Source of the DNA: Desulfosudis oleivorans Hxd3
Lineage (GTDB): Bacteria > Desulfobacterota > Desulfobacteria > Desulfobacterales > Desulfosudaceae
Assembly (NCBI RefSeq): GCF_000018405.1
Contig: NC_009943.1
Span: 2,917,001-2,981,000, forward strand
DNA length: 64,000 nt
Direction: 5' to 3'
Below the pieces are notes generated by a model. It made no database searches. It saw nothing but the letters and a program-made list of their open reading frames with translations, and had not been told where the DNA came from. Position numbers and translations under genes: made by a program. This document shows positions 1-64,000 of the stretch, piece by piece. Position 1 is the first letter of the stretch. Each line of letters begins with the position of its first letter.

Positions 1-1655
1 ACCTTTCGCTGCTCTTTTTTCCGTACCCGGCCCGGCTCAATCTGGACTATGACTTTCCCGTGTCTGTCTCCCTGATCGACCCGTTCACCACCCTGGTCTC
101 CATCCTCGGCCTGATCGCACTGCTGGGGGCCGCTGTTGTCACGGCAAAAAGACAGCGGCTGGTCTCCTTTGCCATTGTCTGGTTTTGCGGCAATCTGGTA
201 ATCGAGTCCTCTTTTATCGGTCTGGCCCTGGTGTTCGAGCACCGCACCTACCTGCCCTCTGTGTTTGTAGTCGCGGCCCTGGTCTGGGCCGCCATTACAT
301 ATATTCGGCACAGGCCCCTGGTCATTGGGTTTCTCTGCGCCGTCACAATGATCTTCGGCTGCTGGACATTTCAGAGAAACACCATCTGGGCCGATGATAC
401 GGCCCTGTGGCGGGACGTGACAGAAAAATCCCCCAACCTGGCCCGGCCCTGGAACAACCTGGGCCTGGCCCTGAAAAACCAGGGTCAGACGGACCAGGCC
501 ATGGCCATGTACAACAGAGCAATCGAAATCGATCCCGGCTACATCCACCCTTACAACAACCTGGGTGCCCTGTTTCTGGAAACCGGCCAACCGGAAAAGG
601 CCAGGCCCCTTCTTGAAAAGGCCATTGAGACAGACCCCCTCTTTATGATGGCATACAGCAACCTGGCCATTGCCTGCCACCGGCTCGGCGACAGTGAAGC
701 AGCCATGGCATGGTGTGAGAAGGGATTACAAATAAGCCCGAATGACCTGGAAATACAAAACACGCTGGGCGTTATTCTGCTGGCCCAAAGACGGGAGCAG
801 GAGGCCGCCGTCCTGTTTGAAGCAGTGCTGCAGAAAGACCCGGGCCACACCGAGGCGCTGATGAACCTGGCCCTGATTGCCGACAAACAGGGAGACCGGG
901 AAAAAACCGCCGCCCTTCTTGAAAAAGCGATCCGCCTGGACCCGGCGTCGGCCGAAGCCCGGTATCATCTGGGCGAACTGCTGGCCCGCACCGGCAATCC
1001 CGACAACGCCATGGCCCAGCTTGAGCAGGCCCTGCACCTGAAACCGGACCATGCCCTGGCCCATAACGCCATGGGAAATTTATGGCTTCAGGCCGGAAAA
1101 ACAGACAGGGCCATCGACCACTACCAAAAGGCCATCGCCATTGACCCCGGATTTGCCGCGGCCCACACCAACCTGGCCGATGCCCTGGTTCGAACCGGAA
1201 AGATCGACAGCGCCCTGCATTACCTTGAAACCGTGGCCGCCTCCCGTCCGGACGATGCCGGCCTGCTGCTTAAAACCGGCATCCTGCACCAGCAGAACGG
1301 AAACCTCCCGGCTGCCGAGAACCTTTACCAAAAAGCCCTGAGCATAGACCCCGGCTGCACCGCCTGCCTGAACCGGCTGGGCATGATTCACGCCCAAGCC
1401 GGACGGCTCGATAAGGCTGCCGGCTGTTTTGAAGAACTGGCCCTGCTGGTGCCGGACAATCCCGTGATCCATTACAACCTGGCCTGCCTCTACGCCCGGC
1501 AGAACGAGGTGGAGCCAGCCCTGACAAATCTAAAAAAAGCCCTGGATACCGGGTATGACAACCTGGAACAAATCCGCACCGACAGAGATCTGGACAATAT
1601 CCGCGACACCGGCTTTTACAAAGACCTGGTGCGAGTGAAGGAGCAGGGGCAATGA
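1..1655 (+). CDS. TPR-repeat membrane protein (TMTC-like), 5' truncated
   Basis: The reading frame is open from the first bases, and the residues before the first possible start (GTG at 60) match the paralogue encoded next door, so the gene begins upstream of the window. The visible part has four or so hydrophobic segments (about residues 1-110 of what is seen), a short WADD-containing loop and then a long array of tetratricopeptide repeats (about 12 units with the typical A-x-x-x-L/N-x-A spacing) to the C-terminus. The family resembles TMTC/DUF1736 proteins, in which a GT-C-like membrane domain carries TPRs; transfer of a sugar to protein is known for animal TMTCs and only a guess here. The stop overlaps the next start in an ATGA. 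Confidence 0.8.
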   Translation, partial: LSLLFFPYPARLNLDYDFPVSVSLIDPFTTLVSILGLIALLGAAVVTAKRQRLVSFAIVWFCGNLVIESSFIGLALVFEHRTYLPSVFVVAALVWAAITYIRHRPLVIGFLCAVTMIFGCWTFQRNTIWADDTALWRDVTEKSPNLARPWNNLGLALKNQGQTDQAMAMYNRAIEIDPGYIHPYNNLGALFLETGQPEKARPLLEKAIETDPLFMMAYSNLAIACHRLGDSEAAMAWCEKGLQISPNDLEIQNTLGVILLAQRREQEAAVLFEAVLQKDPGHTEALMNLALIADKQGDREKTAALLEKAIRLDPASAEARYHLGELLARTGNPDNAMAQLEQALHLKPDHALAHNAMGNLWLQAGKTDRAIDHYQKAIAIDPGFAAAHTNLADALVRTGKIDSALHYLETVAASRPDDAGLLLKTGILHQQNGNLPAAENLYQKALSIDPGCTACLNRLGMIHAQAGRLDKAAGCFEELALLVPDNPVIHYNLACLYARQNEVEPALTNLKKALDTGYDNLEQIRTDRDLDNIRDTGFYKDLVRVKEQGQ

Positions 1656-4030
1656 GATCCCCGGCCACATCCGCCGGCTTCTGGCAGGCCGGGGCCACGC
1701 TGCTCCTTCTTGCCGCAGCAGGCGTAGTCCTTTACTCAAACTCCCTGACGGCCCCGTTTGTATTTGACGATCTTCCCAACATTTTTGAAAACCCCCACAT
1801 CCGTATAACCCGTCTGTCCTTCCCCGATCTTGCCGACGCGGCCACCGTCGGAACCCGGCGGCCGGTGGCCAGCCTCACCTTTGCGCTGAACTATTATGTT
1901 CACGGCTATAACGTGGCCGGATACCACGTGGTCAACATCGCCATTCACATTCTGACAGGTTTTCTGATGTTTCTGGTGGTGCGTCAGACACTGGGCCTTA
2001 CGGGCAATGAAAAAAAAGAGCTGATCGCTGCCCTGGCAGCCCTGGTCTGGCTCGTCAACCCGGTCCATACCCAGGCGGTGACCTATATCGTCCAGCGCAT
2101 GACCGCCCTGGCCACCCTCTTTTTTCTTTTCGCCCTCTACCTTTATATAAAGGGCCGGCTCCGGCAGCGGACCGGCCGTCCCCTTGGCATTCTCTTTTTT
2201 GCCCTCTGCGGCCTGTCCGGCATTCTGGCCGTGCTCTCCAAGCAGATCGCCGCCACCCTGCCCTTTTTTGTTCTGGTCTATGAATGGTATTTTTTCCAGG
2301 ACCTGGACCGGGCATGGGTTAAACAACAGGCAAAGTGGATCGGCGGAGCAGTGGTCATCATTGGCGCACTTGCGGCAATATACCTGGGCGCCTCCCCGAT
2401 AGAAAAAATCATGGCCATGTACGACTCCCAGGGCTTTACCATGGGCCAGCGCCTCCTTACCGAACCCAGGGTGATTTTTCTCTACCTTTCGCTGCTTTTT
2501 TTTCCCCACCCCGGGCGGCTCAACCTGGATTATGACTTTCCCATCTCTGTCTCCCTGGTCGATCCGGTCACCACCCTGGTCTCCATACTGGGCCTGATCG
2601 GTCTGGTGGCGGCCGCTTTTGTCACGGCAAAAAGAAAGCGGCTGGTCTCCTTTGCCATTGTCTGGTTTCTCGGCAACCTGGCCATTGAGTCCTCTTTTTT
2701 AGGCCTTGCCCTGGTGTTTGAACACCGCACCTACCTGCCCTCTGTCTTTGTAGTTGCGGCCCTGGCCTGGGCTGCTGTTACATATATCCGGCCCCGGCCC
2801 CTGGCCATTGGTTTTCTCTGCGCTTTAACCCTCCTCTGGGGATTCTGGACATACCAGCGTAACGCCATCTGGGCAGACGAAGTAGCCCTGTGGCAGGATG
2901 TGACAGAAAAATCCCCGAACCTGGCCCGGCCCTGGAACAATCTGGGCCTGGCATTGAGAACGGCCGGGCTTTCAGAAGAGGCACTGACGGCTTTCAATAC
3001 AGCCCTCACCCTGGATCCACACTATACGGAGGCCCGCAACAACCTGGGTGTGCTTTATCAGCATACCGGAAAGACACAGAAGGCGGTGCAGTGTTTCGAG
3101 AACGTGATAAAACTGAACCCCGGGTTTGCCCCCGGTTACCTGAACATGGGAAAGGTGCTGCTGGACATGGACCGGCCCGATCAGGCAGAGCCGTTTTTTC
3201 AAAAAGCCCTGACCCTGGCCCCTGAAACAGAGGCTGTTCACTACAACCTGGGCCTGGTCCGCTTCCGGCAGACGGACCTGGCCGCTGCATGGCGCCATGT
3301 GAACAGTGCCCTTGACCTCAACCCCGGCTATGACCTGGCCCTCAACCTTGCGGGCTCCCTGCACATGGCCTGTGGTAACACCGGTCAGGCTGTTGCGCTT
3401 TACCGCAAAGCACTTGCGATAACCCCCCTTTCAGCGGAGACATTCAACAACCTGGGCATTGCCCTTCACCGGCAGGGTGACAGCGGGCAGGCCATGACCT
3501 TTTTCCGCAGGGCCCTTGAACGCAACCCCGGTTTTGCCGACGCGGCGAGCAACCTGGAAAAAATTGAGGCCGCCCTTGAGACCTACGGCCTGGCAATCCG
3601 CGCCCTTGAGCAGGCAGTGGCCGCCTCCCCCGGCGACCCGGCCCGCCTTTTTCAACTGGGCCGGCTGTACGCGGCAGTGGGCATGCAGGACAAAGCCCTG
3701 GCCGCCTATGAAAAAACCATTGTCTTAAAACCGGATGACGCTGCCTGTCTCAACGCCCTGGGAACGCTCTATGCCGATATCTGCGACATACAAAAGGCGA
3801 TCACCTGTTTTGAAAAACTGGCCCGGCTCGCGCCGGACAATGCCGTGGTCTATTACAACCTGGCCTGCCTGTACGCCCGGCAACACCAGGTGGCGCCGGC
3901 CCTGACAAATCTTGAAAACGCCCTTGCCGCGGGATATGACGATATGGACCGAATCCGCACCGACAAGGACCTGGACAACATCCGTCACACCGAGGCCTTT
4001 GACCGCCTGATCCAGAAAAGCGCCGATTGA
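1652..4030 (+). CDS. TPR-repeat membrane protein (TMTC-like), full length
   Basis: A 792-residue polytopic membrane protein. The N-terminal 380 residues are hydrophobic with about ten predicted helices and include an FVFDD motif near residue 40, the sort of acidic loop seen after helix 1 in GT-C glycosyltransferases and TMTC proteins. Residues from about 420 to 780 are TPR units. The membrane half is nearly identical, at DNA level too, to the preceding gene, whereas the TPR halves have diverged in order and number, so this is a tandem duplication. The start is the ATG overlapping the previous stop (ATGA), implying translational coupling. Role inferred: envelope glycosylation or protein scaffolding; not provable from sequence. 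Confidence 0.85.
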   Translation: MRSPATSAGFWQAGATLLLLAAAGVVLYSNSLTAPFVFDDLPNIFENPHIRITRLSFPDLADAATVGTRRPVASLTFALNYYVHGYNVAGYHVVNIAIHILTGFLMFLVVRQTLGLTGNEKKELIAALAALVWLVNPVHTQAVTYIVQRMTALATLFFLFALYLYIKGRLRQRTGRPLGILFFALCGLSGILAVLSKQIAATLPFFVLVYEWYFFQDLDRAWVKQQAKWIGGAVVIIGALAAIYLGASPIEKIMAMYDSQGFTMGQRLLTEPRVIFLYLSLLFFPHPGRLNLDYDFPISVSLVDPVTTLVSILGLIGLVAAAFVTAKRKRLVSFAIVWFLGNLAIESSFLGLALVFEHRTYLPSVFVVAALAWAAVTYIRPRPLAIGFLCALTLLWGFWTYQRNAIWADEVALWQDVTEKSPNLARPWNNLGLALRTAGLSEEALTAFNTALTLDPHYTEARNNLGVLYQHTGKTQKAVQCFENVIKLNPGFAPGYLNMGKVLLDMDRPDQAEPFFQKALTLAPETEAVHYNLGLVRFRQTDLAAAWRHVNSALDLNPGYDLALNLAGSLHMACGNTGQAVALYRKALAITPLSAETFNNLGIALHRQGDSGQAMTFFRRALERNPGFADAASNLEKIEAALETYGLAIRALEQAVAASPGDPARLFQLGRLYAAVGMQDKALAAYEKTIVLKPDDAACLNALGTLYADICDIQKAITCFEKLARLAPDNAVVYYNLACLYARQHQVAPALTNLENALAAGYDDMDRIRTDKDLDNIRHTEAFDRLIQKSAD

Positions 4031-4295
4031 GCCGGAACCGGCCGCAAGCCACTTTTTGTCAGGCGGGCGTACAAAAAACGGCAATTGTCCCTGGGTTTTT
4101 ATCTTCCGCCGCAACCCCCGCCGGCCGGACAGAACCGTATCTTTTGGCATTCCAAAAGATTAAAAAATCAATGGCCCAGAAACAAAAACCGGCACGATCG
4201 TTGCAGCCCTTGATTCGATAAATCTAAGGAAAATGGTTTTCCACGGGCCCGGCTCCAGGTGGGCCACAAAAATTTAAAAGGGGTAAAAATTTTTC

Positions 4296-4325
4296 TTGAC
4301 ACTCAAACAGTCCCGGTGATATTTG
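4296..4325 (+). promoter_or_regulatory. sigma70-type promoter for the ISGQAG-protein gene
   Basis: A perfect -35 TTGACA at 4296-4301 is followed by TGATATTTG at 4317-4325, giving an extended -10 (TGnTATTTG) at 16-18 nt spacing. It lies about 210 nt before the ATG at 4534. A look-alike promoter with the same bases before and after the -35 sits at 53621 ahead of the autotransporter. Confidence 0.6.
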
Positions 4326-4533
4326 TAGAACCCGTAAACAATGTTTACATGTGCGAAAGGGGGTGAGGCTAAAAACGCTAAAAGTTGTTTTTTGAATCTC
4401 ACCTCGTAACGCGAAGAGGGAGAACATAAGCGAAAGCGGGCCACCCCGACGGTCGGGGGCGAACGGCAGACACGCCGAAAAAACGCGGCGGCCCCTTTCA
4501 CAAACCAGAACCAAACTTGAAGGGAGAACAAAC
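4326..4533 (+). promoter_or_regulatory. Long structured 5' leader, no gene
   Basis: About 200 nt of untranslated leader. Complementary segments are visible: GGTGAG at about 4362-4367 with CTCACC near 4400, and a compact hairpin CCCCGA-cgg-TCGGGG near 4445. A strong ribosome binding site (AAGGGAGAAC) precedes the ATG. I compared it by eye with GEMM/c-di-GMP-I and TPP consensus elements and found no match. The rest of the gap, 4031-4295, holds no gene I can support. Confidence 0.4.
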
Positions 4534-5058
4534 ATGAAGAAGTTATTGATCGCACTGGTAGCAGGCATGTTGATGATCGTTCCGGCCATGGCCATGGACA
4601 CCATCTCCGACGCGGACCTGGACGGCATCTCCGGCCAGGCCGGTGTGCGCGTTGTTTTTGGCGGCACCTCCGGTCAGACCATCTCTTTTACAAGCCTTGC
4701 ATGGGGTGACACCGACGGTTTCAATGCTGCCGACGGTGCCGGTTACCTGCGGGTTCAGAGCGCGGCTGGCGAGTCCATCAACATCACGGTCGAGATTCCC
4801 GATGGCGCCAAGCTGACCCTGGATGTGGCCCATCTGGCTGCTGCCGAGGTTATTAACGGCACCACCATCGCCTCCGGTGAAGACGTTGTAAAGGTCGGCC
4901 TGCCGGATCAGAACGTGACCGTGGATATGCCCTCCATGCTTGTCATCGGTCTTGGTGACAGCGCTGCTGCCATCGACGGCACCCTGGGCACTCTGACCCT
5001 GGAGAACCTGAGCATTGGTGTTACCCAGGCATCCGCGCTTTACATCTACGCCGACTAG
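4534..5058 (+). CDS. Secreted ISGQAG-motif protein (DUF6160/FilA-like)
   Basis: A 174-residue protein with a clear signal peptide (MKKLL... to AMA, about residues 1-20). The mature N-terminus carries ISDADLDGISGQAGV, a motif typical of DUF6160-like proteins, one of which is annotated in Acinetobacter as putative pilus protein FilA. The rest is beta-rich, low in charge and without cysteine, as in a surface or fibre subunit. The ribosome binding site AAGGGAGAAC is strong, which together with the consensus -35 suggests high expression. A perfect 15-bp hairpin follows the stop. The gene begins a locus with a C39 peptidase and two outer-membrane barrels. The fibre role is inferred from family and context only. 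Confidence 0.7.
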   Translation: MKKLLIALVAGMLMIVPAMAMDTISDADLDGISGQAGVRVVFGGTSGQTISFTSLAWGDTDGFNAADGAGYLRVQSAAGESINITVEIPDGAKLTLDVAHLAAAEVINGTTIASGEDVVKVGLPDQNVTVDMPSMLVIGLGDSAAAIDGTLGTLTLENLSIGVTQASALYIYAD

Positions 5059-5111
5059 CCTGAGCTGACTTTCCTGCCGGCTGTTTTTGCAGGAAGGGTT
5101 TGAAAACCTGA

Positions 5112-5150
5112 GTGTGGCGGAAACAGCAGAATCTGTTTCCGCCACACTTT
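5112..5150 (+). terminator. Strong hairpin, terminator or attenuator
   Basis: Perfect 15-bp inverted repeat (arms 5112-5126 and 5133-5147, six-base loop) followed by only a short run of T. It lies between two ISGQAG-type genes, so it probably stops or attenuates transcription and keeps the first gene more highly expressed than the second. Confidence 0.65.
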
Positions 5151-5173
5151 CACCTCTCAAAAGAGAGTTCCCC

Positions 5174-5956
5174 ATGCGAAAACCATGGAAAAAAGGTGTG
5201 GCAGCCTGCACAGCAGGGCTGCTGTTGCTGTTTTTTGCCTTTTCTGCCCAGGCCGCTTCCCTTCTGTCCGACAAAGCCATCTCACAAATCAGCGCCGGCG
5301 TGGTTCACCCCTTTTCAGTAGACCCCATTGTGGTGTATGTGGAAAATCAATCCCGCGCCACAGTGCCGGCCGATGATTTTTACTGGGGAGACGCGGACGG
5401 GATCTCCGCCTCCCCTGACCCCGGTTTCCTGGTCTACAGCATGCCGGACACCGACTACACCCTCTCCTTTCCCAATATCTACGCCACCACCACCGGTTAT
5501 GAGGATGTGCCGTCACGCATGCCGCCGGCCAAAGAGTCCGCCCTGTTCTGGCAATACGACCCCACGGATGTCACCGACGTGACACTGTCCCACTTTCCAC
5601 CGGCCGCCATGAGGCAGTTCGTGGACCATGGATGGGGCGCCCTGCTCACATGGGTGGACGACACCGACGCAGCCCCGCTGATGTGGAACGGCAACGTGCT
5701 GGTGCCGCCGGACACGGTGTTTGTGGCCGCGGCCAACTCCACCATGGAGATATCCACTCCCCGTCTCTGCCTTACTGTTGCGGCGGCCCCGCCCGATGCC
5801 GGTGACGATACCCGTCCGGACCTGGACCTGGCCCGCAGACCGGAAAACCAGATCGGCATCCTGTGCATCGAAAACCTCAAAGTCCGGGTGGACGGCGGCA
5901 TCACCGGTCCCGATTCCGTTGTGGAAAAGGTGATCGTGGTCTATCCGGAATTTTAG
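5174..5956 (+). CDS. Secreted protein, second ISGQAG-like family member
   Basis: A 260-residue protein. I start it at the ATG at 5174, which gives a standard signal peptide (MRKPWKK then a hydrophobic run ending AQA); the frame is open to 5087, but that extension would read through the terminator hairpin. The mature N-terminus LLSDKAISQISAGVV is a weak echo of the LDGISGQAGV motif in the upstream gene, and WGDADGIS at about residue 75 echoes its WGDTDGF, so the two are probably distant paralogues. No catalytic motif is visible. Likely an exported structural or accessory protein of the same envelope system. Confidence 0.65.
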   Translation: MRKPWKKGVAACTAGLLLLFFAFSAQAASLLSDKAISQISAGVVHPFSVDPIVVYVENQSRATVPADDFYWGDADGISASPDPGFLVYSMPDTDYTLSFPNIYATTTGYEDVPSRMPPAKESALFWQYDPTDVTDVTLSHFPPAAMRQFVDHGWGALLTWVDDTDAAPLMWNGNVLVPPDTVFVAAANSTMEISTPRLCLTVAAAPPDAGDDTRPDLDLARRPENQIGILCIENLKVRVDGGITGPDSVVEKVIVVYPEF

Positions 5957-6150
5957 CACCCGCCTTGCCCCTCCATTTCACACGCCTCTTAACCAGGTTC
6001 CCCTTACAAAACCGGCCTTTCGTTGATTTTCAACCCCCTGTTTCCGGCATTCCGCAGGTGTTTGCATTCGTGGCCGGATGCCGGGTATGGCCCGATTTTC
6101 AAGAGTCGGAAGAGGTATCCATAAAATTGTGGCAATGAGTCAATTTTTCC

Positions 6151-6179
6151 TTTACAAGGTTTTCTTCGTATGCTATTGA
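6151..6179 (+). promoter_or_regulatory. Extended -10 promoter for the C39 peptidase operon
   Basis: TTTACA at 6151-6156, 17-nt spacer, then TATTGA at 6174-6179 preceded by TGC, an extended -10. It lies 64 nt before the ATG at 6243. The rest of the 5957-6242 gap shows nothing else I can name. Confidence 0.5.
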
Positions 6180-6242
6180 GGCATGTGAACGCTGTTTATG
6201 GCCCGGCAGCCGGGGGATTGGAATCACAGGAGCCCAGCCGTT

Positions 6243-6998
6243 ATGCATATTTTTATCGCCTTTTTGATCACCGTTTCACTGATCGCCGGATTCAAACCGG
6301 AAAAAGAGCCTTCAGAAAAAGAAACACGCCTGGTTATCGGCTATGACGGCGGCATTGTGACGCAAACCATGCCGGTTGAAATCCGGACCACGGTGACCCC
6401 TGCCTCTGAGCTGGAATACCAAGCGGTGATCAAGCAGCAGTTCGACTACAGCTGCGGTTCCGCGGCCCTCTCCACCCTGCTGCGATATCATCTGGGAGAA
6501 GACTTTTCCGAAACCCAGGTCATTCACGGCCTGTTCCGGTACGGCGACAAGGAGCGGGTCCGGGAGAAACGGGCCTTTTCCCTTCTGGACATGAAAAAGT
6601 TCGTCGGGGTCCTGGGATACAACGGTGTGGGATACAAAGCTGACATTCAGGACCTTGAGACCCTGGACATGCCCTGCATCATTCCCATCGAGCTTTACGA
6701 CTACCGGCACTTCACGGTCTTTAAAGGCATTCACCAGGGCCATGTCTTTCTGGCCGACCCCTTTCGCGGCAACTCCAGCTACCCGGTGGCTGACTTTAAA
6801 AAAATGTGGCACCAGAACGTGATCTTCGTGGTCTATCCCAAAAACCAGCAGCAGCTCACCCTGCTCTCATTGAGTGAACGCGATCTGCGGTTTGTCGACG
6901 AGGACAAGCGGTTCGACCTTCTCTTTAAAGACTGGCCGGTCATGGAAGGGCGGCCGCCGGAGCCTTTTCCAGGGGAAATTCAATATTACAAAAGATAA
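6243..6998 (+). CDS. Stand-alone C39-family cysteine peptidase (FilB-like)
   Basis: A 251-residue protein starting at the ATG at 6243 behind an AGGAG site (6228-6232), with one N-terminal hydrophobic segment (residues 2-16) that would place it in the periplasm or inner membrane. The C39 triad is visible: Cys71 in QFDYSCGSAAL, His156 in YRHF and Asp172 in LADP. C39 domains normally cut after a double glycine and are usually fused to an ABC exporter; here there is none. Its position after two ISGQAG proteins and before a SPOR/barrel protein matches the loci annotated as Fil, where the equivalent is FilB. Processing of a neighbouring exported protein is inferred. Confidence 0.75.
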   Translation: MHIFIAFLITVSLIAGFKPEKEPSEKETRLVIGYDGGIVTQTMPVEIRTTVTPASELEYQAVIKQQFDYSCGSAALSTLLRYHLGEDFSETQVIHGLFRYGDKERVREKRAFSLLDMKKFVGVLGYNGVGYKADIQDLETLDMPCIIPIELYDYRHFTVFKGIHQGHVFLADPFRGNSSYPVADFKKMWHQNVIFVVYPKNQQQLTLLSLSERDLRFVDEDKRFDLLFKDWPVMEGRPPEPFPGEIQYYKR

Positions 6999-7029
6999 CA
7001 GACAACCAACCGTCATGGGAGGAAATACA

Positions 7030-9063
7030 TTGGACAGAAAACCGATTGCGCTGTTTTGCTTTGCTTTTTTGCTTTTTTTCTCCGTCGCGCTGGCCTTTGG
7101 AAACAGTGCCGGCCCTGCCCAGGACCCTGCCTCTGAAACACCGGATTCGGAGTCCCGACAGACGCTTTCAGGCGTGACGGCCGACCAGCCCCCTGAAACA
7201 GTACGCGCCACCGTGGATGTCCTCAACATACGGTCCGCCCCGTCCCTGGACGGCAGCCGCGTGGCCCGCCTGCTGGCCGGCGAGGCCGCCGCCGTTCTGG
7301 AGACTCAGGAAGACTGGCTCCGCATCGAAACCGCTGACGGCACAATCGGTTATGTGTTCAGACAATACACGACCGCCCTTCCCTCTTCGGAAAAGGTTTC
7401 CGGCCCTGCAGAAGCCGATGCACCGGCGTCCCCGAAGCCGGTTGTTGTGGCATCAGCGACTCCTGGCCTGCGGCCGCTTGGCAATACACACCTTGCCAAA
7501 ATATCAGGACAAGGCCTCTCCACCGACATGACCCAGGCGGAGCTGGACGGGATCGTCGGCCAGGGCTTTATCTCCGCTCTCACGCCGGAGGAGATCGCCG
7601 CCATTGACGCTCAGGGCGCCATGTCTCTGGAAGAGTCGATGCTGAAAACCAGGGACCTGGAGCGCGTCATCGCCCAGGGCGTGACCTTTGTGGTGGACAA
7701 GTCAAAAGTCTCCCCGGAAGAACTTGAAAAGATTCAGGGCCAGGGTACGGTGGCCGACATCGGCCGGGCCCCTTTTTCCGTTCAGGCGGGGGTCTACAAA
7801 ATCCGTGAAAACGCCATCTCCATGCTCTCCGACCTCAAGGGAAAGGGCTATGATCCCTATATTTTCCAGACGGTCGGCGACACCGGCGAGACCCTCTACG
7901 CGGTCCGGATCGGTGATTACGAGACCCTTCAGGACGCCTATGCCGTCACCACCCACTTCCAGTCAAAGGAGAACAGGCCGGCCATTGTCACCTACATCAA
8001 CTCGCTGAAAACCGTGAGCGTGGAAGATGTGAAACCGGCCGGCACCACGGTACCGGTGGTGGCTCCTGTTCCTAAACCGGCCAGTGCCTATGAAGGGGAT
8101 CTGGGAGACCTCTACACCGAGATGCAACTGCTGCGCGAAGAGGTGGAACGGCTGCGGACCGAGTCCGAGGCCAGGGAAATGCTTCGCATGACCGAGGCCG
8201 AAGCCCGTAAAGAAGAAGAAGAGATCCTTTCCGCCGCCAGTCGCAACTACACCATGTCACCCAAAGGCACCCTGAATTTCGACTACTCCTTCGGCTACAC
8301 CTACGACTCCTATGACGTGGCCGACTGGACCGCGCTGGTGCTTGAGCATTCGGCCAACCACAACATCAACAACACCGTTGCCGCCGGATACTCCTTTTCC
8401 GACAACTTCAGGGCGAACGTGAGCATTCCGTTTGTCTACAAATACCAAGACCTCGGCCAGACCGGGTCCAAAAGCGTCACCGACCTCGGCGATGTCTCCG
8501 TGGGCGCCAACTGGCAGCCCTTTCGCACCGGGGAGGACTTTCCGGCCCTTATCTTCTCGTCCAGCATCTCCATTCCCACCGGCCGAAGCCCCTATGAGAT
8601 CAACCCGAGAGAAGATCTCTCCACCGGCGCCGGTCTTTTTGCCGCCTCCCTGGGCGTTTCCGCCAGCAAGAGCCTGGACCCGGTGGTGGCATACGGCGGC
8701 CTTCAATACACCTATGCCCTGGAGGAGAGCGGCCTGAACCAGCACCTGGCCGACGGCCTGACCTTAAAAAAGGTGGAACCCTCCGGCGGCGCCGTGGGCC
8801 TCAGCATGGGCCTTGCCTATGCCATGTCCTACAAGGCGTCCATTCACGCCGGGTTTTCCTACGCCTATATCTTCGGCACCACCTATCATTATGATGGCGG
8901 CAGAACCGCCGACTCCGGCACGGGGGCCTCGGGCAGCCTGTCGGTGGGTACCGGCTGGAAGCTTGACAAAAGGACCATCAGCGTGAACCTGGGCATCGGC
9001 CTGACCAATGACGCGTCCGACTTTTCCTTTTCTTTCAGAATCCCCTTTGACTACGAACTGTAA
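7030..9063 (+). CDS. SH3b-SPOR outer-membrane barrel protein with repeated IxxQG motifs
   Basis: A 677-residue protein. I chose the TTG at 7030 because GGGAGGA at 7018-7024 is a near-perfect ribosome binding site for it and a signal peptide follows at once; the frame is open further upstream into the preceding gene. Order of parts: signal peptide (1-23), bacterial SH3 domain (59-115), five short I-x-x-Q-G motifs (about 158, 174, 192, 214 and 236), SPOR domain (248-325, peptidoglycan binding), an acidic coiled coil (about 350-400) and a C-terminal beta-barrel of the MetA/phenol-degradation transporter type (about 410-677, ending in an aromatic-rich strand). It probably ties an outer-membrane pore to the cell wall. 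Confidence 0.75.
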   Translation: MDRKPIALFCFAFLLFFSVALAFGNSAGPAQDPASETPDSESRQTLSGVTADQPPETVRATVDVLNIRSAPSLDGSRVARLLAGEAAAVLETQEDWLRIETADGTIGYVFRQYTTALPSSEKVSGPAEADAPASPKPVVVASATPGLRPLGNTHLAKISGQGLSTDMTQAELDGIVGQGFISALTPEEIAAIDAQGAMSLEESMLKTRDLERVIAQGVTFVVDKSKVSPEELEKIQGQGTVADIGRAPFSVQAGVYKIRENAISMLSDLKGKGYDPYIFQTVGDTGETLYAVRIGDYETLQDAYAVTTHFQSKENRPAIVTYINSLKTVSVEDVKPAGTTVPVVAPVPKPASAYEGDLGDLYTEMQLLREEVERLRTESEAREMLRMTEAEARKEEEEILSAASRNYTMSPKGTLNFDYSFGYTYDSYDVADWTALVLEHSANHNINNTVAAGYSFSDNFRANVSIPFVYKYQDLGQTGSKSVTDLGDVSVGANWQPFRTGEDFPALIFSSSISIPTGRSPYEINPREDLSTGAGLFAASLGVSASKSLDPVVAYGGLQYTYALEESGLNQHLADGLTLKKVEPSGGAVGLSMGLAYAMSYKASIHAGFSYAYIFGTTYHYDGGRTADSGTGASGSLSVGTGWKLDKRTISVNLGIGLTNDASDFSFSFRIPFDYEL

Positions 9064-9087
9064 GGGTTAAACGCCACAGGAGACCGC

Positions 9088-10830
9088 ATGCGACTTTTCC
9101 CGCAGATAAAAAAAGCCTTTGTGCCGGCCGTTCTGGCCTGCGCCGCGGTTCTGGCGGCAGGCCATTCACGGACGGCTCAGGCCGCCTTTTTTGAAAATAT
9201 CGCGGTTCACGCAAAGGCCATCTCCCTGGCCAATTCATGCACCGCCTATCCGCCGGGCATCATGGCCATTCACTACAACCCGGCGGGTCTTTCCAGCATG
9301 CACGACGGCCAGCAGGTGAGCATGGGCCTGGTGACCGCCGAATTCGCCCTGGAGTCGCGGTTTGACCAGGACCCTGAGTTTCAGGACTGGCTGGGCGGCA
9401 GTTTTGACAATGCGGATGACCCGGTCTCCGGACACACCGGCACCACCCAGGGTGTGCACATGTATGTGCCCATGGTAGGAGATCAGGACACCGACGCCAT
9501 CGGCCTGGAAACCCCCCTGGGGTTCACCCTGGCCGCGGCCCCCTTTCCCCTGGGGGTCTCCTACAGAAAACCCGGTTCGCGGTGGACGTTCGCCTTTGGC
9601 GCCTACGCCCCCTCCCTGGGCGGTTATTCCCGAAGCAATGACGACCCGGCCCGCTACCTGGGCAGGGCGGTTTCCATGCAGCACATTGTCTATGCGGCGC
9701 CTTCCGTCAGCTACAGGATCACCGACACCCTTTCCCTGGGCCTGACCATCGGCATGGGCCAGTCCGCCACCTATATCGACATGGACATGCGCATGCCCAA
9801 CGACCTGATGGCTCTGACCAAAATTCTCGGCGAGGTCACGGAAGGTCTTGACATTCCCATCATCTCGGCCCTGACCCTGCCGCCCCCCTGGTTCGGCGGC
9901 GGCATCGGCCCCTACGAGGATATCGCCAACCTTCAACTAAGCGCTCGGGACGACTACTGCCCCAACTACAACCTGGGCCTGCTGTGGGAGCCCAAGAACT
10001 GGTTTTCCTTTGGTCTCTGTTATCAAAGCGAAGTCAAGATGGAACAGGACGGCACCTACCGGTTTACGTATAATGAAAATTTTCAACGCATGAGCGCCTG
10101 GTTCGGCAGCTCTCCGCTGCTGCTGCCTTTTTCAATTATTCTGGACCTGCCCTACGAGGCCCTTCCTTACCAGACCGGGCATATGGTATTGGAAGGTGTG
10201 GATGCCCCTCAGCGGGTCCAGGCCGGCATTATGCTGCGGCCCTTCAAGCGGCTTCGGCTGATGTGCGACGCCCACTGGATCGACTACTCCAAGACCAAGG
10301 CCTACACCCTCCATTTTGACCAGAAGATTCAGCCGTTCCAGATCGCCAAGTTTGTGGGCCACACCGATGGCGCCTATGCGCTCAAGATGACGCGAAACAT
10401 GGAAGACGAAATCCACATGAGCTACGGCGCCGAGCTCCAAGTCCTGGAGTGGCTCTCCCTGCGGTGCGGCTATGAGGAGAGAAAAACATCGGTCAACCCC
10501 CTCTACTTTGACGTCATGGCCCCGGTTCCTGACCTGGACTTCTACGGCGCGGGCATCGGCATTCAGCTCAAGGACGGCATGGCCATCGACCTTGCCTTCG
10601 GCTACCTGAAATCAGACACCTGGCATGTGCCCAACAACACCAGCAAAAGCATGAACTCAACCGCTTTCACCGATGCGGTGTACAACCCCTACGCGGGCCT
10701 GGACGTCTCCGGAAAAATGGATGCCACCGTCATCGCGGCCAACTTTTCCATGCCCTTCAAATACGTTTACAAGCTGGGCAACATGCTCCAGGCGGCCTAT
10801 GAGCAGACAAAGGAGAAAATGTCTTTCTAA
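9088..10830 (+). CDS. OmpP1/FadL-family outer-membrane transporter
   Basis: A 580-residue protein with a signal peptide (ending TAQA, about residue 32) followed by the FadL hatch-region signature (AISLANSC...NPAGLS, residues 43-68) and a long beta-barrel. Family members carry hydrophobic molecules such as long-chain fatty acids across the outer membrane; in Fil-type loci a porin of this sort sits beside the C39 peptidase. An AGGAGA site precedes the ATG, 24 nt after the previous stop, so it is in the same operon. A rho-independent terminator follows at 10873-10907 and closes the unit. Two cysteines within the barrel (Asp-Tyr-Cys and Leu-Cys-Tyr, near residues 290-312) are unusual for a porin. 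Confidence 0.8.
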   Translation: MRLFPQIKKAFVPAVLACAAVLAAGHSRTAQAAFFENIAVHAKAISLANSCTAYPPGIMAIHYNPAGLSSMHDGQQVSMGLVTAEFALESRFDQDPEFQDWLGGSFDNADDPVSGHTGTTQGVHMYVPMVGDQDTDAIGLETPLGFTLAAAPFPLGVSYRKPGSRWTFAFGAYAPSLGGYSRSNDDPARYLGRAVSMQHIVYAAPSVSYRITDTLSLGLTIGMGQSATYIDMDMRMPNDLMALTKILGEVTEGLDIPIISALTLPPPWFGGGIGPYEDIANLQLSARDDYCPNYNLGLLWEPKNWFSFGLCYQSEVKMEQDGTYRFTYNENFQRMSAWFGSSPLLLPFSIILDLPYEALPYQTGHMVLEGVDAPQRVQAGIMLRPFKRLRLMCDAHWIDYSKTKAYTLHFDQKIQPFQIAKFVGHTDGAYALKMTRNMEDEIHMSYGAELQVLEWLSLRCGYEERKTSVNPLYFDVMAPVPDLDFYGAGIGIQLKDGMAIDLAFGYLKSDTWHVPNNTSKSMNSTAFTDAVYNPYAGLDVSGKMDATVIAANFSMPFKYVYKLGNMLQAAYEQTKEKMSF

Positions 10831-10872
10831 ACCCGGAAAGACAGAATCGACGATACCTTTAAAACGATCAAT

Positions 10873-10907
10873 AAGGGGGAAGGATCTACGGTCCGCCCCC
10901 TTTTTTT
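10873..10907 (+). terminator. Rho-independent terminator after the FadL-like gene
   Basis: AAGGGGG (10873-10879) pairs with CCCCCTT (10896-10902), with a smaller GGA/TCC stem inside the loop, and a run of seven T follows. It separates the envelope operon from the next transcription unit. Confidence 0.85.
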
Positions 10908-10942
10908 CGCCTGATTCGTTCCATGGTCTTGCTTATTGACAC

Positions 10943-10971
10943 TTGATGCAAGGCCTGTGGCTGCGTATAAT
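10943..10971 (+). promoter_or_regulatory. sigma70 promoter of the beta-propeller gene
   Basis: TTGATG (10943-10948), exactly 17 nt, then a perfect TATAAT (10966-10971). The ATG is at 11028 with AGGAG at 11012-11016. Confidence 0.75.
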
Positions 10972-11027
10972 AAACCAAAAAATTTTTTCTGCTGATCCGC
11001 AACCCCAGAACAGGAGTTCATTACATC

Positions 11028-12698
11028 ATGAGAAAATCCGCTGTCCGGGTCATTCCGTTTCTTCTGATTGTCGTTATGATCGCTGTTGCCGTAATCCCCG
11101 CTTCCGCAGGGCCCCGGTTCACCGAAAAGGCGATTCCCCTGGGAATTCATAAAAGCGATGAACAGGTGTTTGCCGGGTCGGTGCAGCTCAGCGACGACAG
11201 GCAGCACATCACCTATGTCTCCAAAAACCATGACGGCAAAGTACGGGTCTGGATCGACGGTATCACCGGTGTCGCTTATGAGGGGACATCCACCCCCCGG
11301 TTTGTTCCCGGGACCGGCAAAGTGGCCTATATTGCCGCTGATAACGGAAATATGTTTACCATTATCAACGGGGAGAAAGGGCCCAAAAACGCCAGGGCCG
11401 ACAGCCTGACATTTTCCCCGGACGGATCCCGGTTCGGCTATAGGGCCCAGAATAACGACGGCAAGGTGCTTGCCGTGGTGGACGGCAAGCCCGGCCCCCT
11501 TTTTGTCAATGTACTGCCTGACCCGGGGATCCTTTTTTCACCGGACAGCCGCCATGCGATTTACATCGGTGTCAACGAGGCCGGCTCACAGGTGCTGGTA
11601 AAAAACCACGAGCCATTACGGGCCTTTGATGAGATCAAGGAGGTGGCCTTTTCGCCGGACAGCCGCCACCTTGCCTATGCGGGCCGGTCGGGCCAGGACT
11701 GGTCCGTGATCCACAACGACACTGAAAACGATCCATACGACAACATCAACGGCGTGCTCTTTTCTTCTGATTCAAGCCATCTGGCCTACATGGCGGAAAA
11801 AGGACGGCGGGTGGTGGTTGTCAAGGACGGAAAGGAGCAGTTCTCCGGAGAGAGCGCGGGCATTCCCTTTTTCTCGCCCGACGGCACCCGGTTTGGCTTT
11901 CTGATGAAAAAGGGAAAGGGGTGGCACCTGATGATGGACGAAAAAAAAGGGCCCCTTATCGCCCGGCCCGACAAGGTGGTGTTTTCCGAAGACAGTCGTC
12001 ATTTCGCCTACTCCGCCCTTATCGGCACCACGTGGGCCGTTATAAAAGATACGGAGATTGTTGATAAAGGCCTTCAACGAATCCGCTTTCTGACTTTTCT
12101 GCCCGATTCACCGGACCTGCTTTACATTGCCGTGCCGCAGGCAGGCAAGGAGTACATGATGGTAAATGGTCAGAAATACAGCTCCTTTGATTCCATCGGC
12201 CTGCCGGTGTTCCCGCCCGGGCAGGACGCCATCGCCCATGTGGCACAGGACGGGAAGGATATGTTCTTTGTGATGGGCGAAAAAAAAGAGGGGCCCTACC
12301 GGACCATCGGCATTCCCCGCACGCAAGCGGACGGCAGCGTTGCCATGACGAGCCAGTTTCCCTTTTTCTCCCCCGACGGGGCACGGGTGGCCTATCCCGC
12401 CATTGATCATGACAACCGCATTTTCATGGTGGTGGACGGCAAGTCCCACGAGTACTATGAAGCAATCACCGAGCCGGTTTTTTCACCGGACAGCGGCCAC
12501 GTGGCCTACACAGCGCAAAAAAACGGTAAATGGCTGGTGGTGGTGGACGGTATTGAAGGAGAAAAACGGTTTGACGGCATATTAAAGGGCAGCCGCATCG
12601 TGTTTGATTCGCCCTCGTCTTTTTCTGTGCTATCCCTGAACCTGCCCGGCCCCTCTTTTTACAAACTGGCCGTCACCATTGAGAAGGATAAAAAATAG
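11028..12698 (+). CDS. Periplasmic WD40/PD40 (TolB-like) beta-propeller protein
   Basis: A 556-residue protein with a signal peptide ending in ASA (about residue 27). The mature part is a run of repeats built around FSPDSRHxAY and VVVDGKxG, about ten copies at 40-45-residue spacing, as in TolB-type propellers and PD40 repeats. Such proteins usually bind partner proteins; there is no catalytic motif. It has its own promoter and lies between a terminator and a convergent thiamine operon, so it is a single-gene unit. The partner is unknown. It is not TolB itself: the N-terminal TolB domain is missing and there is no tolA/pal nearby. Confidence 0.75.
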   Translation: MRKSAVRVIPFLLIVVMIAVAVIPASAGPRFTEKAIPLGIHKSDEQVFAGSVQLSDDRQHITYVSKNHDGKVRVWIDGITGVAYEGTSTPRFVPGTGKVAYIAADNGNMFTIINGEKGPKNARADSLTFSPDGSRFGYRAQNNDGKVLAVVDGKPGPLFVNVLPDPGILFSPDSRHAIYIGVNEAGSQVLVKNHEPLRAFDEIKEVAFSPDSRHLAYAGRSGQDWSVIHNDTENDPYDNINGVLFSSDSSHLAYMAEKGRRVVVVKDGKEQFSGESAGIPFFSPDGTRFGFLMKKGKGWHLMMDEKKGPLIARPDKVVFSEDSRHFAYSALIGTTWAVIKDTEIVDKGLQRIRFLTFLPDSPDLLYIAVPQAGKEYMMVNGQKYSSFDSIGLPVFPPGQDAIAHVAQDGKDMFFVMGEKKEGPYRTIGIPRTQADGSVAMTSQFPFFSPDGARVAYPAIDHDNRIFMVVDGKSHEYYEAITEPVFSPDSGHVAYTAQKNGKWLVVVDGIEGEKRFDGILKGSRIVFDSPSSFSVLSLNLPGPSFYKLAVTIEKDKK

Positions 12699-12743
12699 CT
12701 TCACCTTTCGGTTCCCGCGCCATTGCGCCTGTCCGCCCAGCAC

Positions 12744-12769
12744 GTCATTGCGAGCGAAGCGAAGCAATC
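12744..12769 (+). repeat. REP-like short palindromic repeat (GTCATTGCGAG family)
   Basis: A 26-bp copy of a sequence beginning GTCATTGCGAG and ending AGCAATC. Further copies lie at 37975-38000, 38016-38041, inverted at 38060-38091, at 52382-52408 and inverted at 52427-52458. It sits between convergent genes. Confidence 0.85.
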
Positions 12770-12789
12770 TTAACCGCCTCTTTGTCCCC

Positions 12790-13566
12790 TTATTCCAACC
12801 GTTCCAGGATCTCGGCGGCCACCTTTTCGCCGGACAGCAGCATACCCCCGAAAATAGCGCCCATGCGGGGGCCGCCAAAAGTGGCGTTGCCCGCCATACC
12901 GGCCACGTAGAGGCCGGGATAGACCTCCCGGGTGTTCTCCAGGGTGAGGGACTCGGCCCGGTCCGACCACATGGATTTTTCCCCCTCGATTTTGCCGCTG
13001 TCAGTCCGCAGGGTGCCGGGCACCTTTTTTGCCACCACGTGCACCACCTCGGTGGCATGGCCTGTGGCGTCGATCACAAAAGAGGCCCGCATGGCCAGGG
13101 GATCCACGTGCAGGCCGGCCATCTCCACCGGGGACCAGTTGAGCACCAGGCCCACAATCCGGTCGGGCCGGATCATCACGTCCTCAACGGTAACGCAGTT
13201 AAAAATGGCCACCCCGGCTTTGGCCGCCTGGGAGGTCAGGGTGGAGATCGCCTCCACGGCATCGGCGGTATAGTAATCTTCCGCGTAAAGCCTGTAACCG
13301 ATCTCCATGGCGTCCAGCACATGCAGGGCGCTCTTCTGCACCACAATCTCGTTAAACAGCATGGCGCCTCCCCACATGCCGCCGCCGATGCTCAGCTTGC
13401 GCTCGAAAAGCGCCACCTTGCGGCCGGCCCTGGCCAGGCGCCAGGCCGCCACCAGACCGGACGGCCCGCCGCCCACAACCGCCACATCCACCTCAAGGTT
13501 GGCAATCAGCTTTTCGTAAAAACGGTCGATAATGGCCCGTGATATGGTCACCTCGTTAAGTTCCAT
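12790..13566 (-). CDS. thi4: Thi4-family thiazole synthase
   Basis: A 258-residue protein with the N-terminal dinucleotide-binding signature VVGGGPSG (residues 30-37), the Thi4 signature [16 protein letters not shown] (about 62-77) and the C-terminal [17 protein letters not shown]. Thi4 makes ADP-thiazole, the thiazole half of thiamine, from NAD and glycine. The yeast enzyme donates its own active-site cysteine; in the stretch aligned with that site this protein has GHATEVVH without Cys, and its only Cys is elsewhere (about residue 124). It therefore looks like the reusable, sulfide-using iron type known from anaerobes and archaea. It follows thiC by 79 nt on the same strand and should share the TPP riboswitch. 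Confidence 0.9.
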
Positions 13567-13620
13567 GGATTTAACCTTTCTGTTCTATAAATTATGCCAG
13601 CTTCCGTACACCCGCTTTAA

Positions 13621-13638
13621 ATCGAAATCGGGATCGAC
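13621..13638. repeat. Short NNCGAT-type hexamer run
   Basis: Three hexamers of the form ATCGRN in the thiC-thi4 gap. Larger runs of the same class are at 14940, 21802 and 52493. Confidence 0.5.
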
Positions 13639-13645
13639 AATCCCC

Positions 13646-14926
13646 CTACGGATTTGTCATCCGGTTATGGGTCTTGACGGCGCAGAGCTCCCCGCACATG
13701 GTGCACACCGATTCTTCCTCAGGATGGCTTGCCTCCCGCCGCTGTCGGGGCAGGCAGGGGTCAATGGCGGCCTGGTACATGCCGCGCCAGTCCAGTGCCT
13801 TGCGGCAGGCCGACATTTGCATATCGCGGTCCAGGGCGCCGGGCACCTTTTTGGCAATGTCTCCGGAGTGGGCCGCGATTCGAGCGGCAATCACGCCCAC
13901 GCGCACATCGTCGATGTCCGGCAGACAGAGATGTTCCGACGGGGTTACATAGCAGAGAAAATCGGCGCCGGCAGCCGCTGCCACGGCGCCGCCGATGGCG
14001 CCGGTGATGTGATCATACCCCGGCGCGCAGTCCGTGGTCAGGGGCCCCAGAACGTAAAAAGGGGCCCCGCCGCACAGGGCTTTCTGCATTTGAACGTTGG
14101 CACCGATCTGGTCAATGGGCACATGGCCCGGCCCCTCAATCATGACCTGAACGTCGGCGTCCCGGGCCCGCCGGGCAAGGTCTCCCAGCACCACCAGTTC
14201 CTGAAGCTGGGCCCCATCCGATGCATCGGCCACGGCGCCGGGGCGCAGGCCGTCTCCCAGGCTCAGGGTCACGTCATAGGCCGCGGCAATCCCGAGCAGC
14301 CGATCAAACTCTTCATACAGGGGATTTTCCTTCCGGTGATCATGCATCCAGGCCGCCAGCAGGGAACCGCCCCGGCTGACAATGCCGGTCACCCGCCTGT
14401 CGGCCCCGGCCAGGGCCGCGGCCTGCCGGGTCACCCCGCAGTGGACCGTTATGTAGTCCAGGCCTTCGGCGCACTGCCGCTCAATAGCGTCAAACAGCAT
14501 GTCCGGCGTCATTTCATAAAAGGCCCGCGATTCAGCGCTGAGCCGGGCCGCCACCTCGTAGATGGGCACGGCCCCCACCATCACCGGGGATTTTTCCAGC
14601 ACCATTTTCCGTACCGCAAAAAGGTCACCGCCGGTGGAAAGGTCCATCACGCTGTGGGCGCCGGCGGCAACGGCGGTCTGAAGCTTGCGCTCCTCTTCGG
14701 CAACATCATGATGCTCCGGAGAGGTGCCGATGTTGGCGTTCACCTTGGTGCGCAGCCCGGAGCCGATGCCCACCGGGGCAAACCGGCGGTTAACATTGCC
14801 GGGAATCACGATGCGGCCCGCGGCCACGCCATCCCGCACCGCCTCGGGTGAAAGGCCCTCGCTTTTGGCAACGGCCGCCATTTGTTCGGTTACCACGCCC
14901 TGTTTTGCCCTGGCCACCTGTGTCAT
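13646..14926 (-). CDS. thiC: Phosphomethylpyrimidine synthase ThiC
   Basis: A 426-residue protein. ThiC is the radical SAM enzyme that rearranges aminoimidazole ribotide into the pyrimidine half of thiamine. Visible signatures are NANIGTS (about 60), MDLSTGGD (about 88), [11 protein letters not shown] (about 258) and a C-terminal cluster with cysteines as C-TM-C-GEL-C (about 410) for the 4Fe-4S centre. The length matches the shorter bacterial/archaeal form without the extra N-terminal domain. I start it at 14926, where AGGAGG (complement of 14933-14938) lies 6 nt upstream; the frame runs on through a hexamer repeat and a terminator, which cannot be coding. Regulated by the TPP riboswitch upstream. 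Confidence 0.95.
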
Positions 14927-14939
14927 GTCTTTCCTCCTC

Positions 14940-14972
14940 ATCGGAATCGGGATCGGGATCGATATCGAATCG
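14940..14972. repeat. NNCGAT hexamer run in the thiC leader
   Basis: Five consecutive hexamers of the form ATCGNN plus three bases, lying between the riboswitch terminator and the ribosome binding site of thiC. It would be transcribed only when the terminator is read through. Confidence 0.75.
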
Positions 14973-14984
14973 TATGACTCATCA

Positions 14985-15027
14985 ATAAAACGAACAAAGG
15001 GCCGTCCCCCTGCGGGAGACGGCCCTT
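14985..15027 (-). terminator. Riboswitch-controlled terminator before thiC
   Basis: On the minus strand AAGGGCCGTC (15027-15018) pairs with GACGGCCCTT (15006-14997), 10 bp, followed by a T-rich stretch (TTTGTTCGTTTT). It lies directly after the TPP aptamer and is the natural off-switch when TPP is bound. Confidence 0.75.
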
Positions 15028-15044
15028 CTAGCATAAACAACCAT

Positions 15045-15125
15045 ACCGCTGCAATTTCCCTACGCTGGCATTACCCAGACCAGGTTCAAAGGGTATGTTC
15101 TCAGGCTTTCTGTCGCCACCCCCAA
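15045..15125 (-). promoter_or_regulatory. TPP riboswitch (THI element)
   Basis: Reading the minus strand there are the invariant CTGAGA (within GCCTGAGAACATACCC), ACCTGGTCTGGGTAATGCC and AGCGTAGGGAA segments of the thiamine pyrophosphate aptamer in the right order and spacing. It lies upstream of thiC with a terminator between them, so TPP should lower thiC-thi4 transcription. Confidence 0.95.
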
Positions 15126-15164
15126 TCCTGCATCAACACATTCTTTTTAAAGAGCGAATGCCGG

Positions 15165-15241
15165 TGGTGGGCCGTGAAGGAATCGAACCTTCAACCTCCT
15201 GATTAAGAGTCAGTTGCTCTGCCTAGTTGAGCTAACGGCCC
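15165..15241 (-). tRNA. tRNA-Lys(CTT)
   Basis: Minus-strand cloverleaf: acceptor arms GGGCCGT/ACGGCCC, D-arm with TAGCTCAACTAGGCAGAGC, anticodon loop CTCTTAA with anticodon CTT, T-arm with GGTTCGATTCC, discriminator A and an encoded CCA (15167-15165). A clear promoter lies just upstream, and the TPP riboswitch begins about 40 nt downstream. Confidence 0.95.
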
Positions 15242-15263
15242 GAACAGCATCAATTTCGTAATT

Positions 15264-15292
15264 TACATACATGGTGCCCCCTGCTTTGTCAA
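15264..15292 (-). promoter_or_regulatory. Promoter of tRNA-Lys (and possibly thiC-thi4)
   Basis: On the minus strand TTGACA (15292-15287), 17 nt, TATGTA (15269-15264), about 23 nt before the tRNA 5' end. I see no second promoter between the tRNA and the riboswitch. Confidence 0.7.
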
Positions 15293-15505
15293 CACTCTTT
15301 GACCGCCGTTTTCCAAATTTTTTCTTTACTCGCCGGTTGGGCCCACCCCTTGCAAAAACCCGGCGCACCATTTATGGTGGGCTATAAAAGCAACCCATAC
15401 TTCTGTTATTCACAAATTTTGTGAAAATTTGGCACTCCATTTTGTTCGTCCGTCGATCAAAATGTGATTTAAATGTCAGGAACTCTTTTATCAAACGGAA
15501 ACAGC

Positions 15506-16906
15506 ATGAAGATCAGACTGATCAACCCGGCCCAGTTGGATGCCAAGGGGCGGGTGGTTAAAATCAACCGGGAGTTTGTCTCCGGCCTGACCCTGCCGTA
15601 TGTGGCGGCCCTGATTCCCGGCGGCCATGACATATCCATTATCGAAGAGTCGGTGGAGAGAATCGACTTTGACGATCCCGTGGACCTGGTTGGGCTGACC
15701 GCCATCTCCTGCCGGGCCCCACGGGCCTACTGGATTGCCGACCAGTATAAAAAACGGGGCGTGCCCGTTATTATGGGCGGATTTCACGCCACGGCCCTGC
15801 CTGAAGAGGCCCTTTCCCATTGCGACGCCGTGGTAAAGGGAGAGGCCGAAGGCGTTATCAATCGAGTGATTGAAGATGCCGTCAACGGCAGAATGAAGGG
15901 CATCTATGAACAGAAAGCGCCCCACCCGCTTGAAGGACTGCCCACGCCCCGCTATGACCTGATCAACCGGAAAAATTTCTTCATGCCGGCTAATCCCGTA
16001 CAGGCCACACGGGGATGTCCCTACCACTGTGATTTCTGTTCTGTCTCCCCTTTTTTCGGCAGCCGCCATAGAAAACGGCCGGTGGCGGATGTGCTGGCCG
16101 ACATGGCGGCCGCCGGCCCCTACCTGGTGATTGTCGACGACAACCTTATGATAGACCGGGACTACGCCCTTGAACTGTTTACCGCCATGAAGCCCCTGAA
16201 CAAGGTGTGGATCGGCCAGGTAGATGTGCGGTCCGCCGCGGACGGCGAGTTGATGAAGGCGGCCGCGGACGCGGGATGCAGAATGCTCTACCTGGGCATT
16301 GAAACCCTGGACAAAGTCTCTCTGGCCAGAACCGGAAAAACACCGAACCTTCATACCGATGCCCAGGCGGCCCTGATGCAGATCAAGCGACATCACATAG
16401 ATGCTTTTGTCAGCATGATCATCGGATTTGACAACGACACCGTGGCCACGGCCCGGCAGATCGTCGAATTCTGCGACCGAATGCGAGTGCCCATTCTGTT
16501 CCTCTATATCCTGACGCCCATTCCCGGTTCCCCCATGTTTGAGCGGATGCAGCGTAACGGCACGCCCCTGAAGCCGGGATGGCACCTGTATGACGGCATG
16601 CATTCGGTGTTTGACACCCCGTCTCTCAAATCGGCGGAACTGGAAACGCTTTACATGGCCATACAGAAAAAAATTTATACCATGCCCAGCATTCTTCGCC
16701 GGAACTTCTTCCCGCCTCATCTCTTTCTGTTGTTTTTGAACCTGTGGGCCCGCAAAAACGTTCACAGCGGTCTTCATCCCTGGATGGGCAACACCCGGTG
16801 GCGCCGACAGTTGGATATTATCCCTTTGCTAGAGCCCCTGACCAAGCCGTGGATTCGAAAAATATCCCGACTGCTGAGGTTTACGGAGGGCCGCTTCACC
16901 AGCTGA
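15506..16906 (+). CDS. B12-binding-domain radical SAM protein
   Basis: A 466-residue protein from the ATG at 15506 (the frame opens at 15473, but MKIRLINPA is the usual start of this family). Residues 1-140 form a cobalamin-binding-like Rossmann domain; the radical SAM cluster is Cys171-x3-Cys175-x2-Cys178 (RGCPYHCDFC), and a GxIxGxP-type turn (PIPGSP) lies near residue 335. Family members use SAM and often cobalamin for methylation or cyclisation; the substrate cannot be told from sequence. It is followed after 94 nt by the AmmeMemoRadiSam genes, with no clear terminator, so it may belong to that unit. Confidence 0.8.
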   Translation: MKIRLINPAQLDAKGRVVKINREFVSGLTLPYVAALIPGGHDISIIEESVERIDFDDPVDLVGLTAISCRAPRAYWIADQYKKRGVPVIMGGFHATALPEEALSHCDAVVKGEAEGVINRVIEDAVNGRMKGIYEQKAPHPLEGLPTPRYDLINRKNFFMPANPVQATRGCPYHCDFCSVSPFFGSRHRKRPVADVLADMAAAGPYLVIVDDNLMIDRDYALELFTAMKPLNKVWIGQVDVRSAADGELMKAAADAGCRMLYLGIETLDKVSLARTGKTPNLHTDAQAALMQIKRHHIDAFVSMIIGFDNDTVATARQIVEFCDRMRVPILFLYILTPIPGSPMFERMQRNGTPLKPGWHLYDGMHSVFDTPSLKSAELETLYMAIQKKIYTMPSILRRNFFPPHLFLLFLNLWARKNVHSGLHPWMGNTRWRRQLDIIPLLEPLTKPWIRKISRLLRFTEGRFTS

Positions 16907-17000
16907 CAAAAAAACAGCTCGGCCCGTTGACCCGGAACCGAACCTTGTATATCATCGGACTATCCGCAATCGTCATGGGAAAGGAAGTGCTCCAAAAACC

Positions 17001-18455
17001 ATGAGACTGTTCGCCGCATACCTTCTTCTCCTTTGCCTGGTGCCGGCCACCGGCGACGTTCCGGCCAGGGCCGACATCCGTCAACCGGTGGCCGCCGGCA
17101 CCTTCTACCCGGCCGACCCCGAAGCACTGTCGCGGCTGATCACCGACCTGACCCGACAGGCGGAAAAAACCGCCGTCAAAACACCGGCAGAAAAGCCCCT
17201 TTGCGCCCTGATCCTGCCCCACGCCGGTTATGTATATTCAGGGCTGACCGCGGCTCACGGGGCACTGGCCTTGAAAAACAGGCGATTTAAACGGGTCGTT
17301 GTAATGGCCCCGGACCACTGCGCGGGCATCGGCCAGTGCGCTGTCACCGGCGCGGACGCCTGCCGGACCCCCATCGGGATCATTCCGGTTGGCACAAAGA
17401 CGGCAGCCCGCCTGAAGCAGTCAAAACTATTTGTCACCACGCCACCGGCGTCGGAAAACCGGGAGCATGCCGTTGAGGTGGTGCTGCCGTTTCTGCAGGC
17501 ATGGCTCAAAGATTTTTCCCTGGTGCCGGTGATCACCGGACCTGTGGCGCCGCAACGCCTTGCCGGCACCATTGATTCCGTGCTTGACGAAACCACGCTC
17601 CTTGTGGCAAGCTCTGATCTCTCCCATTACCTTTCCCAGGCCCGGGCAAGGGAAAAAGACCGGGAGACCATAAACATGATACTGCAAGGCCGGACCGGCA
17701 GCCTTGTCAGTGAGCCCGACCGCGCCTGCGGCGCCATTCCCATTGAAACGGTGCTGCACCTGGCAAAACGGCATAACTGGCAGCCGGTTCTGCTGCACTA
17801 TTCCAACAGCGGTGACACGGCAGGCCCCACCGACCGGGTCGTGGGATACGCGGCTGTTGCCTTTTACGGAGAAACTGACATGACAAAGAGAATCACCCAG
17901 AAGCAGGGAAAAGCCCTGGTGGCCCTGGCCCGTAAAACTATTTTTGACCGGTTGGGCATGGACGAAGGGGAAGCCCCGGAAGGCATTGAAAATGAAAAGG
18001 TGCTGCACACCCCCTGCGGCACCTTTGTCACCCTGACCCTGGATGGGGAGTTGCGGGGCTGTATCGGCAGCCTCACGTCGGACGACTCGATTCTTGAAGG
18101 GGTCCGGCGCAACGCCATTAACGCGGCCCTTTACGATCCCCGCTTTTCGCCGCTGACCCAGGAAGAGGCCCGGCGCATGGCAGTGGAGGTCAGCGTGCTG
18201 ACCGAGCCCCAGCCCCTGGCCTACAAGGACGCAAAAGACCTCCTGTCCAAACTGTCGCCGGGCACTGACGGCGTCATTCTCAAAAAGGGACTTTTCAAAG
18301 CCACCTTCCTGCCCCAGGTGTGGGACCAGCTTCCCGATGCCGGTGAATTTCTGTCCCACCTGTGCGCCAAGGCGGGCCTGCCGGAAAACGCATGGGAGCA
18401 GGGGGGGCTGGAAGTCTCCACCTACCAGGTGCAGTCTTTTGAAGGTACTGAATAG
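17001..18455 (+). CDS. amrB-amrA: Memo-AMMECR1 fusion (AmmeMemoRadiSam proteins B and A)
   Basis: A 484-residue fusion. Residues 1-25 are a hydrophobic leader. Residues about 27-290 are a Memo domain, with conserved LPHAGYVYSG, APDH, SSDLSHY and RACG segments that supply the putative metal-site His/Cys. Residues 294-480 are an AMMECR1 domain with the hallmark LRGCIG motif (residues about 352-357). In many bacteria these are two genes next to a radical SAM enzyme; here they are joined. At the junction lies an internal ATG (17880) with GGAG 8 nt upstream, so a free AMMECR1 could also be made. The partner enzyme AmrS is at 20531. The reaction of this system is unknown. Confidence 0.9.
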   Translation: MRLFAAYLLLLCLVPATGDVPARADIRQPVAAGTFYPADPEALSRLITDLTRQAEKTAVKTPAEKPLCALILPHAGYVYSGLTAAHGALALKNRRFKRVVVMAPDHCAGIGQCAVTGADACRTPIGIIPVGTKTAARLKQSKLFVTTPPASENREHAVEVVLPFLQAWLKDFSLVPVITGPVAPQRLAGTIDSVLDETTLLVASSDLSHYLSQARAREKDRETINMILQGRTGSLVSEPDRACGAIPIETVLHLAKRHNWQPVLLHYSNSGDTAGPTDRVVGYAAVAFYGETDMTKRITQKQGKALVALARKTIFDRLGMDEGEAPEGIENEKVLHTPCGTFVTLTLDGELRGCIGSLTSDDSILEGVRRNAINAALYDPRFSPLTQEEARRMAVEVSVLTEPQPLAYKDAKDLLSKLSPGTDGVILKKGLFKATFLPQVWDQLPDAGEFLSHLCAKAGLPENAWEQGGLEVSTYQVQSFEGTE

Positions 18456-20553
18456 CCCGGTTAACTCCCTGATTCTGGCCACCGGCGTATCGTCGGTGGT
18501 CACCCAGCTGCTGACCATCCGCGAGTTCCTGGCCCAGTTTGCCGGCAACGAATGGACCATTGCGGTGGTTTTTTTCAACTGGCTCGTGCTCGGCGGCCTG
18601 GGCACCTTTCTGGCCCGGCCGGCGGGCCGGGGCCTGCTCCCTGTTTCGCCGGCGGCGCTGGCCCGGCTCTCCATGGTCGCAGCGGTCCTACCGGTGGTCC
18701 ACCTGCTGGCCATCCGGATCCTGCGTGACCTTTTTTTTACCTTTGGCACCCAGGCCGGGTTTTACGGCCTGCTGACCTTCTCTTTTTTCACCACAGCCCC
18801 CTACTGTCTGCTGATCGGGTTTCTGCTGCCCTACAGCCTCCTGGTGCTCCGGTCCCGGGAGCCCGGCTATGCCGGCGCCTCCGTTTACATGACCGACAAC
18901 ATCGGGGACGTGGCCGGCGGCGCCTTGTTCTCCTTTGTGCTGATTTTTCTGGCCACCCCCATGACGGCCCTGATGATCACGGGCTTTTTCCTGCTGATCG
19001 CCGCCCTCTGGCTTTTTACCACGATAAGACAAATGCGGGCGGCCACCCTTGCGGGGGCCGGTGCCGCGGCCCTCATCCTGATGGCCGGCCTGGCTGTTGA
19101 GCAGGCCACTCTGGCGCCGGGCCAGGGAGAGGTCGTTCATTACAAAGAGTCCCGCTACGGCCGCATCGTGGTTACCCGCCACCAGCTTCAGCACACCCTT
19201 TTTGTGGATGGCCGGCCCGTGGCCGGCACATCCGATCCCCAGGCCGCCGAAGAAATGGCTCACTATCCCCTGGCCCAGGTCGACACGCCCGGCCGGGTGC
19301 TGCTGGTGTCGGCCCTGTCCGGCATCCTTGGCGAAATTGAAAAACACCGGCCCGGCCATATCGACTACGTGGAACTGGACCCGGAAGTGGCCGGCGCCAT
19401 GTTCCGGTTCGACCTGCTCTCCCCGGCCCCCAACGTGACCGTGATCCACCAGGATGCCCGGCGCCTGCTGGCCGGTCCGGGCCCGGCCTATGACGCCATT
19501 ATCGTCTGCCTGCCCGAGCCTGACACCTTTCAGCTCAACCGGTTTTACACCGAATCTTTCTTTGTTCAGGCCCGCCGGCGGCTTTCCCCCGGCGGGGTTC
19601 TGGCCTTTGCCATGGAGGGGTTTGACGCCTACGTGGCCGAAGCCGACCGGCGAAAGCTCTCCACGGTTTACAACACCGCGGCCCGCACCTTTGCCCACGT
19701 GGCCCTGGTGCCCGGCGGAAAGACCTTTTTCCTCTGTTCGGACCGGCCCGTGACCCTGGACATTCCGGATCGCCTTGAAAAAAAGGGGGTTTCCACGGCC
19801 CATGTATCGGGATATTTTCACGGTACAATCACACCCCGGCGGGTGGCCTACCTTTCCGCCCAAATCGACCCGGTGGCCCCTGTCAATACCGACCTCTCCC
19901 CGGTCCTGATGCAGCAAATGTTTACCCGGTGGTTTTCCCTGTTCGGCCAGTCCCCGGCCCCCTTCTTCCTGGCCGCCGGCCTGGTGCTGGCCGTCTGGCT
20001 GGTCCGGGCCTCGGCCGGAGAGGTGGTGCTCTTTTCCAACGGCTTTGTTCACATGGCCGCCGAGATCCTGGCCATCTTTGCCTTCCAGATCTTTTTCGGC
20101 TATATTTACTTTCAAATCGGCCTGCTGGTGACGGTGTTTCTGGCCGGTCTCCTGCCCGGCGCGTGGATGGGACAGCGCCTGCAACAGCGGTCAAAAACAA
20201 CCATTCTGGGGACAGACGCCCTGCTGATCGTGCTGGTGGGAGGGTTTGCCCTTCTGCTGTACGGCATAAAGGCAAACCTCAGCCCCTGGGCCTACCTGGT
20301 GTTCGGCTTTGCTGTCTCCTGGGCCTGCGGATTCCAGTTTGCCGCCATTCTTCAACGGTTCGGCGACACCCATAAACTTGCCGTCAACGCCTTTTCCGCC
20401 GACCTGGTGGGCGCCGCCTTCGGGGCCCTTGCCGCCAGCATTCTGCTGATTCCCCGGTTCGGCCTGGCCGGCACGGCCATAGTCCTGATAGGTCTTAAAC
20501 TGATCAGCATGCTGGTAATGGGAATGCATCATGAAACAGATCTCCCGGCGTGA
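18439..20553 (+). CDS. Membrane-embedded spermidine-synthase-like protein
   Basis: About 704 residues from a TTG at 18439 that overlaps the previous stop; an ATG at 18337 is in frame, but the added residues are cysteine/arginine-rich and look like shadow sequence. Parts in order: about seven N-terminal membrane helices (1-200), a Rossmann methyltransferase-like domain of the spermidine synthase type (about 220-430; YVELDPEV for the SAM site and a YDAI...P-x-P-x-T-x-QLNRFYT segment) and a second set of helices (about 490-700). The glycine-rich loop is replaced by LLVSALSG and the catalytic acid position reads CLPEP, so aminopropyl transfer is doubtful. It lies between the Memo fusion and the radical SAM gene, overlapping both, which implies a common task. 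Confidence 0.75.
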   Translation: MKVLNSPVNSLILATGVSSVVTQLLTIREFLAQFAGNEWTIAVVFFNWLVLGGLGTFLARPAGRGLLPVSPAALARLSMVAAVLPVVHLLAIRILRDLFFTFGTQAGFYGLLTFSFFTTAPYCLLIGFLLPYSLLVLRSREPGYAGASVYMTDNIGDVAGGALFSFVLIFLATPMTALMITGFFLLIAALWLFTTIRQMRAATLAGAGAAALILMAGLAVEQATLAPGQGEVVHYKESRYGRIVVTRHQLQHTLFVDGRPVAGTSDPQAAEEMAHYPLAQVDTPGRVLLVSALSGILGEIEKHRPGHIDYVELDPEVAGAMFRFDLLSPAPNVTVIHQDARRLLAGPGPAYDAIIVCLPEPDTFQLNRFYTESFFVQARRRLSPGGVLAFAMEGFDAYVAEADRRKLSTVYNTAARTFAHVALVPGGKTFFLCSDRPVTLDIPDRLEKKGVSTAHVSGYFHGTITPRRVAYLSAQIDPVAPVNTDLSPVLMQQMFTRWFSLFGQSPAPFFLAAGLVLAVWLVRASAGEVVLFSNGFVHMAAEILAIFAFQIFFGYIYFQIGLLVTVFLAGLLPGAWMGQRLQQRSKTTILGTDALLIVLVGGFALLLYGIKANLSPWAYLVFGFAVSWACGFQFAAILQRFGDTHKLAVNAFSADLVGAAFGALAASILLIPRFGLAGTAIVLIGLKLISMLVMGMHHETDLPA

Positions 20554-21721
20554 ATTTCTGGCCGCGGGTATGACGGGCGCGGCCCTGCTCTGCTTTCCCG
20601 GCCCGTCGGCGGGGTTTGACCTGTGGGGAACAAAGACCCGCCGGGCCTCCGGCCCTTCTGATATCACGGGGTCGGTGTTTAAAAACAGCGCGCCGGAAAC
20701 TCCCTGGAAATGGTCTGTCGAAGCCTTTGACTACGTAAAGCATGCCGACCGAAGCGTTACCTGCGCCATCTGCCCCCATGAATGCCGGCTTTTACCGGGA
20801 GACCGGGGCCTGTGCCGCTCCAGGGTCAATATCGACGGGGTTCTCTACTCCCTGGTCTACGGCAACCCCTGTTCAATCAATGTGGACCCGGTGGAAAAAA
20901 AGCCGCTTTTCCATTTTCTGCCCCGGACCACGGCCTTTTCCATTGCCGGGGCCGGGTGCAACTTCCGGTGCCTCAACTGTCAGAACTGGGAGATCTCCCA
21001 GGCGACTCCGGAAACACTGCGCCACTACGAGCTCTTTCCCGACGGCGTGGTCCAGTCGGCCGGGCAGGCCGGCGCCGCGTCCATTGCCTACACCTATTCG
21101 GAAGCGGTCACCTTTTTTGAATACATGTACGACACCGCGCGCCTGGCCAGACAACAAGGCATCAAAAGCCTTCTGATCTCCAACGGGTATATCAGCAAAA
21201 ATCCGCTTTCGGCCCTGTGTGACGTCATCGACGGGGCCAACATTAACTTAAAATCCTTTGACGACGCCCTCTACCGCAAACTCAACGGCGGCCGGCTGGC
21301 CCCAGTGCTCGACACCCTTGAAACTCTGCACCGGCGGGGGGTTCACCTGGAGGTCACCCACCTGGTGGTGCCGGGCTATACCGACGAGGAGTCCCTGTTC
21401 CGGCGGATGTGCGCATGGATTGTCGAGGCCCTGGGGCCTGATCACCCCCTTCACCTGCTTCGCTTTTTCCCCCAGTACCGGCTCAACCGCCTTGCCCCCA
21501 CCCCGGTGGAGGTCCTGACCCGGTTCCGAAACCTTGCCATGGCCGCCGGCATCCGCTATGTTTACGTGGGCAACGTGCCGGACCATGAAGGGGTCCATAC
21601 CCGGTGCCCCAACTGTAACCGCGTGCTGATTTTCCGCCACGGGTACAACGTGACCCAGCCGGGCATAAAAAACGGCCGGTGCGCCGCGTGCGGCACCGCC
21701 ATACCCGGGGTGTGGGTTTGA
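20531..21721 (+). CDS. amrS: AmmeMemoRadiSam radical SAM enzyme with a Tat-type leader
   Basis: A 396-residue protein starting inside the preceding gene (23-nt overlap). The N-terminus SRREFLAAGMTGAALL is a twin-arginine signal. It then has the family's N-terminal cysteine set (CAICPHEC...GLC, residues 78-95), the radical SAM cluster Cys143-x3-Cys147-x2-Cys150, and a C-terminal pair of CxxC zinc-ribbon motifs (about 368 and 388). Family members occur with Memo and AMMECR1 proteins; the chemistry is unknown. A Tat leader on a radical SAM enzyme is odd, because the cluster needs low-potential electrons usually found in the cytoplasm. The leader may instead be an uncleaved membrane anchor. Confidence 0.85.
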   Translation: MKQISRREFLAAGMTGAALLCFPGPSAGFDLWGTKTRRASGPSDITGSVFKNSAPETPWKWSVEAFDYVKHADRSVTCAICPHECRLLPGDRGLCRSRVNIDGVLYSLVYGNPCSINVDPVEKKPLFHFLPRTTAFSIAGAGCNFRCLNCQNWEISQATPETLRHYELFPDGVVQSAGQAGAASIAYTYSEAVTFFEYMYDTARLARQQGIKSLLISNGYISKNPLSALCDVIDGANINLKSFDDALYRKLNGGRLAPVLDTLETLHRRGVHLEVTHLVVPGYTDEESLFRRMCAWIVEALGPDHPLHLLRFFPQYRLNRLAPTPVEVLTRFRNLAMAAGIRYVYVGNVPDHEGVHTRCPNCNRVLIFRHGYNVTQPGIKNGRCAACGTAIPGVWV

Positions 21722-21730
21722 ATGCCCTTC

Positions 21731-21763
21731 TTTTGGTACTTTTCTTGCCGCCAAAAAAAGTAC
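21731..21763. repeat. GTAC-TTTTCTTG palindrome (tail of the structured repeat)
   Basis: An inverted repeat beginning GTACTTTTCTTG and ending AAAAAAAGTAC, preceded by TTTTG. Related copies lie at 29570-29598, 46190-46220 and 46620-46648; the second and fourth end the large structured element. Confidence 0.75.
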
Positions 21764-21801
21764 CCTGATAAGCAAAACAAGGGAAAATGAAAATTAATGG
21801 G

Positions 21802-21831
21802 GTCGATTGCGATCCCGATAGCGATGTCGAT
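21802..21831. repeat. NNCGAT hexamer run
   Basis: Five perfect-period hexamers (GTCGAT, TGCGAT, CCCGAT, AGCGAT, GTCGAT) between two radical SAM genes. The last four bases of each unit are constant and the first two vary. Confidence 0.75.
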
Positions 21832-21864
21832 TACAGACCGGCGACATACAAGGACCCGTGAAAC

Positions 21865-23472
21865 GTGAAAAAACAACCCAGGCTGCTGCTGACCGGCGCA
21901 TTCAAACCGTTTGCCATTGACAACATTTACAGCCGAAAGGAGTCCATTCCCGAGCTGTTTCACAACCAGATCACCCATTTCCAGGGCATCTACTCCCCCC
22001 GCATTCACTATCCCACCTACGGCCTTCACCTGATAGGGGCCAATGTGCCGGCGGATGTGACGGTGCTTGACTTTCCCACCTGGCCCCGGTTTATCGCGGA
22101 AATCAAAAAGGGGTATGACTATGTGGGCATCGGCTCCATCATTCCCAATTTTTACAAGGTCAAGCGCATGACCGAGGCCATTCGCGAATACGCGCCGCAA
22201 AGCAAAATCATTATCGGCGGGTTTGTCGCCATGCTGCCCGATCTTGAAAAAACCGTTGAGGCAGACCATGTCTGCATCGGCGAGGGCATTCGGTTCGTGC
22301 GCGAGCTGCTGGGGTTTTCCCCTGATTTTGACTTTGTCCATCCGGACGTGGGCAACCGCACCCTCCAGGTGCTGGGCATTCCCACAAACAGCTACCTGCC
22401 CTGCCTGGTAACGGCCCTGGGCTGCAACCGGGGGTGCGACTTCTGCTCCACCACCCATTTTTTCGGCCAGAAGCACCATATGCTCCTGGACACGGGAGAG
22501 GATGTCTTTAAGGAGATGGTCCGGCTGGAGCGGCGCCACCGCACCGTGGCCATGGGCCTGGTGGGGGACGACAACTTCACCGCCCATGTAAAAAGGGCAA
22601 AAGAACTCCGGGACCTGATGGTAAAGCATGAAAAGCCCTATTCCTACGGCACCTTCGGGTCGGCCGACGCCCTGCTCCGGTTTGATCCAAAAGAGATTGC
22701 CGAAATGGGCGTCGACACCTTGTGGATCGGCCGGGAAAGCAAATTCCAGACCTATGCCAAGAACGCCGGCGCGGACATGAAAACCCTGGTGGACGAACTG
22801 GGGCGATGGGGCGTGCGCGTGATTCTCTCCTCCATTCTGCTGCTGGACTGCCATACCCCGGAAAACATATGGGAAGAGATCGACGATCACATCGCGGCCC
22901 GGCCCGCCTTCAGCCAGTTTGCCCATCTCTCGCCCGTGCCGGGCACACCGCTTTACGAACGATTAAACAGGGAAAACAGAATACTGGAGGGCATTCCCTA
23001 CGAAGAGTGCCACGCCTTTAAGCAGCCCTGGTTTTTCCATCCCCGGTTTTCCCTTCACCAGGCTGAGCAGATTCAGCGCGCGGCCTACTTAAAGGAGTTC
23101 CACGAGCTGGGCCCGGGCCTGGCCCGGCTGATTCATACCACCTTCCGCGGGTACCTCTCTTTTAAGGGATCGGGCTCGGCCCCGCTTGAAAAACGGGCTC
23201 GGCTCATTGAAAAACGGATGTGGTTCTACAAAAGCGCCCTTTACGACATGGAGCTGCTGGCGCCGGATGAAAAGCTGCGGGCCGTGGTCCGGGACATTCG
23301 CAAAGACGTGGAACTCATGGTGGGCCGGCTGACCGCTTTTGAAAAAAGCGTGGCCATGGCCGCCTTTTCCATGGGTACCGCCCGCAAAGGAGCCACTGCC
23401 CTGTTCGGCGACGTGATTCAACCCAAAACCACGTATCATCACTATCCGGCGGACTGGAAGCGGGCGGAATAA
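21865..23472 (+). CDS. B12-binding-like radical SAM protein
   Basis: A 535-residue protein with a GTG start and AAGGA about 10 nt upstream. Residues 1-150 form a Rossmann-like domain of the cobalamin-binding type, but with an unusual N-terminus that I do not recognise. The radical SAM cluster is Cys187-x3-Cys191-x2-Cys194 (GCNRGCDFC). A long C-terminal helical extension (about 400-535) is rich in Lys, Arg and Leu. The gene stands alone on the plus strand and converges on the triplet of minus-strand radical SAM genes. Its closest relatives by eye are uncharacterised radical SAM proteins of deltaproteobacteria; the substrate is unknown. Confidence 0.8.
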   Translation: MKKQPRLLLTGAFKPFAIDNIYSRKESIPELFHNQITHFQGIYSPRIHYPTYGLHLIGANVPADVTVLDFPTWPRFIAEIKKGYDYVGIGSIIPNFYKVKRMTEAIREYAPQSKIIIGGFVAMLPDLEKTVEADHVCIGEGIRFVRELLGFSPDFDFVHPDVGNRTLQVLGIPTNSYLPCLVTALGCNRGCDFCSTTHFFGQKHHMLLDTGEDVFKEMVRLERRHRTVAMGLVGDDNFTAHVKRAKELRDLMVKHEKPYSYGTFGSADALLRFDPKEIAEMGVDTLWIGRESKFQTYAKNAGADMKTLVDELGRWGVRVILSSILLLDCHTPENIWEEIDDHIAARPAFSQFAHLSPVPGTPLYERLNRENRILEGIPYEECHAFKQPWFFHPRFSLHQAEQIQRAAYLKEFHELGPGLARLIHTTFRGYLSFKGSGSAPLEKRARLIEKRMWFYKSALYDMELLAPDEKLRAVVRDIRKDVELMVGRLTAFEKSVAMAAFSMGTARKGATALFGDVIQPKTTYHHYPADWKRAE

Positions 23473-23501
23473 AACAGGCCTTTTTTGAAATGAAATGGGA
23501 A

Positions 23502-25010
23502 TTACTGCCGCAAAAGTGTCTGGCGCACATGGAGAAAAAAAGTTCTTAGAAAATCGGGATGGGCAAACAGCTGGCGGCTGTACCAGGCGGCAAATTCCCG
23601 GGGATTGCGAAACGGCAGGCGCAACAGGTTCTTAAAATAGGTCAGGCTCTGAATGCGCCGCAGATCCTTGCTGGTAAAATCGGCGCCGCTTAAATCGGAC
23701 TGAAAATAGTTGTTGCCCCCCTCATAGGCGTAGGTATCGGATATAAGGCCCTCGTCCACGCACCGTTTCCACAGCTCGGAGCCGGGAAGGGGGTTGTAGA
23801 TAAACGGCACCAGGTAATCCGCCCCCAGCAAAAGCGCGTACCGCATGGAGTTTTCAATCTGGGCCAGGGTCTCGCCGGGAAACCCGATGATAAAATAGGC
23901 AACCGTGGCAATACCTGTCCGCCGGGCCAGGGCCGCCACATGCCGGGCCTTGTCCAGGGTAAAGGGCTTGCGCACATACCGCGCGAACGAGAGCGGATCT
24001 CCGGACTCAATGGCCAGGGTCAGTTCATAACAGCCGCTTTTTTTCATCAGGGCCAGCATTTCCTCGTCCAGGGTCCAGAGGGCAATGCCGTTGGGCGTGT
24101 TCCAGGGCATGGTAAGCCCCCGGTCGATCATGCCCGAGAAGATCGCCTTTGCCCGGTTTCGGTCCGCGGTCAGGTTGTCATCCTGCCACTTTAACTCCTG
24201 AATGTTGTACCGGCTTTTAAGATGCTCAATCTCGGCGAGCACGTTTTCGGCGGACCGTTTGCGAAACCGTTTGCCCCAGTGAAGATGGGAGGAGCAGAAC
24301 GGGCAGCCAAACGGGCAGCCCCGGCTGGACACGATGGGCGTGTTTCTCTTTTTTCGCCAGTGCAGGCCCATGGGCACCGTTGCCGCAAAATAGTTTTCCA
24401 TGGGCAGAAGATCTCTGGCTGGCAGGGGAAGCACATCCAGATCCTCTATCCATGTGGTGCGGGGATTGACCTGAACCCCGCTTTTGGTGCGAAAGGCGAT
24501 GCCGTCGATATCCTCGATCCGGCCGCCGCTGTTGTGGGCTTCAATGATCCGTTCCAGCCCCAGCTCCCCTTCGCCCAGCACCACGTAGTCAATGTAAGGA
24601 TGCTCCAGGGTCATTTCCGGCAGAAAGGAGGGGTGGGTGCCGCCGGTCACAACGATCATCTCCGGGTCGATCTCCTTTTTGACCCGGCGGGCAATCTCGG
24701 TTACGCAGGAAAACTGGCTGGAAAAAATACAGGAGAGGCCCACCATGTCTGGCGCAAACCCGCGGATGCGGGCCAGAATATCGTCATAGGGCAGGCCCAC
24801 CCGCTCAATCTTTTCGCTGACCGCCACCCGGCGGGCGCCGTTTTCGGCCAGGCAGTCCAGAAGCTGCACCTCCACCCGGTCCCGAATATGGGCGGCCAGA
24901 GACGCAATGCCCATGGGCGGGCAGACCATGGTATCCACGTGGCGAATGTCGTGCATGGGCGGAAAAATCAGCATCACCCGCCTGACCGACCGCAGGGTTC
25001 GAACGGTCAT
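23502..25010 (-). CDS. B12-binding radical SAM protein, tandem paralogue 3
   Basis: A 502-residue protein. The N-terminal cobalamin-binding-like domain starts with RRVMLIFPPMHDIRHVDTM and ends near residue 185; the radical SAM cluster is Cys232-x3-Cys236-x2-Cys239 (SSRGCPFGCPFC). It is the last gene of three paralogues transcribed from 28144 downwards; its ATG overlaps the previous stop (25007-25010). Strong similarity to the other two runs over the whole length, with most change in the last 100 residues. BchE-like enzymes and B12-dependent methylases share this layout. The substrate is unknown. Confidence 0.85.
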   Translation of the reverse strand: MTVRTLRSVRRVMLIFPPMHDIRHVDTMVCPPMGIASLAAHIRDRVEVQLLDCLAENGARRVAVSEKIERVGLPYDDILARIRGFAPDMVGLSCIFSSQFSCVTEIARRVKKEIDPEMIVVTGGTHPSFLPEMTLEHPYIDYVVLGEGELGLERIIEAHNSGGRIEDIDGIAFRTKSGVQVNPRTTWIEDLDVLPLPARDLLPMENYFAATVPMGLHWRKKRNTPIVSSRGCPFGCPFCSSHLHWGKRFRKRSAENVLAEIEHLKSRYNIQELKWQDDNLTADRNRAKAIFSGMIDRGLTMPWNTPNGIALWTLDEEMLALMKKSGCYELTLAIESGDPLSFARYVRKPFTLDKARHVAALARRTGIATVAYFIIGFPGETLAQIENSMRYALLLGADYLVPFIYNPLPGSELWKRCVDEGLISDTYAYEGGNNYFQSDLSGADFTSKDLRRIQSLTYFKNLLRLPFRNPREFAAWYSRQLFAHPDFLRTFFLHVRQTLLRQ

Positions 25011-26569
25011 TGCCGTCCCTTTCGATCCGCTGTCCGTACGACTCTCCTGTTGATAAACACCTGCAGCCGAAACTTCCAGAGGTTTTGAAAAAAATCACGC
25101 AGAAAAACCGGCCGAAAGATCAGACGGCGGCTGTACCAGGCCAGAAACTCGGCCGGGTTGCGAAAGGGAAGCTTTGCCAGGTTGGTCAGGTAGGCCCTGC
25201 CCTGAAGGCGATACACCTCGTCAATATCAAAAAGCTGGGTATCAAAATCGGGTTTGAAAAAATTGTTGGCATCCTTGTAAGAGTAGCCATCGGTGACCAG
25301 ACCCGTTTCAACGCATTGCTGCCACAAATCGGAGCCGGGCAGCGGCGTATAGACAAAAGGAGAAAGATAATCCACGCCCAGGTCCAGGGCGTAGCGCATG
25401 GAATTTTTAATCTGGTCGATGGTCTCTCCGGGAAACCCGAGAATAAAATAGGCCACCGTGGCAATCCCCCTCTCCCTGGCCAGGCCGGCGATTCGCTTTG
25501 CCGTGTCCAGGGTAAAGGGTTTGCGTACGTATTTTTCAAAGGAGGCCGGGTCCCCGGACTCCACGGCCAGGGTAATTTCAAAGCATCCGCTCTTTTTCAT
25601 CAGGTCCAGCATTTCTTCATCCAGGGTCCAGAGGGCGATGCCGTTGGGCGTGTTCCACGGCATGACAAGCCCCCGGTCGATCATACCCGAAAAGATCGCC
25701 TTTGCCCGGTTTCTGTCCGCGGTGAGGTTGTCGTCCTGCCACTTTAACTCCTGAATGTTGTACCGGGTTTTCAGGTGTTCGATCTCGGCCAGCACGTTTT
25801 CCGGTGACCGTTTGCGAAACCGCTGGCCCCAGTGGCGCCAGGAGGAGCAGAACGGGCAGCCAAAGGGACATCCCCGGCTGGACACAATAGGGGTGTTGCG
25901 GGTTTTGCGCCAGTGAAACCCCATGGGCAGCCGGGCGGAAAAATAGGTCTCCATGGGCAGAAGGTCCCGGGCCGGGAGAGGAAGGGTGTCCAGGTCCTCT
26001 ATCCAGGTGGTGCGGGGGTTGACGTGAACGCCGTTTTCGGTGCGAAAGGCGATGCCGTCGATGTTGTCGATCCGGTTCCCGCTGTTGTGGGCCTCGATAA
26101 TCTGTTTCAAGCCCAGCTCGCCCTCGCCCAGCACTACGTAATCCACCGCGGTCCGGGTCAGGGTCTGCTCCGGCAGAAAAGAGGGGTGGGTACCGCCGGT
26201 GGCGATCACCATGTCGGGATCAATCTCGTCCCGAATACGGCGGCTGAGCTGTTCCACGCAGGCGATCTGGCCGGAAAAAATGCAGGAGATGCCCACCATG
26301 TCAGGCGCGCAGGCCCGGATTCGGGCGAGAATCTCGTCCGCGGAAAGGCCCACCAGTTCCACCTCCCGGTTGACCGGCGCGGCCTGCCGATACCCCTCGG
26401 CCACGCAGTCCAGAAGGGAGACCTCCACCATGTCCCGAATATAGGCCCCCAGGCAGGCAATGCCCATGGGCGGCACCACCATGGTGTCGATGAGCTTGAC
26501 ATCGTACATGGGCGGAAAGAGCAGCATCACCCGCCGAATGGGGCGCAGGGGTCTTGAAATATCCGCCAT
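25007..26569 (-). CDS. B12-binding radical SAM protein, tandem paralogue 2
   Basis: A 520-residue protein, the middle copy of the triplet. The layout is as in its neighbours: cobalamin-binding-like domain (about 10-190), then SSRGCPFGCPFC with the cluster cysteines near 234, 238 and 241, then a TIM-barrel half with LKWQDDNLTADR and a C-terminal tail of about 120 residues. Its start directly follows the stop of paralogue 1, and its stop overlaps the start of paralogue 3, so the three are one operon. Whether the copies act on different substrates or form a complex cannot be read from sequence. Confidence 0.85.
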   Translation of the reverse strand: MADISRPLRPIRRVMLLFPPMYDVKLIDTMVVPPMGIACLGAYIRDMVEVSLLDCVAEGYRQAAPVNREVELVGLSADEILARIRACAPDMVGISCIFSGQIACVEQLSRRIRDEIDPDMVIATGGTHPSFLPEQTLTRTAVDYVVLGEGELGLKQIIEAHNSGNRIDNIDGIAFRTENGVHVNPRTTWIEDLDTLPLPARDLLPMETYFSARLPMGFHWRKTRNTPIVSSRGCPFGCPFCSSWRHWGQRFRKRSPENVLAEIEHLKTRYNIQELKWQDDNLTADRNRAKAIFSGMIDRGLVMPWNTPNGIALWTLDEEMLDLMKKSGCFEITLAVESGDPASFEKYVRKPFTLDTAKRIAGLARERGIATVAYFILGFPGETIDQIKNSMRYALDLGVDYLSPFVYTPLPGSDLWQQCVETGLVTDGYSYKDANNFFKPDFDTQLFDIDEVYRLQGRAYLTNLAKLPFRNPAEFLAWYSRRLIFRPVFLRDFFQNLWKFRLQVFINRRVVRTADRKGRQ

Positions 26570-28144
26570 CTATCTATTCCTTTTTACAAACAGGCTGGAT
26601 TGTCTGATGCCGCTGACGATTATGCTCCGGGTATTCCAGAGCACTTTGAGAAAATCCACCAGAAACCAGGGGGCTGTTAGCAGCTTGCGGCTGTAGTTGG
26701 CCATAAACTCCCGGGGGTTACGAAAAGGAAGCTTTGCCAGGTTTTGAAGGTAAGCCATGCCCTGCACGTAGCTGACTTCATCCCCACCGCCGGAGACTTT
26801 ACCGTCAGGCCCGGCACTCACCAACGCACCGGGATCCATATAGTTATTTGATCTTTCATATTGAAGGCTGTCAGAAAGAAACCCCTTTTGCATACACTCC
26901 TGCCACAGTTCCGACCCGGGAAGGGGGTTGAAGATAAAGGGCACCAGGTAATCCACCCCCATACGAAGGCCGAACCGTATGGAACTTTTTACCTGCCGCA
27001 CGGTTTCTCCGGGAAACCCCAGAATAAAATAGGCGACTGTGGTAATCCTCCGTTCTCTGGCCATTCTTGCCACCTTAGCGGCCTGATCCAGCGTAAAGGG
27101 CTTTTTAACAAATCTCCGAAAGGTCTCCGGATCGCCGGATTCAACGGCCAGGGTGATTTCAAAACACCCGCTTTTTTTCATCAGGTCCAGCATTTCCCCA
27201 TCCAGGGTCCAAAGGGCAATACCGTTAGGCGTGTTCCACGGCATGACAAGCCCCCTGTCGATCATACCCTGAAAAATGGCCTTTGCCCGGTTTCTGTCCG
27301 CGGTGAGGTTGTCGTCCTGCCACTTTAACTCCTGAATGTTGTACCGGCTTTTCAGGTGTGTGATCTCGGCCAGAACGTTTTCGGCGGATCGTTTGCGAAA
27401 CCGCTGGCCCCAGTGACGCCAGGAGGAACAAAACGGGCACTTGAAAGGGCATCCCCGGCTGGACACGATCGGGGTATTCCTCACTTTTCGCCAGTGAAGC
27501 GCCATGGGAACCTTTGCCTCAAAATATGTTTCCATGGGCAGAAGGTCACGGGCCGGAAAGGGAAGCGTATCCAGGTCCTCTATCCAGGTGGTGCGGGGGG
27601 TGACTTGAACCCCATTTTCGGTGCGAAAGGCGACACCGTCAATATCTTCAATACGTCCCCCGCTGTTATGCGTCTCGATGATCTGTTTTAACCCCAGTTC
27701 CCCTTCGCCCAGGACCACATAATCCACATCAGCTTCAGACAGGGTCTGCTCCGGCAGAAAAGAGGGGTGGGTGCCGCCGGTGACAATCACCATGTCGGGA
27801 TCCACCTTTTCCCGGATTTTCCGGCTCAAGTCCTTCACGCAGGCAAACTGGTTGGAAAAAATACAGGAGAGGCCCACCATGTCCGGCCTGTAGGCTCGAA
27901 CCCGTGCAAGAATCTCATCGTCAGACAGCCCTACCCTGGCAATATGCCGGGCCACCGATACCTTCTGCCGATATCCCTCGGCCACGCAGTCCAGCAGGGC
28001 CACATCCACCATGTCCCGGACATAGGCGGCCAGGGAGGCAATGCCCATGGGTGGCACCACCATGGTATCAATAATCTTAACATCATGCATTGGCGGAAAT
28101 AATAGCAGGACACGCTGAACAGGACGAAGAGGCGTACGGCTCAT
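26570..28144 (-). CDS. B12-binding radical SAM protein, tandem paralogue 1
   Basis: A 524-residue protein and the first gene of the triplet. I start it at 28144 (MSRTPLRPVQRVLLLFPP), which aligns with the starts of its paralogues and has AGGGAGA upstream; the frame is open for 80 more codons, but these look non-coding. The cluster is CPFKCPFC in the same place as in the sisters. It differs from them by an insertion near residue 455 (a Gly/Ser/Asp-rich loop before EVSYVQGMAYLQNL), so it may be the most specialised copy. The upstream region faces the rpsT promoter. Confidence 0.85.
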   Translation of the reverse strand: MSRTPLRPVQRVLLLFPPMHDVKIIDTMVVPPMGIASLAAYVRDMVDVALLDCVAEGYRQKVSVARHIARVGLSDDEILARVRAYRPDMVGLSCIFSNQFACVKDLSRKIREKVDPDMVIVTGGTHPSFLPEQTLSEADVDYVVLGEGELGLKQIIETHNSGGRIEDIDGVAFRTENGVQVTPRTTWIEDLDTLPFPARDLLPMETYFEAKVPMALHWRKVRNTPIVSSRGCPFKCPFCSSWRHWGQRFRKRSAENVLAEITHLKSRYNIQELKWQDDNLTADRNRAKAIFQGMIDRGLVMPWNTPNGIALWTLDGEMLDLMKKSGCFEITLAVESGDPETFRRFVKKPFTLDQAAKVARMARERRITTVAYFILGFPGETVRQVKSSIRFGLRMGVDYLVPFIFNPLPGSELWQECMQKGFLSDSLQYERSNNYMDPGALVSAGPDGKVSGGGDEVSYVQGMAYLQNLAKLPFRNPREFMANYSRKLLTAPWFLVDFLKVLWNTRSIIVSGIRQSSLFVKRNR

Positions 28145-28349
28145 CTTAATAGCGATCTCCCTGGTTTCCATCCATAAATGGCCTTTTCTCATTTCTGGGT
28201 TGGAAACCTTTGTCGTGTCCTCATAATAGATGGATGGATGGATACTCCTTAATTCGTGCCGGGGGGATAGCCCGGTACGCAGGCACCGCAGGTAATTTAC
28301 GCCGCCCACTATAACGCAAACCGAAAGGGTAAAAAAGGAAAAAATTAGA

Positions 28350-28379
28350 TTGACAAGCACCGACTTACCGATGCATAAT
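28350..28379 (+). promoter_or_regulatory. Promoter of rpsT
   Basis: TTGACA at 28350-28355, 18-nt spacer, CATAAT at 28374-28379, 50 nt before the GTG start. Confidence 0.65.
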
Positions 28380-28428
28380 AGCAAATTTAAATTCTCGAAG
28401 ACTTTTTATTTTTGAAGGAGAAACAACA

Positions 28429-28695
28429 GTGGCAAATCACAAATCATCATTAAAACGGGCAAAACAGGACATTGTACGGAACACGCGGAACAAGTCCCGA
28501 AAAACCGCTTTGAAAACCATCACCAAGAAGGTGGACGCCCTGGTGGCCGACGGTGCGGCGGAAGACGCAAAAACCACCCTGCTGGCGGCCCAGAAGCTGT
28601 TTGACCAGACAGCGGCCAAAGGCACCATCCACAAAAAAACCGCGTCCCGGAAAATCTCCCGCCTCACCCGGCGGGTAAACGCCGCCGCAAAATAG
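28429..28695 (+). CDS. rpsT: 30S ribosomal protein S20
   Basis: An 88-residue, lysine- and alanine-rich protein with the S20 pattern MANHKSSLKRAKQ at the start, GTIHKKTASRKISRL in the last third and AAAK at the end. S20 binds 16S rRNA early in assembly of the small subunit. The start is GTG with AAGGAG at 28415-28420, 8 nt upstream; a weak start codon is also usual for rpsT in other bacteria, where S20 limits its own translation. It is a single-gene unit with its own promoter, converging on lptE. Confidence 0.97.
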   Translation: MANHKSSLKRAKQDIVRNTRNKSRKTALKTITKKVDALVADGAAEDAKTTLLAAQKLFDQTAAKGTIHKKTASRKISRLTRRVNAAAK

Positions 28696-28759
28696 TTTCC
28701 TTTGTTGTGTCCTCATAAGCAATGGATGGACACGAAATAACACGAACAACCGGCCGTGG

Positions 28760-29293
28760 TCAGAAGTCGGCCGTCATTCGGTTGTAGATGGTTTCCGCCA
28801 TTTTTTCTGAAAGCCGCATAATTGCGGCTTTCTTGCTTTCCTCGGTCAGATAGGCCGCATCCCCGGCCACTTCATAGGTCTCCCTGTCCGCCAGGCCCCT
28901 GACCGACCACAGCACCTCGCCGCCCCGGGACACCAGTTGGACATCCAGCACGGCCCGCACCCGCATCTCGTCGGCGGCATACCGGTCCCGGTGCGTAATC
29001 GTATCAGTGGCAAGAGAGACGACCACCCCGGTCAGCCGGGCCTCCGCCTCGGCCTCGCCCACCAGGTCCACGCCGCTCCGCCGGGTAAATTCATACACCA
29101 GGCTGTTTGAAAAGATGCTGCCCGCGTCGGCCCTGGATGTGCGGTTTTCAAAAACAACCACACAGACCGACCCGATGCCGCCTGGCATGGCGCCGCTTCC
29201 CGCCAGCCGGTACCCGCAGCCGGCGAAATGGCAGGCCACGACCCCCAGCAGCCCGAACATCACGATACGCATTATAAAAAAATGGCTTCTCAC
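28760..29293 (-). CDS. lptE: LPS-assembly lipoprotein LptE
   Basis: A 177-residue lipoprotein with a signal sequence ending in the lipobox FAGC (Cys26) followed by GYRLAG, the usual start of mature LptE. LptE plugs the LptD barrel in the outer membrane and helps place lipopolysaccharide on the surface. The length fits the family. The start is GTG, with GGGGAGA seven bases upstream on the minus strand. It follows leuS, an order seen in many Gram-negatives, but here a repeat element of about 170 bp fills the gap. Confidence 0.88.
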   Translation of the reverse strand: MRSHFFIMRIVMFGLLGVVACHFAGCGYRLAGSGAMPGGIGSVCVVVFENRTSRADAGSIFSNSLVYEFTRRSGVDLVGEAEAEARLTGVVVSLATDTITHRDRYAADEMRVRAVLDVQLVSRGGEVLWSVRGLADRETYEVAGDAAYLTEESKKAAIMRLSEKMAETIYNRMTADF

Positions 29294-29430
29294 ATCGATT
29301 CTCCCCTGGATGTTCTCTTCCTATGGCCTTTAGCTCAGTGATCCAATTTTATCAAAAACTGTTGTGGGACTATAAAATGAATTTCTATCGGGTAAATAGG
29401 GCATAAATGGTTGATCCCGCCCGTTGCAAC

Positions 29431-29598
29431 GCAGCCGAGCGCGAACACTTTTTTCGGATTAAGCGGGCAGGCTGTTTGAGCACCGCAAAGCGGGCGAGTT
29501 CCTGCCCGCGCCGAAAAAAGTATTCGCGCGAGGGAAGCCGAAGGCCAAGTTGCAGGGCGCGGTTCTTTTGGTACTTTTCTTGCCGCCAAGAAAAGTAC
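29431..29598. repeat. Structured repeat element, copy A (double hairpin with palindromic tail)
   Basis: It starts with GCAGCCGAG. The outer helix pairs 29441-29457 with 29511-29527 (17 bp, one mismatch); the inner helix pairs GCGGGCAGG (29463-29471) with CCTGCCCGC (29501-29509); the 29-nt loop contains GAGCACCG and GGGCGAGTT. Then comes GCGAGGGAAGCC and a second palindrome, GTACTTTTCTTG/CAAGAAAAGTAC, at 29571-29598. Copy B at 46470-46648 has the same layout with different, still complementary, helix sequences. The remaining 29294-29430 shows no gene. Confidence 0.85.
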
Positions 29599-29607
29599 AC
29601 GGACCGG

Positions 29608-32205
29608 CTAAACCACAATATTGACCAGCTTCCCCGGCACCACAATCACCTTTCTGACCGGCTTGCCGGCCACAAACTTCTGTGCCTGTTCACAGGCCAG
29701 GGCCTTTGCCTCAAGGGTTTTGACGTCGGCATCCGCCGGCGCGGTAAACCGGTCCCGCAGCTTGCCGTTGACCTGGACCACCACCAGGACCTCCTGCTCA
29801 GCGGCGGCCTCGGATGAGAATGCGGGCCAGGGGTGACGCAGGATGCTTTCCGTGTGGCCCAGGCCGGCCCAGAGTTCCTCGCATAGGTGGGGGACGATGG
29901 GGGAAAGCAGAAGGATCACGGTTTCCGCGGCATGCCGCATCACCTGCCGGGCCGTGGGGTCCTGCCGGTCGCTGATGGTGTACATCTCATTGACCAGTTC
30001 CATGACAGCACTGATGGCGGTATTAAAATGAAACCGCTCCTCGATATCCGCCGTAACCCTGCCAATGGTCTGGTGGGTCTTGCGATAAAGCCCCTGCAGG
30101 GCATCGGGCAGGGCCGTCACATCGCCTTTATAGGGGGCCACGCCGTCAATGGCGTCCATCCACTCCACAAAAAACCGCCATACCCGGTTTAAAAACCGGT
30201 AAGACCCCTCCACGCCCTGGTCGCTCCACTCCAGGCCCTTTTCCGGCGGCGAGGCAAACAGGCAGAAGAGCCGGGTCACATCGGCCCCGTATTTGTCCAG
30301 CAGGAAGTTGGGGTCGATGACGTTCTTTTTTGACTTGGACATCTTTTCCACCCGGCCCACGGTCACCGGGCCTTCACACTTGACGCACACCAGGTCCCCG
30401 GCGTCGGTCTTTCCAACCTCTTCCGGGTACAAAAACCCGTGGGCTTCGCAGGCGTAGGTCTCCTTGCACACCATGCCCTGGGTCAGCAGCCGGGTAAAGG
30501 GCTCCTTGAAGTCCACCAGGTCCAGATCGTGGAGAACCCGGGTAAAATAGCGGGAGTAGAGCAGGTGCAGAATCGCGTGCTCCACGCCGCCGATGTACTG
30601 GTCCGCCGGCATCCAGTACCGGACCGCTGCCGGGTCGAATATGGCGTGGTCGCATTCCGGGCTGCAGTAGCGCAGGTAGTACCATGACGAATCCACAAAA
30701 GTGTCCATGGTGTCGGTCTCCCGCCGGGCTTTTTTCCCGCATTTGGGGCAGACGGCCGACACAAAGGATTCCAGCACCGGCAGCGGGGAACGTCCCCCTT
30801 CCAGAAGATCGGCATCCTCGGGCAGCACCACGGGCAGGTCGGCCTCGGGCACCGGCACGATGCCGCAGGCGTCGCAGTGAACCATGGGGATGGGGGCTCC
30901 CCAGTACCGCTGCCGGGAGATGCCCCAGTCCCGCAGCCGGAAACTGACGGTTTTTTTGCCGATGCCCTTTTCCTCCAGGTATTCGGCAATCGCGTCCAGG
31001 GCCGCCCCGCTGTCAATGCCGTCAAAGGGGCCGGAATTGATCATCACGCCCCGGCCGGTGAAGGCCTCGGTCATGATTTCAGCGGCCAGGTCGGCATCCG
31101 CCGGCTTGACCACCACCACGATGTCCAGGTCGTACTTTTTGGCAAACTCAAAATCGCGCTGGTCGTGGGCCGGCACGCTCATGACCGCGCCGGTGCCGTA
31201 CTCCATCAGGGCGAAGTTGGCGGTATAAACCGGCATGGACCGGCCGGTGACCGGGTTGACACAGAAGGCGCCGATAAACACGCCTTCCTTCTCATAGGAT
31301 TCCACAGCCTTGCTGGTGCGGTCGGTAAGGGTCATCTTCTCCACAAAGGCGTTGACCGCGGCCTCCTGTTGGGTGCCCGCGGCAAGCTGCGTCACCAGGG
31401 GGTGTTCCGGCGCCAGGCAGAGAAATGTGGCCCCGAACACCGTGTCCTGCCGGGTGGTAAAGACCGGGATCTGAATATCGCTGTCCTTTACCGGAAAACG
31501 AATCTCAGCGCCCACGCTCTTGCCGATCCAGTTTTTCTGCATGGTGGTGACCCGCTCCGGCCAGCCGGGCAACTGGTCGCAGTAAACCAGCAGGTCTTCG
31601 GCATAATCGGTGATGCGGAAAAACCACTGGGCCAGCTTTTTCTGCCTTACGGCATGGCCGCACCGCCAGCACGCCCCGGCCTCCACCTGTTCGTTGGCCA
31701 GCACCGTGGCGCAGGTGTCACACCAGTTGACAAAGGCGTCTTTCCGGTAGGCCATGCCCTTTTCATACATTTTGACAAACAGCCACTGCTCCCACCGGTA
31801 ATAATCGGGGTCGCAGGTGGCGATCTCCCGGTCCCAGTCATAACTGAGCCCCATCCGCTTCAACTGGGCCCGCATGTAGGCGATGTTCTCCCGGGTCCAC
31901 CGGGCTGGATGCGTGTTGTTGGCAATGGCCGCGTTTTCCGCGGGCATGCCAAAGGCGTCCCATCCCATGGGGTGAAGCACGTTAAACCCCTTCATCATCT
32001 TATAACGGGCCACCACGTCGCCGATGGTATAGTTTCTCACATGGCCCATGTGAATCCGGCCCGACGGATAGGGAAACATCTCAAACAGGTAATACTTCTC
32101 TTTTTTTCCGTCTTCCGCGGCCCGGAAGATGGCGGTTCTGTTCCAGGTCTCCTGCCATCTGGCCTCAATCTCCCCGGGCCGATAGGTATCGCTGATGCCG
32201 CTCAT
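29608..32205 (-). CDS. leuS: Leucyl-tRNA synthetase
   Basis: An 865-residue class I synthetase that charges tRNA-Leu. Visible: the HIGH-type motif as HMGH within [18 protein letters not shown] (about 48-65), zinc-ribbon cysteines CDTC/CWRC (about 155-178), the editing domain with [11 protein letters not shown] (about 245) and DQRDFEF (about 340), and KMSKSKKNV (about 615). The length is standard. The start has AAAGGGTG upstream. It heads a minus-strand unit with lptE and diverges from rng. Confidence 0.97.
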
Positions 32206-32427
32206 TGCAACACACCCTTTTTATGTTTGCCTGTGCCTGCGCTCCAGGCGCTGTTATCGCGGTTGAATCCACCGCGTTTGAAAATACCGGCGGCAGAGCG
32301 CCTGTATGGAGCAGGCGCCCGGCCGGCAATGCTTCTCCATTATCACCAAGCACCGGAAAAAATCAACCGTAACCTTGGCCCGAATGCCGATAAACGTCAC
32401 ATGCCCGGCCGTCAATGTGAAAAACCA
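32206..32427. other. Divergent intergenic region leuS/rng
   Basis: No gene here. On the minus (leuS) side there is a 6-bp hairpin CGCGGT/ACCGCG and a GC-rich inverted sequence (GCGCCTG repeated). Part of this leader superficially resembles a T-box antiterminator, but the sequence is interrupted (see rejected items). I could not fix a leuS promoter. Confidence 0.4.
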
Positions 32428-32456
32428 TTGACTTGACTCCGTCAATCCACTATTTA
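32428..32456 (+). promoter_or_regulatory. Promoter of the rng-yajC-secDF unit
   Basis: TTGACT (32428-32433), 17 nt, TATTTA (32451-32456), 78 nt before the rng ATG. Confidence 0.55.
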
Positions 32457-32533
32457 TCTGGCTATATTTAGCAATCTGGAACAGCAGGTCACTTCACCCG
32501 CAATCAACACGAACACACACAGGACATCGCCCC

Positions 32534-34033
32534 ATGACGGACAAAATTCTTATCAACGCCGTTGACACCGAAGAGTGCCGCATCGCCAGGGTCAAGGACA
32601 ACCGGCTCTGCGAATTTCACCTGGAAACCACCTCCCGGGTCACCACGAAAAGCAACATCTACAAGGGCCTGGTAGCGCGGGTGGAGCCGAGCCTTCAGGC
32701 GGTGTTTGTGGATTACGGGGAAGAGCGGCACGGGTTTCTTCAGAAGCACGACATTCACACCGACTATTTTCAGGACAGCAAGGTGGACGGCTCCATTCGG
32801 GACCTGATCAAGCCGGGCCAGGAGATGCTGGTCCAGGTGGTCAAGGACCCGATCATGCACAAGGGCGCGGCCCTGACCACCTTTCTTTCCATTCCGGGCC
32901 GTTTCTGCGTATTGATGCCGGGCAGCGTCACCAAGGGGGTCTCCAAGCAGATCGAAGACGAAGAGGAACGCAAACGGCTCAAGGAAATCGTCAGCGGGCT
33001 CCGGGTGCCCGAAAACTTCGGTGTCATTCTTCGCACCGCGGCAAAAGGGGCCGCCAAGACCGTTATCGCCAAGGACCTGAGCTATCTCATGCGGCTGTGG
33101 AAAACCATCAAAAAAGAGGGCATGAATCAGAAGGCGCCGGCCGCCATTCACAAGGAGCGGGATTTCGCGGTCCGGGCCATCCGCGACTACCTGACCGCCG
33201 ATATTCAGGAGATTCTCATCGACGAGCCGGCGGTTCACCAGGAGGTCAAGGATTTCGTGGCCCTGGTCTCGCCCAAACATGCCAAAATCGTCAGGCTCTA
33301 CCAGGGCGCCAAGCCCATCTTCACCAAGCATGAACTGGAAAGCCAGATCGAATCGATTTTTGAAAACCGGGTTCAGCTCCCATCGGGCGGCTCCATCGTC
33401 CTGACCCAGACCGAGGCCCTGGTCTCCATTGACGTAAACTCCGGAAAGTCCCGGCAGAAGCACTCCATTGAGGAGACGGCCCTGCAGACCAACCTGGAGG
33501 CCGCCGAAGAGATCGCCCGCCAGTTGAGACTCCGGGACATGGGCGGCCTGATCGTCATCGACTTTATCGACATGAAGCCGAGGAAGAACAACGCCGCCGT
33601 GGAGCGGGCACTCAAAGCCCATGTCAAGGAGGACAAGGCCCGGACCGATGTGGGGAAAATCTCCAAGTTCGGGCTTCTGGAGATGTCCCGGCAGCGGCTT
33701 CGGCAGTCCATTGAAACCTCCAGCATGGTGACGTGCGGCCACTGCGGGGGCCGGGGCTATGTCATGGCCACGGAAAAACTGGGCATCAACGTGCTGCGGC
33801 GGCTTCGGCTGGAGTCCCTCAAACACCGGGGTGTGGCCGTCACCGCCACGGTGCCGGCGGTGGTGGCCGACTACCTGCTCAACAAAAAGCGCACCGAGCT
33901 GCTGGAGCTGGAGGCCCGCCGGGACCTTGCCATCACCATCACGGGAGACCCGGCCATGCACCTGGGGGAAAGCGACATCCGGTTTGAAGGCAAGCCGAAC
34001 GGCTCCGCCGATGGGGAGACAGACCTCTCGTAA
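32534..34033 (+). CDS. rng: Ribonuclease G/E family endoribonuclease
   Basis: A 499-residue protein, the length of RNase G rather than RNase E (no long C-terminal scaffold). It has an S1 RNA-binding domain (about 38-125), the DNase I-like catalytic part with its metal-binding aspartates in SIDVNSG (about 302) and VIDFIDM (about 340), and the zinc-link CGHC (about 400) used for dimerisation. Such enzymes mature 16S rRNA and start mRNA decay. The neighbours downstream are a LysM-like membrane protein and the Sec auxiliary genes. Confidence 0.92.
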   Translation: MTDKILINAVDTEECRIARVKDNRLCEFHLETTSRVTTKSNIYKGLVARVEPSLQAVFVDYGEERHGFLQKHDIHTDYFQDSKVDGSIRDLIKPGQEMLVQVVKDPIMHKGAALTTFLSIPGRFCVLMPGSVTKGVSKQIEDEEERKRLKEIVSGLRVPENFGVILRTAAKGAAKTVIAKDLSYLMRLWKTIKKEGMNQKAPAAIHKERDFAVRAIRDYLTADIQEILIDEPAVHQEVKDFVALVSPKHAKIVRLYQGAKPIFTKHELESQIESIFENRVQLPSGGSIVLTQTEALVSIDVNSGKSRQKHSIEETALQTNLEAAEEIARQLRLRDMGGLIVIDFIDMKPRKNNAAVERALKAHVKEDKARTDVGKISKFGLLEMSRQRLRQSIETSSMVTCGHCGGRGYVMATEKLGINVLRRLRLESLKHRGVAVTATVPAVVADYLLNKKRTELLELEARRDLAITITGDPAMHLGESDIRFEGKPNGSADGETDLS

Positions 34034-34122
34034 CCGGTCCGGCCCGGGGAGAGCCGCCTGTTCACACCGGCTGCCGGTCCCCTTTTAACAACCAAATGCC
34101 CCGGGAAAAAAGGAGACGGCAC

Positions 34123-34905
34123 ATGAGCAACAACGAAAAACCGGCCCGCGCGTCCAATATTCGAATACCGGTTCTGGCGGCGGTGCTTCTTGCGGCCCTG
34201 GCCGCCGGAATTTTTTTCTGGCACACCACCCGGTCCGGGACATCCTCCCCACCGGTTCCCGCGGAAACGGCCTCCCGGGCAATCTTGCCCATGGATCAGG
34301 CCCCTGAAGTACTGGACTACAATGACCTTGACGACAACGACACCCTGGCCGGCGAGATGGACCGGCGTAAGGAAAAATACGGCCTGGACACCGGTGTGGA
34401 CCTGGTGGCCAGGGAGGATGAGGCCGTAAAAGTCGGGGATCAGACCGTGGCCATGCGGACCATTGCCGAGGATGCGGACATCGACCGGGGAAAAGTGGTG
34501 GAATCGGACCTGGCAGGCACGGGCCGCATCGACAGGGACCGGGTCCGGGAGTATGGCATTCATGTGGTACGGCCCGGCGAAAACCTCTGGAACATCCATT
34601 TCCGGTTGCTGGCCGATTACCTGGAGGAAAAAGGGATCACCCTGGATCCGCTGTCTGACGAGGCCGCCCGGGACGGCACCAGCTCCGGGGTGGGGAAAAT
34701 TCTCAAATTTTCCGAATCCACGGTCACCATTTACAACCTTCGGGACCGCCGGACGACGACGGACCTTCACATGATTCATCCACTGGAAAAAATTGTGGTC
34801 TACAGAATGGATGAAGTCTTTGCGCTTTTGGATCAAATCGACTATAAGAACATAACCAAACTGGAGTTCGACGGCGACACCCTGTGGTTGCCGGCGAAAG
34901 ATTAA
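34123..34905 (+). CDS. Membrane-anchored LysM-like protein of unknown function
   Basis: A 260-residue protein from the ATG at 34123 (AAGGAG 11 nt upstream; a start at 34096 is also open). One membrane helix (about residues 16-34) is followed by a Pro/Ser linker and an acidic region (about 60-150) with YNDLDDND. A LysM-like segment (IHVVRPGENLWNIHFRLL, about 155-172) suggests peptidoglycan contact, but the domain diverges after the first half. The C-terminus repeats short beta-strand patterns ending DGDTLWLP. It lies between rng and yajC, about 30 nt before yajC, so is probably co-transcribed. I do not recognise the family. Confidence 0.6.
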   Translation: MSNNEKPARASNIRIPVLAAVLLAALAAGIFFWHTTRSGTSSPPVPAETASRAILPMDQAPEVLDYNDLDDNDTLAGEMDRRKEKYGLDTGVDLVAREDEAVKVGDQTVAMRTIAEDADIDRGKVVESDLAGTGRIDRDRVREYGIHVVRPGENLWNIHFRLLADYLEEKGITLDPLSDEAARDGTSSGVGKILKFSESTVTIYNLRDRRTTTDLHMIHPLEKIVVYRMDEVFALLDQIDYKNITKLEFDGDTLWLPAKD

Positions 34906-34932
34906 CCGCGTCACAGAAGCAAGGAGAAAATC

Positions 34933-35292
34933 GTGTTCGCAGACATCGCTTACGCAATGGGACAGAGCGGCGCCCCCCAGGGTCAGGGCGGCGGCCTCAT
35001 GGGCCTGGCCCCTTTGATCATCATTTTCGTGATCTTCTATTTTCTGCTGATCCGGCCCCAGCAAAAAAAGGCCAAGGAGCAGCAGCAGATGATCAGCAGC
35101 CTGAAAAAGGACGACCTGGTCATCACCAACGGCGGCATTCACGGCCGCCTCACGGCAGTGGATGACGACACCGTGACGGTGGAGATCGCCGACAAAGTTC
35201 GCATCAAGGTCTCCCGGCAGAGCATTGCCGCCAAAAAACAGGCCAGTGCCCCTGCCCGGGCGGATAAAGCCGACAAAAAAGAAAAAAAGTGA
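34933..35292 (+). CDS. yajC: Preprotein translocase accessory subunit YajC
   Basis: A 119-residue single-pass membrane protein: a short periplasmic N-terminus rich in Gly/Gln, one helix (LAPLIIIFVIFYFLLI, about 25-40), then the YajC signature RPQQKKAKEQQQM and DDLVITNGGIHG, and a lysine/alanine-rich tail. YajC forms a complex with SecD and SecF, which follow. The start is GTG with AAGGAG 9 nt upstream. The gene's 3' end overlaps the longest possible secD frame, but the secD start I favour lies 25 nt after its stop. Confidence 0.93.
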   Translation: MFADIAYAMGQSGAPQGQGGGLMGLAPLIIIFVIFYFLLIRPQQKKAKEQQQMISSLKKDDLVITNGGIHGRLTAVDDDTVTVEIADKVRIKVSRQSIAAKKQASAPARADKADKKEKK

Positions 35293-35317
35293 TTCTCTTG
35301 GGAAAGGATGGACGGCG

Positions 35318-36892
35318 TTGAAGAATTTCCAATGGAAACAGGCCATCACCCTGGCCGTTCTGGTGGCGGCCCTGATCTATGTTCTGCCCACCATCAATCC
35401 GGAATGGTGGCCGAGAAAGACCATCAACCTGGGGCTCGACCTTCAGGGCGGCATGCACCTGATTCTTGAGGTGGAGACCGAAAAAGCGGTGGAGGCCCAG
35501 ATATCGGGCATTGGCCGGGACCTTGAAGAGACCCTGCGCAAAGAACGGGTCCGGCATACCGATGTAACGGCAAAGGGCCAGAAAATCAGCGTCCTTGCAA
35601 GGGGCGAAGAGAACATCGAACGGTTCAAGCAGGTTCTGGACAAAGATTTTGCCGGCCTGGCCATTGTCTCCTCGTCCAGGCGTGACAACACCCTGGAGCA
35701 GGTGCTCGGCCTTCCCGATGACGAGGTCGCCCACCTCAAGAAAATGGCCGTGGAGCAGGCCTTAGAGACCATTCGCAACCGCATCGACCAGTTCGGGGTC
35801 AGCGAGCCCGTCATTCATATTCAGGGCAGACGCCAGATTCTGGTCCAGCTGCCCGGTGTTACCGATCCCCAGCGGGCCAAGGACCTGATCGGCAAAACCG
35901 CCCTGCTGGAGTTCCGGCTGGTGGATGAGGAAAACGACGTGGCCAAAGCGGTAAGGGGCCAGGTACCGCCGGGCAGTGAACTGCTCTACGAAGTCTCCAC
36001 CGACCCGGATACCGGTCGAACCATCAAGTCCCCCCTGCTGATCAAGCGCGGCACCCCCCTGACCGGCGCGGACCTGTCCGATGCCCGGGTCCAGATCGAC
36101 GCCCAGTATAACGAGCCCTATGTTTCCATCACCTTCAATCGGAAAGGGGCCAATATTTTCGCGAAAATCACCGAGGAGAACCTGAAAAAACGGCTGGCCA
36201 TTGTCCTGGACAATCATATTCATTCGGCGCCGGTCATTCAGGACCGGATCACCGGCGGCGCGGCCCGGATCACCGGGAGTTTTTCCATGGACGAGGCCCA
36301 TGACCTGGCCATTGTGCTGCGGGCCGGGGCCCTGCCCGCACCGGTCAAAATTCTGGAAGAGCGGACCGTGGGGCCCTCCCTGGGCAAGGAGTCCATTGAC
36401 AAGGGCCTGATGTCCATGTACATCGGCGGCCTGATCGTGGTGCTCTTTATGGCGACCTACTACCGCAAGGCGGGCCTGATCGCGGACGTCGCCCTGGTGT
36501 TCAATATTCTGCTGATCGCCGCGGGCCTGGCGGCCCTGGGCGCCACCCTGACCCTGCCGGGCATTGCGGGTATCATTCTGACCATCGGCATGGCCGTGGA
36601 CGCCAACGTCATCATCTTTGAACGGATCCGTGAGGAAATACGGACCGGCAAGCCCCCCCGGGCCTCGGTGGCCGCCGGGTTCGACCGGGCCGCCCTCACC
36701 ATTCTGGACGCCAACATCACCACCCTGATTGCGGCCGTGGTGCTCTTTCAATTCGGCACCGGCCCGGTAAAGGGATTTGCGGTCACCCTGAGCCTGGGCG
36801 TGATGGCCAGCCTGTTCACGGCCCTGGTGGTGTCCCGCCAGATATTCGACCTCATATTGACCCGGCGCAAGGTCACGCACCTGAGCATTTAA
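35318..36892 (+). CDS. secD: Protein translocase subunit SecD
   Basis: A 524-residue protein with one N-terminal helix, a large periplasmic domain and five C-terminal helices. Signatures: LGLDLQGGMHLILEV (about 38-52), the family segment GTPLTGADLSDARV (about 243) and GMAVDANVIIFERIREE (about 423-439). SecDF uses the proton gradient to pull proteins out of the translocon. I chose the TTG at 35318 because AAAGGA lies 9 nt upstream and it matches family length; the frame is open to 35225 within yajC. It is followed by secF after 24 nt. Confidence 0.93.
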   Translation: MKNFQWKQAITLAVLVAALIYVLPTINPEWWPRKTINLGLDLQGGMHLILEVETEKAVEAQISGIGRDLEETLRKERVRHTDVTAKGQKISVLARGEENIERFKQVLDKDFAGLAIVSSSRRDNTLEQVLGLPDDEVAHLKKMAVEQALETIRNRIDQFGVSEPVIHIQGRRQILVQLPGVTDPQRAKDLIGKTALLEFRLVDEENDVAKAVRGQVPPGSELLYEVSTDPDTGRTIKSPLLIKRGTPLTGADLSDARVQIDAQYNEPYVSITFNRKGANIFAKITEENLKKRLAIVLDNHIHSAPVIQDRITGGAARITGSFSMDEAHDLAIVLRAGALPAPVKILEERTVGPSLGKESIDKGLMSMYIGGLIVVLFMATYYRKAGLIADVALVFNILLIAAGLAALGATLTLPGIAGIILTIGMAVDANVIIFERIREEIRTGKPPRASVAAGFDRAALTILDANITTLIAAVVLFQFGTGPVKGFAVTLSLGVMASLFTALVVSRQIFDLILTRRKVTHLSI

Positions 36893-36916
36893 CATACAGA
36901 CAAGGATAAGACAGGC

Positions 36917-37960
36917 ATGTTCGAAATCATCAAAGACGGCACCACCATCGACTTTGTGGGAAAACAGAAATACGCCTTTGTGTTCTCCGCGGCGATGATC
37001 CTTATCACCATCATCTCTCTTGTGGCCCACGGCGGCCCCAGGTACGGCATCGATTTTGCCGGCGGCACCCTGGTGCAGGTCAAATTCGCCTCGCCGGTGA
37101 GTACCAATACCATTGCCTCGAGCCTGAAGACCGTGGGCATCGATGTTTCCACGGTTCAGGCCTATGGCCACCCCAAAGAGGGGGACTGCCAGTACCTTGT
37201 CAACAGCGCCATGGACATGACCGGCATATCGGGCGACGACTTTGAAGACAAGGTAAAAACCGCCCTGGCCGGCGCCACCGGACAGACCGCGGAGATCACC
37301 AGGGTGGAGATGGTGGGCCCCACGGTGGGTAAAAGCCTGAGGGGCAAAGCCTTGATGGCCCTGTTTTTCTCGTTGCTGTTTATCAATATCTATATATCGG
37401 GCCGGTTCGAGATGAAGTGGGTAGTGGCCGGCGTGGTGGCCGGGGGCCTGATCCTGGCGGTGTGGCTCTTTTCCATGCTGGGCATCAGCATTCCCTACCT
37501 GATCCTGGTGGCCCTGGTGGTCTCCCTGGTCCTTTTCTGGGTCCTTGAGCTAAAATACGCCATGGGCGCCATCGTGGCCCTGATTCACGACGTGACCATC
37601 ACGGTGGGTATTTTTTCCATCACCGGCAAGGAGTTTTCCCTGCCCATCATCGCGGCCCTGCTGACCATCATCGGTTATTCCCTCAACGACACCATCATCG
37701 TGTTCGACCGCATTCGGGAAAACCTGAAAAAGCTCTCCCGCAAATCCCTGCCCGATATCATCAACACCAGCATCAACGAGACCCTGAGCCGGACCCTGCT
37801 CACCTCCGGCACCACCCTGATTGTGGTAGCGGCCCTGTTTGTGTTCGGCGGCACCATCATTCACGATTTTGCCTTTGCCATGCTTGTGGGCATCGGGGTC
37901 GGCACATACTCTTCTATTTTCGTTGCCAGCCCGATCCTGCTTTTGTGGAAGAAAAAATAG
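36917..37960 (+). CDS. secF: Protein translocase subunit SecF
   Basis: A 347-residue, six-helix partner of SecD. Signatures: [14 protein letters not shown] near residue 48 and [17 protein letters not shown] (about 253-269), the SecF counterpart of the SecD motif. An ATG with AAGGATAAG upstream lies 24 nt after secD. A hairpin terminator at 38120-38155 ends the operon after a repeat cluster. Confidence 0.95.
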
Positions 37961-37974
37961 CAGGCCGGCCACGC

Positions 37975-38091
37975 GTCATTGCGAGCGAAGCGAAGCAATC
38001 CTGGCCGATCCACGCGTCATTGCGAGCGCAGCGAAGCAATCCTGGCCATATGCGAAGGAGATTGCCTCGTCGCTTTGCTCCTCGCAATGAC
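37975..38091. repeat. REP-like repeat cluster: one single copy plus one inverted doublet
   Basis: Two direct copies of the GTCATTGCGAG...AGCAATC repeat (37975-38000 and 38016-38041) and one inverted copy (38060-38091). The second and third copies form a doublet of about 76 bp that can fold into one long hairpin, the layout of a REPIN. A matching doublet is at 52382-52458. Confidence 0.85.
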
Positions 38092-38119
38092 GGAAGAGAC
38101 TTCGCGCCCTTCGTGTTGA

Positions 38120-38155
38120 AGCGGCTGAACCTTCTCAGAAGGCCGGCCGCTTTTT
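38120..38155 (+). terminator. Terminator of the rng-secF operon
   Basis: Outer stem AGCGGC (38120-38125)/GCCGCT (38146-38151), inner stem CCTTC/GAAGG, followed by five T. Confidence 0.75.
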
Positions 38156-38309
38156 AACACGACGCGCACAAAGGTGTCGGTGCAAACCCGGCAAAACGTG
38201 CATCCAGTTGAAAAGGAAATTGTTCTTGAACCGGGATGTGTCCTGACCTATTTTGGTAAAGTGCAACACCACGATCAAAAAAACAAGATGCATTACAAGG
38301 CCGTCCGCC

Positions 38310-39479
38310 ATGGAAAATCTCACCCCCTGGTTTACTCTGAAAAGCGTTCCCGGCGTGGGCAACCTCCTGTTCAAGCGGCTGATCGACCGGTTCGGCTCAC
38401 CGGAGAAAGTGCTGAGTGCTGCCCGGTCCGACCTGCTGGGGGTCCAGGGCATATCAGACACCCTGGCCTCGGCCATCCGAGCCCACAAGACACCGGACAA
38501 TATTGAAAAGGTGCTTGAGACCTGCGCCCGGAAAGCCATTTCCATCGTCCCCCTGACCGATCCCGGCTACCCCGCCCTGCTGCGGGAAATCCATGACCCG
38601 CCCCCCTATCTCTACGTGTGGGGAAAGCTGGTGCCGGACGCGGGGTGCATATCGATTGTCGGATCCCGAAGCCCCACCCGGTACGGCCTCTCCATGGCCA
38701 CCCAGTTGAGCGGCGAACTGGCCGCCATGGGCCTGTGTGTGGCCAGCGGTATGGCCAGGGGCATCGACACCGCGGCCCACACCGGGGCACTGGACAACAA
38801 CGGCCTGACATACGCCGTTCTGGGCAGCGGCCTGTGCCGCATCTATCCGCCGGAGAACATGGAACTGGCCCGGCGCATCGCCGGGCAGGGGGCCGTGATA
38901 TCAGAGTTCCCTCTTTTTGCCGAGCCCGACGCCCACCACTTTCCCCTGCGCAACCGGTTGATCAGCGGCCTCTCCCTGGGCACCATCGTGGTGGAGGCGG
39001 CGGCCCGAAGCGGGTCCCTGATCACGGCCCGGCTGGCCATGGAGCAGGGCCGGGAGGTATTTGCCGTGCCCGGCAGCATCACCTCCTTTAAAAGCACCGG
39101 TGCCCACGGCCTGCTCAAACAGGGGGCGATCCTGGTGGAAAAGGCATCGGACGTGATCGCCGAGATATCTCCCCGGCTTGCCGCCGGCCCCGCAACCGCC
39201 CCGGCGGCGTCGGACCGGGCCGATGAAAACAAACACGCCGGAAAACCGACCCCCGGCCTTGACACGGATGAGGTACGGGTGTTACAAACCCTTGAACCTT
39301 ACCCGGTGCATATTGACGAAATCGCCCAGAAGGCGGCCATGGCGCCGGGAAAAACAGCAGGCATCCTGCTGCAACTGGAACTCAAAGGGTTTGTAACCCA
39401 GGAACCGGGAAAACGGTTCCTTATTAACCCGGATGTTGCACGAGCCGATTTGGTCGCAGATGCAAGGCGCGAGACATGA
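38310..39479 (+). CDS. dprA: DNA-processing protein DprA
   Basis: A 389-residue protein starting at the ATG at 38310 (MENLTPWFTLK; the frame is open to 38253). An N-terminal helix-hairpin-helix/SAM-like region (1-70) is followed by the DprA Rossmann domain with SIVGSRSPTRYG (about 112), SGMARGIDTAAH (about 145), LGSGL..YPP (about 173) and GSLITA (about 234), and a C-terminal winged helix (about 320-380). DprA loads RecA on incoming single-stranded DNA. The last residues run into what looks like intergenic repeat sequence, so the original C-terminus may have been altered. Confidence 0.93.
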   Translation: MENLTPWFTLKSVPGVGNLLFKRLIDRFGSPEKVLSAARSDLLGVQGISDTLASAIRAHKTPDNIEKVLETCARKAISIVPLTDPGYPALLREIHDPPPYLYVWGKLVPDAGCISIVGSRSPTRYGLSMATQLSGELAAMGLCVASGMARGIDTAAHTGALDNNGLTYAVLGSGLCRIYPPENMELARRIAGQGAVISEFPLFAEPDAHHFPLRNRLISGLSLGTIVVEAAARSGSLITARLAMEQGREVFAVPGSITSFKSTGAHGLLKQGAILVEKASDVIAEISPRLAAGPATAPAASDRADENKHAGKPTPGLDTDEVRVLQTLEPYPVHIDEIAQKAAMAPGKTAGILLQLELKGFVTQEPGKRFLINPDVARADLVADARRET

Positions 39480-39709
39480 AGCTGTAGTGAATCTACCGCG
39501 AATGTCACGCAACACAGCAGCTGCGGTCAAGGCGGCTCGCCCGAAGGGTAAAATTTTTAGACATAAGAATTGGTACCACATGCCTCAAATCGCCCATGAC
39601 AGTTTGTATGCTTGAAAACTGCGGGGTTCTTCTCCAACACATTGTTTGTATATAGAAACTTATAAATACCGAAAAATTTTATGAAATATTCGGGTTAAAG
39701 GGGATTACA
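39480..39709. other. dprA-topA gap with a hairpin
   Basis: No gene. GACAT (39473-39477) can pair with ATGTC (39502-39506), with GTAG/CTAC inside, in a stretch that by memory resembles dispersed intergenic repeats of deltaproteobacteria. The 100 bases before topA are AT-rich and probably hold its promoter, which I cannot place exactly. Confidence 0.35.
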
Positions 39710-41986
39710 GTGAATAAACCGGTTATCATTGTCGAGTCACCGACAAAGGTCAAAACCATTACAAAATATACGGGAAACGCCTACAGCGTCACCGCCACTT
39801 CCGGTCACCTGAGGGATCTGCCGCCCCATGAGCTGGGCATTGATATCGACAACGGGTTTGCCCCCGACTATGTCAACATCAAAGGCAAGCAGAAGGTAAT
39901 CAAGGCCTTGAAAAGCGCCGTGGGGGACGCCGACGATATCTACCTGGCCCCGGACCCGGACCGGGAAGGCGAGGCCATCGCTTTTCACGTGGCCGACCTG
40001 CTCAAGAAAAAGGGGCGCCGGTTTCACCGGGTGATGTTTCACGAACTCACCAAAACAGGCATTCAAAAGGGGCTGACCGAGCCCACGGAGCTCAACCGGA
40101 ACCGGTACGATGCCCAGCAGGCCCGGCGCATTCTGGACCGGCTGGTGGGGTACCAGATATCCCCGCTCTTGTGGCGCAAGGTACGAAACGGCCTGAGCGC
40201 CGGCCGTGTCCAGTCTGTTGCCGTGCGCATCATCTGCGACCGGGAACGGGAGATTTTCGCCTTTGATCCCCAGGAGTACTGGTCGATCACCGCTGCCCTG
40301 GAAGGGGCCAATCCGCCCCGGTTCGAAGCAAAGCTGGTCAAAAAAGGGACAAAAAACATCACCATCGGCAACCAGGCCGAGGCCGACCGGATCGTTGACG
40401 AACTGTCCCGTCAGGCCTTTACCGTTGACAAAATCGTTCAGAAAACGATCAAGCGAAACCCCCAGCCGCCCTTTACCACCAGCAAGCTGCAACAGGAGGC
40501 CATTCGCAAGCTGGGATTTACCGCAAAAAAAACCATGGCCGTGGCCCAGGAGCTCTATGAAGGCATCGACCTGGGACCCGGGGAACCCGTGGGCCTGATC
40601 ACCTACATGCGTACCGACTCCACCCGTATCGCCCCGGAAGCGGCCCACGAGGCCCTGGCCCATATCCGCTCCGTGTTCGGCAATGACTACGCGCCGGACC
40701 GGCCCCGGTTTTTTGCCAACAAAAACAAGGTCCAGGACGCCCATGAAGCCATTCGGCCCACCGGGATATCCTACACGCCGGAGAGTGTCAAGCGGTACCT
40801 GTCCAAAGATCAGCTGACCCTTTATACCCTGATATGGAAACGATTTGTGGCCTCCCAGATGAGCGAGGCCCAGATCGACCAGAAGACCATCACCATTGCC
40901 GCCGGCGACTACCTGCTGTCGGTCAGCGGCTCCACAGTTCGCTTCCCCGGATTCATGGCCCTTTATCAACCCGAGGAGGACAAAAACGGCGCACCGGACA
41001 AAGATAAAGGGGACAAGCTGCCGCAGCTTGATGAAAAAGAGGTCCTTAAGCTCATCGAACTGGATCCGAAGCAGCACTTCACCACTCCTCCCCCGCGCTT
41101 TTCAGAAGCATCCCTGGTCAAAGAGCTGGAAGAAAACGGCATCGGCCGGCCCAGTACGTATGCCACCATCCTCTCCACCATTCGGGACAAGGGCTACGTG
41201 GACCTGATCAACAAGGCGTTCCGGCCCACGGAACTGGGATTTATCGTCAACGACCTTCTGGTGGAAAACTTTCCCACCATTTTAGACATCGAATTTACCG
41301 CCAACATGGAAAACGACCTGGACCGCATTGAATCCGACCAGCTTCAGGCCGTCCGCCTGCTGGAGCGGTTCTACGGTCCCTTTTCCCAGCGGATTGAGGC
41401 CGCCAAAGACCGAATGCGCAGCGTCAAGGGCGTGGGCATGGACACCGGGCTTTCCTGCCCGGAGTGCGGCAAGGAACTCAAGATCAAACTGGGCAAGAAC
41501 GGCCCGTTTCTGGCCTGCTCCGGGTATCCGGACTGCAAATTTTCCCGCAACTACGCCCGCACAGACAAGGGGACCGTGGAGCCGGTGGAACCGGATCTCA
41601 CCGTTGCCGAGGGAAAATCCTGCGAAAAGTGCGGCAGCCCCATGGTGGTCAAGCAGGGCCGGTACGGTGATTTTCTGGCCTGCTCGGCCTATCCGGACTG
41701 CAAGAGTACCCAGTCCCTCAACTCCGGCGCCAATGCCGCGCCCATCGGCGTCAAGTGCCCCGAACCGGGCTGCAACGGCGATATCGTGGAAAAAAAGTCA
41801 AAAAGGGGCAAGGTGTTTTACGGATGCAGCCGGTTTCCCAAATGCACATTTGCCTCCTGGGACAAGCCGGTTGACATGGCCTGCCCCGACTGCGGCGCCC
41901 CTTTTGTGGTGGAAAAAACCACTAAAAAGGAGGGCACGGTACTGACCTGCGCCAGCGAGGGGTGCGGTTTTCGGCAAAGGACATAG
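39710..41986 (+). CDS. topA: DNA topoisomerase I
   Basis: A 758-residue type IA topoisomerase that relaxes negative supercoils. It has the TOPRIM domain with VESPTKVKTI (about 6-15) and APDPDREGEA (about 81-90), the catalytic tyrosine in YMRTDSTR (about 295-302) and a C-terminal region with four zinc-ribbon units (CxxC pairs from about 584 to 750). The start is GTG. It follows dprA, a common order, and precedes a ClC channel by 21 nt. Confidence 0.96.
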   Translation: MNKPVIIVESPTKVKTITKYTGNAYSVTATSGHLRDLPPHELGIDIDNGFAPDYVNIKGKQKVIKALKSAVGDADDIYLAPDPDREGEAIAFHVADLLKKKGRRFHRVMFHELTKTGIQKGLTEPTELNRNRYDAQQARRILDRLVGYQISPLLWRKVRNGLSAGRVQSVAVRIICDREREIFAFDPQEYWSITAALEGANPPRFEAKLVKKGTKNITIGNQAEADRIVDELSRQAFTVDKIVQKTIKRNPQPPFTTSKLQQEAIRKLGFTAKKTMAVAQELYEGIDLGPGEPVGLITYMRTDSTRIAPEAAHEALAHIRSVFGNDYAPDRPRFFANKNKVQDAHEAIRPTGISYTPESVKRYLSKDQLTLYTLIWKRFVASQMSEAQIDQKTITIAAGDYLLSVSGSTVRFPGFMALYQPEEDKNGAPDKDKGDKLPQLDEKEVLKLIELDPKQHFTTPPPRFSEASLVKELEENGIGRPSTYATILSTIRDKGYVDLINKAFRPTELGFIVNDLLVENFPTILDIEFTANMENDLDRIESDQLQAVRLLERFYGPFSQRIEAAKDRMRSVKGVGMDTGLSCPECGKELKIKLGKNGPFLACSGYPDCKFSRNYARTDKGTVEPVEPDLTVAEGKSCEKCGSPMVVKQGRYGDFLACSAYPDCKSTQSLNSGANAAPIGVKCPEPGCNGDIVEKKSKRGKVFYGCSRFPKCTFASWDKPVDMACPDCGAPFVVEKTTKKEGTVLTCASEGCGFRQRT

Positions 41987-42007
41987 GATGCGGCCCCACC
42001 CTTCATT

Positions 42008-43819
42008 ATGACCCAACCCACAAAAAAATGGCGATTCCGGACACCGGCGTTTCTTCAGAACGCCTTTGCCGATATTCGCTTTTCCTCGGACATCTCCCGG
42101 TACCTGATCCAGATTCTCTTTGCCGTGCTGGTGGGGTCGCTGGCCGGCATCGGCGCCATCTTCTTTCACTATGTCGTCGAAGAGATGCGGCTGCTGTTTT
42201 CCCCGGACCGGTTTGACCTCCTGTGGCCCGGCATTCTTCACCCCATCATGCTGGTGCCCGTCGCGGGCGCCCTGGTCCTGGCCGTTGCCACGGTGCGGTT
42301 TCCGAAAACCGCCGGAGAACGGGGGGTGGAGAGCGTCATCAAGGCCCTGATCATCAAAAACGGCGTCATCCCTTTAAAAACCACACTGTTTCACATGTTT
42401 GCCGCCATCATGACCATCGGCACCGGGGCCCCCCTCGGCCCCGAAGGCCCGGCCGCCAAGATCGGCAGCGGCATGGGATCGGCCCTTTCCCAGTGGTTCG
42501 GGCTCAACCGGGAAAACATCAAAATCTACACCGCTGCCGGGGCCGGGGCCGCCATATCCGCGGTTTTCAACGCCCCCATTGCCGGCGTCTTTTTCGCCAT
42601 TGAGGTGGTGCTGTTAAATGACCTGAAAAACGAGGCCTTAAGCTTTCTGATCATCGCCTCCATCGTGGCCGACATCCTTTCCAGGGCGGTTCTGGGCAAC
42701 GATGTCATCTTCACGATTCCGCACTACGCCCCCATCCATTTTGCCCATCTGCCCTGGTTCCTGTTGCTGGCCGTATGCTGCGGCGCCATGTCGCTTTTTT
42801 ACTTCGGCACGTCCAAAACCGTCAAGCACCTGTTCGACCGGCTGCCGGGCAACCAAAACCCCTTTGTCCGCCTGTTGCCCGTGGCCGTTGTCTTCGGCCT
42901 GGTGCTGCTGCACTTTAACGAGCTGTTCGGCATCGGGTATACCACCATGAACGCGGTGCTCAACAACGCCTTTGCCCCGGTCGTGGTACTCTGGCTGATG
43001 CTGTTTCGCATCGTGTTTCTGGCCCTGTTTTTAAGGGCCGGGGCTTTTGGCGGCACATTCGCCCCGGCCCTGGGCATCGGCGTGATGTTTGGGTTTCTCT
43101 TTGCCACCACGGTCAATACCCTGCTGGGCACCTCCCTGGATCCGGTGGTGTTCGGCCTGGTGGGCATGGGCGGGGTCCTGGCCGGCATCAACTCGATTCC
43201 GCTGACCTCGATTCTGCTGGTGTTTGAGCTGACCCGGGACTTTCGCATCGTGCTGCCCCTGATGGCCGCCTCCATCATCTCCTATATCGTGGTGATCTAC
43301 GTAAACAAACGGACCGTTTACGCCCACGCCCTGCTCAAGGAGGGCATTGACGTGGACGCCATGCGGGACGTAGACCTTTTGGGAAAGATCAAGGTGGGGC
43401 AGCTGATGGTGACCGACGTGGAAACCGTCAGCTACCGCATGCCCTTTAACCGGCTGCTGCAGCGGCTGCTGCGATCGGCCTACGGCGAGCTCTGCGTGGT
43501 GGATGACGACAACCGGCTCCTGGGCGTGATTCCCTTAAAGGGAGTGCGCCAGGCCCTGATCACCCACGAACTGGTGGACCTGCTTATCGCCGGGGACCTG
43601 GTGGTGCCGGTGCCACCGGTCACTGAAACCGATCCGGTTTCCATGGCCCTGAAAAATATCAAAAAATATGATATTGAAAACATTCCGGTGGTCAAAAACA
43701 GCGCGCCGGGAGAACTGGTGGGCATCCTCAGGCACCAGGACATTCTGCACGCCTACAACGCCATGCTGGAGGAGTGGGAGACCCACAAGTTCCTGGCCAC
43801 CTACCGGCGCCACGGTTAA
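42008..43819 (+). CDS. ClC-family chloride channel or transporter with CBS pair
   Basis: A 603-residue protein with about 10-12 membrane segments (1-420) and two CBS domains at the C-terminus (about 460-590). The ion-pathway motifs are GTGAPLGPEGP (about 138; it contains the gating glutamate), GAGAAISAVFNAPIAG (about 178) and GAFGGTFAPALGIG (about 346). The position that matches the proton glutamate of the E. coli exchanger (E203) reads valine in FFAIEVVLL, as in channel-type ClCs, so passive chloride flow is plausible. CBS pairs bind nucleotides and gate such proteins. It is close behind topA but functionally unrelated. Confidence 0.9.
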   Translation: MTQPTKKWRFRTPAFLQNAFADIRFSSDISRYLIQILFAVLVGSLAGIGAIFFHYVVEEMRLLFSPDRFDLLWPGILHPIMLVPVAGALVLAVATVRFPKTAGERGVESVIKALIIKNGVIPLKTTLFHMFAAIMTIGTGAPLGPEGPAAKIGSGMGSALSQWFGLNRENIKIYTAAGAGAAISAVFNAPIAGVFFAIEVVLLNDLKNEALSFLIIASIVADILSRAVLGNDVIFTIPHYAPIHFAHLPWFLLLAVCCGAMSLFYFGTSKTVKHLFDRLPGNQNPFVRLLPVAVVFGLVLLHFNELFGIGYTTMNAVLNNAFAPVVVLWLMLFRIVFLALFLRAGAFGGTFAPALGIGVMFGFLFATTVNTLLGTSLDPVVFGLVGMGGVLAGINSIPLTSILLVFELTRDFRIVLPLMAASIISYIVVIYVNKRTVYAHALLKEGIDVDAMRDVDLLGKIKVGQLMVTDVETVSYRMPFNRLLQRLLRSAYGELCVVDDDNRLLGVIPLKGVRQALITHELVDLLIAGDLVVPVPPVTETDPVSMALKNIKKYDIENIPVVKNSAPGELVGILRHQDILHAYNAMLEEWETHKFLATYRRHG

Positions 43820-44220
43820 CCCGGCCGGTTATTGCCTTTTCAAACCGCCTGGCCTATGATGGGCGGTAAACGTGACGGCTTTCGCGTGCCCCCCGGTTTT
43901 CCTTTTCTCCCATGAGCAGCCGCCGGTTCAGCCCCGTACACGAAAACACGGCCAGAGGCTTCAATATGCGTCATGAAAAAGTGACAATTTTGGGCACACA
44001 AAGGGCGTCAGCGACCGGAACTGATTTTAAACTGTTGAAACTGCTCAAATTGTCGTATATGACAGATCGGGCATGTTTTTTGCTCTCTTAGTGTTGGCAG
44101 ATGGAGGGGAAAGCCCGACGGTTCCCCTGCCCCTTGACCGGAGTATAGCCGAAGAGGGTCCGGCCGCATCAATGGCGCCCTCGGGAAACGCCTGTCACAC
44201 GCACAGGCCGACATACCGTT
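43820..44220. other. Intergenic region before the GGDEF gene
   Basis: Four hundred bases without a supportable gene. A 7-bp hairpin AGGGGAA (44105-44111)/TTCCCCT (44122-44128) is visible. I looked for a c-di-GMP riboswitch, given the gene that follows, and did not find the conserved segments. Confidence 0.4.
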
Positions 44221-45543
44221 ATGGCACAGACAACCAAAACATCACAGACATCCGCCTGCGAGACCGCCGTAGGCAACGGCACAGCTGCGGCCCTAGTTCA
44301 GGGTCGCATCCACATGGGAAAAATCACGGCCCTGTCAAAAAAGGCGGTCGTCTTTGACTATATGGGTGCCGCATCCTCTCTTGAAGGCCTTGACGCCCGG
44401 ATCGACCTGCTGCTGCACGACAGTGACACCTATATCGACGACATCGCCTGCCGCATCATTGAAGACCGGGTTATAAAGAAGGAAGGCCCGCCGGACGGCC
44501 GGTGCCTCAGGCGTTGCAGTGCCCGCTTTATTCAGCTCAACGCCGACCAGCAGCGGAGACTCGCCCACCATGCGACCTGGAGCTCCAACCGGGAAGTTAC
44601 CCGCCGGGAGCATCTGCGCCAGGAGATTGAGAAAAGCGAAGAAAAATACAAAACCATTCTTGAAAACATCGAAGAGGGGTATTTCGAGGTGGATCTTGCC
44701 GGCCACATCACCTTCTTTAACAGCTCCATGCTGAAAATGATCGGTTATACGGGAGGCGAACTGCTCGGCATGGGGTACCGCAGCTTTATGAGCAGCAAGA
44801 CCGCCACAAGAGTGTTCCGGTCCTACAACCGGGCCTTTCGCACCGGGCAGCTGCCCACACCCTTTGACTGGGAGCTGGTGCGAAAAAACGGTGAGCGGCT
44901 CTATGTGGAGACATCGCTCTCCTTTATTCGGGATGCCAACAACAAGATCGTTGGCTTCCGGGGCATTGCACGGGATGTCAGCCCCCGGAAAAAGATCGAA
45001 AAGGAGCTGCTCTACCTGGCCTCCCACGATCACCTGACCGGGCTGTACAACAGGGGCGCCCTGTTTGAGAAACTGCGTGAAACCATTGCCTATGCCAAGC
45101 GATTTCGCCAGCGGTGCGCCCTGCTCTTCCTGGACCTGGACAACTTTAAAACCGTCAACGACACCTGGGGCCATGAAACCGGAGACCGGGTCCTAAAAGA
45201 GGCGGCCTTCCGCCTGACCGGGCTGCTGCGGGAAACCGATTACGTCTGCCGCCACGGCGGCGACGAGTTCACCATCATTCTGAGCAACTCAAAAAACATG
45301 AATCCCCCCAAGGTGGCCCAGAAGGTCATTGATGCCATCTCCCGGCCCTTCGACGTCGGTGAGAACAAAATCGCCGCCATCACCACCAGCATAGGGATCA
45401 GCGTCTATCCCGATGACAGCGACACCATGGAGGACCTGGTCAAGTACGCGGACAAGGCCATGTACCGGGCCAAGGACCGGAAAGACCGATACATCTGCTA
45501 TAACCGCGGAAAATTCACGAAAAAGCTGCCCCTGGAAATCTGA
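44221..45543 (+). CDS. Diguanylate cyclase with PilZ-like and PAS domains
   Basis: A 440-residue cytoplasmic protein without membrane helices. Residues about 28-125 look like a degenerate PilZ domain (ending RCSARFIQLNADQQRRLAHHA). A PAS domain follows (about 140-255, EKYKTILENIEEGYFEVD...) and then a GGDEF domain (about 265-430). The active-site motif is intact (HGGDEF, about 349), and the inhibitory RxxD site is present as RETD five residues before it, so it should make c-di-GMP and be product-inhibited. A c-di-GMP-binding N-terminus on a cyclase would add a second feedback, but its key arginines are not convincing. Confidence 0.85.
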   Translation: MAQTTKTSQTSACETAVGNGTAAALVQGRIHMGKITALSKKAVVFDYMGAASSLEGLDARIDLLLHDSDTYIDDIACRIIEDRVIKKEGPPDGRCLRRCSARFIQLNADQQRRLAHHATWSSNREVTRREHLRQEIEKSEEKYKTILENIEEGYFEVDLAGHITFFNSSMLKMIGYTGGELLGMGYRSFMSSKTATRVFRSYNRAFRTGQLPTPFDWELVRKNGERLYVETSLSFIRDANNKIVGFRGIARDVSPRKKIEKELLYLASHDHLTGLYNRGALFEKLRETIAYAKRFRQRCALLFLDLDNFKTVNDTWGHETGDRVLKEAAFRLTGLLRETDYVCRHGGDEFTIILSNSKNMNPPKVAQKVIDAISRPFDVGENKIAAITTSIGISVYPDDSDTMEDLVKYADKAMYRAKDRKDRYICYNRGKFTKKLPLEI

Positions 45544-45652
45544 TCCCCGTACACCGCGCCACCTGCCCTGTCATGCCTGTATTCAAATGATTCACACGAA
45601 GGCAGGCACCGGAAAGTATCGAAACAAGGTGGGGGGCGAAAGGATCTCCGGA

Positions 45653-45991
45653 TCACCCCGGGGGCCAGCCAAAAGACCGGCCGGCCAGAATGTGAAGATG
45701 GATATGAAAAACCGACTGGCCGGCTTCGGCGCCGTTGTTGATCACCAGCCGGTAGTCGGCGATCCCCTTTTCAGCGCATATCTTTGCCGCCACGTCAAAC
45801 AGGCCGCCCACCAGGTTGCCATCGGCCGGGGCCATGTCGGCCACTTTTGCGATATGGCGCCGGGGCACCACCAGAATATGCACCGGGGCCTGGGGATTGA
45901 TGTCGGCAAAGGCCACGTAATCATCATCCTCGTAGACCTTGTCGCAGGGGATTAAACCGGCGGCGATCTTGCAGAACAGACAGTCGGACAT
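45653..45991 (-). CDS. HIT-family nucleotide hydrolase (HinT-like)
   Basis: A 112-residue protein with CxxC near the N-terminus (CLFCK, zinc site) and the histidine triad in QSVFHIHLHIL (about 92-102). HinT-type proteins hydrolyse purine nucleoside phosphoramidates and are nearly universal. AGGAGG lies 6 nt before the ATG. It converges on the GGDEF gene and is followed upstream by more than 700 bp of repeats. Confidence 0.93.
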   Translation of the reverse strand: MSDCLFCKIAAGLIPCDKVYEDDDYVAFADINPQAPVHILVVPRRHIAKVADMAPADGNLVGGLFDVAAKICAEKGIADYRLVINNGAEAGQSVFHIHLHILAGRSFGWPPG

Positions 45992-46025
45992 GGCAGACCT
46001 CCTTTTTTGCTCAGAATTTACAAAA

Positions 46026-46080
46026 CCCCCCTTTGCTGAAAAAAGGAAGAAGCGATTTCACGAAATTCAGCAAAGGGGGG
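46026..46080. repeat. Perfect 15-bp inverted repeat
   Basis: CCCCCCTTTGCTGAA (46026-46040) and its exact complement (46066-46080) with a 25-nt spacer. The first element of the repeat-rich gap 45992-46758, in which I see no gene. Confidence 0.8.
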
Positions 46081-46134
46081 AACCGGAAAAAACCTTACGG
46101 CCCTCCCCGGGTTTTGTCCTTTCCTGTATATCAC

Positions 46135-46170
46135 CGGGCCCGGCCCATCGTCAAGAAAGGGCCGGGCCCG
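46135..46170. repeat. GC-only 12-bp hairpin
   Basis: CGGGCCCGGCCC (46135-46146) and GGGCCGGGCCCG (46159-46170) with a 12-nt loop. No T run follows. Confidence 0.75.
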
Positions 46171-46171
46171 A

Positions 46172-46220
46172 TGCGGGGCGCGGTTCTTCTGGTACTTTCC
46201 TTTGCGCCAAAAAAAAGTAC
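46172..46220. repeat. Tail-only copy of the structured repeat element
   Basis: GCGGGGCGCGGTTCT, then a palindrome from GTACTTTCC to AAAAGTAC. It matches the last third of copies A and B, with two unpaired positions in the stem. Confidence 0.7.
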
Positions 46221-46250
46221 ACGGAAAAGCAAAGAGATATTAAAAATCCA

Positions 46251-46288
46251 TTTTATGCTGGATTACCCGGTCAAGCCGGGTAATGACG
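46251..46288 (+). repeat. TCAAG-loop palindrome, ACCCGG stem
   Basis: GGATTACCCGGTCAAGCCGG and onward: ACCCGG and CCGGGT around a TCAAG loop, then AATGACG. A 38-nt near-identical inverted copy lies at 52093-52130. Confidence 0.8.
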
Positions 46289-46469
46289 AGTACGGTGGCG
46301 GTCAGCCCGTGGCGCCCATTAAAGGATCAGCCGCACTGGGGTGCGGTGCTCCCGGGGATGCACGGCCGGCCGTTGATACCGTTCTGCCCAATGCCCTTAC
46401 GGGCACACTACAAACCTGGACGTTTCAAGCCCGGCCCGTCTCCAATGACAGCCCCCCGCCCATTGCGGC

Positions 46470-46648
46470 GCAGCCGAGGGAGAAGAATTTTTCGGCAAAA
46501 AGCGAAAATGCTGTCTGAGCACCGCCGCAGGCGGGCGAGTTCATTTTCGCGCCGAAAAATTCTTCGAGCGAGGGAAGCCACGCCTGTGGTGTGGCCAAGC
46601 TGCGGGGCGCGGTTCTTTTGGTACTTTTCTTGCCGCCAAGAAAAGTAC
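46470..46648. repeat. Structured repeat element, copy B
   Basis: The same layout as copy A. Flank GCAGCCGAG; outer helix 46482-46495 with 46552-46565 (14 bp, perfect); inner helix GCGAAAATG (46502-46510) with CATTTTCGC (46542-46550); a 31-nt loop with GAGCACCG and GGGCGAGTT; then GCGAGGGAAGCC and the GTACTTTTCTTG palindrome (46621-46648). Four of nine inner base pairs differ from copy A, and all stay paired. Confidence 0.85.
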
Positions 46649-46758
46649 AACGCTTTGAATTTCAAGCGGTCCGGGCTTGTCTCCGGCTCCGGAATGTGAG
46701 ACAATAGCCCAATTTGAACGGCCATGCCGGGGTCGTGCCGGCAAAATCAGGAAGGCTC

Positions 46759-47442
46759 ATGGAATCAAAGGCCCCCATCATACGCGTGTTTCATGTCTAT
46801 AAACGATACGGCGCCCAGACCGCCCTGGGCGACATCACCCTGGACATCGGCCAGGGGGAATTCATCTTTGTCACCGGCGCCAGCGGCGCGGGCAAGACCA
46901 CGCTGCTCAAGCTGCTCTATCTGGGCGAGCCCGTTTCAGAAGGCCATATACTGGTGGACGGCATGAACCTGTCGCGCATTCGAAAAGACCGCATTCCCTT
47001 TCTGCGGCGGCTCTTCGGCGTGATTTTTCAGGACTACAACCTGATTCCCAACCGGACCGTGTTTGAGAACATCTCCCTGGTCCTGGAAGTGGCCGGCCAC
47101 CGGCCGGCCCTGATCACCAAAAAAGTGGCCAGCGTGCTGCGGGCCGTGGGCCTGGAAGACCGAATGCACGCATACCCGCCCAGCCTTTCCGGCGGGGAAC
47201 AGCAGAAGATCACCATTGCCCGGGCCATTGCCGGGGACCCGAAAATCATTCTGGCCGACGAGCCAACGGGCAGCCTGGACGAGGAGTCGGCCGAAGACAT
47301 CATGAACCTGCTGCGTACCCTCCACCACCGGGGGGCCACGGTGCTGATCGCCACCCATGACAGGGACCTGGTCCGCGGCACGCCGGCCCGCCGGATTCAC
47401 CTGTCCAGGGGACGCCTGGAACAGGAGGCCGTTGAATCATGA
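46759..47442 (+). CDS. ftsE: Cell-division ATP-binding protein FtsE
   Basis: A 227-residue ABC ATPase from the ATG at 46759 (AGGAAGG upstream; the frame is open to 46714). Walker A is GASGAGKTT (about 40), the signature is LSGGEQQK (about 140), and Walker B is IILADEP (about 158). FtsE with FtsX drives the peptidoglycan hydrolase activator at the septum. The stop overlaps the ftsX start (ATGA). Confidence 0.93.
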   Translation: MESKAPIIRVFHVYKRYGAQTALGDITLDIGQGEFIFVTGASGAGKTTLLKLLYLGEPVSEGHILVDGMNLSRIRKDRIPFLRRLFGVIFQDYNLIPNRTVFENISLVLEVAGHRPALITKKVASVLRAVGLEDRMHAYPPSLSGGEQQKITIARAIAGDPKIILADEPTGSLDEESAEDIMNLLRTLHHRGATVLIATHDRDLVRGTPARRIHLSRGRLEQEAVES

Positions 47443-48320
47443 AGTTTTTCGCATTAAAACGGGCCCTGCGGGACCTGAAAAACAACATGGTGCTTCATTC
47501 GGTCACCGTGATCATCATCGCGCTGTCGGTGCTCATCGTGGGCACCTTCACCCTTTTCTCCTCCAACGCGGCCCGGGTGATCCGCACCTGGGAAAAAGGG
47601 GTCCGGCTGATTGTCTACATCGCGGACGGCGTACCCACAGCCGATATTGACACCCTGAAAAACGACATCTCCCGCATGGAAGGGGTCACCGAGGTGCACT
47701 TCATCGATAAGCAGGCGGCCCTGGCCCGGCTCACGGAGCGAATGAAGTGGCAGGCGTCGCTGCTGGAGAGCCTGGATCACAACCCCCTGCCCGACGCGCT
47801 GGAAGTGTGGATCGACCCGGCCCGGAAAAAATGGGAAACCATTGAGATGCTGGCCATCCATATTCAGTCCAGCCACCTGGTGGCCGACGTGGAGTACGGC
47901 CAGAGCTGGCTCAAACGGTTTACCGGGGTGCTGAACCTGTTCCGGTTCTCCGGCGTGATGATGGCCATGGTCTTTTTTCTGGCCGCGGTCTTCATCGTGG
48001 CCAACACCATTCGCCTGGTCTTTTACTCAAGGCACGAGGAGTTCAGAATCATGCGCCTGGTGGGCGCCACCGACCGGTTCATCAAGGCCCCCTTCTACCT
48101 TGAGGGCCTGATCCAGGGGGCCGTGGGCGCCGTGCTGGGGATAGCCGTGCTCTACGCGGTGTTTACCGCGCTGACCACCAGCATCGACCTGGACGCCGTG
48201 GTGAATACCTTTTCCATTGAGTTTATTCCCGTAAAAACCCTTTTTATCATTCTGCTCTGCAGCATGTTTGCCGGATGGCTGGGATGCTATATCTCCTTGC
48301 GACAATTCTTAAAAGAGTAG
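47439..48320 (+). CDS. ftsX: Cell-division membrane protein FtsX
   Basis: A 293-residue protein with four membrane helices and a large periplasmic loop between the first two (about 45-170). The last half has the FtsX/MacB permease fold with RLVFYSRHEEFRIMRLVGAT (about 190-209). The loop binds EnvC-type activators; the next gene encodes one, and its start lies inside the ftsX 3' end. Confidence 0.92.
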   Translation: MKFFALKRALRDLKNNMVLHSVTVIIIALSVLIVGTFTLFSSNAARVIRTWEKGVRLIVYIADGVPTADIDTLKNDISRMEGVTEVHFIDKQAALARLTERMKWQASLLESLDHNPLPDALEVWIDPARKKWETIEMLAIHIQSSHLVADVEYGQSWLKRFTGVLNLFRFSGVMMAMVFFLAAVFIVANTIRLVFYSRHEEFRIMRLVGATDRFIKAPFYLEGLIQGAVGAVLGIAVLYAVFTALTTSIDLDAVVNTFSIEFIPVKTLFIILLCSMFAGWLGCYISLRQFLKE

Positions 48321-49675
48321 CCCCCGGGGTGCTGGCCTGCGCGGTTGTGGCCGTCATGGCTACCGCCGGTCATGGCGAAGCCGTGCAGACCGCGGAGATT
48401 CGCGCCTCCCTGCTCAACATGCGCGCCCGCCCGGACCGCGACGCGACCCGTGTGGGCGTACTGAAAAAAGGCACTCAGGTGACGGTGTTGGACGATACCG
48501 GGGAGTGGCTCAAGATATCCTACGACAACAGGGCGGGCTATATCCGGAACCGGTCCGATTATGTGCGGTTAAACCCGCCACCCCCGGCCCGGCAGATCGA
48601 AGAGCTCAAAGAAAAGGCCCGGCAGATCGACCGGGAGATCGAAACCCACAAAAAAGAGATCGCCGTCTACGGCCAGCAGGAGGTGGAGCTGGTGGCCGGC
48701 CTTCATGACATTGACCGGTCGCTCAACCGTTCCCAGACCCAGATCGACGCCATCTCCGCTGCCGTTGACGCGGCGGCCCGAAAAATCGAGGAGAACCGGA
48801 AGGCGGCCCGGGTGCTTGAACAGCGAATCGAAAAAAACCGGCATCAGGCGGCCCGCCGCCTGACGGCCCTGTACAAGCTGGAACTGATGGGCGCCATGAA
48901 CCTTTTGGGGTCGGCTGAATCAATGTTCTCTTTTCTCAAAACCCGGCGCGACATCGAACGCATCTGTGAACATGACGCCGCCGTCCTGGAGCAGTACCTG
49001 TCGGACAAGACCCGGCTGTCGGCCCTGACAAAAGAGCTGCATGCTGAAAAGGCCGAAAAGGAGACCCTTGAGAGTGAACTGAAGCGGCAGCGCGTGGTGC
49101 TGGACAAGGAAAAGGCGCGCCGCCAGCGGCTGCTGGTCGATATTCGGGAGGAAGGCGCCCTGCGCCAGGCCACCATTGCCTCCCTGAAACAGGCGGCAAA
49201 AGATCTTGACAAAACCATCGCGGCCCTTCACGAAGAGATGGCAAGAGCCCCCGTAAAAGGGGACGGCAGCTTTCCCCGGCACAAGGGGTTGCTGAAAATG
49301 CCGGTGAACGGTAGAATCATCAGCAAGTTCGGAAAATACAAAAACCCGGAACTCAATATTGTCAACTTCCGCAGCGGAATCGACATTGCCGCCAGACAGG
49401 GCGAGCCGATCCACGCGGTTTACCAGGGGCAGGTGCTGTATGCCGACTGGTTCAAGGGATACGGCAACATGCTCATCCTCGACCATGGAGACGGCTTTTA
49501 CACGGTCTATGCCCATGCCCAGGAGCTTTTCAAAAAAAAGGGGGACCCGGTGGCAACCCATGAAGTAATCGCCACGGTGGGCGAGACCGCCTCCATGACC
49601 GGAACGTCCCTCTATTTTGAGGTCCGGCACAGAGGAACCCCCGAGGACCCCATGAAATGGCTGAAAACCGGCTGA
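48275..49675 (+). CDS. envC: EnvC-like murein hydrolase activator with an SH3 domain
   Basis: A 466-residue secreted protein starting within ftsX (46-nt overlap; an ATG at 48284 is equally possible). It has a signal peptide (about 1-35), a bacterial SH3 domain (about 38-100), a long coiled coil (about 104-335) and a C-terminal LytM/M23 domain (about 345-465). The zinc and catalytic sites are partly lost: the final HxH reads SLY and the first ligand is missing from FRSGID, so the domain probably activates an amidase rather than cutting peptidoglycan, as EnvC does. The extra SH3 domain is not in E. coli EnvC. FtsEX-EnvC form one machine, and the gene order supports it. Confidence 0.85.
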   Translation: MAGMLYLLATILKRVAPGVLACAVVAVMATAGHGEAVQTAEIRASLLNMRARPDRDATRVGVLKKGTQVTVLDDTGEWLKISYDNRAGYIRNRSDYVRLNPPPPARQIEELKEKARQIDREIETHKKEIAVYGQQEVELVAGLHDIDRSLNRSQTQIDAISAAVDAAARKIEENRKAARVLEQRIEKNRHQAARRLTALYKLELMGAMNLLGSAESMFSFLKTRRDIERICEHDAAVLEQYLSDKTRLSALTKELHAEKAEKETLESELKRQRVVLDKEKARRQRLLVDIREEGALRQATIASLKQAAKDLDKTIAALHEEMARAPVKGDGSFPRHKGLLKMPVNGRIISKFGKYKNPELNIVNFRSGIDIAARQGEPIHAVYQGQVLYADWFKGYGNMLILDHGDGFYTVYAHAQELFKKKGDPVATHEVIATVGETASMTGTSLYFEVRHRGTPEDPMKWLKTG

Positions 49676-49724
49676 CACAGGCGCGTATTCTTACAATTGA
49701 ATTTATAATGAAAAGGCAAACATC

Positions 49725-51092
49725 ATGAACAACAGAAAGTCCCGATGGATAAAAATTCTTGGCGTCACATCAACCCTGGCCTGCCTGCTGATCATCGGCG
49801 CCGGGTTTTCCTGCACCATCTCCGCCGGCAGCGATGAAACCTATAAAAGCCTGAAGATATTCTCCTCGGTCATCGAGACCCTTGAAAAAGAGTATGTGGA
49901 TCCCGTGGATACAACAGAACTGATCGAAGCGGCCATTCAGGGCATGGTCAAGAGCCTGGACCCCCACTCCGAATACCTGCCTTCCGACGCCTTCAAGGAT
50001 TTCCAATCCGACACCAGGGGGGAGTTTGAAGGCATCGGTATCGTGATCACCATGCCCAAGGGCGTACTTACCGTGATTTCGCCCATCGAGGGGACCCCTG
50101 CCTTTAAATCCGGTATTCAGCCCGGCGACATCATCACCACCATTGACGATGAGCCCACCGCGGACATGGAGCTGTGGGAAGCGGTCAAAAGAATGCGGGG
50201 GGAAAAAGGGACATCGGTCACCATCACCATTCGCCGGGAAGGGGTGGCCGAAGCGCTCTCCTTTGACCTGGTGCGGGCCGTGATTCCCATTGTCAGCGTC
50301 AAGCACGCCATGCTCAAGCCGGGATACGGCTATGTCTGGGTCACCAACTTCCAGGCCAACACCACCGATGAACTGAAAACCGCCCTGGCCGGGCTGGAGG
50401 CCGACAATGGCGGCGACCTGAAGGGCCTGATCCTCGACCTGCGGAACAATCCCGGAGGCCTGCTGGACCAGGCCGTGGCCATCTCGGACATGTTTCTGGA
50501 TGAAGGCACCATTCTCTCGGTCAAGGAGCGGGAAAAAGAGAGCAATTACAACGCCCGTCCGGACAAGACCCGGCACGACTATCCCCTGGTGCTGCTGATC
50601 AACGGCGGCAGCGCCAGTGCTTCTGAAATCGTGGCCGGGGCGTTGCAGGACCATAAACGGGCACTGGTGATCGGCACCACCTCCTTTGGCAAGGGGTCGG
50701 TACAGACGGTGCAGCCCTTAAGCGACGGATCGGGAATCAAGTTCACCATCGCCCGCTACTACACGCCCAGCGGCACCTCCATTCAGACCAAAGGCATTGT
50801 GCCGGACATTGAGGTAAAGCCCGGGCTTCTGGATTCAGCCGACGAAAAAGAGGTGCCCCGGCTCAAGGAAAAAGACCTGAAAAACCACCTGGAAGCGGCG
50901 CCCATGAAAGACGCCCCCGCCGATGACAAAACGCAGGCGCCGGCAGCCGACGACAAGAAGACAAGGGAAGACCTGACCAACACCCGTTACGGCGACCTGG
51001 ACCCGGACCTGATGCTGCGGGATGCCCAGATCGTCCGGGCACTGGATGCCCTGATCTCCTATGAAATCTTCAGCGCCCGGCACGCGAAATAA
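49725..51092 (+). CDS. ctpA: C-terminal processing protease (S41 family)
   Basis: A 455-residue protein with an N-terminal signal or anchor (about 8-30), a PDZ domain (about 95-175) and an S41 peptidase domain. The catalytic serine is in GGSASASEIVAGAL (about 297) and the lysine in SFGKGSVQ (about 322). CtpA/Prc enzymes trim periplasmic proteins and control peptidoglycan endopeptidases. The tail (about 375-430) is rich in Asp/Lys/Ala and low-complexity. It lies 49 nt after the envC-like gene. Confidence 0.93.
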   Translation: MNNRKSRWIKILGVTSTLACLLIIGAGFSCTISAGSDETYKSLKIFSSVIETLEKEYVDPVDTTELIEAAIQGMVKSLDPHSEYLPSDAFKDFQSDTRGEFEGIGIVITMPKGVLTVISPIEGTPAFKSGIQPGDIITTIDDEPTADMELWEAVKRMRGEKGTSVTITIRREGVAEALSFDLVRAVIPIVSVKHAMLKPGYGYVWVTNFQANTTDELKTALAGLEADNGGDLKGLILDLRNNPGGLLDQAVAISDMFLDEGTILSVKEREKESNYNARPDKTRHDYPLVLLINGGSASASEIVAGALQDHKRALVIGTTSFGKGSVQTVQPLSDGSGIKFTIARYYTPSGTSIQTKGIVPDIEVKPGLLDSADEKEVPRLKEKDLKNHLEAAPMKDAPADDKTQAPAADDKKTREDLTNTRYGDLDPDLMLRDAQIVRALDALISYEIFSARHAK

Positions 51093-51116
51093 AGTGGCCG
51101 CGTTTCGAAACGCCAG

Positions 51117-52064
51117 ATGAAAAAAAAACGACGCACTCCGGCCACTGCCCGCAAGGCATCGGCCCCTTCGACACCGGGCCACTACCTGAAAATCCTGGCC
51201 GGGGCTCTGCTGCTGGTGGGAATTCTCGGAGCAGCGGCCCTGGTGGGCCTGGTTTTTCTTCCCGACACCCCGCCGGACCGGACCGCCGGGCAGCCGGACG
51301 TGCCGGCCAGGCGGCCTCCCTTCGAGGTCTACCCGGAAACCGACCGCCTGCCCGACTCCCCACCCTGCGGACCGGCCCATGCCCCGTCGGCCCGGCCAAA
51401 GGTGGCCATCATCATTGACGACATGGGCTACGACCGGGCACTGGCCGGCCGGTTTGTCAACCTGGGAATCCCCCTGACCTTTTCCATCCTGCCCCACAGC
51501 CCCCGGGGCCGGGAGATCGCCCGGACGGCCCGGCAGAAGGGCATTGAAATCATGCTGCACCTGCCCATGGAACCGGACGAATACCCGGCGGTCAATCCCG
51601 GTGACGGGGTCCTGCTCACATCCATGGGCCCGGACGAACTGATTGCCCGAATGGAGAACAACCTGAACGATATTTCCCATGTGGCCGGTGTCAACAACCA
51701 CATGGGGTCAAAAATGACCGCCGACTCCGCCCGCATGTACCAGGTCTTTTCGGTGTTAAAAAAGCACGGCCTCTTTTTTGTGGACAGCCGCACCACGCCC
51801 GAATCCCAGTGCCGGCCCGCGGCCCGGCTGCTGCAGGTGCCCTTTGCCGAACGGGACGTGTTTTTAGACAACGACTCAGATGTGGCGGCCATCGAGGCCC
51901 AGATCGACCGGCTCATCGCCGTGGCCAAACGCAACGGCAAGGCTGTTGCCATCGGCCATGCCCACGGCTCTACCTGCACGGCCCTTGAAAAGCATCTGGC
52001 CGCCCTGACACAACAGGTGGAACTGGTGCCCGCCTCTCACCTGGTCTGCCTGGTGCCCCGGTAA
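51117..52064 (+). CDS. Divergent polysaccharide deacetylase (YibQ-like)
   Basis: A 315-residue protein with an N-terminal Lys/Arg-rich segment and one membrane helix (about 22-48), a Pro-rich linker and a DUF610/YibQ domain (about 97-310) with VAIIIDDMGYD, FSILPHSP, MLHLPMEP, NNHMGSKMT and AIGHAHG. The fold is that of carbohydrate esterase family 4. In many Gram-negatives it sits right after an envC-ctpA pair, as here, so a role in peptidoglycan work is likely though unproven. The stop is followed by 500 bp of repeats. Confidence 0.88.
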   Translation: MKKKRRTPATARKASAPSTPGHYLKILAGALLLVGILGAAALVGLVFLPDTPPDRTAGQPDVPARRPPFEVYPETDRLPDSPPCGPAHAPSARPKVAIIIDDMGYDRALAGRFVNLGIPLTFSILPHSPRGREIARTARQKGIEIMLHLPMEPDEYPAVNPGDGVLLTSMGPDELIARMENNLNDISHVAGVNNHMGSKMTADSARMYQVFSVLKKHGLFFVDSRTTPESQCRPAARLLQVPFAERDVFLDNDSDVAAIEAQIDRLIAVAKRNGKAVAIGHAHGSTCTALEKHLAALTQQVELVPASHLVCLVPR

Positions 52065-52092
52065 GCGATTTCGACGCACGCACTTCCACGCC

Positions 52093-52130
52093 CGTCATTA
52101 CCCGGCTTGACCGGGTAATCCAGCGTAAAA
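52093..52130 (-). repeat. TCAAG-loop palindrome, inverted copy of 46251-46288
   Basis: A 38-nt reverse complement of the repeat at 46251, with one difference. It opens a 500-bp repeat block (52065-52564) that has no gene. Confidence 0.8.
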
Positions 52131-52174
52131 TTGATCTGGTGCCTTATCCCTTCGGAATGGGGTCATGCCTGGTT

Positions 52175-52206
52175 CTGGATCGCCCAATCAAGTTGGGCGA
52201 TGACGA
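52175..52206 (+). repeat. TCAAG-loop palindrome, GCCCAA stem
   Basis: CTGGATCGCCCAATCAAG and onward: stem GCCCAA/TTGGGC around TCAAG, then GATGACGA. The same loop and flanks as at 46251, with a different but complementary stem. Confidence 0.75.
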
Positions 52207-52265
52207 GGTAGGTGTTTGGGCGATGACGAGGAGGGGGACTGAACGATGACGAGGTAGGTGTTTGA
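52197..52265 (+). repeat. 23-bp tandem repeat, three copies
   Basis: Three consecutive 23-bp units, each beginning GCGATGACGAGG or ACGATGACGAGG. The first grows out of the 3' flank of the palindrome at 52175. Confidence 0.8.
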
Positions 52266-52302
52266 GCGAGGACGCACTGCCCTGTCCGATTCGTATGGTC
52301 CG

Positions 52303-52338
52303 CTTCGTGTGCTTCGTGTGCTTCGTGTGCTTCGTGTT
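52303..52338 (+). repeat. 9-bp tandem repeat (CTTCGTGTG), four copies
   Basis: Four head-to-tail copies, the last with a changed final base. Confidence 0.85.
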
Positions 52339-52381
52339 AAAAAGCGACCGGCCGCACCAAAAGCCACGGAGGGCTTTTCCC

Positions 52382-52458
52382 GTCATTGCGAGCGTCAGCG
52401 AAGCAATCTTGAACATATATGAAGGAGATTGCTTCGTCGTTTCACTCCTCGCAATGAC
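52382..52458. repeat. REPIN-like inverted doublet
   Basis: GTCATTGCGAG-type repeat at 52382-52408 and its inverted partner at 52427-52458, with a spacer resembling that of the doublet at 38016-38091 (both contain GAAGGA before the inverted copy). Confidence 0.85.
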
Positions 52459-52492
52459 ACCCAGTATGGACAGAACTGGTTCGCCTCCGGCT

Positions 52493-52543
52493 CGATCCCG
52501 ATACCGATACCGATCCCGATACCGATCCCGATACCGATACCGA
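52493..52543. repeat. CGATMC hexamer run, eight units
   Basis: Eight consecutive hexamers, CGATCC or CGATAC, plus CGA. The longest of the NNCGAT-class runs, lying 21 bp from the prmA stop. Confidence 0.9.
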
Positions 52544-52564
52544 CTAAAATAAATTGGGGAAACA

Positions 52565-53473
52565 TCAGGGTGTTCTGCGCGCCACCAGGCAGACCCACAG
52601 ATCGGTGGTTTTCCGTTCAATAATGTCAAACCCGCAGGCCGTCAGCTTTGCTTCCACCATGGCCTGTTTTGGCTCGATAATACCGGAGCAGACCAGCAGG
52701 CCGCCCGGCACAACCACCCGGCCCACATCATCGGCCAGGGCCACAATCACCTCGGACAGAATGTTGGCTGTCACCAGGTCAAAGGCCCGATCCACACCGG
52801 TCACCAGATCGGCCCGCATGATCCGGCAGGCGTTCCCACCGGCAAAAATACCGTTTCGCTCCAGGTTTTCCGCCGCAATTTTCACGGCCACCCCATCGTT
52901 GTCAACGCCCCACACGGTTTTTGCGCCCAGCTTTTGCGCCGCGATCATCAGAATGCCGGACCCGGTGCCCACATCCAGAAAGGCCGTGCCCGGCGCCAGA
53001 TGTTTTTCAACCATCTCCAAGCACATGGCCGTGGTGGGATGGGTGCCGGTGCCGAATGCCATGCCCGGATCCAGGTCGATGACCACCTCCCCCGGTTCAG
53101 GGACATGGTCCCGCCAGGTGGGCCGCACCACGATGTTTCTGCCGATCTTCTGGACAAAAAAGTGGTCCTTCCAGGCATTGGCCCAGTCCTGGTCGTCGCA
53201 GGGTGTAAACTCAAGCGTGCACCGGACCGGATGGCGGGCCGACAGGCCGGATGCCATCTGTTCCAGGTCGGCCCGGGTCTGTTCCAGGGCCTCGTCCACC
53301 GGCAGGTATCCGATCACCCGGCCCCGCACCCCATGGTCGGAAACCGGCACCGGATCCTCGGTAACCACTCCGGAAAGGCCTAGGTCATAAAAAATATTGC
53401 ACACCAGTTCAGCGGCAGTTTGTGCAAAAAGGTCCTCTGTTTCAAAAACAATGCCCGCCTCCAGCCACTGCAT
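52565..53473 (-). CDS. prmA: Ribosomal protein L11 methyltransferase
   Basis: A 302-residue SAM-dependent methyltransferase. The PrmA signatures are visible: DPGMAFGTGTHPTT (about 134-147), FLDVGTGSGIL (SAM loop, about 164-174) and ANILSEVI (about 226). It trimethylates ribosomal protein L11. AGGAGG lies just upstream of the ATG. It converges on the yibQ-like gene across a repeat block. Confidence 0.94.
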   Translation of the reverse strand: MQWLEAGIVFETEDLFAQTAAELVCNIFYDLGLSGVVTEDPVPVSDHGVRGRVIGYLPVDEALEQTRADLEQMASGLSARHPVRCTLEFTPCDDQDWANAWKDHFFVQKIGRNIVVRPTWRDHVPEPGEVVIDLDPGMAFGTGTHPTTAMCLEMVEKHLAPGTAFLDVGTGSGILMIAAQKLGAKTVWGVDNDGVAVKIAAENLERNGIFAGGNACRIMRADLVTGVDRAFDLVTANILSEVIVALADDVGRVVVPGGLLVCSGIIEPKQAMVEAKLTACGFDIIERKTTDLWVCLVARRTP

Positions 53474-53620
53474 GGGGCCTCCTTTGGCATAACAAGTTGA
53501 TATTAAAAAAATTAGTTAAAATGTGCGCGTTTCAAGCCACACGGTTCCCATACCATCAAAAACGCCGGGCAATCAATGTTAAAGTAGTGCCCACTCTATT
53601 TGGATGCCAGCTTAATTTTC

Positions 53621-53649
53621 TTGACACTTCCAGACCCTGACTGATAAAA
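53621..53649 (+). promoter_or_regulatory. Promoter of the autotransporter gene
   Basis: TTGACA at 53621-53626, then TGATAAAA from 53642, so a -10 GATAAA or ATAAAA at 16-17 nt. The context TTTTC-TTGACACT and the distance to TGATA are the same as at 4296. Confidence 0.55.
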
Positions 53650-53884
53650 ATATAACTTCTTTTGCCAGCAGATTGACGATTTGATGAATGCAAGAAGAAT
53701 GGGGGTAAACAGCTTTTCACGCACTCACACCACTTTCCCGAAATCAACACCGGCCGGTCTGTTTTCAAACCAGAAAAACAGACCCGTGTCGGTGACGCGA
53801 TAACAGCATAGGAGTCGGGCCGCGGCAGGCGCTTTCCGGCCGGTCGGCCCATAAGATGAAACAAAACAACAAGGAGAACAAAGC
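53650..53884 (+). promoter_or_regulatory. Structured leader of the autotransporter
   Basis: About 230 nt of leader. A 10-bp hairpin GGTCTGTTTT (53756-53765)/AAAACAGACC (53775-53784) is flanked by a CACCG/CGGTG pair. The ribosome binding site AAGGAGAAC closely resembles that of the gene at 4534. No gene lies in 53474-53884. Confidence 0.4.
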
Positions 53885-54701
53885 ATGAAACACAAAAACA
53901 GATTTTCACTGTTGGGCATCGGGTTGATGGCACTCTGCCTGATGTTCGGCACCGGCCCGGCTGTGGCCGGCATTGTGGATGACGGGGCCGGCACCATCAC
54001 GGTGACCGGTGACAACACCGACCCCATCACTGCGGCAGACGACACCACCGTCACGGTCAACACCGGCGCTACCCTGACCACGCCGGCCGATGCCGTCACT
54101 TTTACCGGTGATGGCAATGCCGTGGTCAACAACGGCGCCATCACCGCCACCGAAGGCAACGCCATCACCGTGACCTACGACAATGACGCGGAAACCACCC
54201 AGAGCCACACCGTGACCAACAACGGCGCCATCACCGGCGTTTCCGGCATCAGCTTCTGTACCGACCCGGACCTCTACCCCAATGAAGCAGGGGTGGCCAA
54301 CAACGACATGGTCAACAACTACGGCACCATCGAGGCAACAGGCGCCTACCTCGCCGGCGGCATTGAGAGCGAAGAAGAGCCCGCGGCTGTGGCCATGGGC
54401 GAGGGCGCCGACCTGCTCAACAACTACGAAGGCGCTGAAATCACCGGATCCGTTCTGATGGGGCCGGGCGACGACCAGATCTTCAACTGGGGCAGCATGA
54501 CCAGCACCTATGGTGCGGCCATTAAAATGGGCGACGGCAGCGATACCCTGGAAAACGCCGGCACCATCACGGCGGAGGATTCGGATTGTGCCGGTATCTC
54601 CATGGCCGACGGTGATGACACCGTTACCAACACCGGCACCATCGATATCGGCACCACCAGCGGTGCCGGTGTCTCCATGGCCGACGGCGATGACACCTTT
54701 A

Positions 54702-55989
54702 GGGAACCTCTAAAAATCCATTTTTTAAAAAAGGCCGTTTGCGGCGGTAAAAAATTTTCAGATTGGGACCTTTCGGGTAAGTAATGAAGCATAAAAGTCA
54801 TATTTTACATCCCATTTTACCGACTTTTTCCACCCCGTCGGCGGGGTCCACCCTCTTGGGACAGACCTTACCCCGTTGCCCCCAGTATACTGTATCGGTT
54901 TATGTTGTACGCCAGATTCCTCAATCCGATTTTGGCCCTGGCTCGAACAATTCCGATCGTCCGGAGAATCATTTCTCCGGCCATCATCGCCTGCACTCCA
55001 AAAACATGTTCGACTCGCGATCTCGTCTTTGCCCGTGTATGGTTGCCCCGTTGCTCCCGCTTCGTCAGCTTTCGGTGTCGACATCCCTTCCGCTGCAGAT
55101 GCTCCCGAAAACCCTCTTCCTTGAGGCGCTTCACCGATTCCTCCGAACGATATGCCGAGTCCGCATACACATCACGACTGCTGTTGCTCTCATCAATTAT
55201 CTGGTCAAACACCTGGCTGTCATGAACCGCCGCATCCGTAACCTCATAATCCCGAATCAGCTTGTGCTTAACGTCCACGCTTATATGGTTTTTGTATCCG
55301 TAGTAGTTCTGTCCGTTCTTCTTTGTCCACCGGGCATCCGTGTCTTTCTGACGTCTCTTGGCCTCTTTCCATTCCTCGGGAATATCTCCCCGTTTGATTC
55401 GCTCGTTTTCTTCCCGGCTGTTCCGTTGACGAGGGGCCGCTACAATACTGGCGTCAATAATCTGCCCTTTTTGCGCCAGAAAACCATTTTCCCGCAAACA
55501 GACGTCAAACTTCTCAAACAACGGTTTGATCAAACCAGCTTCGGTAATCTGCTCCCGAAACAACCAAATGGTCTTGGCGTCCGGCACCCGATCTCCAAGG
55601 CCCAAACCCAGAAAGCGCATGAACGATATCCGGTCCAGAATCTGAAACTCAATCCGGTCATCGGAAAGATTGTACAACGACTGAATAATGAGAATCTTGA
55701 ACATCCGTATTACATCGTAGGGCCTTGCGCCGGCATTGCTTTTTCGCTCTTTATGACGAATTTTTTCCAGAGGCTGGCGGAACATCTCCCAATCCACCAC
55801 TTGATTCAATTTAAGCAGTGGATCGCCGTTTCTGTCGAGTTTCTCAAATCTCTCATGCCAGTCAAAAAATCCGGTCTGCATCATCGCCATTTCTCCTCAA
55901 TGCCCGTATTTACTGAGTTTGATGAGGATATTTATAACACACGATGATTTTAGAAACCATGATAAAATAATCAATTTTTAGAGAAACCC
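54702..55989. mobile_element. IS5-family insertion sequence, complete, 1288 bp
   Basis: Terminal inverted repeats of 16 bp, GGGAACCTCTAAAAAT (54702-54717) and the complement of GGGTTTCTCTAAAAAT (55974-55989), matching at 13 positions, enclose one DDE transposase gene on the minus strand. A 4-bp direct repeat TTTA flanks it (54698-54701 and 55990-55993). The base composition is visibly less GC-rich than the host gene, which points to recent arrival. Confidence 0.9.
54868..55890 (-). CDS. IS5-family DDE transposase
   Basis: A 340-residue transposase. The catalytic residues are in IIDASIV (about 140), YADSAYRS (about 235) and RVEHVFG (about 292), the D-D-E arrangement of the IS5/IS4 superfamily. 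An N-terminal helix-turn-helix region lies near 60-90. Several starts are possible; the ATG pair at 55884/55881 has AGGAG at a better distance than 55890. The reading frame is intact, so the element may still be active. Confidence 0.93.
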   Translation of the reverse strand: MAMMQTGFFDWHERFEKLDRNGDPLLKLNQVVDWEMFRQPLEKIRHKERKSNAGARPYDVIRMFKILIIQSLYNLSDDRIEFQILDRISFMRFLGLGLGDRVPDAKTIWLFREQITEAGLIKPLFEKFDVCLRENGFLAQKGQIIDASIVAAPRQRNSREENERIKRGDIPEEWKEAKRRQKDTDARWTKKNGQNYYGYKNHISVDVKHKLIRDYEVTDAAVHDSQVFDQIIDESNSSRDVYADSAYRSEESVKRLKEEGFREHLQRKGCRHRKLTKREQRGNHTRAKTRSRVEHVFGVQAMMAGEMILRTIGIVRARAKIGLRNLAYNINRYSILGATG

Positions 55990-58900
55990 TTTACCAACAC
56001 CGGCACCATCGATATCGACACCACCAGCAACGCCGGCTTCTCCATGGCCGACGGGGATGACACCTTCACCAACTCCGGCACCATTACCATGGGGGATATC
56101 GGCTCTGCCGGCATCTCCATGGCCGACGGGGACGATACCGTCACCAACACCGGCACCATTACCATGACAGACATCGGTTCCAACGGCATCACCATGGCCG
56201 ACGGAAAAGATGTGCTGACCAACTCCGGCCGGATTGAAATCGAGTATGCCTCCACCGGCGCCGTCACCATGGGCGATGGAGACGACACCCTGACCAACTC
56301 CGGCACCATAACCCTGGACGAGTCCGGAAGCCACGGTATCGCCATGGGATCTGAAAACGATACCCTGACCAACTCCGGCACCATCACACTGGGCGACATC
56401 AGCTCCGGCGGCATCTCCCTGGCCAACGGCGATGACATCTTCACCAACACCGGCACCGTTACCATAGAGAGTACCGGCGACGGCGGCATCTCCCTGGCCA
56501 ACGGGGATGATACCTTTGACAACGCCGGCACCGTCACCATGGGAGATATCGGCACCACCGGCGTTACCATGGCCGACGGTGACGATGTGTTCACCAACTC
56601 CGGCACCGTCACCATCGGCGAGGCCGGCGACGGCGGTATTATCATGGCCGAAGGAAACGACACATTTACCAACTCCGGCAAAATCAGAATCGGTTCTGCC
56701 GGCACCGCCGGCATCAACCTGGGCACGGGAAACGACACATTTGACAACACCGGCTGGATTCGAATCAATGATGCGGGGTCTCCCGGCATCAGCCTGGGCG
56801 ATGGCCGTGACGTGTTCACCAACTCCGGCACCATTATCATCGGCGAGGCCGGTTCTCCGGGCATCAATCTGGGGGAGGATGACTCAGCCGACGAATACGG
56901 GGATGACGACGCTTTCACCAACACCGGCACCATCGACATCGGAAATGTCGAGTACAACGGCATCGGCATGGGTTATTACGGCGACGACACCTTTGACAAC
57001 GCCGGTACCCTGACCATCACCGAAGCCGGGTACAACGGTATCAACATGGGCTGTTACGGCGACGACACCTTTACCAACTCCGGCACGTTGACCATCACCG
57101 AAGCCGGGTTCAACGGCATCCACATGGGGGGCGGCGACGACGAAATCGCCGGTGACGGAGGCCTGGACTATTTTACCAACACCGGCACCATCACCATCGG
57201 CGCAACGGGCCAGTTCGGCATTCACGCCGGTGACGGCCCCAGTTTTTTTGACAACTCGGGCACCATCACCATTGCCGGGGTCGCGGGTGCGTATGCCAGC
57301 TACGGCGGCATCGGCATGGCCGGGGCAAACGATACACTGACCAACACCGGCACCATTGAGATCGGCTACCTGGGTGGATCCGCGGCGGACTATGCAGCCC
57401 CGGCCCCTCTTGAAGAAAACGGCGTGATCGAGCCCACCTACATCGGTCAGGCCTACAAAGGCATTGTCATGGGGCCGGGTTCGGACAAGCTGATCAACTC
57501 CGGCGCCATTCGCATCGGTTACATGGGATCTGCGGGAGTTTCCAGTTCCAAGGCATTGACCGAGGAGAGTGACGGCGGCGACTATTCCGGCATCATCGGC
57601 GGACTGGGCAACGACCTTATTGACAACAGCGGTACCATCGAGATCGTCAAAACCGACCACCACGGCATTGTCATGGGCCAGCACCAGGACACCATTACCA
57701 ACACCGGCACCATCACCATCGGTGATACCGGTTACGGTGCTATCGCCATGAGCGACGGCGAGGACACCTTTGACAATGCCGGGACCGTCACCATCGGGAC
57801 CAGTGGATATGCAGGCATCTCCATGGCCGACGGCCGGGACACCTTCACCAATTCCGGCACCATTGAGATCGGCGAGACCGGCCTTGAGGAAGAGGGTGGC
57901 TCCGGCATCAGCATGGGCGGCGAAAACGATGCGTTTACCAACACCGGTATTATCCGCATCGGCACATCTTACAACACCGGCATCACCATGGGATGCGGTA
58001 ACGACACCTTTGACAACTCTGGTGCCATCCGGATCCGTCAGACACTGACGGATCCCGGCCTCACCCTTGGCGACGGAGACGATGTCTTTACCAATACCGG
58101 TACGATCCGCATCGGAACGGCTCAGGCCGATGTGGAAGAAGGGGATTATGGCGCGGCCATTGCCATGGGCGGGGGTGATGACACATTCACCAACGCCGGC
58201 GAACTCTACCTTGGCGACGGCTTCTACAACATCATCAAGGGCGGATGCGATGACGACCTGCTGATCAACGAAGGGTACATCGAAGGCGGCATCGTCATGA
58301 GTGACGGCGATGACACGGTCATTCTCCGCTCCGGATCAACGGTCACCGGCGCCATCAACGGCCAGTGCACAGACCCCGGCGACGCGGAGGGGACCATCGA
58401 CGGCGACCTGATTGTTCTGGAAGGCCAGGGTCTTCATAACAATGACATTCTCAACTTTGACGTTCTGGAAAAGACCGGAGACGGCACCTGGACCGTTAGC
58501 GGCCTTGTCACCGTGGACGACCTGGTGGACGTGCAGGCCGGCACCCTGTTTCTCAACGACGACATCAGCGGCTATGACGGCACGCCGGACATAGAAATCG
58601 CCTCAGGCGCCACCCTGACGGCCAACGGCATCAACATGGACGGTGACGTGGAAAACAGCGGCACCTTCAACCTGGGGGGCAACATTCAGAGCACCATGGT
58701 CACCGGCGACTTCACCAATGCCGCCGGCGCCACCCTGGCCCTGGGCCTGTCCGACACCGGTGAGTGCGACAACCTCACCGTGGGCGGCACAGCCGGCATC
58801 GAGGGCGGCACCATCCTGGTGACACCGGTAGGCGTTCTTCAGGACGGTTCCACTTATACCGTGCTGACCGCCGACACACTGGACGGCGCGTTTGACCAGG

Positions 58901-60164
58901 CCACGGCCAACTCCATGGTGCTGAGCTTTGAGATGGATGACGAGACGGAACCGAATTCCATTATTCTGGAAACCGACCGTCAGTCCTATGCGGCGGCCCT
59001 GGCCGGCGCCGGCCTGACCGGTAACCAGGCGGCCATGAGCCACGGCCTGATGCAGCTGATCAACGACGCGCCCGACGGCGACCTGGCCGATGTGATCAAC
59101 GCCCTGGACCGGCAGCCGGATGCGGCCTCCCTGGCCAACGCGTTGGGCCAGCTGTCGCCTGAGCTTTACACCCTGGGTACGGCCCTGACCGGCGTGAACA
59201 CCGGTGGTTTTACCTCCGGCATGACCGGCCGGCTTTCCGGCCTTCGCGTGGCCGCCACCAACCGGGCCACCGAGGCGGGGCCTGTGCTGGCTGCGGTGCC
59301 TACCGCGGACCGGCAGGCGGGCCAGGGCTGGAGTCCCTGGGCCAAGGCCTTCTATACCACGGCGGAGCAGGACACCACCACCGGGTTCATGAGCTACGAC
59401 TATGACGCCATGGGACTTAGCGTGGGCATTGACAAGGGTGTGGCCGACAACATGGTTGTGGGCGTGACCCTGGGAATCGCAAAGGCCGAGGCCGATGTCG
59501 ACGCCAACATGGGTGAGCAGGATGTGGACACCTTTTCCATGGGGGCCTACGGCTCCTGGACCGGCGACAAGGTATACGTGGACGGCGCCCTGCTTTTCGG
59601 CATCAACTCCTATGACGCCCTGCGCCACATTCCCATGCTGGGCCTGACCGCGGCAGGTGATCATGACGGCGTGGACTACTCCGCCTACATCGGCGGCGGT
59701 TACATGGCTGCCATGGGCGACTGGAACCTGATTCCCACGGCCAGCATGCAGTACACCTTCCACGAGGAAGAGGGCTTTATTGAGACCGGCGCCGGGGCGG
59801 CAAACCTTGCCGTGGACAAGACCGACACCAGCTCCCTGCTGGGCAAGCTGGGCGTGCGGGTCAACCGGCTCTTCCAGATGGGCGACGGCATGGACCTGAA
59901 GCCCGAGCTGAGCGTGCAGTGGGGCCATGAGTTTGCCGACCGCGACCAGCAGGCCATGTCCTGGTTTGCCGGCACCACCACCGGCGCCTTCACGATCAAC
60001 GGCCTTGAGGCGAATCGTGACAGCGGCATACTGGGGCTGAGCCTGACCGCCTTTATGGGCGACAGCCTCTCCCTGACCGCCGGTTACGAGGGCACCATGA
60101 AGGAAGAGTTCGAAGCCCACACCTTCACGGCCGGGCTTCGTTACATGTTCTAAACCACCCAATC

Positions 60165-60199
60165 CGGCATGCCGGCCAATACCTTCGGCCGGCATGCCG
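60165..60199. terminator. GC-rich 13-bp hairpin after the autotransporter
   Basis: CGGCATGCCGGCC (60165-60177) and GGCCGGCATGCCG (60187-60199), 9-nt loop, no T run. It precedes a classical terminator. Confidence 0.6.
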
Positions 60200-60211
60200 C
60201 TGTTATAAATC

Positions 60212-60247
60212 AAAAGCCGCTGTCCTTTCCGGACAGCGGCTTTTTTT
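60212..60247 (+). terminator. Rho-independent terminator
   Basis: AAAAGCCGCTGTCC (60212-60225) pairs with GGACAGCGGCTTTT (60231-60244), 5-nt loop, then T. It closes the autotransporter unit. Confidence 0.92.
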
Positions 60248-60357
60248 GTGCCCGTTGCCTCTTTGTGGTGAATTTAAATTTTTAGAGATTCTCTGGATTT
60301 TTAACAGCCGGTGGCCTATGGTATCGTCATCGGCACTGATCGGAACGTTTAATAATT

Positions 60358-61479
60358 ATGGGCTTCTTTAAATCAAAAGCAGGGGCCGGCCTGATCCTGC
60401 TGTCCGTCCTTATGGCGGGGCTTGCGGCCTGCGCGGGACCGGTCTGGGAAAACCGCTACCGGGCCGCCGTGGCAAGGGTGACCCCGGCCATGACCCGGCA
60501 CTGTATTTCCACCCCCCGGTACCGGGTGTGCAGTGACGGAGAGAGCGTCCCACTTTCGGATGTGGCCGCCTTCATGGAACAGGCCGGAACCGCCTTTGAG
60601 CGGGTCCTGGGCCTGGATCCGCCGCTCCAGGGCGAGGACCCTTCCGCTGTCTGGCTTTACACCGACCGTGACCGGTACCGGAAAGTGGCCTCCGGCCTGG
60701 CGTTCCACTCATCAATTCCCGGGTTTTTTTCCCCGGTGGTGCCCTCGGCCGTTCATGTGCGATGGGAAAAAACTGAAGAGCCGTTCCCTTTTTCCCTGCT
60801 CCTGCATGAAGGGCTTCACCAGCAGGTCGACACGAGATGGCGCATCACCTCCCCCCGCCATAATCCCGGCAACCGAAACCAGGGCCATATCGGCCTTCCC
60901 CTGTGGGCAAACGAAGGGCTGGCCACCTATATGGAATCGGCCCGAATGGTCAACGGGCGGCTGATAACGGGGGGGATCAACAAAGACCGGCTGGCCGAAC
61001 TGGCCCAAAAACTTGAAAAGAAAAAAGTGCCCGACCTTGCGGCTGTTTTGTCCCGGCCCTATGGCGCACCCTTTGATTCCGGGGATTACGCCATGGCCTG
61101 GGGGCTTGTGTATGACCTGAAACACGGGGCCGGCCGGGCCCACCTTCCGGGAGCACCCGACCTTCTGGACTTCTACCTGAAGGCCCTTGGAACCGACCTT
61201 TCGGATCGATACCAGTCGCTTTTGAACAACGATCCGACTGATTCCGCAGGGCCGGCCGTAAACTTTCATACATGGAACCCGGTGATGGCCCAACGCTCCC
61301 TGGCCCTTTTCAACCAGATCGTTGTGGGAAGCGGCGCTACTCCCGAGGCGTGGGCCCGGGACTGGCGGCAGCGCATGCTGGCTCTGAACACGTATGCGTT
61401 TGCCGGGTCAAATGCCGGCATCGCTGTAAACGCAACCGACCCACAAGGCGTGCTGATGGAAAAGATGCATCGGCATTAG
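60358..61479 (+). CDS. Lipoprotein with HEGLH zinc-metallopeptidase motif
   Basis: A 373-residue protein with a lipoprotein signal (lipobox LAAC, Cys25). The mature protein holds HEGLH within LLLHEGLHQQVD (about 150-161) and WANEGLATYMES about 30 residues later, the HExxH plus downstream glutamate layout of gluzincin-like peptidases such as the DUF1570 group. It should be anchored in the outer or inner membrane, facing the periplasm. No close family comes to mind. It is 110 nt after the autotransporter terminator, so a separate unit. The catalytic role is inferred from the motif only. Confidence 0.65.
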   Translation: MGFFKSKAGAGLILLSVLMAGLAACAGPVWENRYRAAVARVTPAMTRHCISTPRYRVCSDGESVPLSDVAAFMEQAGTAFERVLGLDPPLQGEDPSAVWLYTDRDRYRKVASGLAFHSSIPGFFSPVVPSAVHVRWEKTEEPFPFSLLLHEGLHQQVDTRWRITSPRHNPGNRNQGHIGLPLWANEGLATYMESARMVNGRLITGGINKDRLAELAQKLEKKKVPDLAAVLSRPYGAPFDSGDYAMAWGLVYDLKHGAGRAHLPGAPDLLDFYLKALGTDLSDRYQSLLNNDPTDSAGPAVNFHTWNPVMAQRSLALFNQIVVGSGATPEAWARDWRQRMLALNTYAFAGSNAGIAVNATDPQGVLMEKMHRH

Positions 61480-61653
61480 AATTCAGAAAATCATCTTCCC
61501 CTCGCCGCGAATAACAGTGATCGTGCCATTTCAGAATACGTGTCCAGAACCTACCCTGTTCAAAAATTTGCAAAAATATCGGCCGACTTGCTTTTCAGGC
61601 CGTTTTGTTATTTATTTACAAGCAATTCAACTTACTAGGACACGGACACATTC

Positions 61654-62766
61654 ATGCGGTCTTTCATAAAAATATTTGCGGCCTGGCTGTTTGTATTCTG
61701 TCTGATGCTGATGGGAGCCGAGATCGCCTTAAAAATCGGGGGGGTGCAGCCCTGGCGCCATACACTCCACCAGGTGAAAACATATATACGGGGGCCGGTT
61801 ATGCATATGGAGGATGCCGGGCTGGGCTGGAAAAACATGCCCGGCAGACATGTGCATCCCGGATATTCAGATCTTACGGGACCGGTGATTACCACCTTCC
61901 TGGCAAACGGTGAACGCATCACCCGGCCTTCGTCCAAAACGGGGGGCCCCTATCATGTTCTGCTGCTGGGCGGATCTCTGACCTATGGCCGGGCCCTGAG
62001 CGATGAGGATACGTTCGCATGGCAACTGCAGGAAATGCTGCCCGAGGCTGATATCCGGAACTTCGGTTGCGACGGGTATGGCACCTACCAGTCCCTGCTT
62101 CTTCTGGAACATCTGACCACACAGTCACCAGCACCCGATCTTGTGATTTACGGCTTTTTTGATGACCATGAAAACCGGAATGTTGCCGCGTTTTCTCATC
62201 TTCGCATGCTTGCGGAATATGCCCTCCAAACCCGCAAAACCGTTGCTGTCCCTTACTGCACCATCCAACACAACGGCACACTGACGCGTCATCCGCCCAC
62301 CCACTACCCATTTTTCTCGTTACGCGAGCACAGCGCACTGCTCACGCTGGCTCAGGCATCCCTTTTAAAATGGCGATTAAGCTCAAGAACCCGACAAAAA
62401 CGGGTTGTTACTGAAAAACTACTGCTGCAAATGAAAGAAACATGCAGAAAGAACGGTGCCGAATTCATAGTAATCTTTTTGCAGGCGAATCCGCCGGGCT
62501 ATCACCAATATCGGGCTTTTCTGAAGCAACATGCCATTGATTCCCTAGATGGCAGGCTCCCTCTGACAGACCGGCTTCGCGTACCCGGGGAAGGGCATCC
62601 CAATGCCCTGGCCAATCGATTCTGGGCTGAAGTCCTTGTGCCGATCATATTGGACCGTATTGCCTCGGAAGGGACAAAGCCGTCTGTTGGAAAAAGTCTC
62701 CGTGGGAAAGCAGTTGGCAGTAATGGTATCCGACCTGGAACCGCGCGCGCCACTTTCGGCAACTGA
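61654..62766 (+). CDS. SGNH/GDSL hydrolase-like membrane-anchored protein
   Basis: A 370-residue protein with one N-terminal hydrophobic segment (about 7-25). It has SGNH-type blocks: GGSLTYG with the nucleophile serine (about 106), NFGCDGYGTYQS (about 135) and PGEGHPNALANR with the terminal histidine (about 312). Similar proteins remove or add acyl groups on exported polysaccharides, or act as lipases/esterases. The C-terminal 30 residues are poorly conserved-looking. It lies 10 nt before the likely start of the radical SAM gene, so they are probably co-transcribed. Confidence 0.7.
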   Translation: MRSFIKIFAAWLFVFCLMLMGAEIALKIGGVQPWRHTLHQVKTYIRGPVMHMEDAGLGWKNMPGRHVHPGYSDLTGPVITTFLANGERITRPSSKTGGPYHVLLLGGSLTYGRALSDEDTFAWQLQEMLPEADIRNFGCDGYGTYQSLLLLEHLTTQSPAPDLVIYGFFDDHENRNVAAFSHLRMLAEYALQTRKTVAVPYCTIQHNGTLTRHPPTHYPFFSLREHSALLTLAQASLLKWRLSSRTRQKRVVTEKLLLQMKETCRKNGAEFIVIFLQANPPGYHQYRAFLKQHAIDSLDGRLPLTDRLRVPGEGHPNALANRFWAEVLVPIILDRIASEGTKPSVGKSLRGKAVGSNGIRPGTARATFGN

Positions 62767-62776
62767 GGCGGACGGA

Positions 62777-64000
62777 TTGTCAAAATACTTTTTTTGGGAT
62801 ATTGTCGCAACAACCATGATGACACTGGATCAAAAAAAACTCTACAGACTGCCCTGGGACCAACGCAACAGCCCTGGTGGATGGATTGAAATAACGGACC
62901 GGTGCGATCTGTCCTGTCGCGGCTGTTACCGGCACACCCTGGAAGGAGACCGGTCGCTGGAGACCATTTGCTCGGATGTGGTGGCGCTTCAGCAGGCCCT
63001 TAACTGTGAAACCATCGCCATTGCCGGCGGTGAACCCCTGCTGCATCCCCGGTTGCCGGAAATCGTCAGCTTTATTGCCGGGCGAGGGCTCAAACCCCGG
63101 CTGCTGACAAACGGCCACTGCCTGACACCTGAGCTGGCCGCCACCCTGAAAAAGGCCGGCCTTGCCGCCTTCCATTTTCACGTGGATTATCAACAGAACC
63201 GGCCCGGTTGGACGGGGAAGGATGAACAGGAGCATAACACACTGCGCCAGCACTATGCCGACATGGTGTTCCAACTGGGTGGCGTGGAGTGCGGATTTTA
63301 TACAACGGTCTATCGCTCCTCCCTGGATCAGATTCCCCATATCGTAAGGTGGCTTCACAAAAATCCCCACAAAGTCCAGCACCTCTCCCTGATCGTGTTT
63401 CGGGGGCTGCCGGACACACCCGCCATTACCTACCATGTCAACGGCCGGCCGGTGGACATTCGTCAAATGCGAACCCGGGTGGCGGACACCCACGAGATTA
63501 CCATCCGTTCCGAAGATGTCTGGCGTATTATCAATGACCACTTCCCCGGTTCCTGGCCCAGCGCCTATACGCCAGGCACCGCGGCGCCGGAGACCTTCAA
63601 ATTTCTTGTCATTCCTTATATTGGCAGCAAAAAACAGATCTTCGGCACCGCCGGCCCTGTCACAATCAAAATGGGTCTCTGGGTACTGCGTCTTTTTTCT
63701 CGAAAATATGCCATTGCGGCCCGCGAATTCGGGGTGGGGAAAAAAATTTTTCTGTTTGCGCTGATCGACGGCCGAATGCGTCAGGCATTGAAAACCTATC
63801 TGAAATGCGTGATACGAAACCCCTCTGTTCTGGCTGAAAAAATCTATACCCAGACCATCAACATTCAGCAGCCCCTGGAGGTTATCAGCGGCAAAATGAA
63901 CCTGTGTGACGGCTGCGTCAACTACATGCTCCACGAAGGAGAACTGGTCCATTCCTGCCGGCTGGATGAATACAGAATGTTCGGCGGTCCTCTTGTGCCG
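62777..64000 (+). CDS. Radical SAM protein, 3' end outside the window
   Basis: The frame is open to the window end (408 codons seen). The start is uncertain: TTG at 62777 has GAGG eight bases upstream and adds a plausible N-terminus, while ATG at 62816 has no ribosome binding site. From 62777, the radical SAM cluster is Cys43-x3-Cys47-x2-Cys50 (DRCDLSCRGC) and the SAM-binding GGE is IAGGEPLLHP. Near the visible end a Cys-rich segment (LCDGCVNYM then SC) suggests an auxiliary iron-sulfur site. The substrate is unknown; it follows the SGNH-like gene directly. Confidence 0.75.
   Translation, partial: MSKYFFWDIVATTMMTLDQKKLYRLPWDQRNSPGGWIEITDRCDLSCRGCYRHTLEGDRSLETICSDVVALQQALNCETIAIAGGEPLLHPRLPEIVSFIAGRGLKPRLLTNGHCLTPELAATLKKAGLAAFHFHVDYQQNRPGWTGKDEQEHNTLRQHYADMVFQLGGVECGFYTTVYRSSLDQIPHIVRWLHKNPHKVQHLSLIVFRGLPDTPAITYHVNGRPVDIRQMRTRVADTHEITIRSEDVWRIINDHFPGSWPSAYTPGTAAPETFKFLVIPYIGSKKQIFGTAGPVTIKMGLWVLRLFSRKYAIAAREFGVGKKIFLFALIDGRMRQALKTYLKCVIRNPSVLAEKIYTQTINIQQPLEVISGKMNLCDGCVNYMLHEGELVHSCRLDEYRMFGGPLVP

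Follow-up and report, generated by a model that had tools for sequence, protein, structure and literature searches.

A dispersed intergenic repeat of Desulfosudis oleivorans Hxd3 with compensated helices around an invariant mismatched tip

Two stretches of DNA in the chromosome of Desulfosudis oleivorans Hxd3, copies A and B, keep the same flanks and the same central loop while the helices between them differ in sequence and still pair. What kind of element is conserved in this manner, and is the folding itself under selection? A preliminary description of the sequence took the compensatory changes as strong evidence that it is. We addressed these questions in the window (the whole stretch of 64,000 nucleotides that was analysed, from whose first letter all coordinates are counted), in the chromosome and in collections of other genomes. 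The family is dispersed and lies between genes, its arms diverge yet stay complementary around an invariant mismatched tip, and part of it is carried in inverted-repeat units with target duplications. We consider the chance about even that it is a non-autonomous, fold-back mobile DNA repeat whose tip is read as a folded single strand, with DNA likelier than RNA.

Anatomy and covariation of the element

When checked in the sequence, the positions of copies A and B, their flanks and their inner helices were as the preliminary description had given them. The features of both copies are as follows.

29419..29598, + strand: copy A, whole element (positions 1-181 of model R1)
29419..29430, + strand: copy A, outer helix H0, 5' side (GCCC + TTGCAAC), partners 29549-29558
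29439..29457, + strand: copy A, helix H1, 5' arm, partner 29511-29529
29463..29471, + strand: copy A, helix H2, 5' arm, GCGGGCAGG, partner 29501-29509
29472..29500, + strand: copy A, tip, CTGTTTGAGC...GCGAGTT, with tandem G.A mismatches and the apical hairpin (invariant alignment columns; same tip in many phyla)
29501..29509, + strand: copy A, helix H2, 3' arm, CCTGCCCGC (sequence and alignment)
29511..29529, + strand: copy A, helix H1, 3' arm (sequence and alignment)
29537..29545, + strand: copy A, small hairpin H4, GCC-GAA-GGC (GCCGAAGGC; alignment)
29571..29598, + strand: copy A, 3' hairpin H5, GTACTTTTCTT-loop-AAGAAAAGTAC, whose end is 9 nt from the stop codon of leuS
46458..46648, + strand: copy B, whole element (sequence, blastn and covariance model)
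46482..46495, + strand: copy B, helix H1, 5' arm, 14 bp, partner 46552-46565
46502..46510, + strand: copy B, helix H2, 5' arm, GCGAAAATG, partner CATTTTCGC at 46542-46550
46511..46541, + strand: copy B, tip (sequence)
46621..46648, + strand: copy B, 3' hairpin H5 (sequence)

From 5' to 3' on the plus strand, H0 encloses H1, then H2, the tip with its apical hairpin H3, and then H4, and H5 (GTACTTTTCTT / AAGAAAAGTAC) is located outside H0, 3' of H4. H0 reads GCCC..TTGCAGC / GCTGCA..GGGC, and some copies have CACGCC-TGT-GGCGTG as H4 in place of GCC-GAA-GGC. The family tip in this genome is CTGTYTGAGC..GCGAGTT around H3; tandem G.A mismatches, each from two facing GA dinucleotides, were read from the alignment at the H1 base and in the tip. 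Both copies are thus real, and the element is longer than was first noted, with H0, H4 and the 3' hairpin at 29571-29598 in addition. The 14 bp given for the outer helix of copy B stood; that of copy A, given as 17 bp, was found to occupy 19 positions, one of which is C.A. The plus strand of copy A folds at -81.1 kcal/mol (z -4.47) and the minus strand with a z of -6.78. None of 200 shuffles folded as well on either strand.

The chromosome is a single contig of 3,944,167 bases (3.94 Mb). Blastn with copy A recovered 40 full or near-full copies (40 of 86 first-look candidates were scored). A covariance model found at least 51 full-length copies at >=97 bits, plus shortened forms (150 of 2551 candidates scored), 40 of these 51 copies being the training set of the model. 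The dispersal claimed from two copies therefore holds for the genome. The GCGAGGGAAGCC string alone, at one mismatch, was found 2 times against 0.82 expected, which is within chance; the whole element exceeds chance. The identities listed for the copies were 74 to 95%, so that the copies are not the identical ones that the preliminary description had associated with simple recent transposition.

Across the 40 distinct aligned copies, 95.1% of 2323 helix cells were paired, a value favoured to some degree by the procedure, in which the copies were aligned by sequence (MAFFT) and the structure was taken from one alignment row. Pairing fell to 35-52% when the partner was slid by 1-3 columns. Changes on both sides were present in 22 of 59 pairs against a shuffled mean of 12.2, a number reached by 0 of 500 shuffles, and spanned 94 cells against a shuffled mean of 24.8; the further pair types were less exceptional (45 against 41.1, with 26 of 500 shuffles reaching 45). 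In H0, the GCAGC part was paired in 100% of cells and the GCCC part in 85.4% (40 copies). H1 with its two outer pairs was paired in 93.9% of cells, with two-sided changes at 10 of 21 pairs, and H2 in 99.7%, with such changes at 4 of 9 pairs. The helices stay paired in the other copies as well.

The tip bases TGT, TGA and GAGTTC were invariant in 40 of 40 copies, mismatches included, while the helices vary; as these copies were gathered by similarity to copy A, the set is biased toward conserved parts. Eleven copies stood outside the alignment, and the tip was found in seven of them, with an inner helix of 9/9 pairs in five, 8/9 in one and 7/9 in one. Two further compensated inner helices, GCGGTCAGG/CCTGACCGC and GGGCAATG/CATTGCCC, were among these. 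The other four gave no tip match, which for one is explained by another repeat inserted there.

Several copies have other repeats in or near them. The hairpins of L065 and L068 (G000:C1 1076501 and 74870) contain a different palindromic repeat, TGTAGGGGCG..CCCCTACA, and the copy L063 (G000:C1 3416799-3417210) is split by an unrelated insertion of about 200 bp. By eye, small repeats adjoin the 3' flanks of L017, L020, L034 and others in a mosaic of AAGATTGCTTCG..CGCAATGAC, CACGGGCAAGC..GCCCGTG and GATTTCGATACC runs. Elsewhere in the window, the minus strand carries three tandem ORFs of 502, 520 and 604 codons (23502-28384), by eye apparent paralogous cobalamin-binding radical-SAM proteins, and a TPP riboswitch adjoining a tRNA-Lys gene (15040-15241).

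Insertion at leuS and inverted-repeat units

The element was inserted at leuS in this lineage. In nine relatives, a spacer of 2-131 nt separates leuS from one and the same small lipoprotein-like gene downstream, whose product we read as probable LptE; here copy A lies between both. Ten genomes were searched over 700 nt downstream, and the junction of leuS with the next gene was without the tip in all nine relatives with a leuS orthologue, the tenth genome (G001) having weak paralogue matches only. Similarity to the other listed copies ends within about 25 nt of copy A and about 100 nt of copy B. Inverted ends and target duplications were looked for at both copies and none were recognised, and the case for their mobility therefore comes from presence or absence and from copy number.

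An alignment was made of nine copies that share long flanks. Eight of them lie in units of 463-521 bp that have inverted ends (..GGTGTCCAAAATAG / ..TTTTTGGACAATAA..); the remaining copy, L006, is divergent on either side. Direct repeats of 9 bp were recognised by eye at six of the eight units (five exact, one with one mismatch) and two units had none; L018 and L030 have a common target, a palindromic repeat, and may not be independent.

By eye, the 0.5 kb units of L018, L028 and L030 are located beside or in a palindrome of the CCCGGATATTTCATGAAATATCCGGG kind, perhaps a repeated target.

A second set of ends was found in the related genome G012, which has 41 tip matches. The tip there is at the apex of an element of 235-237 bp that by eye is one long inverted repeat overall; by eye, too, no hairpin of the H5 type was seen in the copies. 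Thirteen copies were fetched, and with small offsets allowed, direct repeats of 7-9 bp were present at five of the seven measurable ones; one had 6 bp and one none. The terminal repeat occurs 270 times in G012 (both strands, at most one mismatch). The tip was inside 7 of 30 fetched terminal-repeat places and missing from 23, so these repeats do not need the tip. Among the places without the tip, 15 showed a second end 50-187 bp away and are in part deletion forms of the larger element; at the other eight no second end was recognised. Shortened forms lacking the hairpin are present in the Hxd3 genome too.

At about 180 bp, or up to 521 bp for the units, the element is too short for a transposase gene. 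Open frames are frequent (up to 36 of 40 copies in one minus frame), and a mechanical ORF of 136 codons runs through copy A (29407-29817). No reading frame is kept, since division of the copy lengths by 3 leaves each of the three possible remainders (14, 16 and 10 copies). Heuristic gene calling predicted no gene spanning the element in 39 of 40 copies and made one weak, short ORF call at L010. Some short hypothetical ORFs may be mere translations of the repeat. An autonomous partner with the same ends was not found at the 13 left-end places of this genome (at most one mismatch): eight are the element units, and the other five had no second end within 1.5 kb. Nor was an autonomous transposon with the G012 ends noted at the 30 of 270 terminal-repeat places that were inspected for the tip and a second end.

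The element works like a MITE, a membership that is shown for part of the family and not for copies A and B. It is short, dispersed, palindromic and non-coding, with terminal inverted repeats in eight copies here and in the G012 family, and with duplications of 9 bp (6 of 8) and of 7-9 bp (5 of 7). In contrast to a MITE, its interior is conserved, the same mismatched tip being set in varied arms and at least two terminal repeats in many phyla, and copies A and B are without recognised inverted ends.

The tip in other bacteria

A scan of species genomes with CTGTYYGAGCGNAGCGAGTTY found the 21-base tip CTGTYYGAGC-GNA-GCGAGTTY in at least 120 stretches from many phyla, where about 4 would be expected by chance (a rough sum, with even base composition). 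Bacteroidota, Bacillota, Beta- and Gammaproteobacteria, Nitrospirota, Desulfobulbaceae and Patescibacteria are named among the tip matches listed. The earlier statement that similar strings occur in many proteobacteria was borne out, and far beyond that group. Among viral contigs (IMG/VR), the tip was present in 10 stretches of 2.9 million. Within the same phylum, the pattern with a free loop matched 39 of 297 genomes; a reversed-pattern control matched 10 genomes with one match each, and thus chance may account for about a quarter of the 39, mostly genomes with a single match. Model R1 matched 5 of 40 genomes, this one included. It was rejected as a wider search tool, being too specific beyond close relatives and without a match in G012 despite the 41 tip matches there.

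The arms next to the tip form at least 9 of 14 Watson-Crick pairs (offset at most 2) in 77 of 106 distinct elements, a count that, like the other cross-phylum counts, includes related species and is not of independent cases. When the arms were re-paired (300 shuffles), a mean of 3.7 elements and a maximum of 10 reached 9 of 14. The remaining 29 elements are below this mark. The left arms comprise 89 distinct nine-base sequences among 104 elements, and 16 elements form a subclass, GCGAGGA..CCGCAGC, that has an additional internal loop. A perfect hairpin of at least 9 bp was present upstream in 11 of 94 elements and downstream in 40, the other 54 being without a downstream one. Of the 40 downstream hairpins, 28 begin 60-73 nt past the tip, and the 5' arm of these is pyrimidine-rich.

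A miniature transposon would be expected to drift in its interior, and a tip that is near-identical across phyla inside free but pairable arms points to a common recognition event, one that would be outside every Rfam family. Tentatively, and with somewhat less than even confidence, we propose that CTGTYYGAGC-GNA-GCGAGTTY, often with a downstream pyrimidine/purine hairpin, is a bacteria-wide folded signal. It would be present within many different arms and within two or more sets of transposon ends, and a widespread putative protein would recognise its shape. If confirmed, such a signal would be a way into a putative protein that reads a folded single strand.

Proposed reading of the tip and alternative explanations

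For the fold-back mobile repeat, the strand written here would become single-stranded, as the lagging-strand template or as a strand freed in transposition, and would then fold. We infer that the tip is recognised by a putative protein; supplied in trans, it would recognise both the tip and the 3' hairpin from their shape and a small number of fixed bases, and arm sequence would be left free under such a reading. Alternatively, the tip may serve replication or palindrome stability and not transposition itself. Integron attC sites are recognised in folded form, as single-stranded DNA whose arm sequence is free and in which few unpaired bases are fixed, and the element would be alike in its proposed folded single strand, its free arms and its few fixed bases. 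It differs from attC in its conserved motif and in its scattered single intergenic copies, with no cassette arrays in the loci read.

Single-stranded DNA is preferred over RNA because the tip favours DNA-stable loops (C-GNA-G and C-GNNA-G). The count, with the loop left free, took loops that join GAGC to GCGAGTT in 3-4 nt, copied by hand from the first places of each genome only: GNA accounts for 40 of the 51 triloops listed and AAA for 9, and GNNA for 8 of the 10 tetraloops listed, among them GCCA, a loop outside the GNRA class of RNA. C-GNA-G triloops are very stable DNA mini-hairpins. This preference favours DNA without proving it, and the strand test for DNA versus RNA was mixed. G.T exceeds A.C in H1 of this genome (55 vs 14 cells, from copies that are not independent). 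The 3' hairpin has no such strand preference (5 vs 10, partly misalignment), and neither has the pan-bacterial set (32 vs 26, by a symmetric criterion).

The alternative that survives best, which we consider rather unlikely, is a structured RNA, in which intergenic copies would be co-transcribed with their neighbours and the tip would be bound by an RNA-binding protein or affect mRNA stability. The strong covariation of the 40 copies and the tolerance of G.T over A.C in H1 agree with this, as does a Haemophilus site (two named records and L211) where two copies lie between genes that we read from their sequences as ilvC-like and ilvY-like, each copy directed toward its gene. Because this site is common to the three loci, old copies can be inherited in place. 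The gene neighbourhoods in Hxd3 argue against an RNA: among the 34 of 40 copies with both neighbours called, all four flanking-gene arrangements occur (11, 9, 8 and 6) and there is no consistent downstream gene, and copy A is directed against leuS. The commonest loops fit the DNA-stable GNA triloops, and no Rfam 15 family reached the gathering score for the window element or for 19 tip-bearing loci. A permissive Rfam search of the element gave three sub-threshold matches, all to eukaryotic families. Skipping-rope RNA has conserved unpaired bases and covarying helices, as has the element; it was weighed on these features and rejected, with no Rfam match. Skipping-rope (RF02924; PMC7779021) is one of the covariation-defined bacterial RNA families in Rfam.

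An improbable alternative is a neutral pattern, in which an ordinary decaying repeat has its imperfect inverted repeats perfected by template switching and the fold is not selected. As described in two papers (PMC8604942, PMC7202029), template switching homogenises the arms of inverted repeats. L010 looks like such an event, as the 5' arm of its H1 base exactly complements the 3' arm where most copies keep G.A; the deleted derivatives without the hairpin in this genome and in G012, and the pan-bacterial set without strand bias, are also consistent with it. Repair from a template would be expected to remove mismatches, but in all 40 copies the tip keeps its tandem G.A. In addition, the tip is the same across phyla, G.T exceeds A.C in H1, and 28 of 94 elements have the downstream hairpin at much the same distance. 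The compensatory change first described is real, and its weight as strong evidence of selection was overstated, since templated repair of one arm from the other also yields compensation. The conserved mismatched tip is better evidence of selection than the compensatory arms, and within the fold-back mobile repeat some of the compensation may be due to neutral repair by template switching.

REP repeats (REP, REPIN or BIME, with RAYT Y1 transposases) are intergenic multi-copy hairpins, some just past stop codons and some in inverted pairs. A REP/BIME-like chromosomal binding site (for gyrase, IHF or similar), or a REP moved by a Y1 transposase, seems quite improbable: the element is likewise short, palindromic, multi-copy and between genes, with 8 of 40 copies ending at most 36 nt from the stop codon of a convergent gene (heuristic gene calls) and inverted pairs that are divergent at seven loci within 1 kb (three being one Haemophilus site), but it is longer, at about 180 nt, with several helices and without Y1 association.

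The suggested link to a REP-associated Y1 transposase was not supported, and this enzyme was rejected as partner. Y1_Tnp had 4 matches in this genome and was present in 15 of 25 other tip-positive genomes, leaving 10 of the 25 element-bearing genomes unmatched, and the strict tip pattern was absent within about 1.5 kb of all 34 Y1 loci (30 elsewhere and 4 own). A looser tip pattern matched 2 Y1 loci, by chance, and two own-genome Y1 loci have a lone GCAGCCGA octamer. A link to a reverse transcriptase was not supported either: RVT_1 was matched in 13 of the 25 element-bearing genomes and unmatched in 12, with no tip at any of the 26 reverse-transcriptase loci fetched, and the copies may predate the loss of such a partner. 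No transposase stood out as a recurrent neighbour gene of the tip loci (ORF-level look, top 14 clusters); the larger ORF clusters there were apparent translations of the repeat, or housekeeping genes. No candidate for a mobilising gene linked to the element stands. Plasmid and phage collections searched with copy A (distant mode) gave no match, and a literature search by sequence and by concept, mostly among freely readable papers, found no description of the element.

Some tips occur in pairs. Between the paired tips of 8 chosen loci, just ORFs reading across the repeats were found (the longest of 198 codons) and no convincing gene. All seven pairs of opposite-strand tips within 1 kb are divergent (L107, L127, L136, L149, L173, L206 and L211), L127, L149 and L211 being one Haemophilus site. 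L181 has two convergent tips separated by 4.9 kb, and L100, L104 and L117 have pairs on the same strand.

In another related genome, G002 (L090-L096), the apical part of the element is enlarged to 83-85 nt in 7 of 10 measured copies and is 22-23 nt in the other 3. By eye, several of the inserts are alike, and L090, L092 and L094 have a Shine-Dalgarno-like stretch ahead of an 8-codon mini-ORF.
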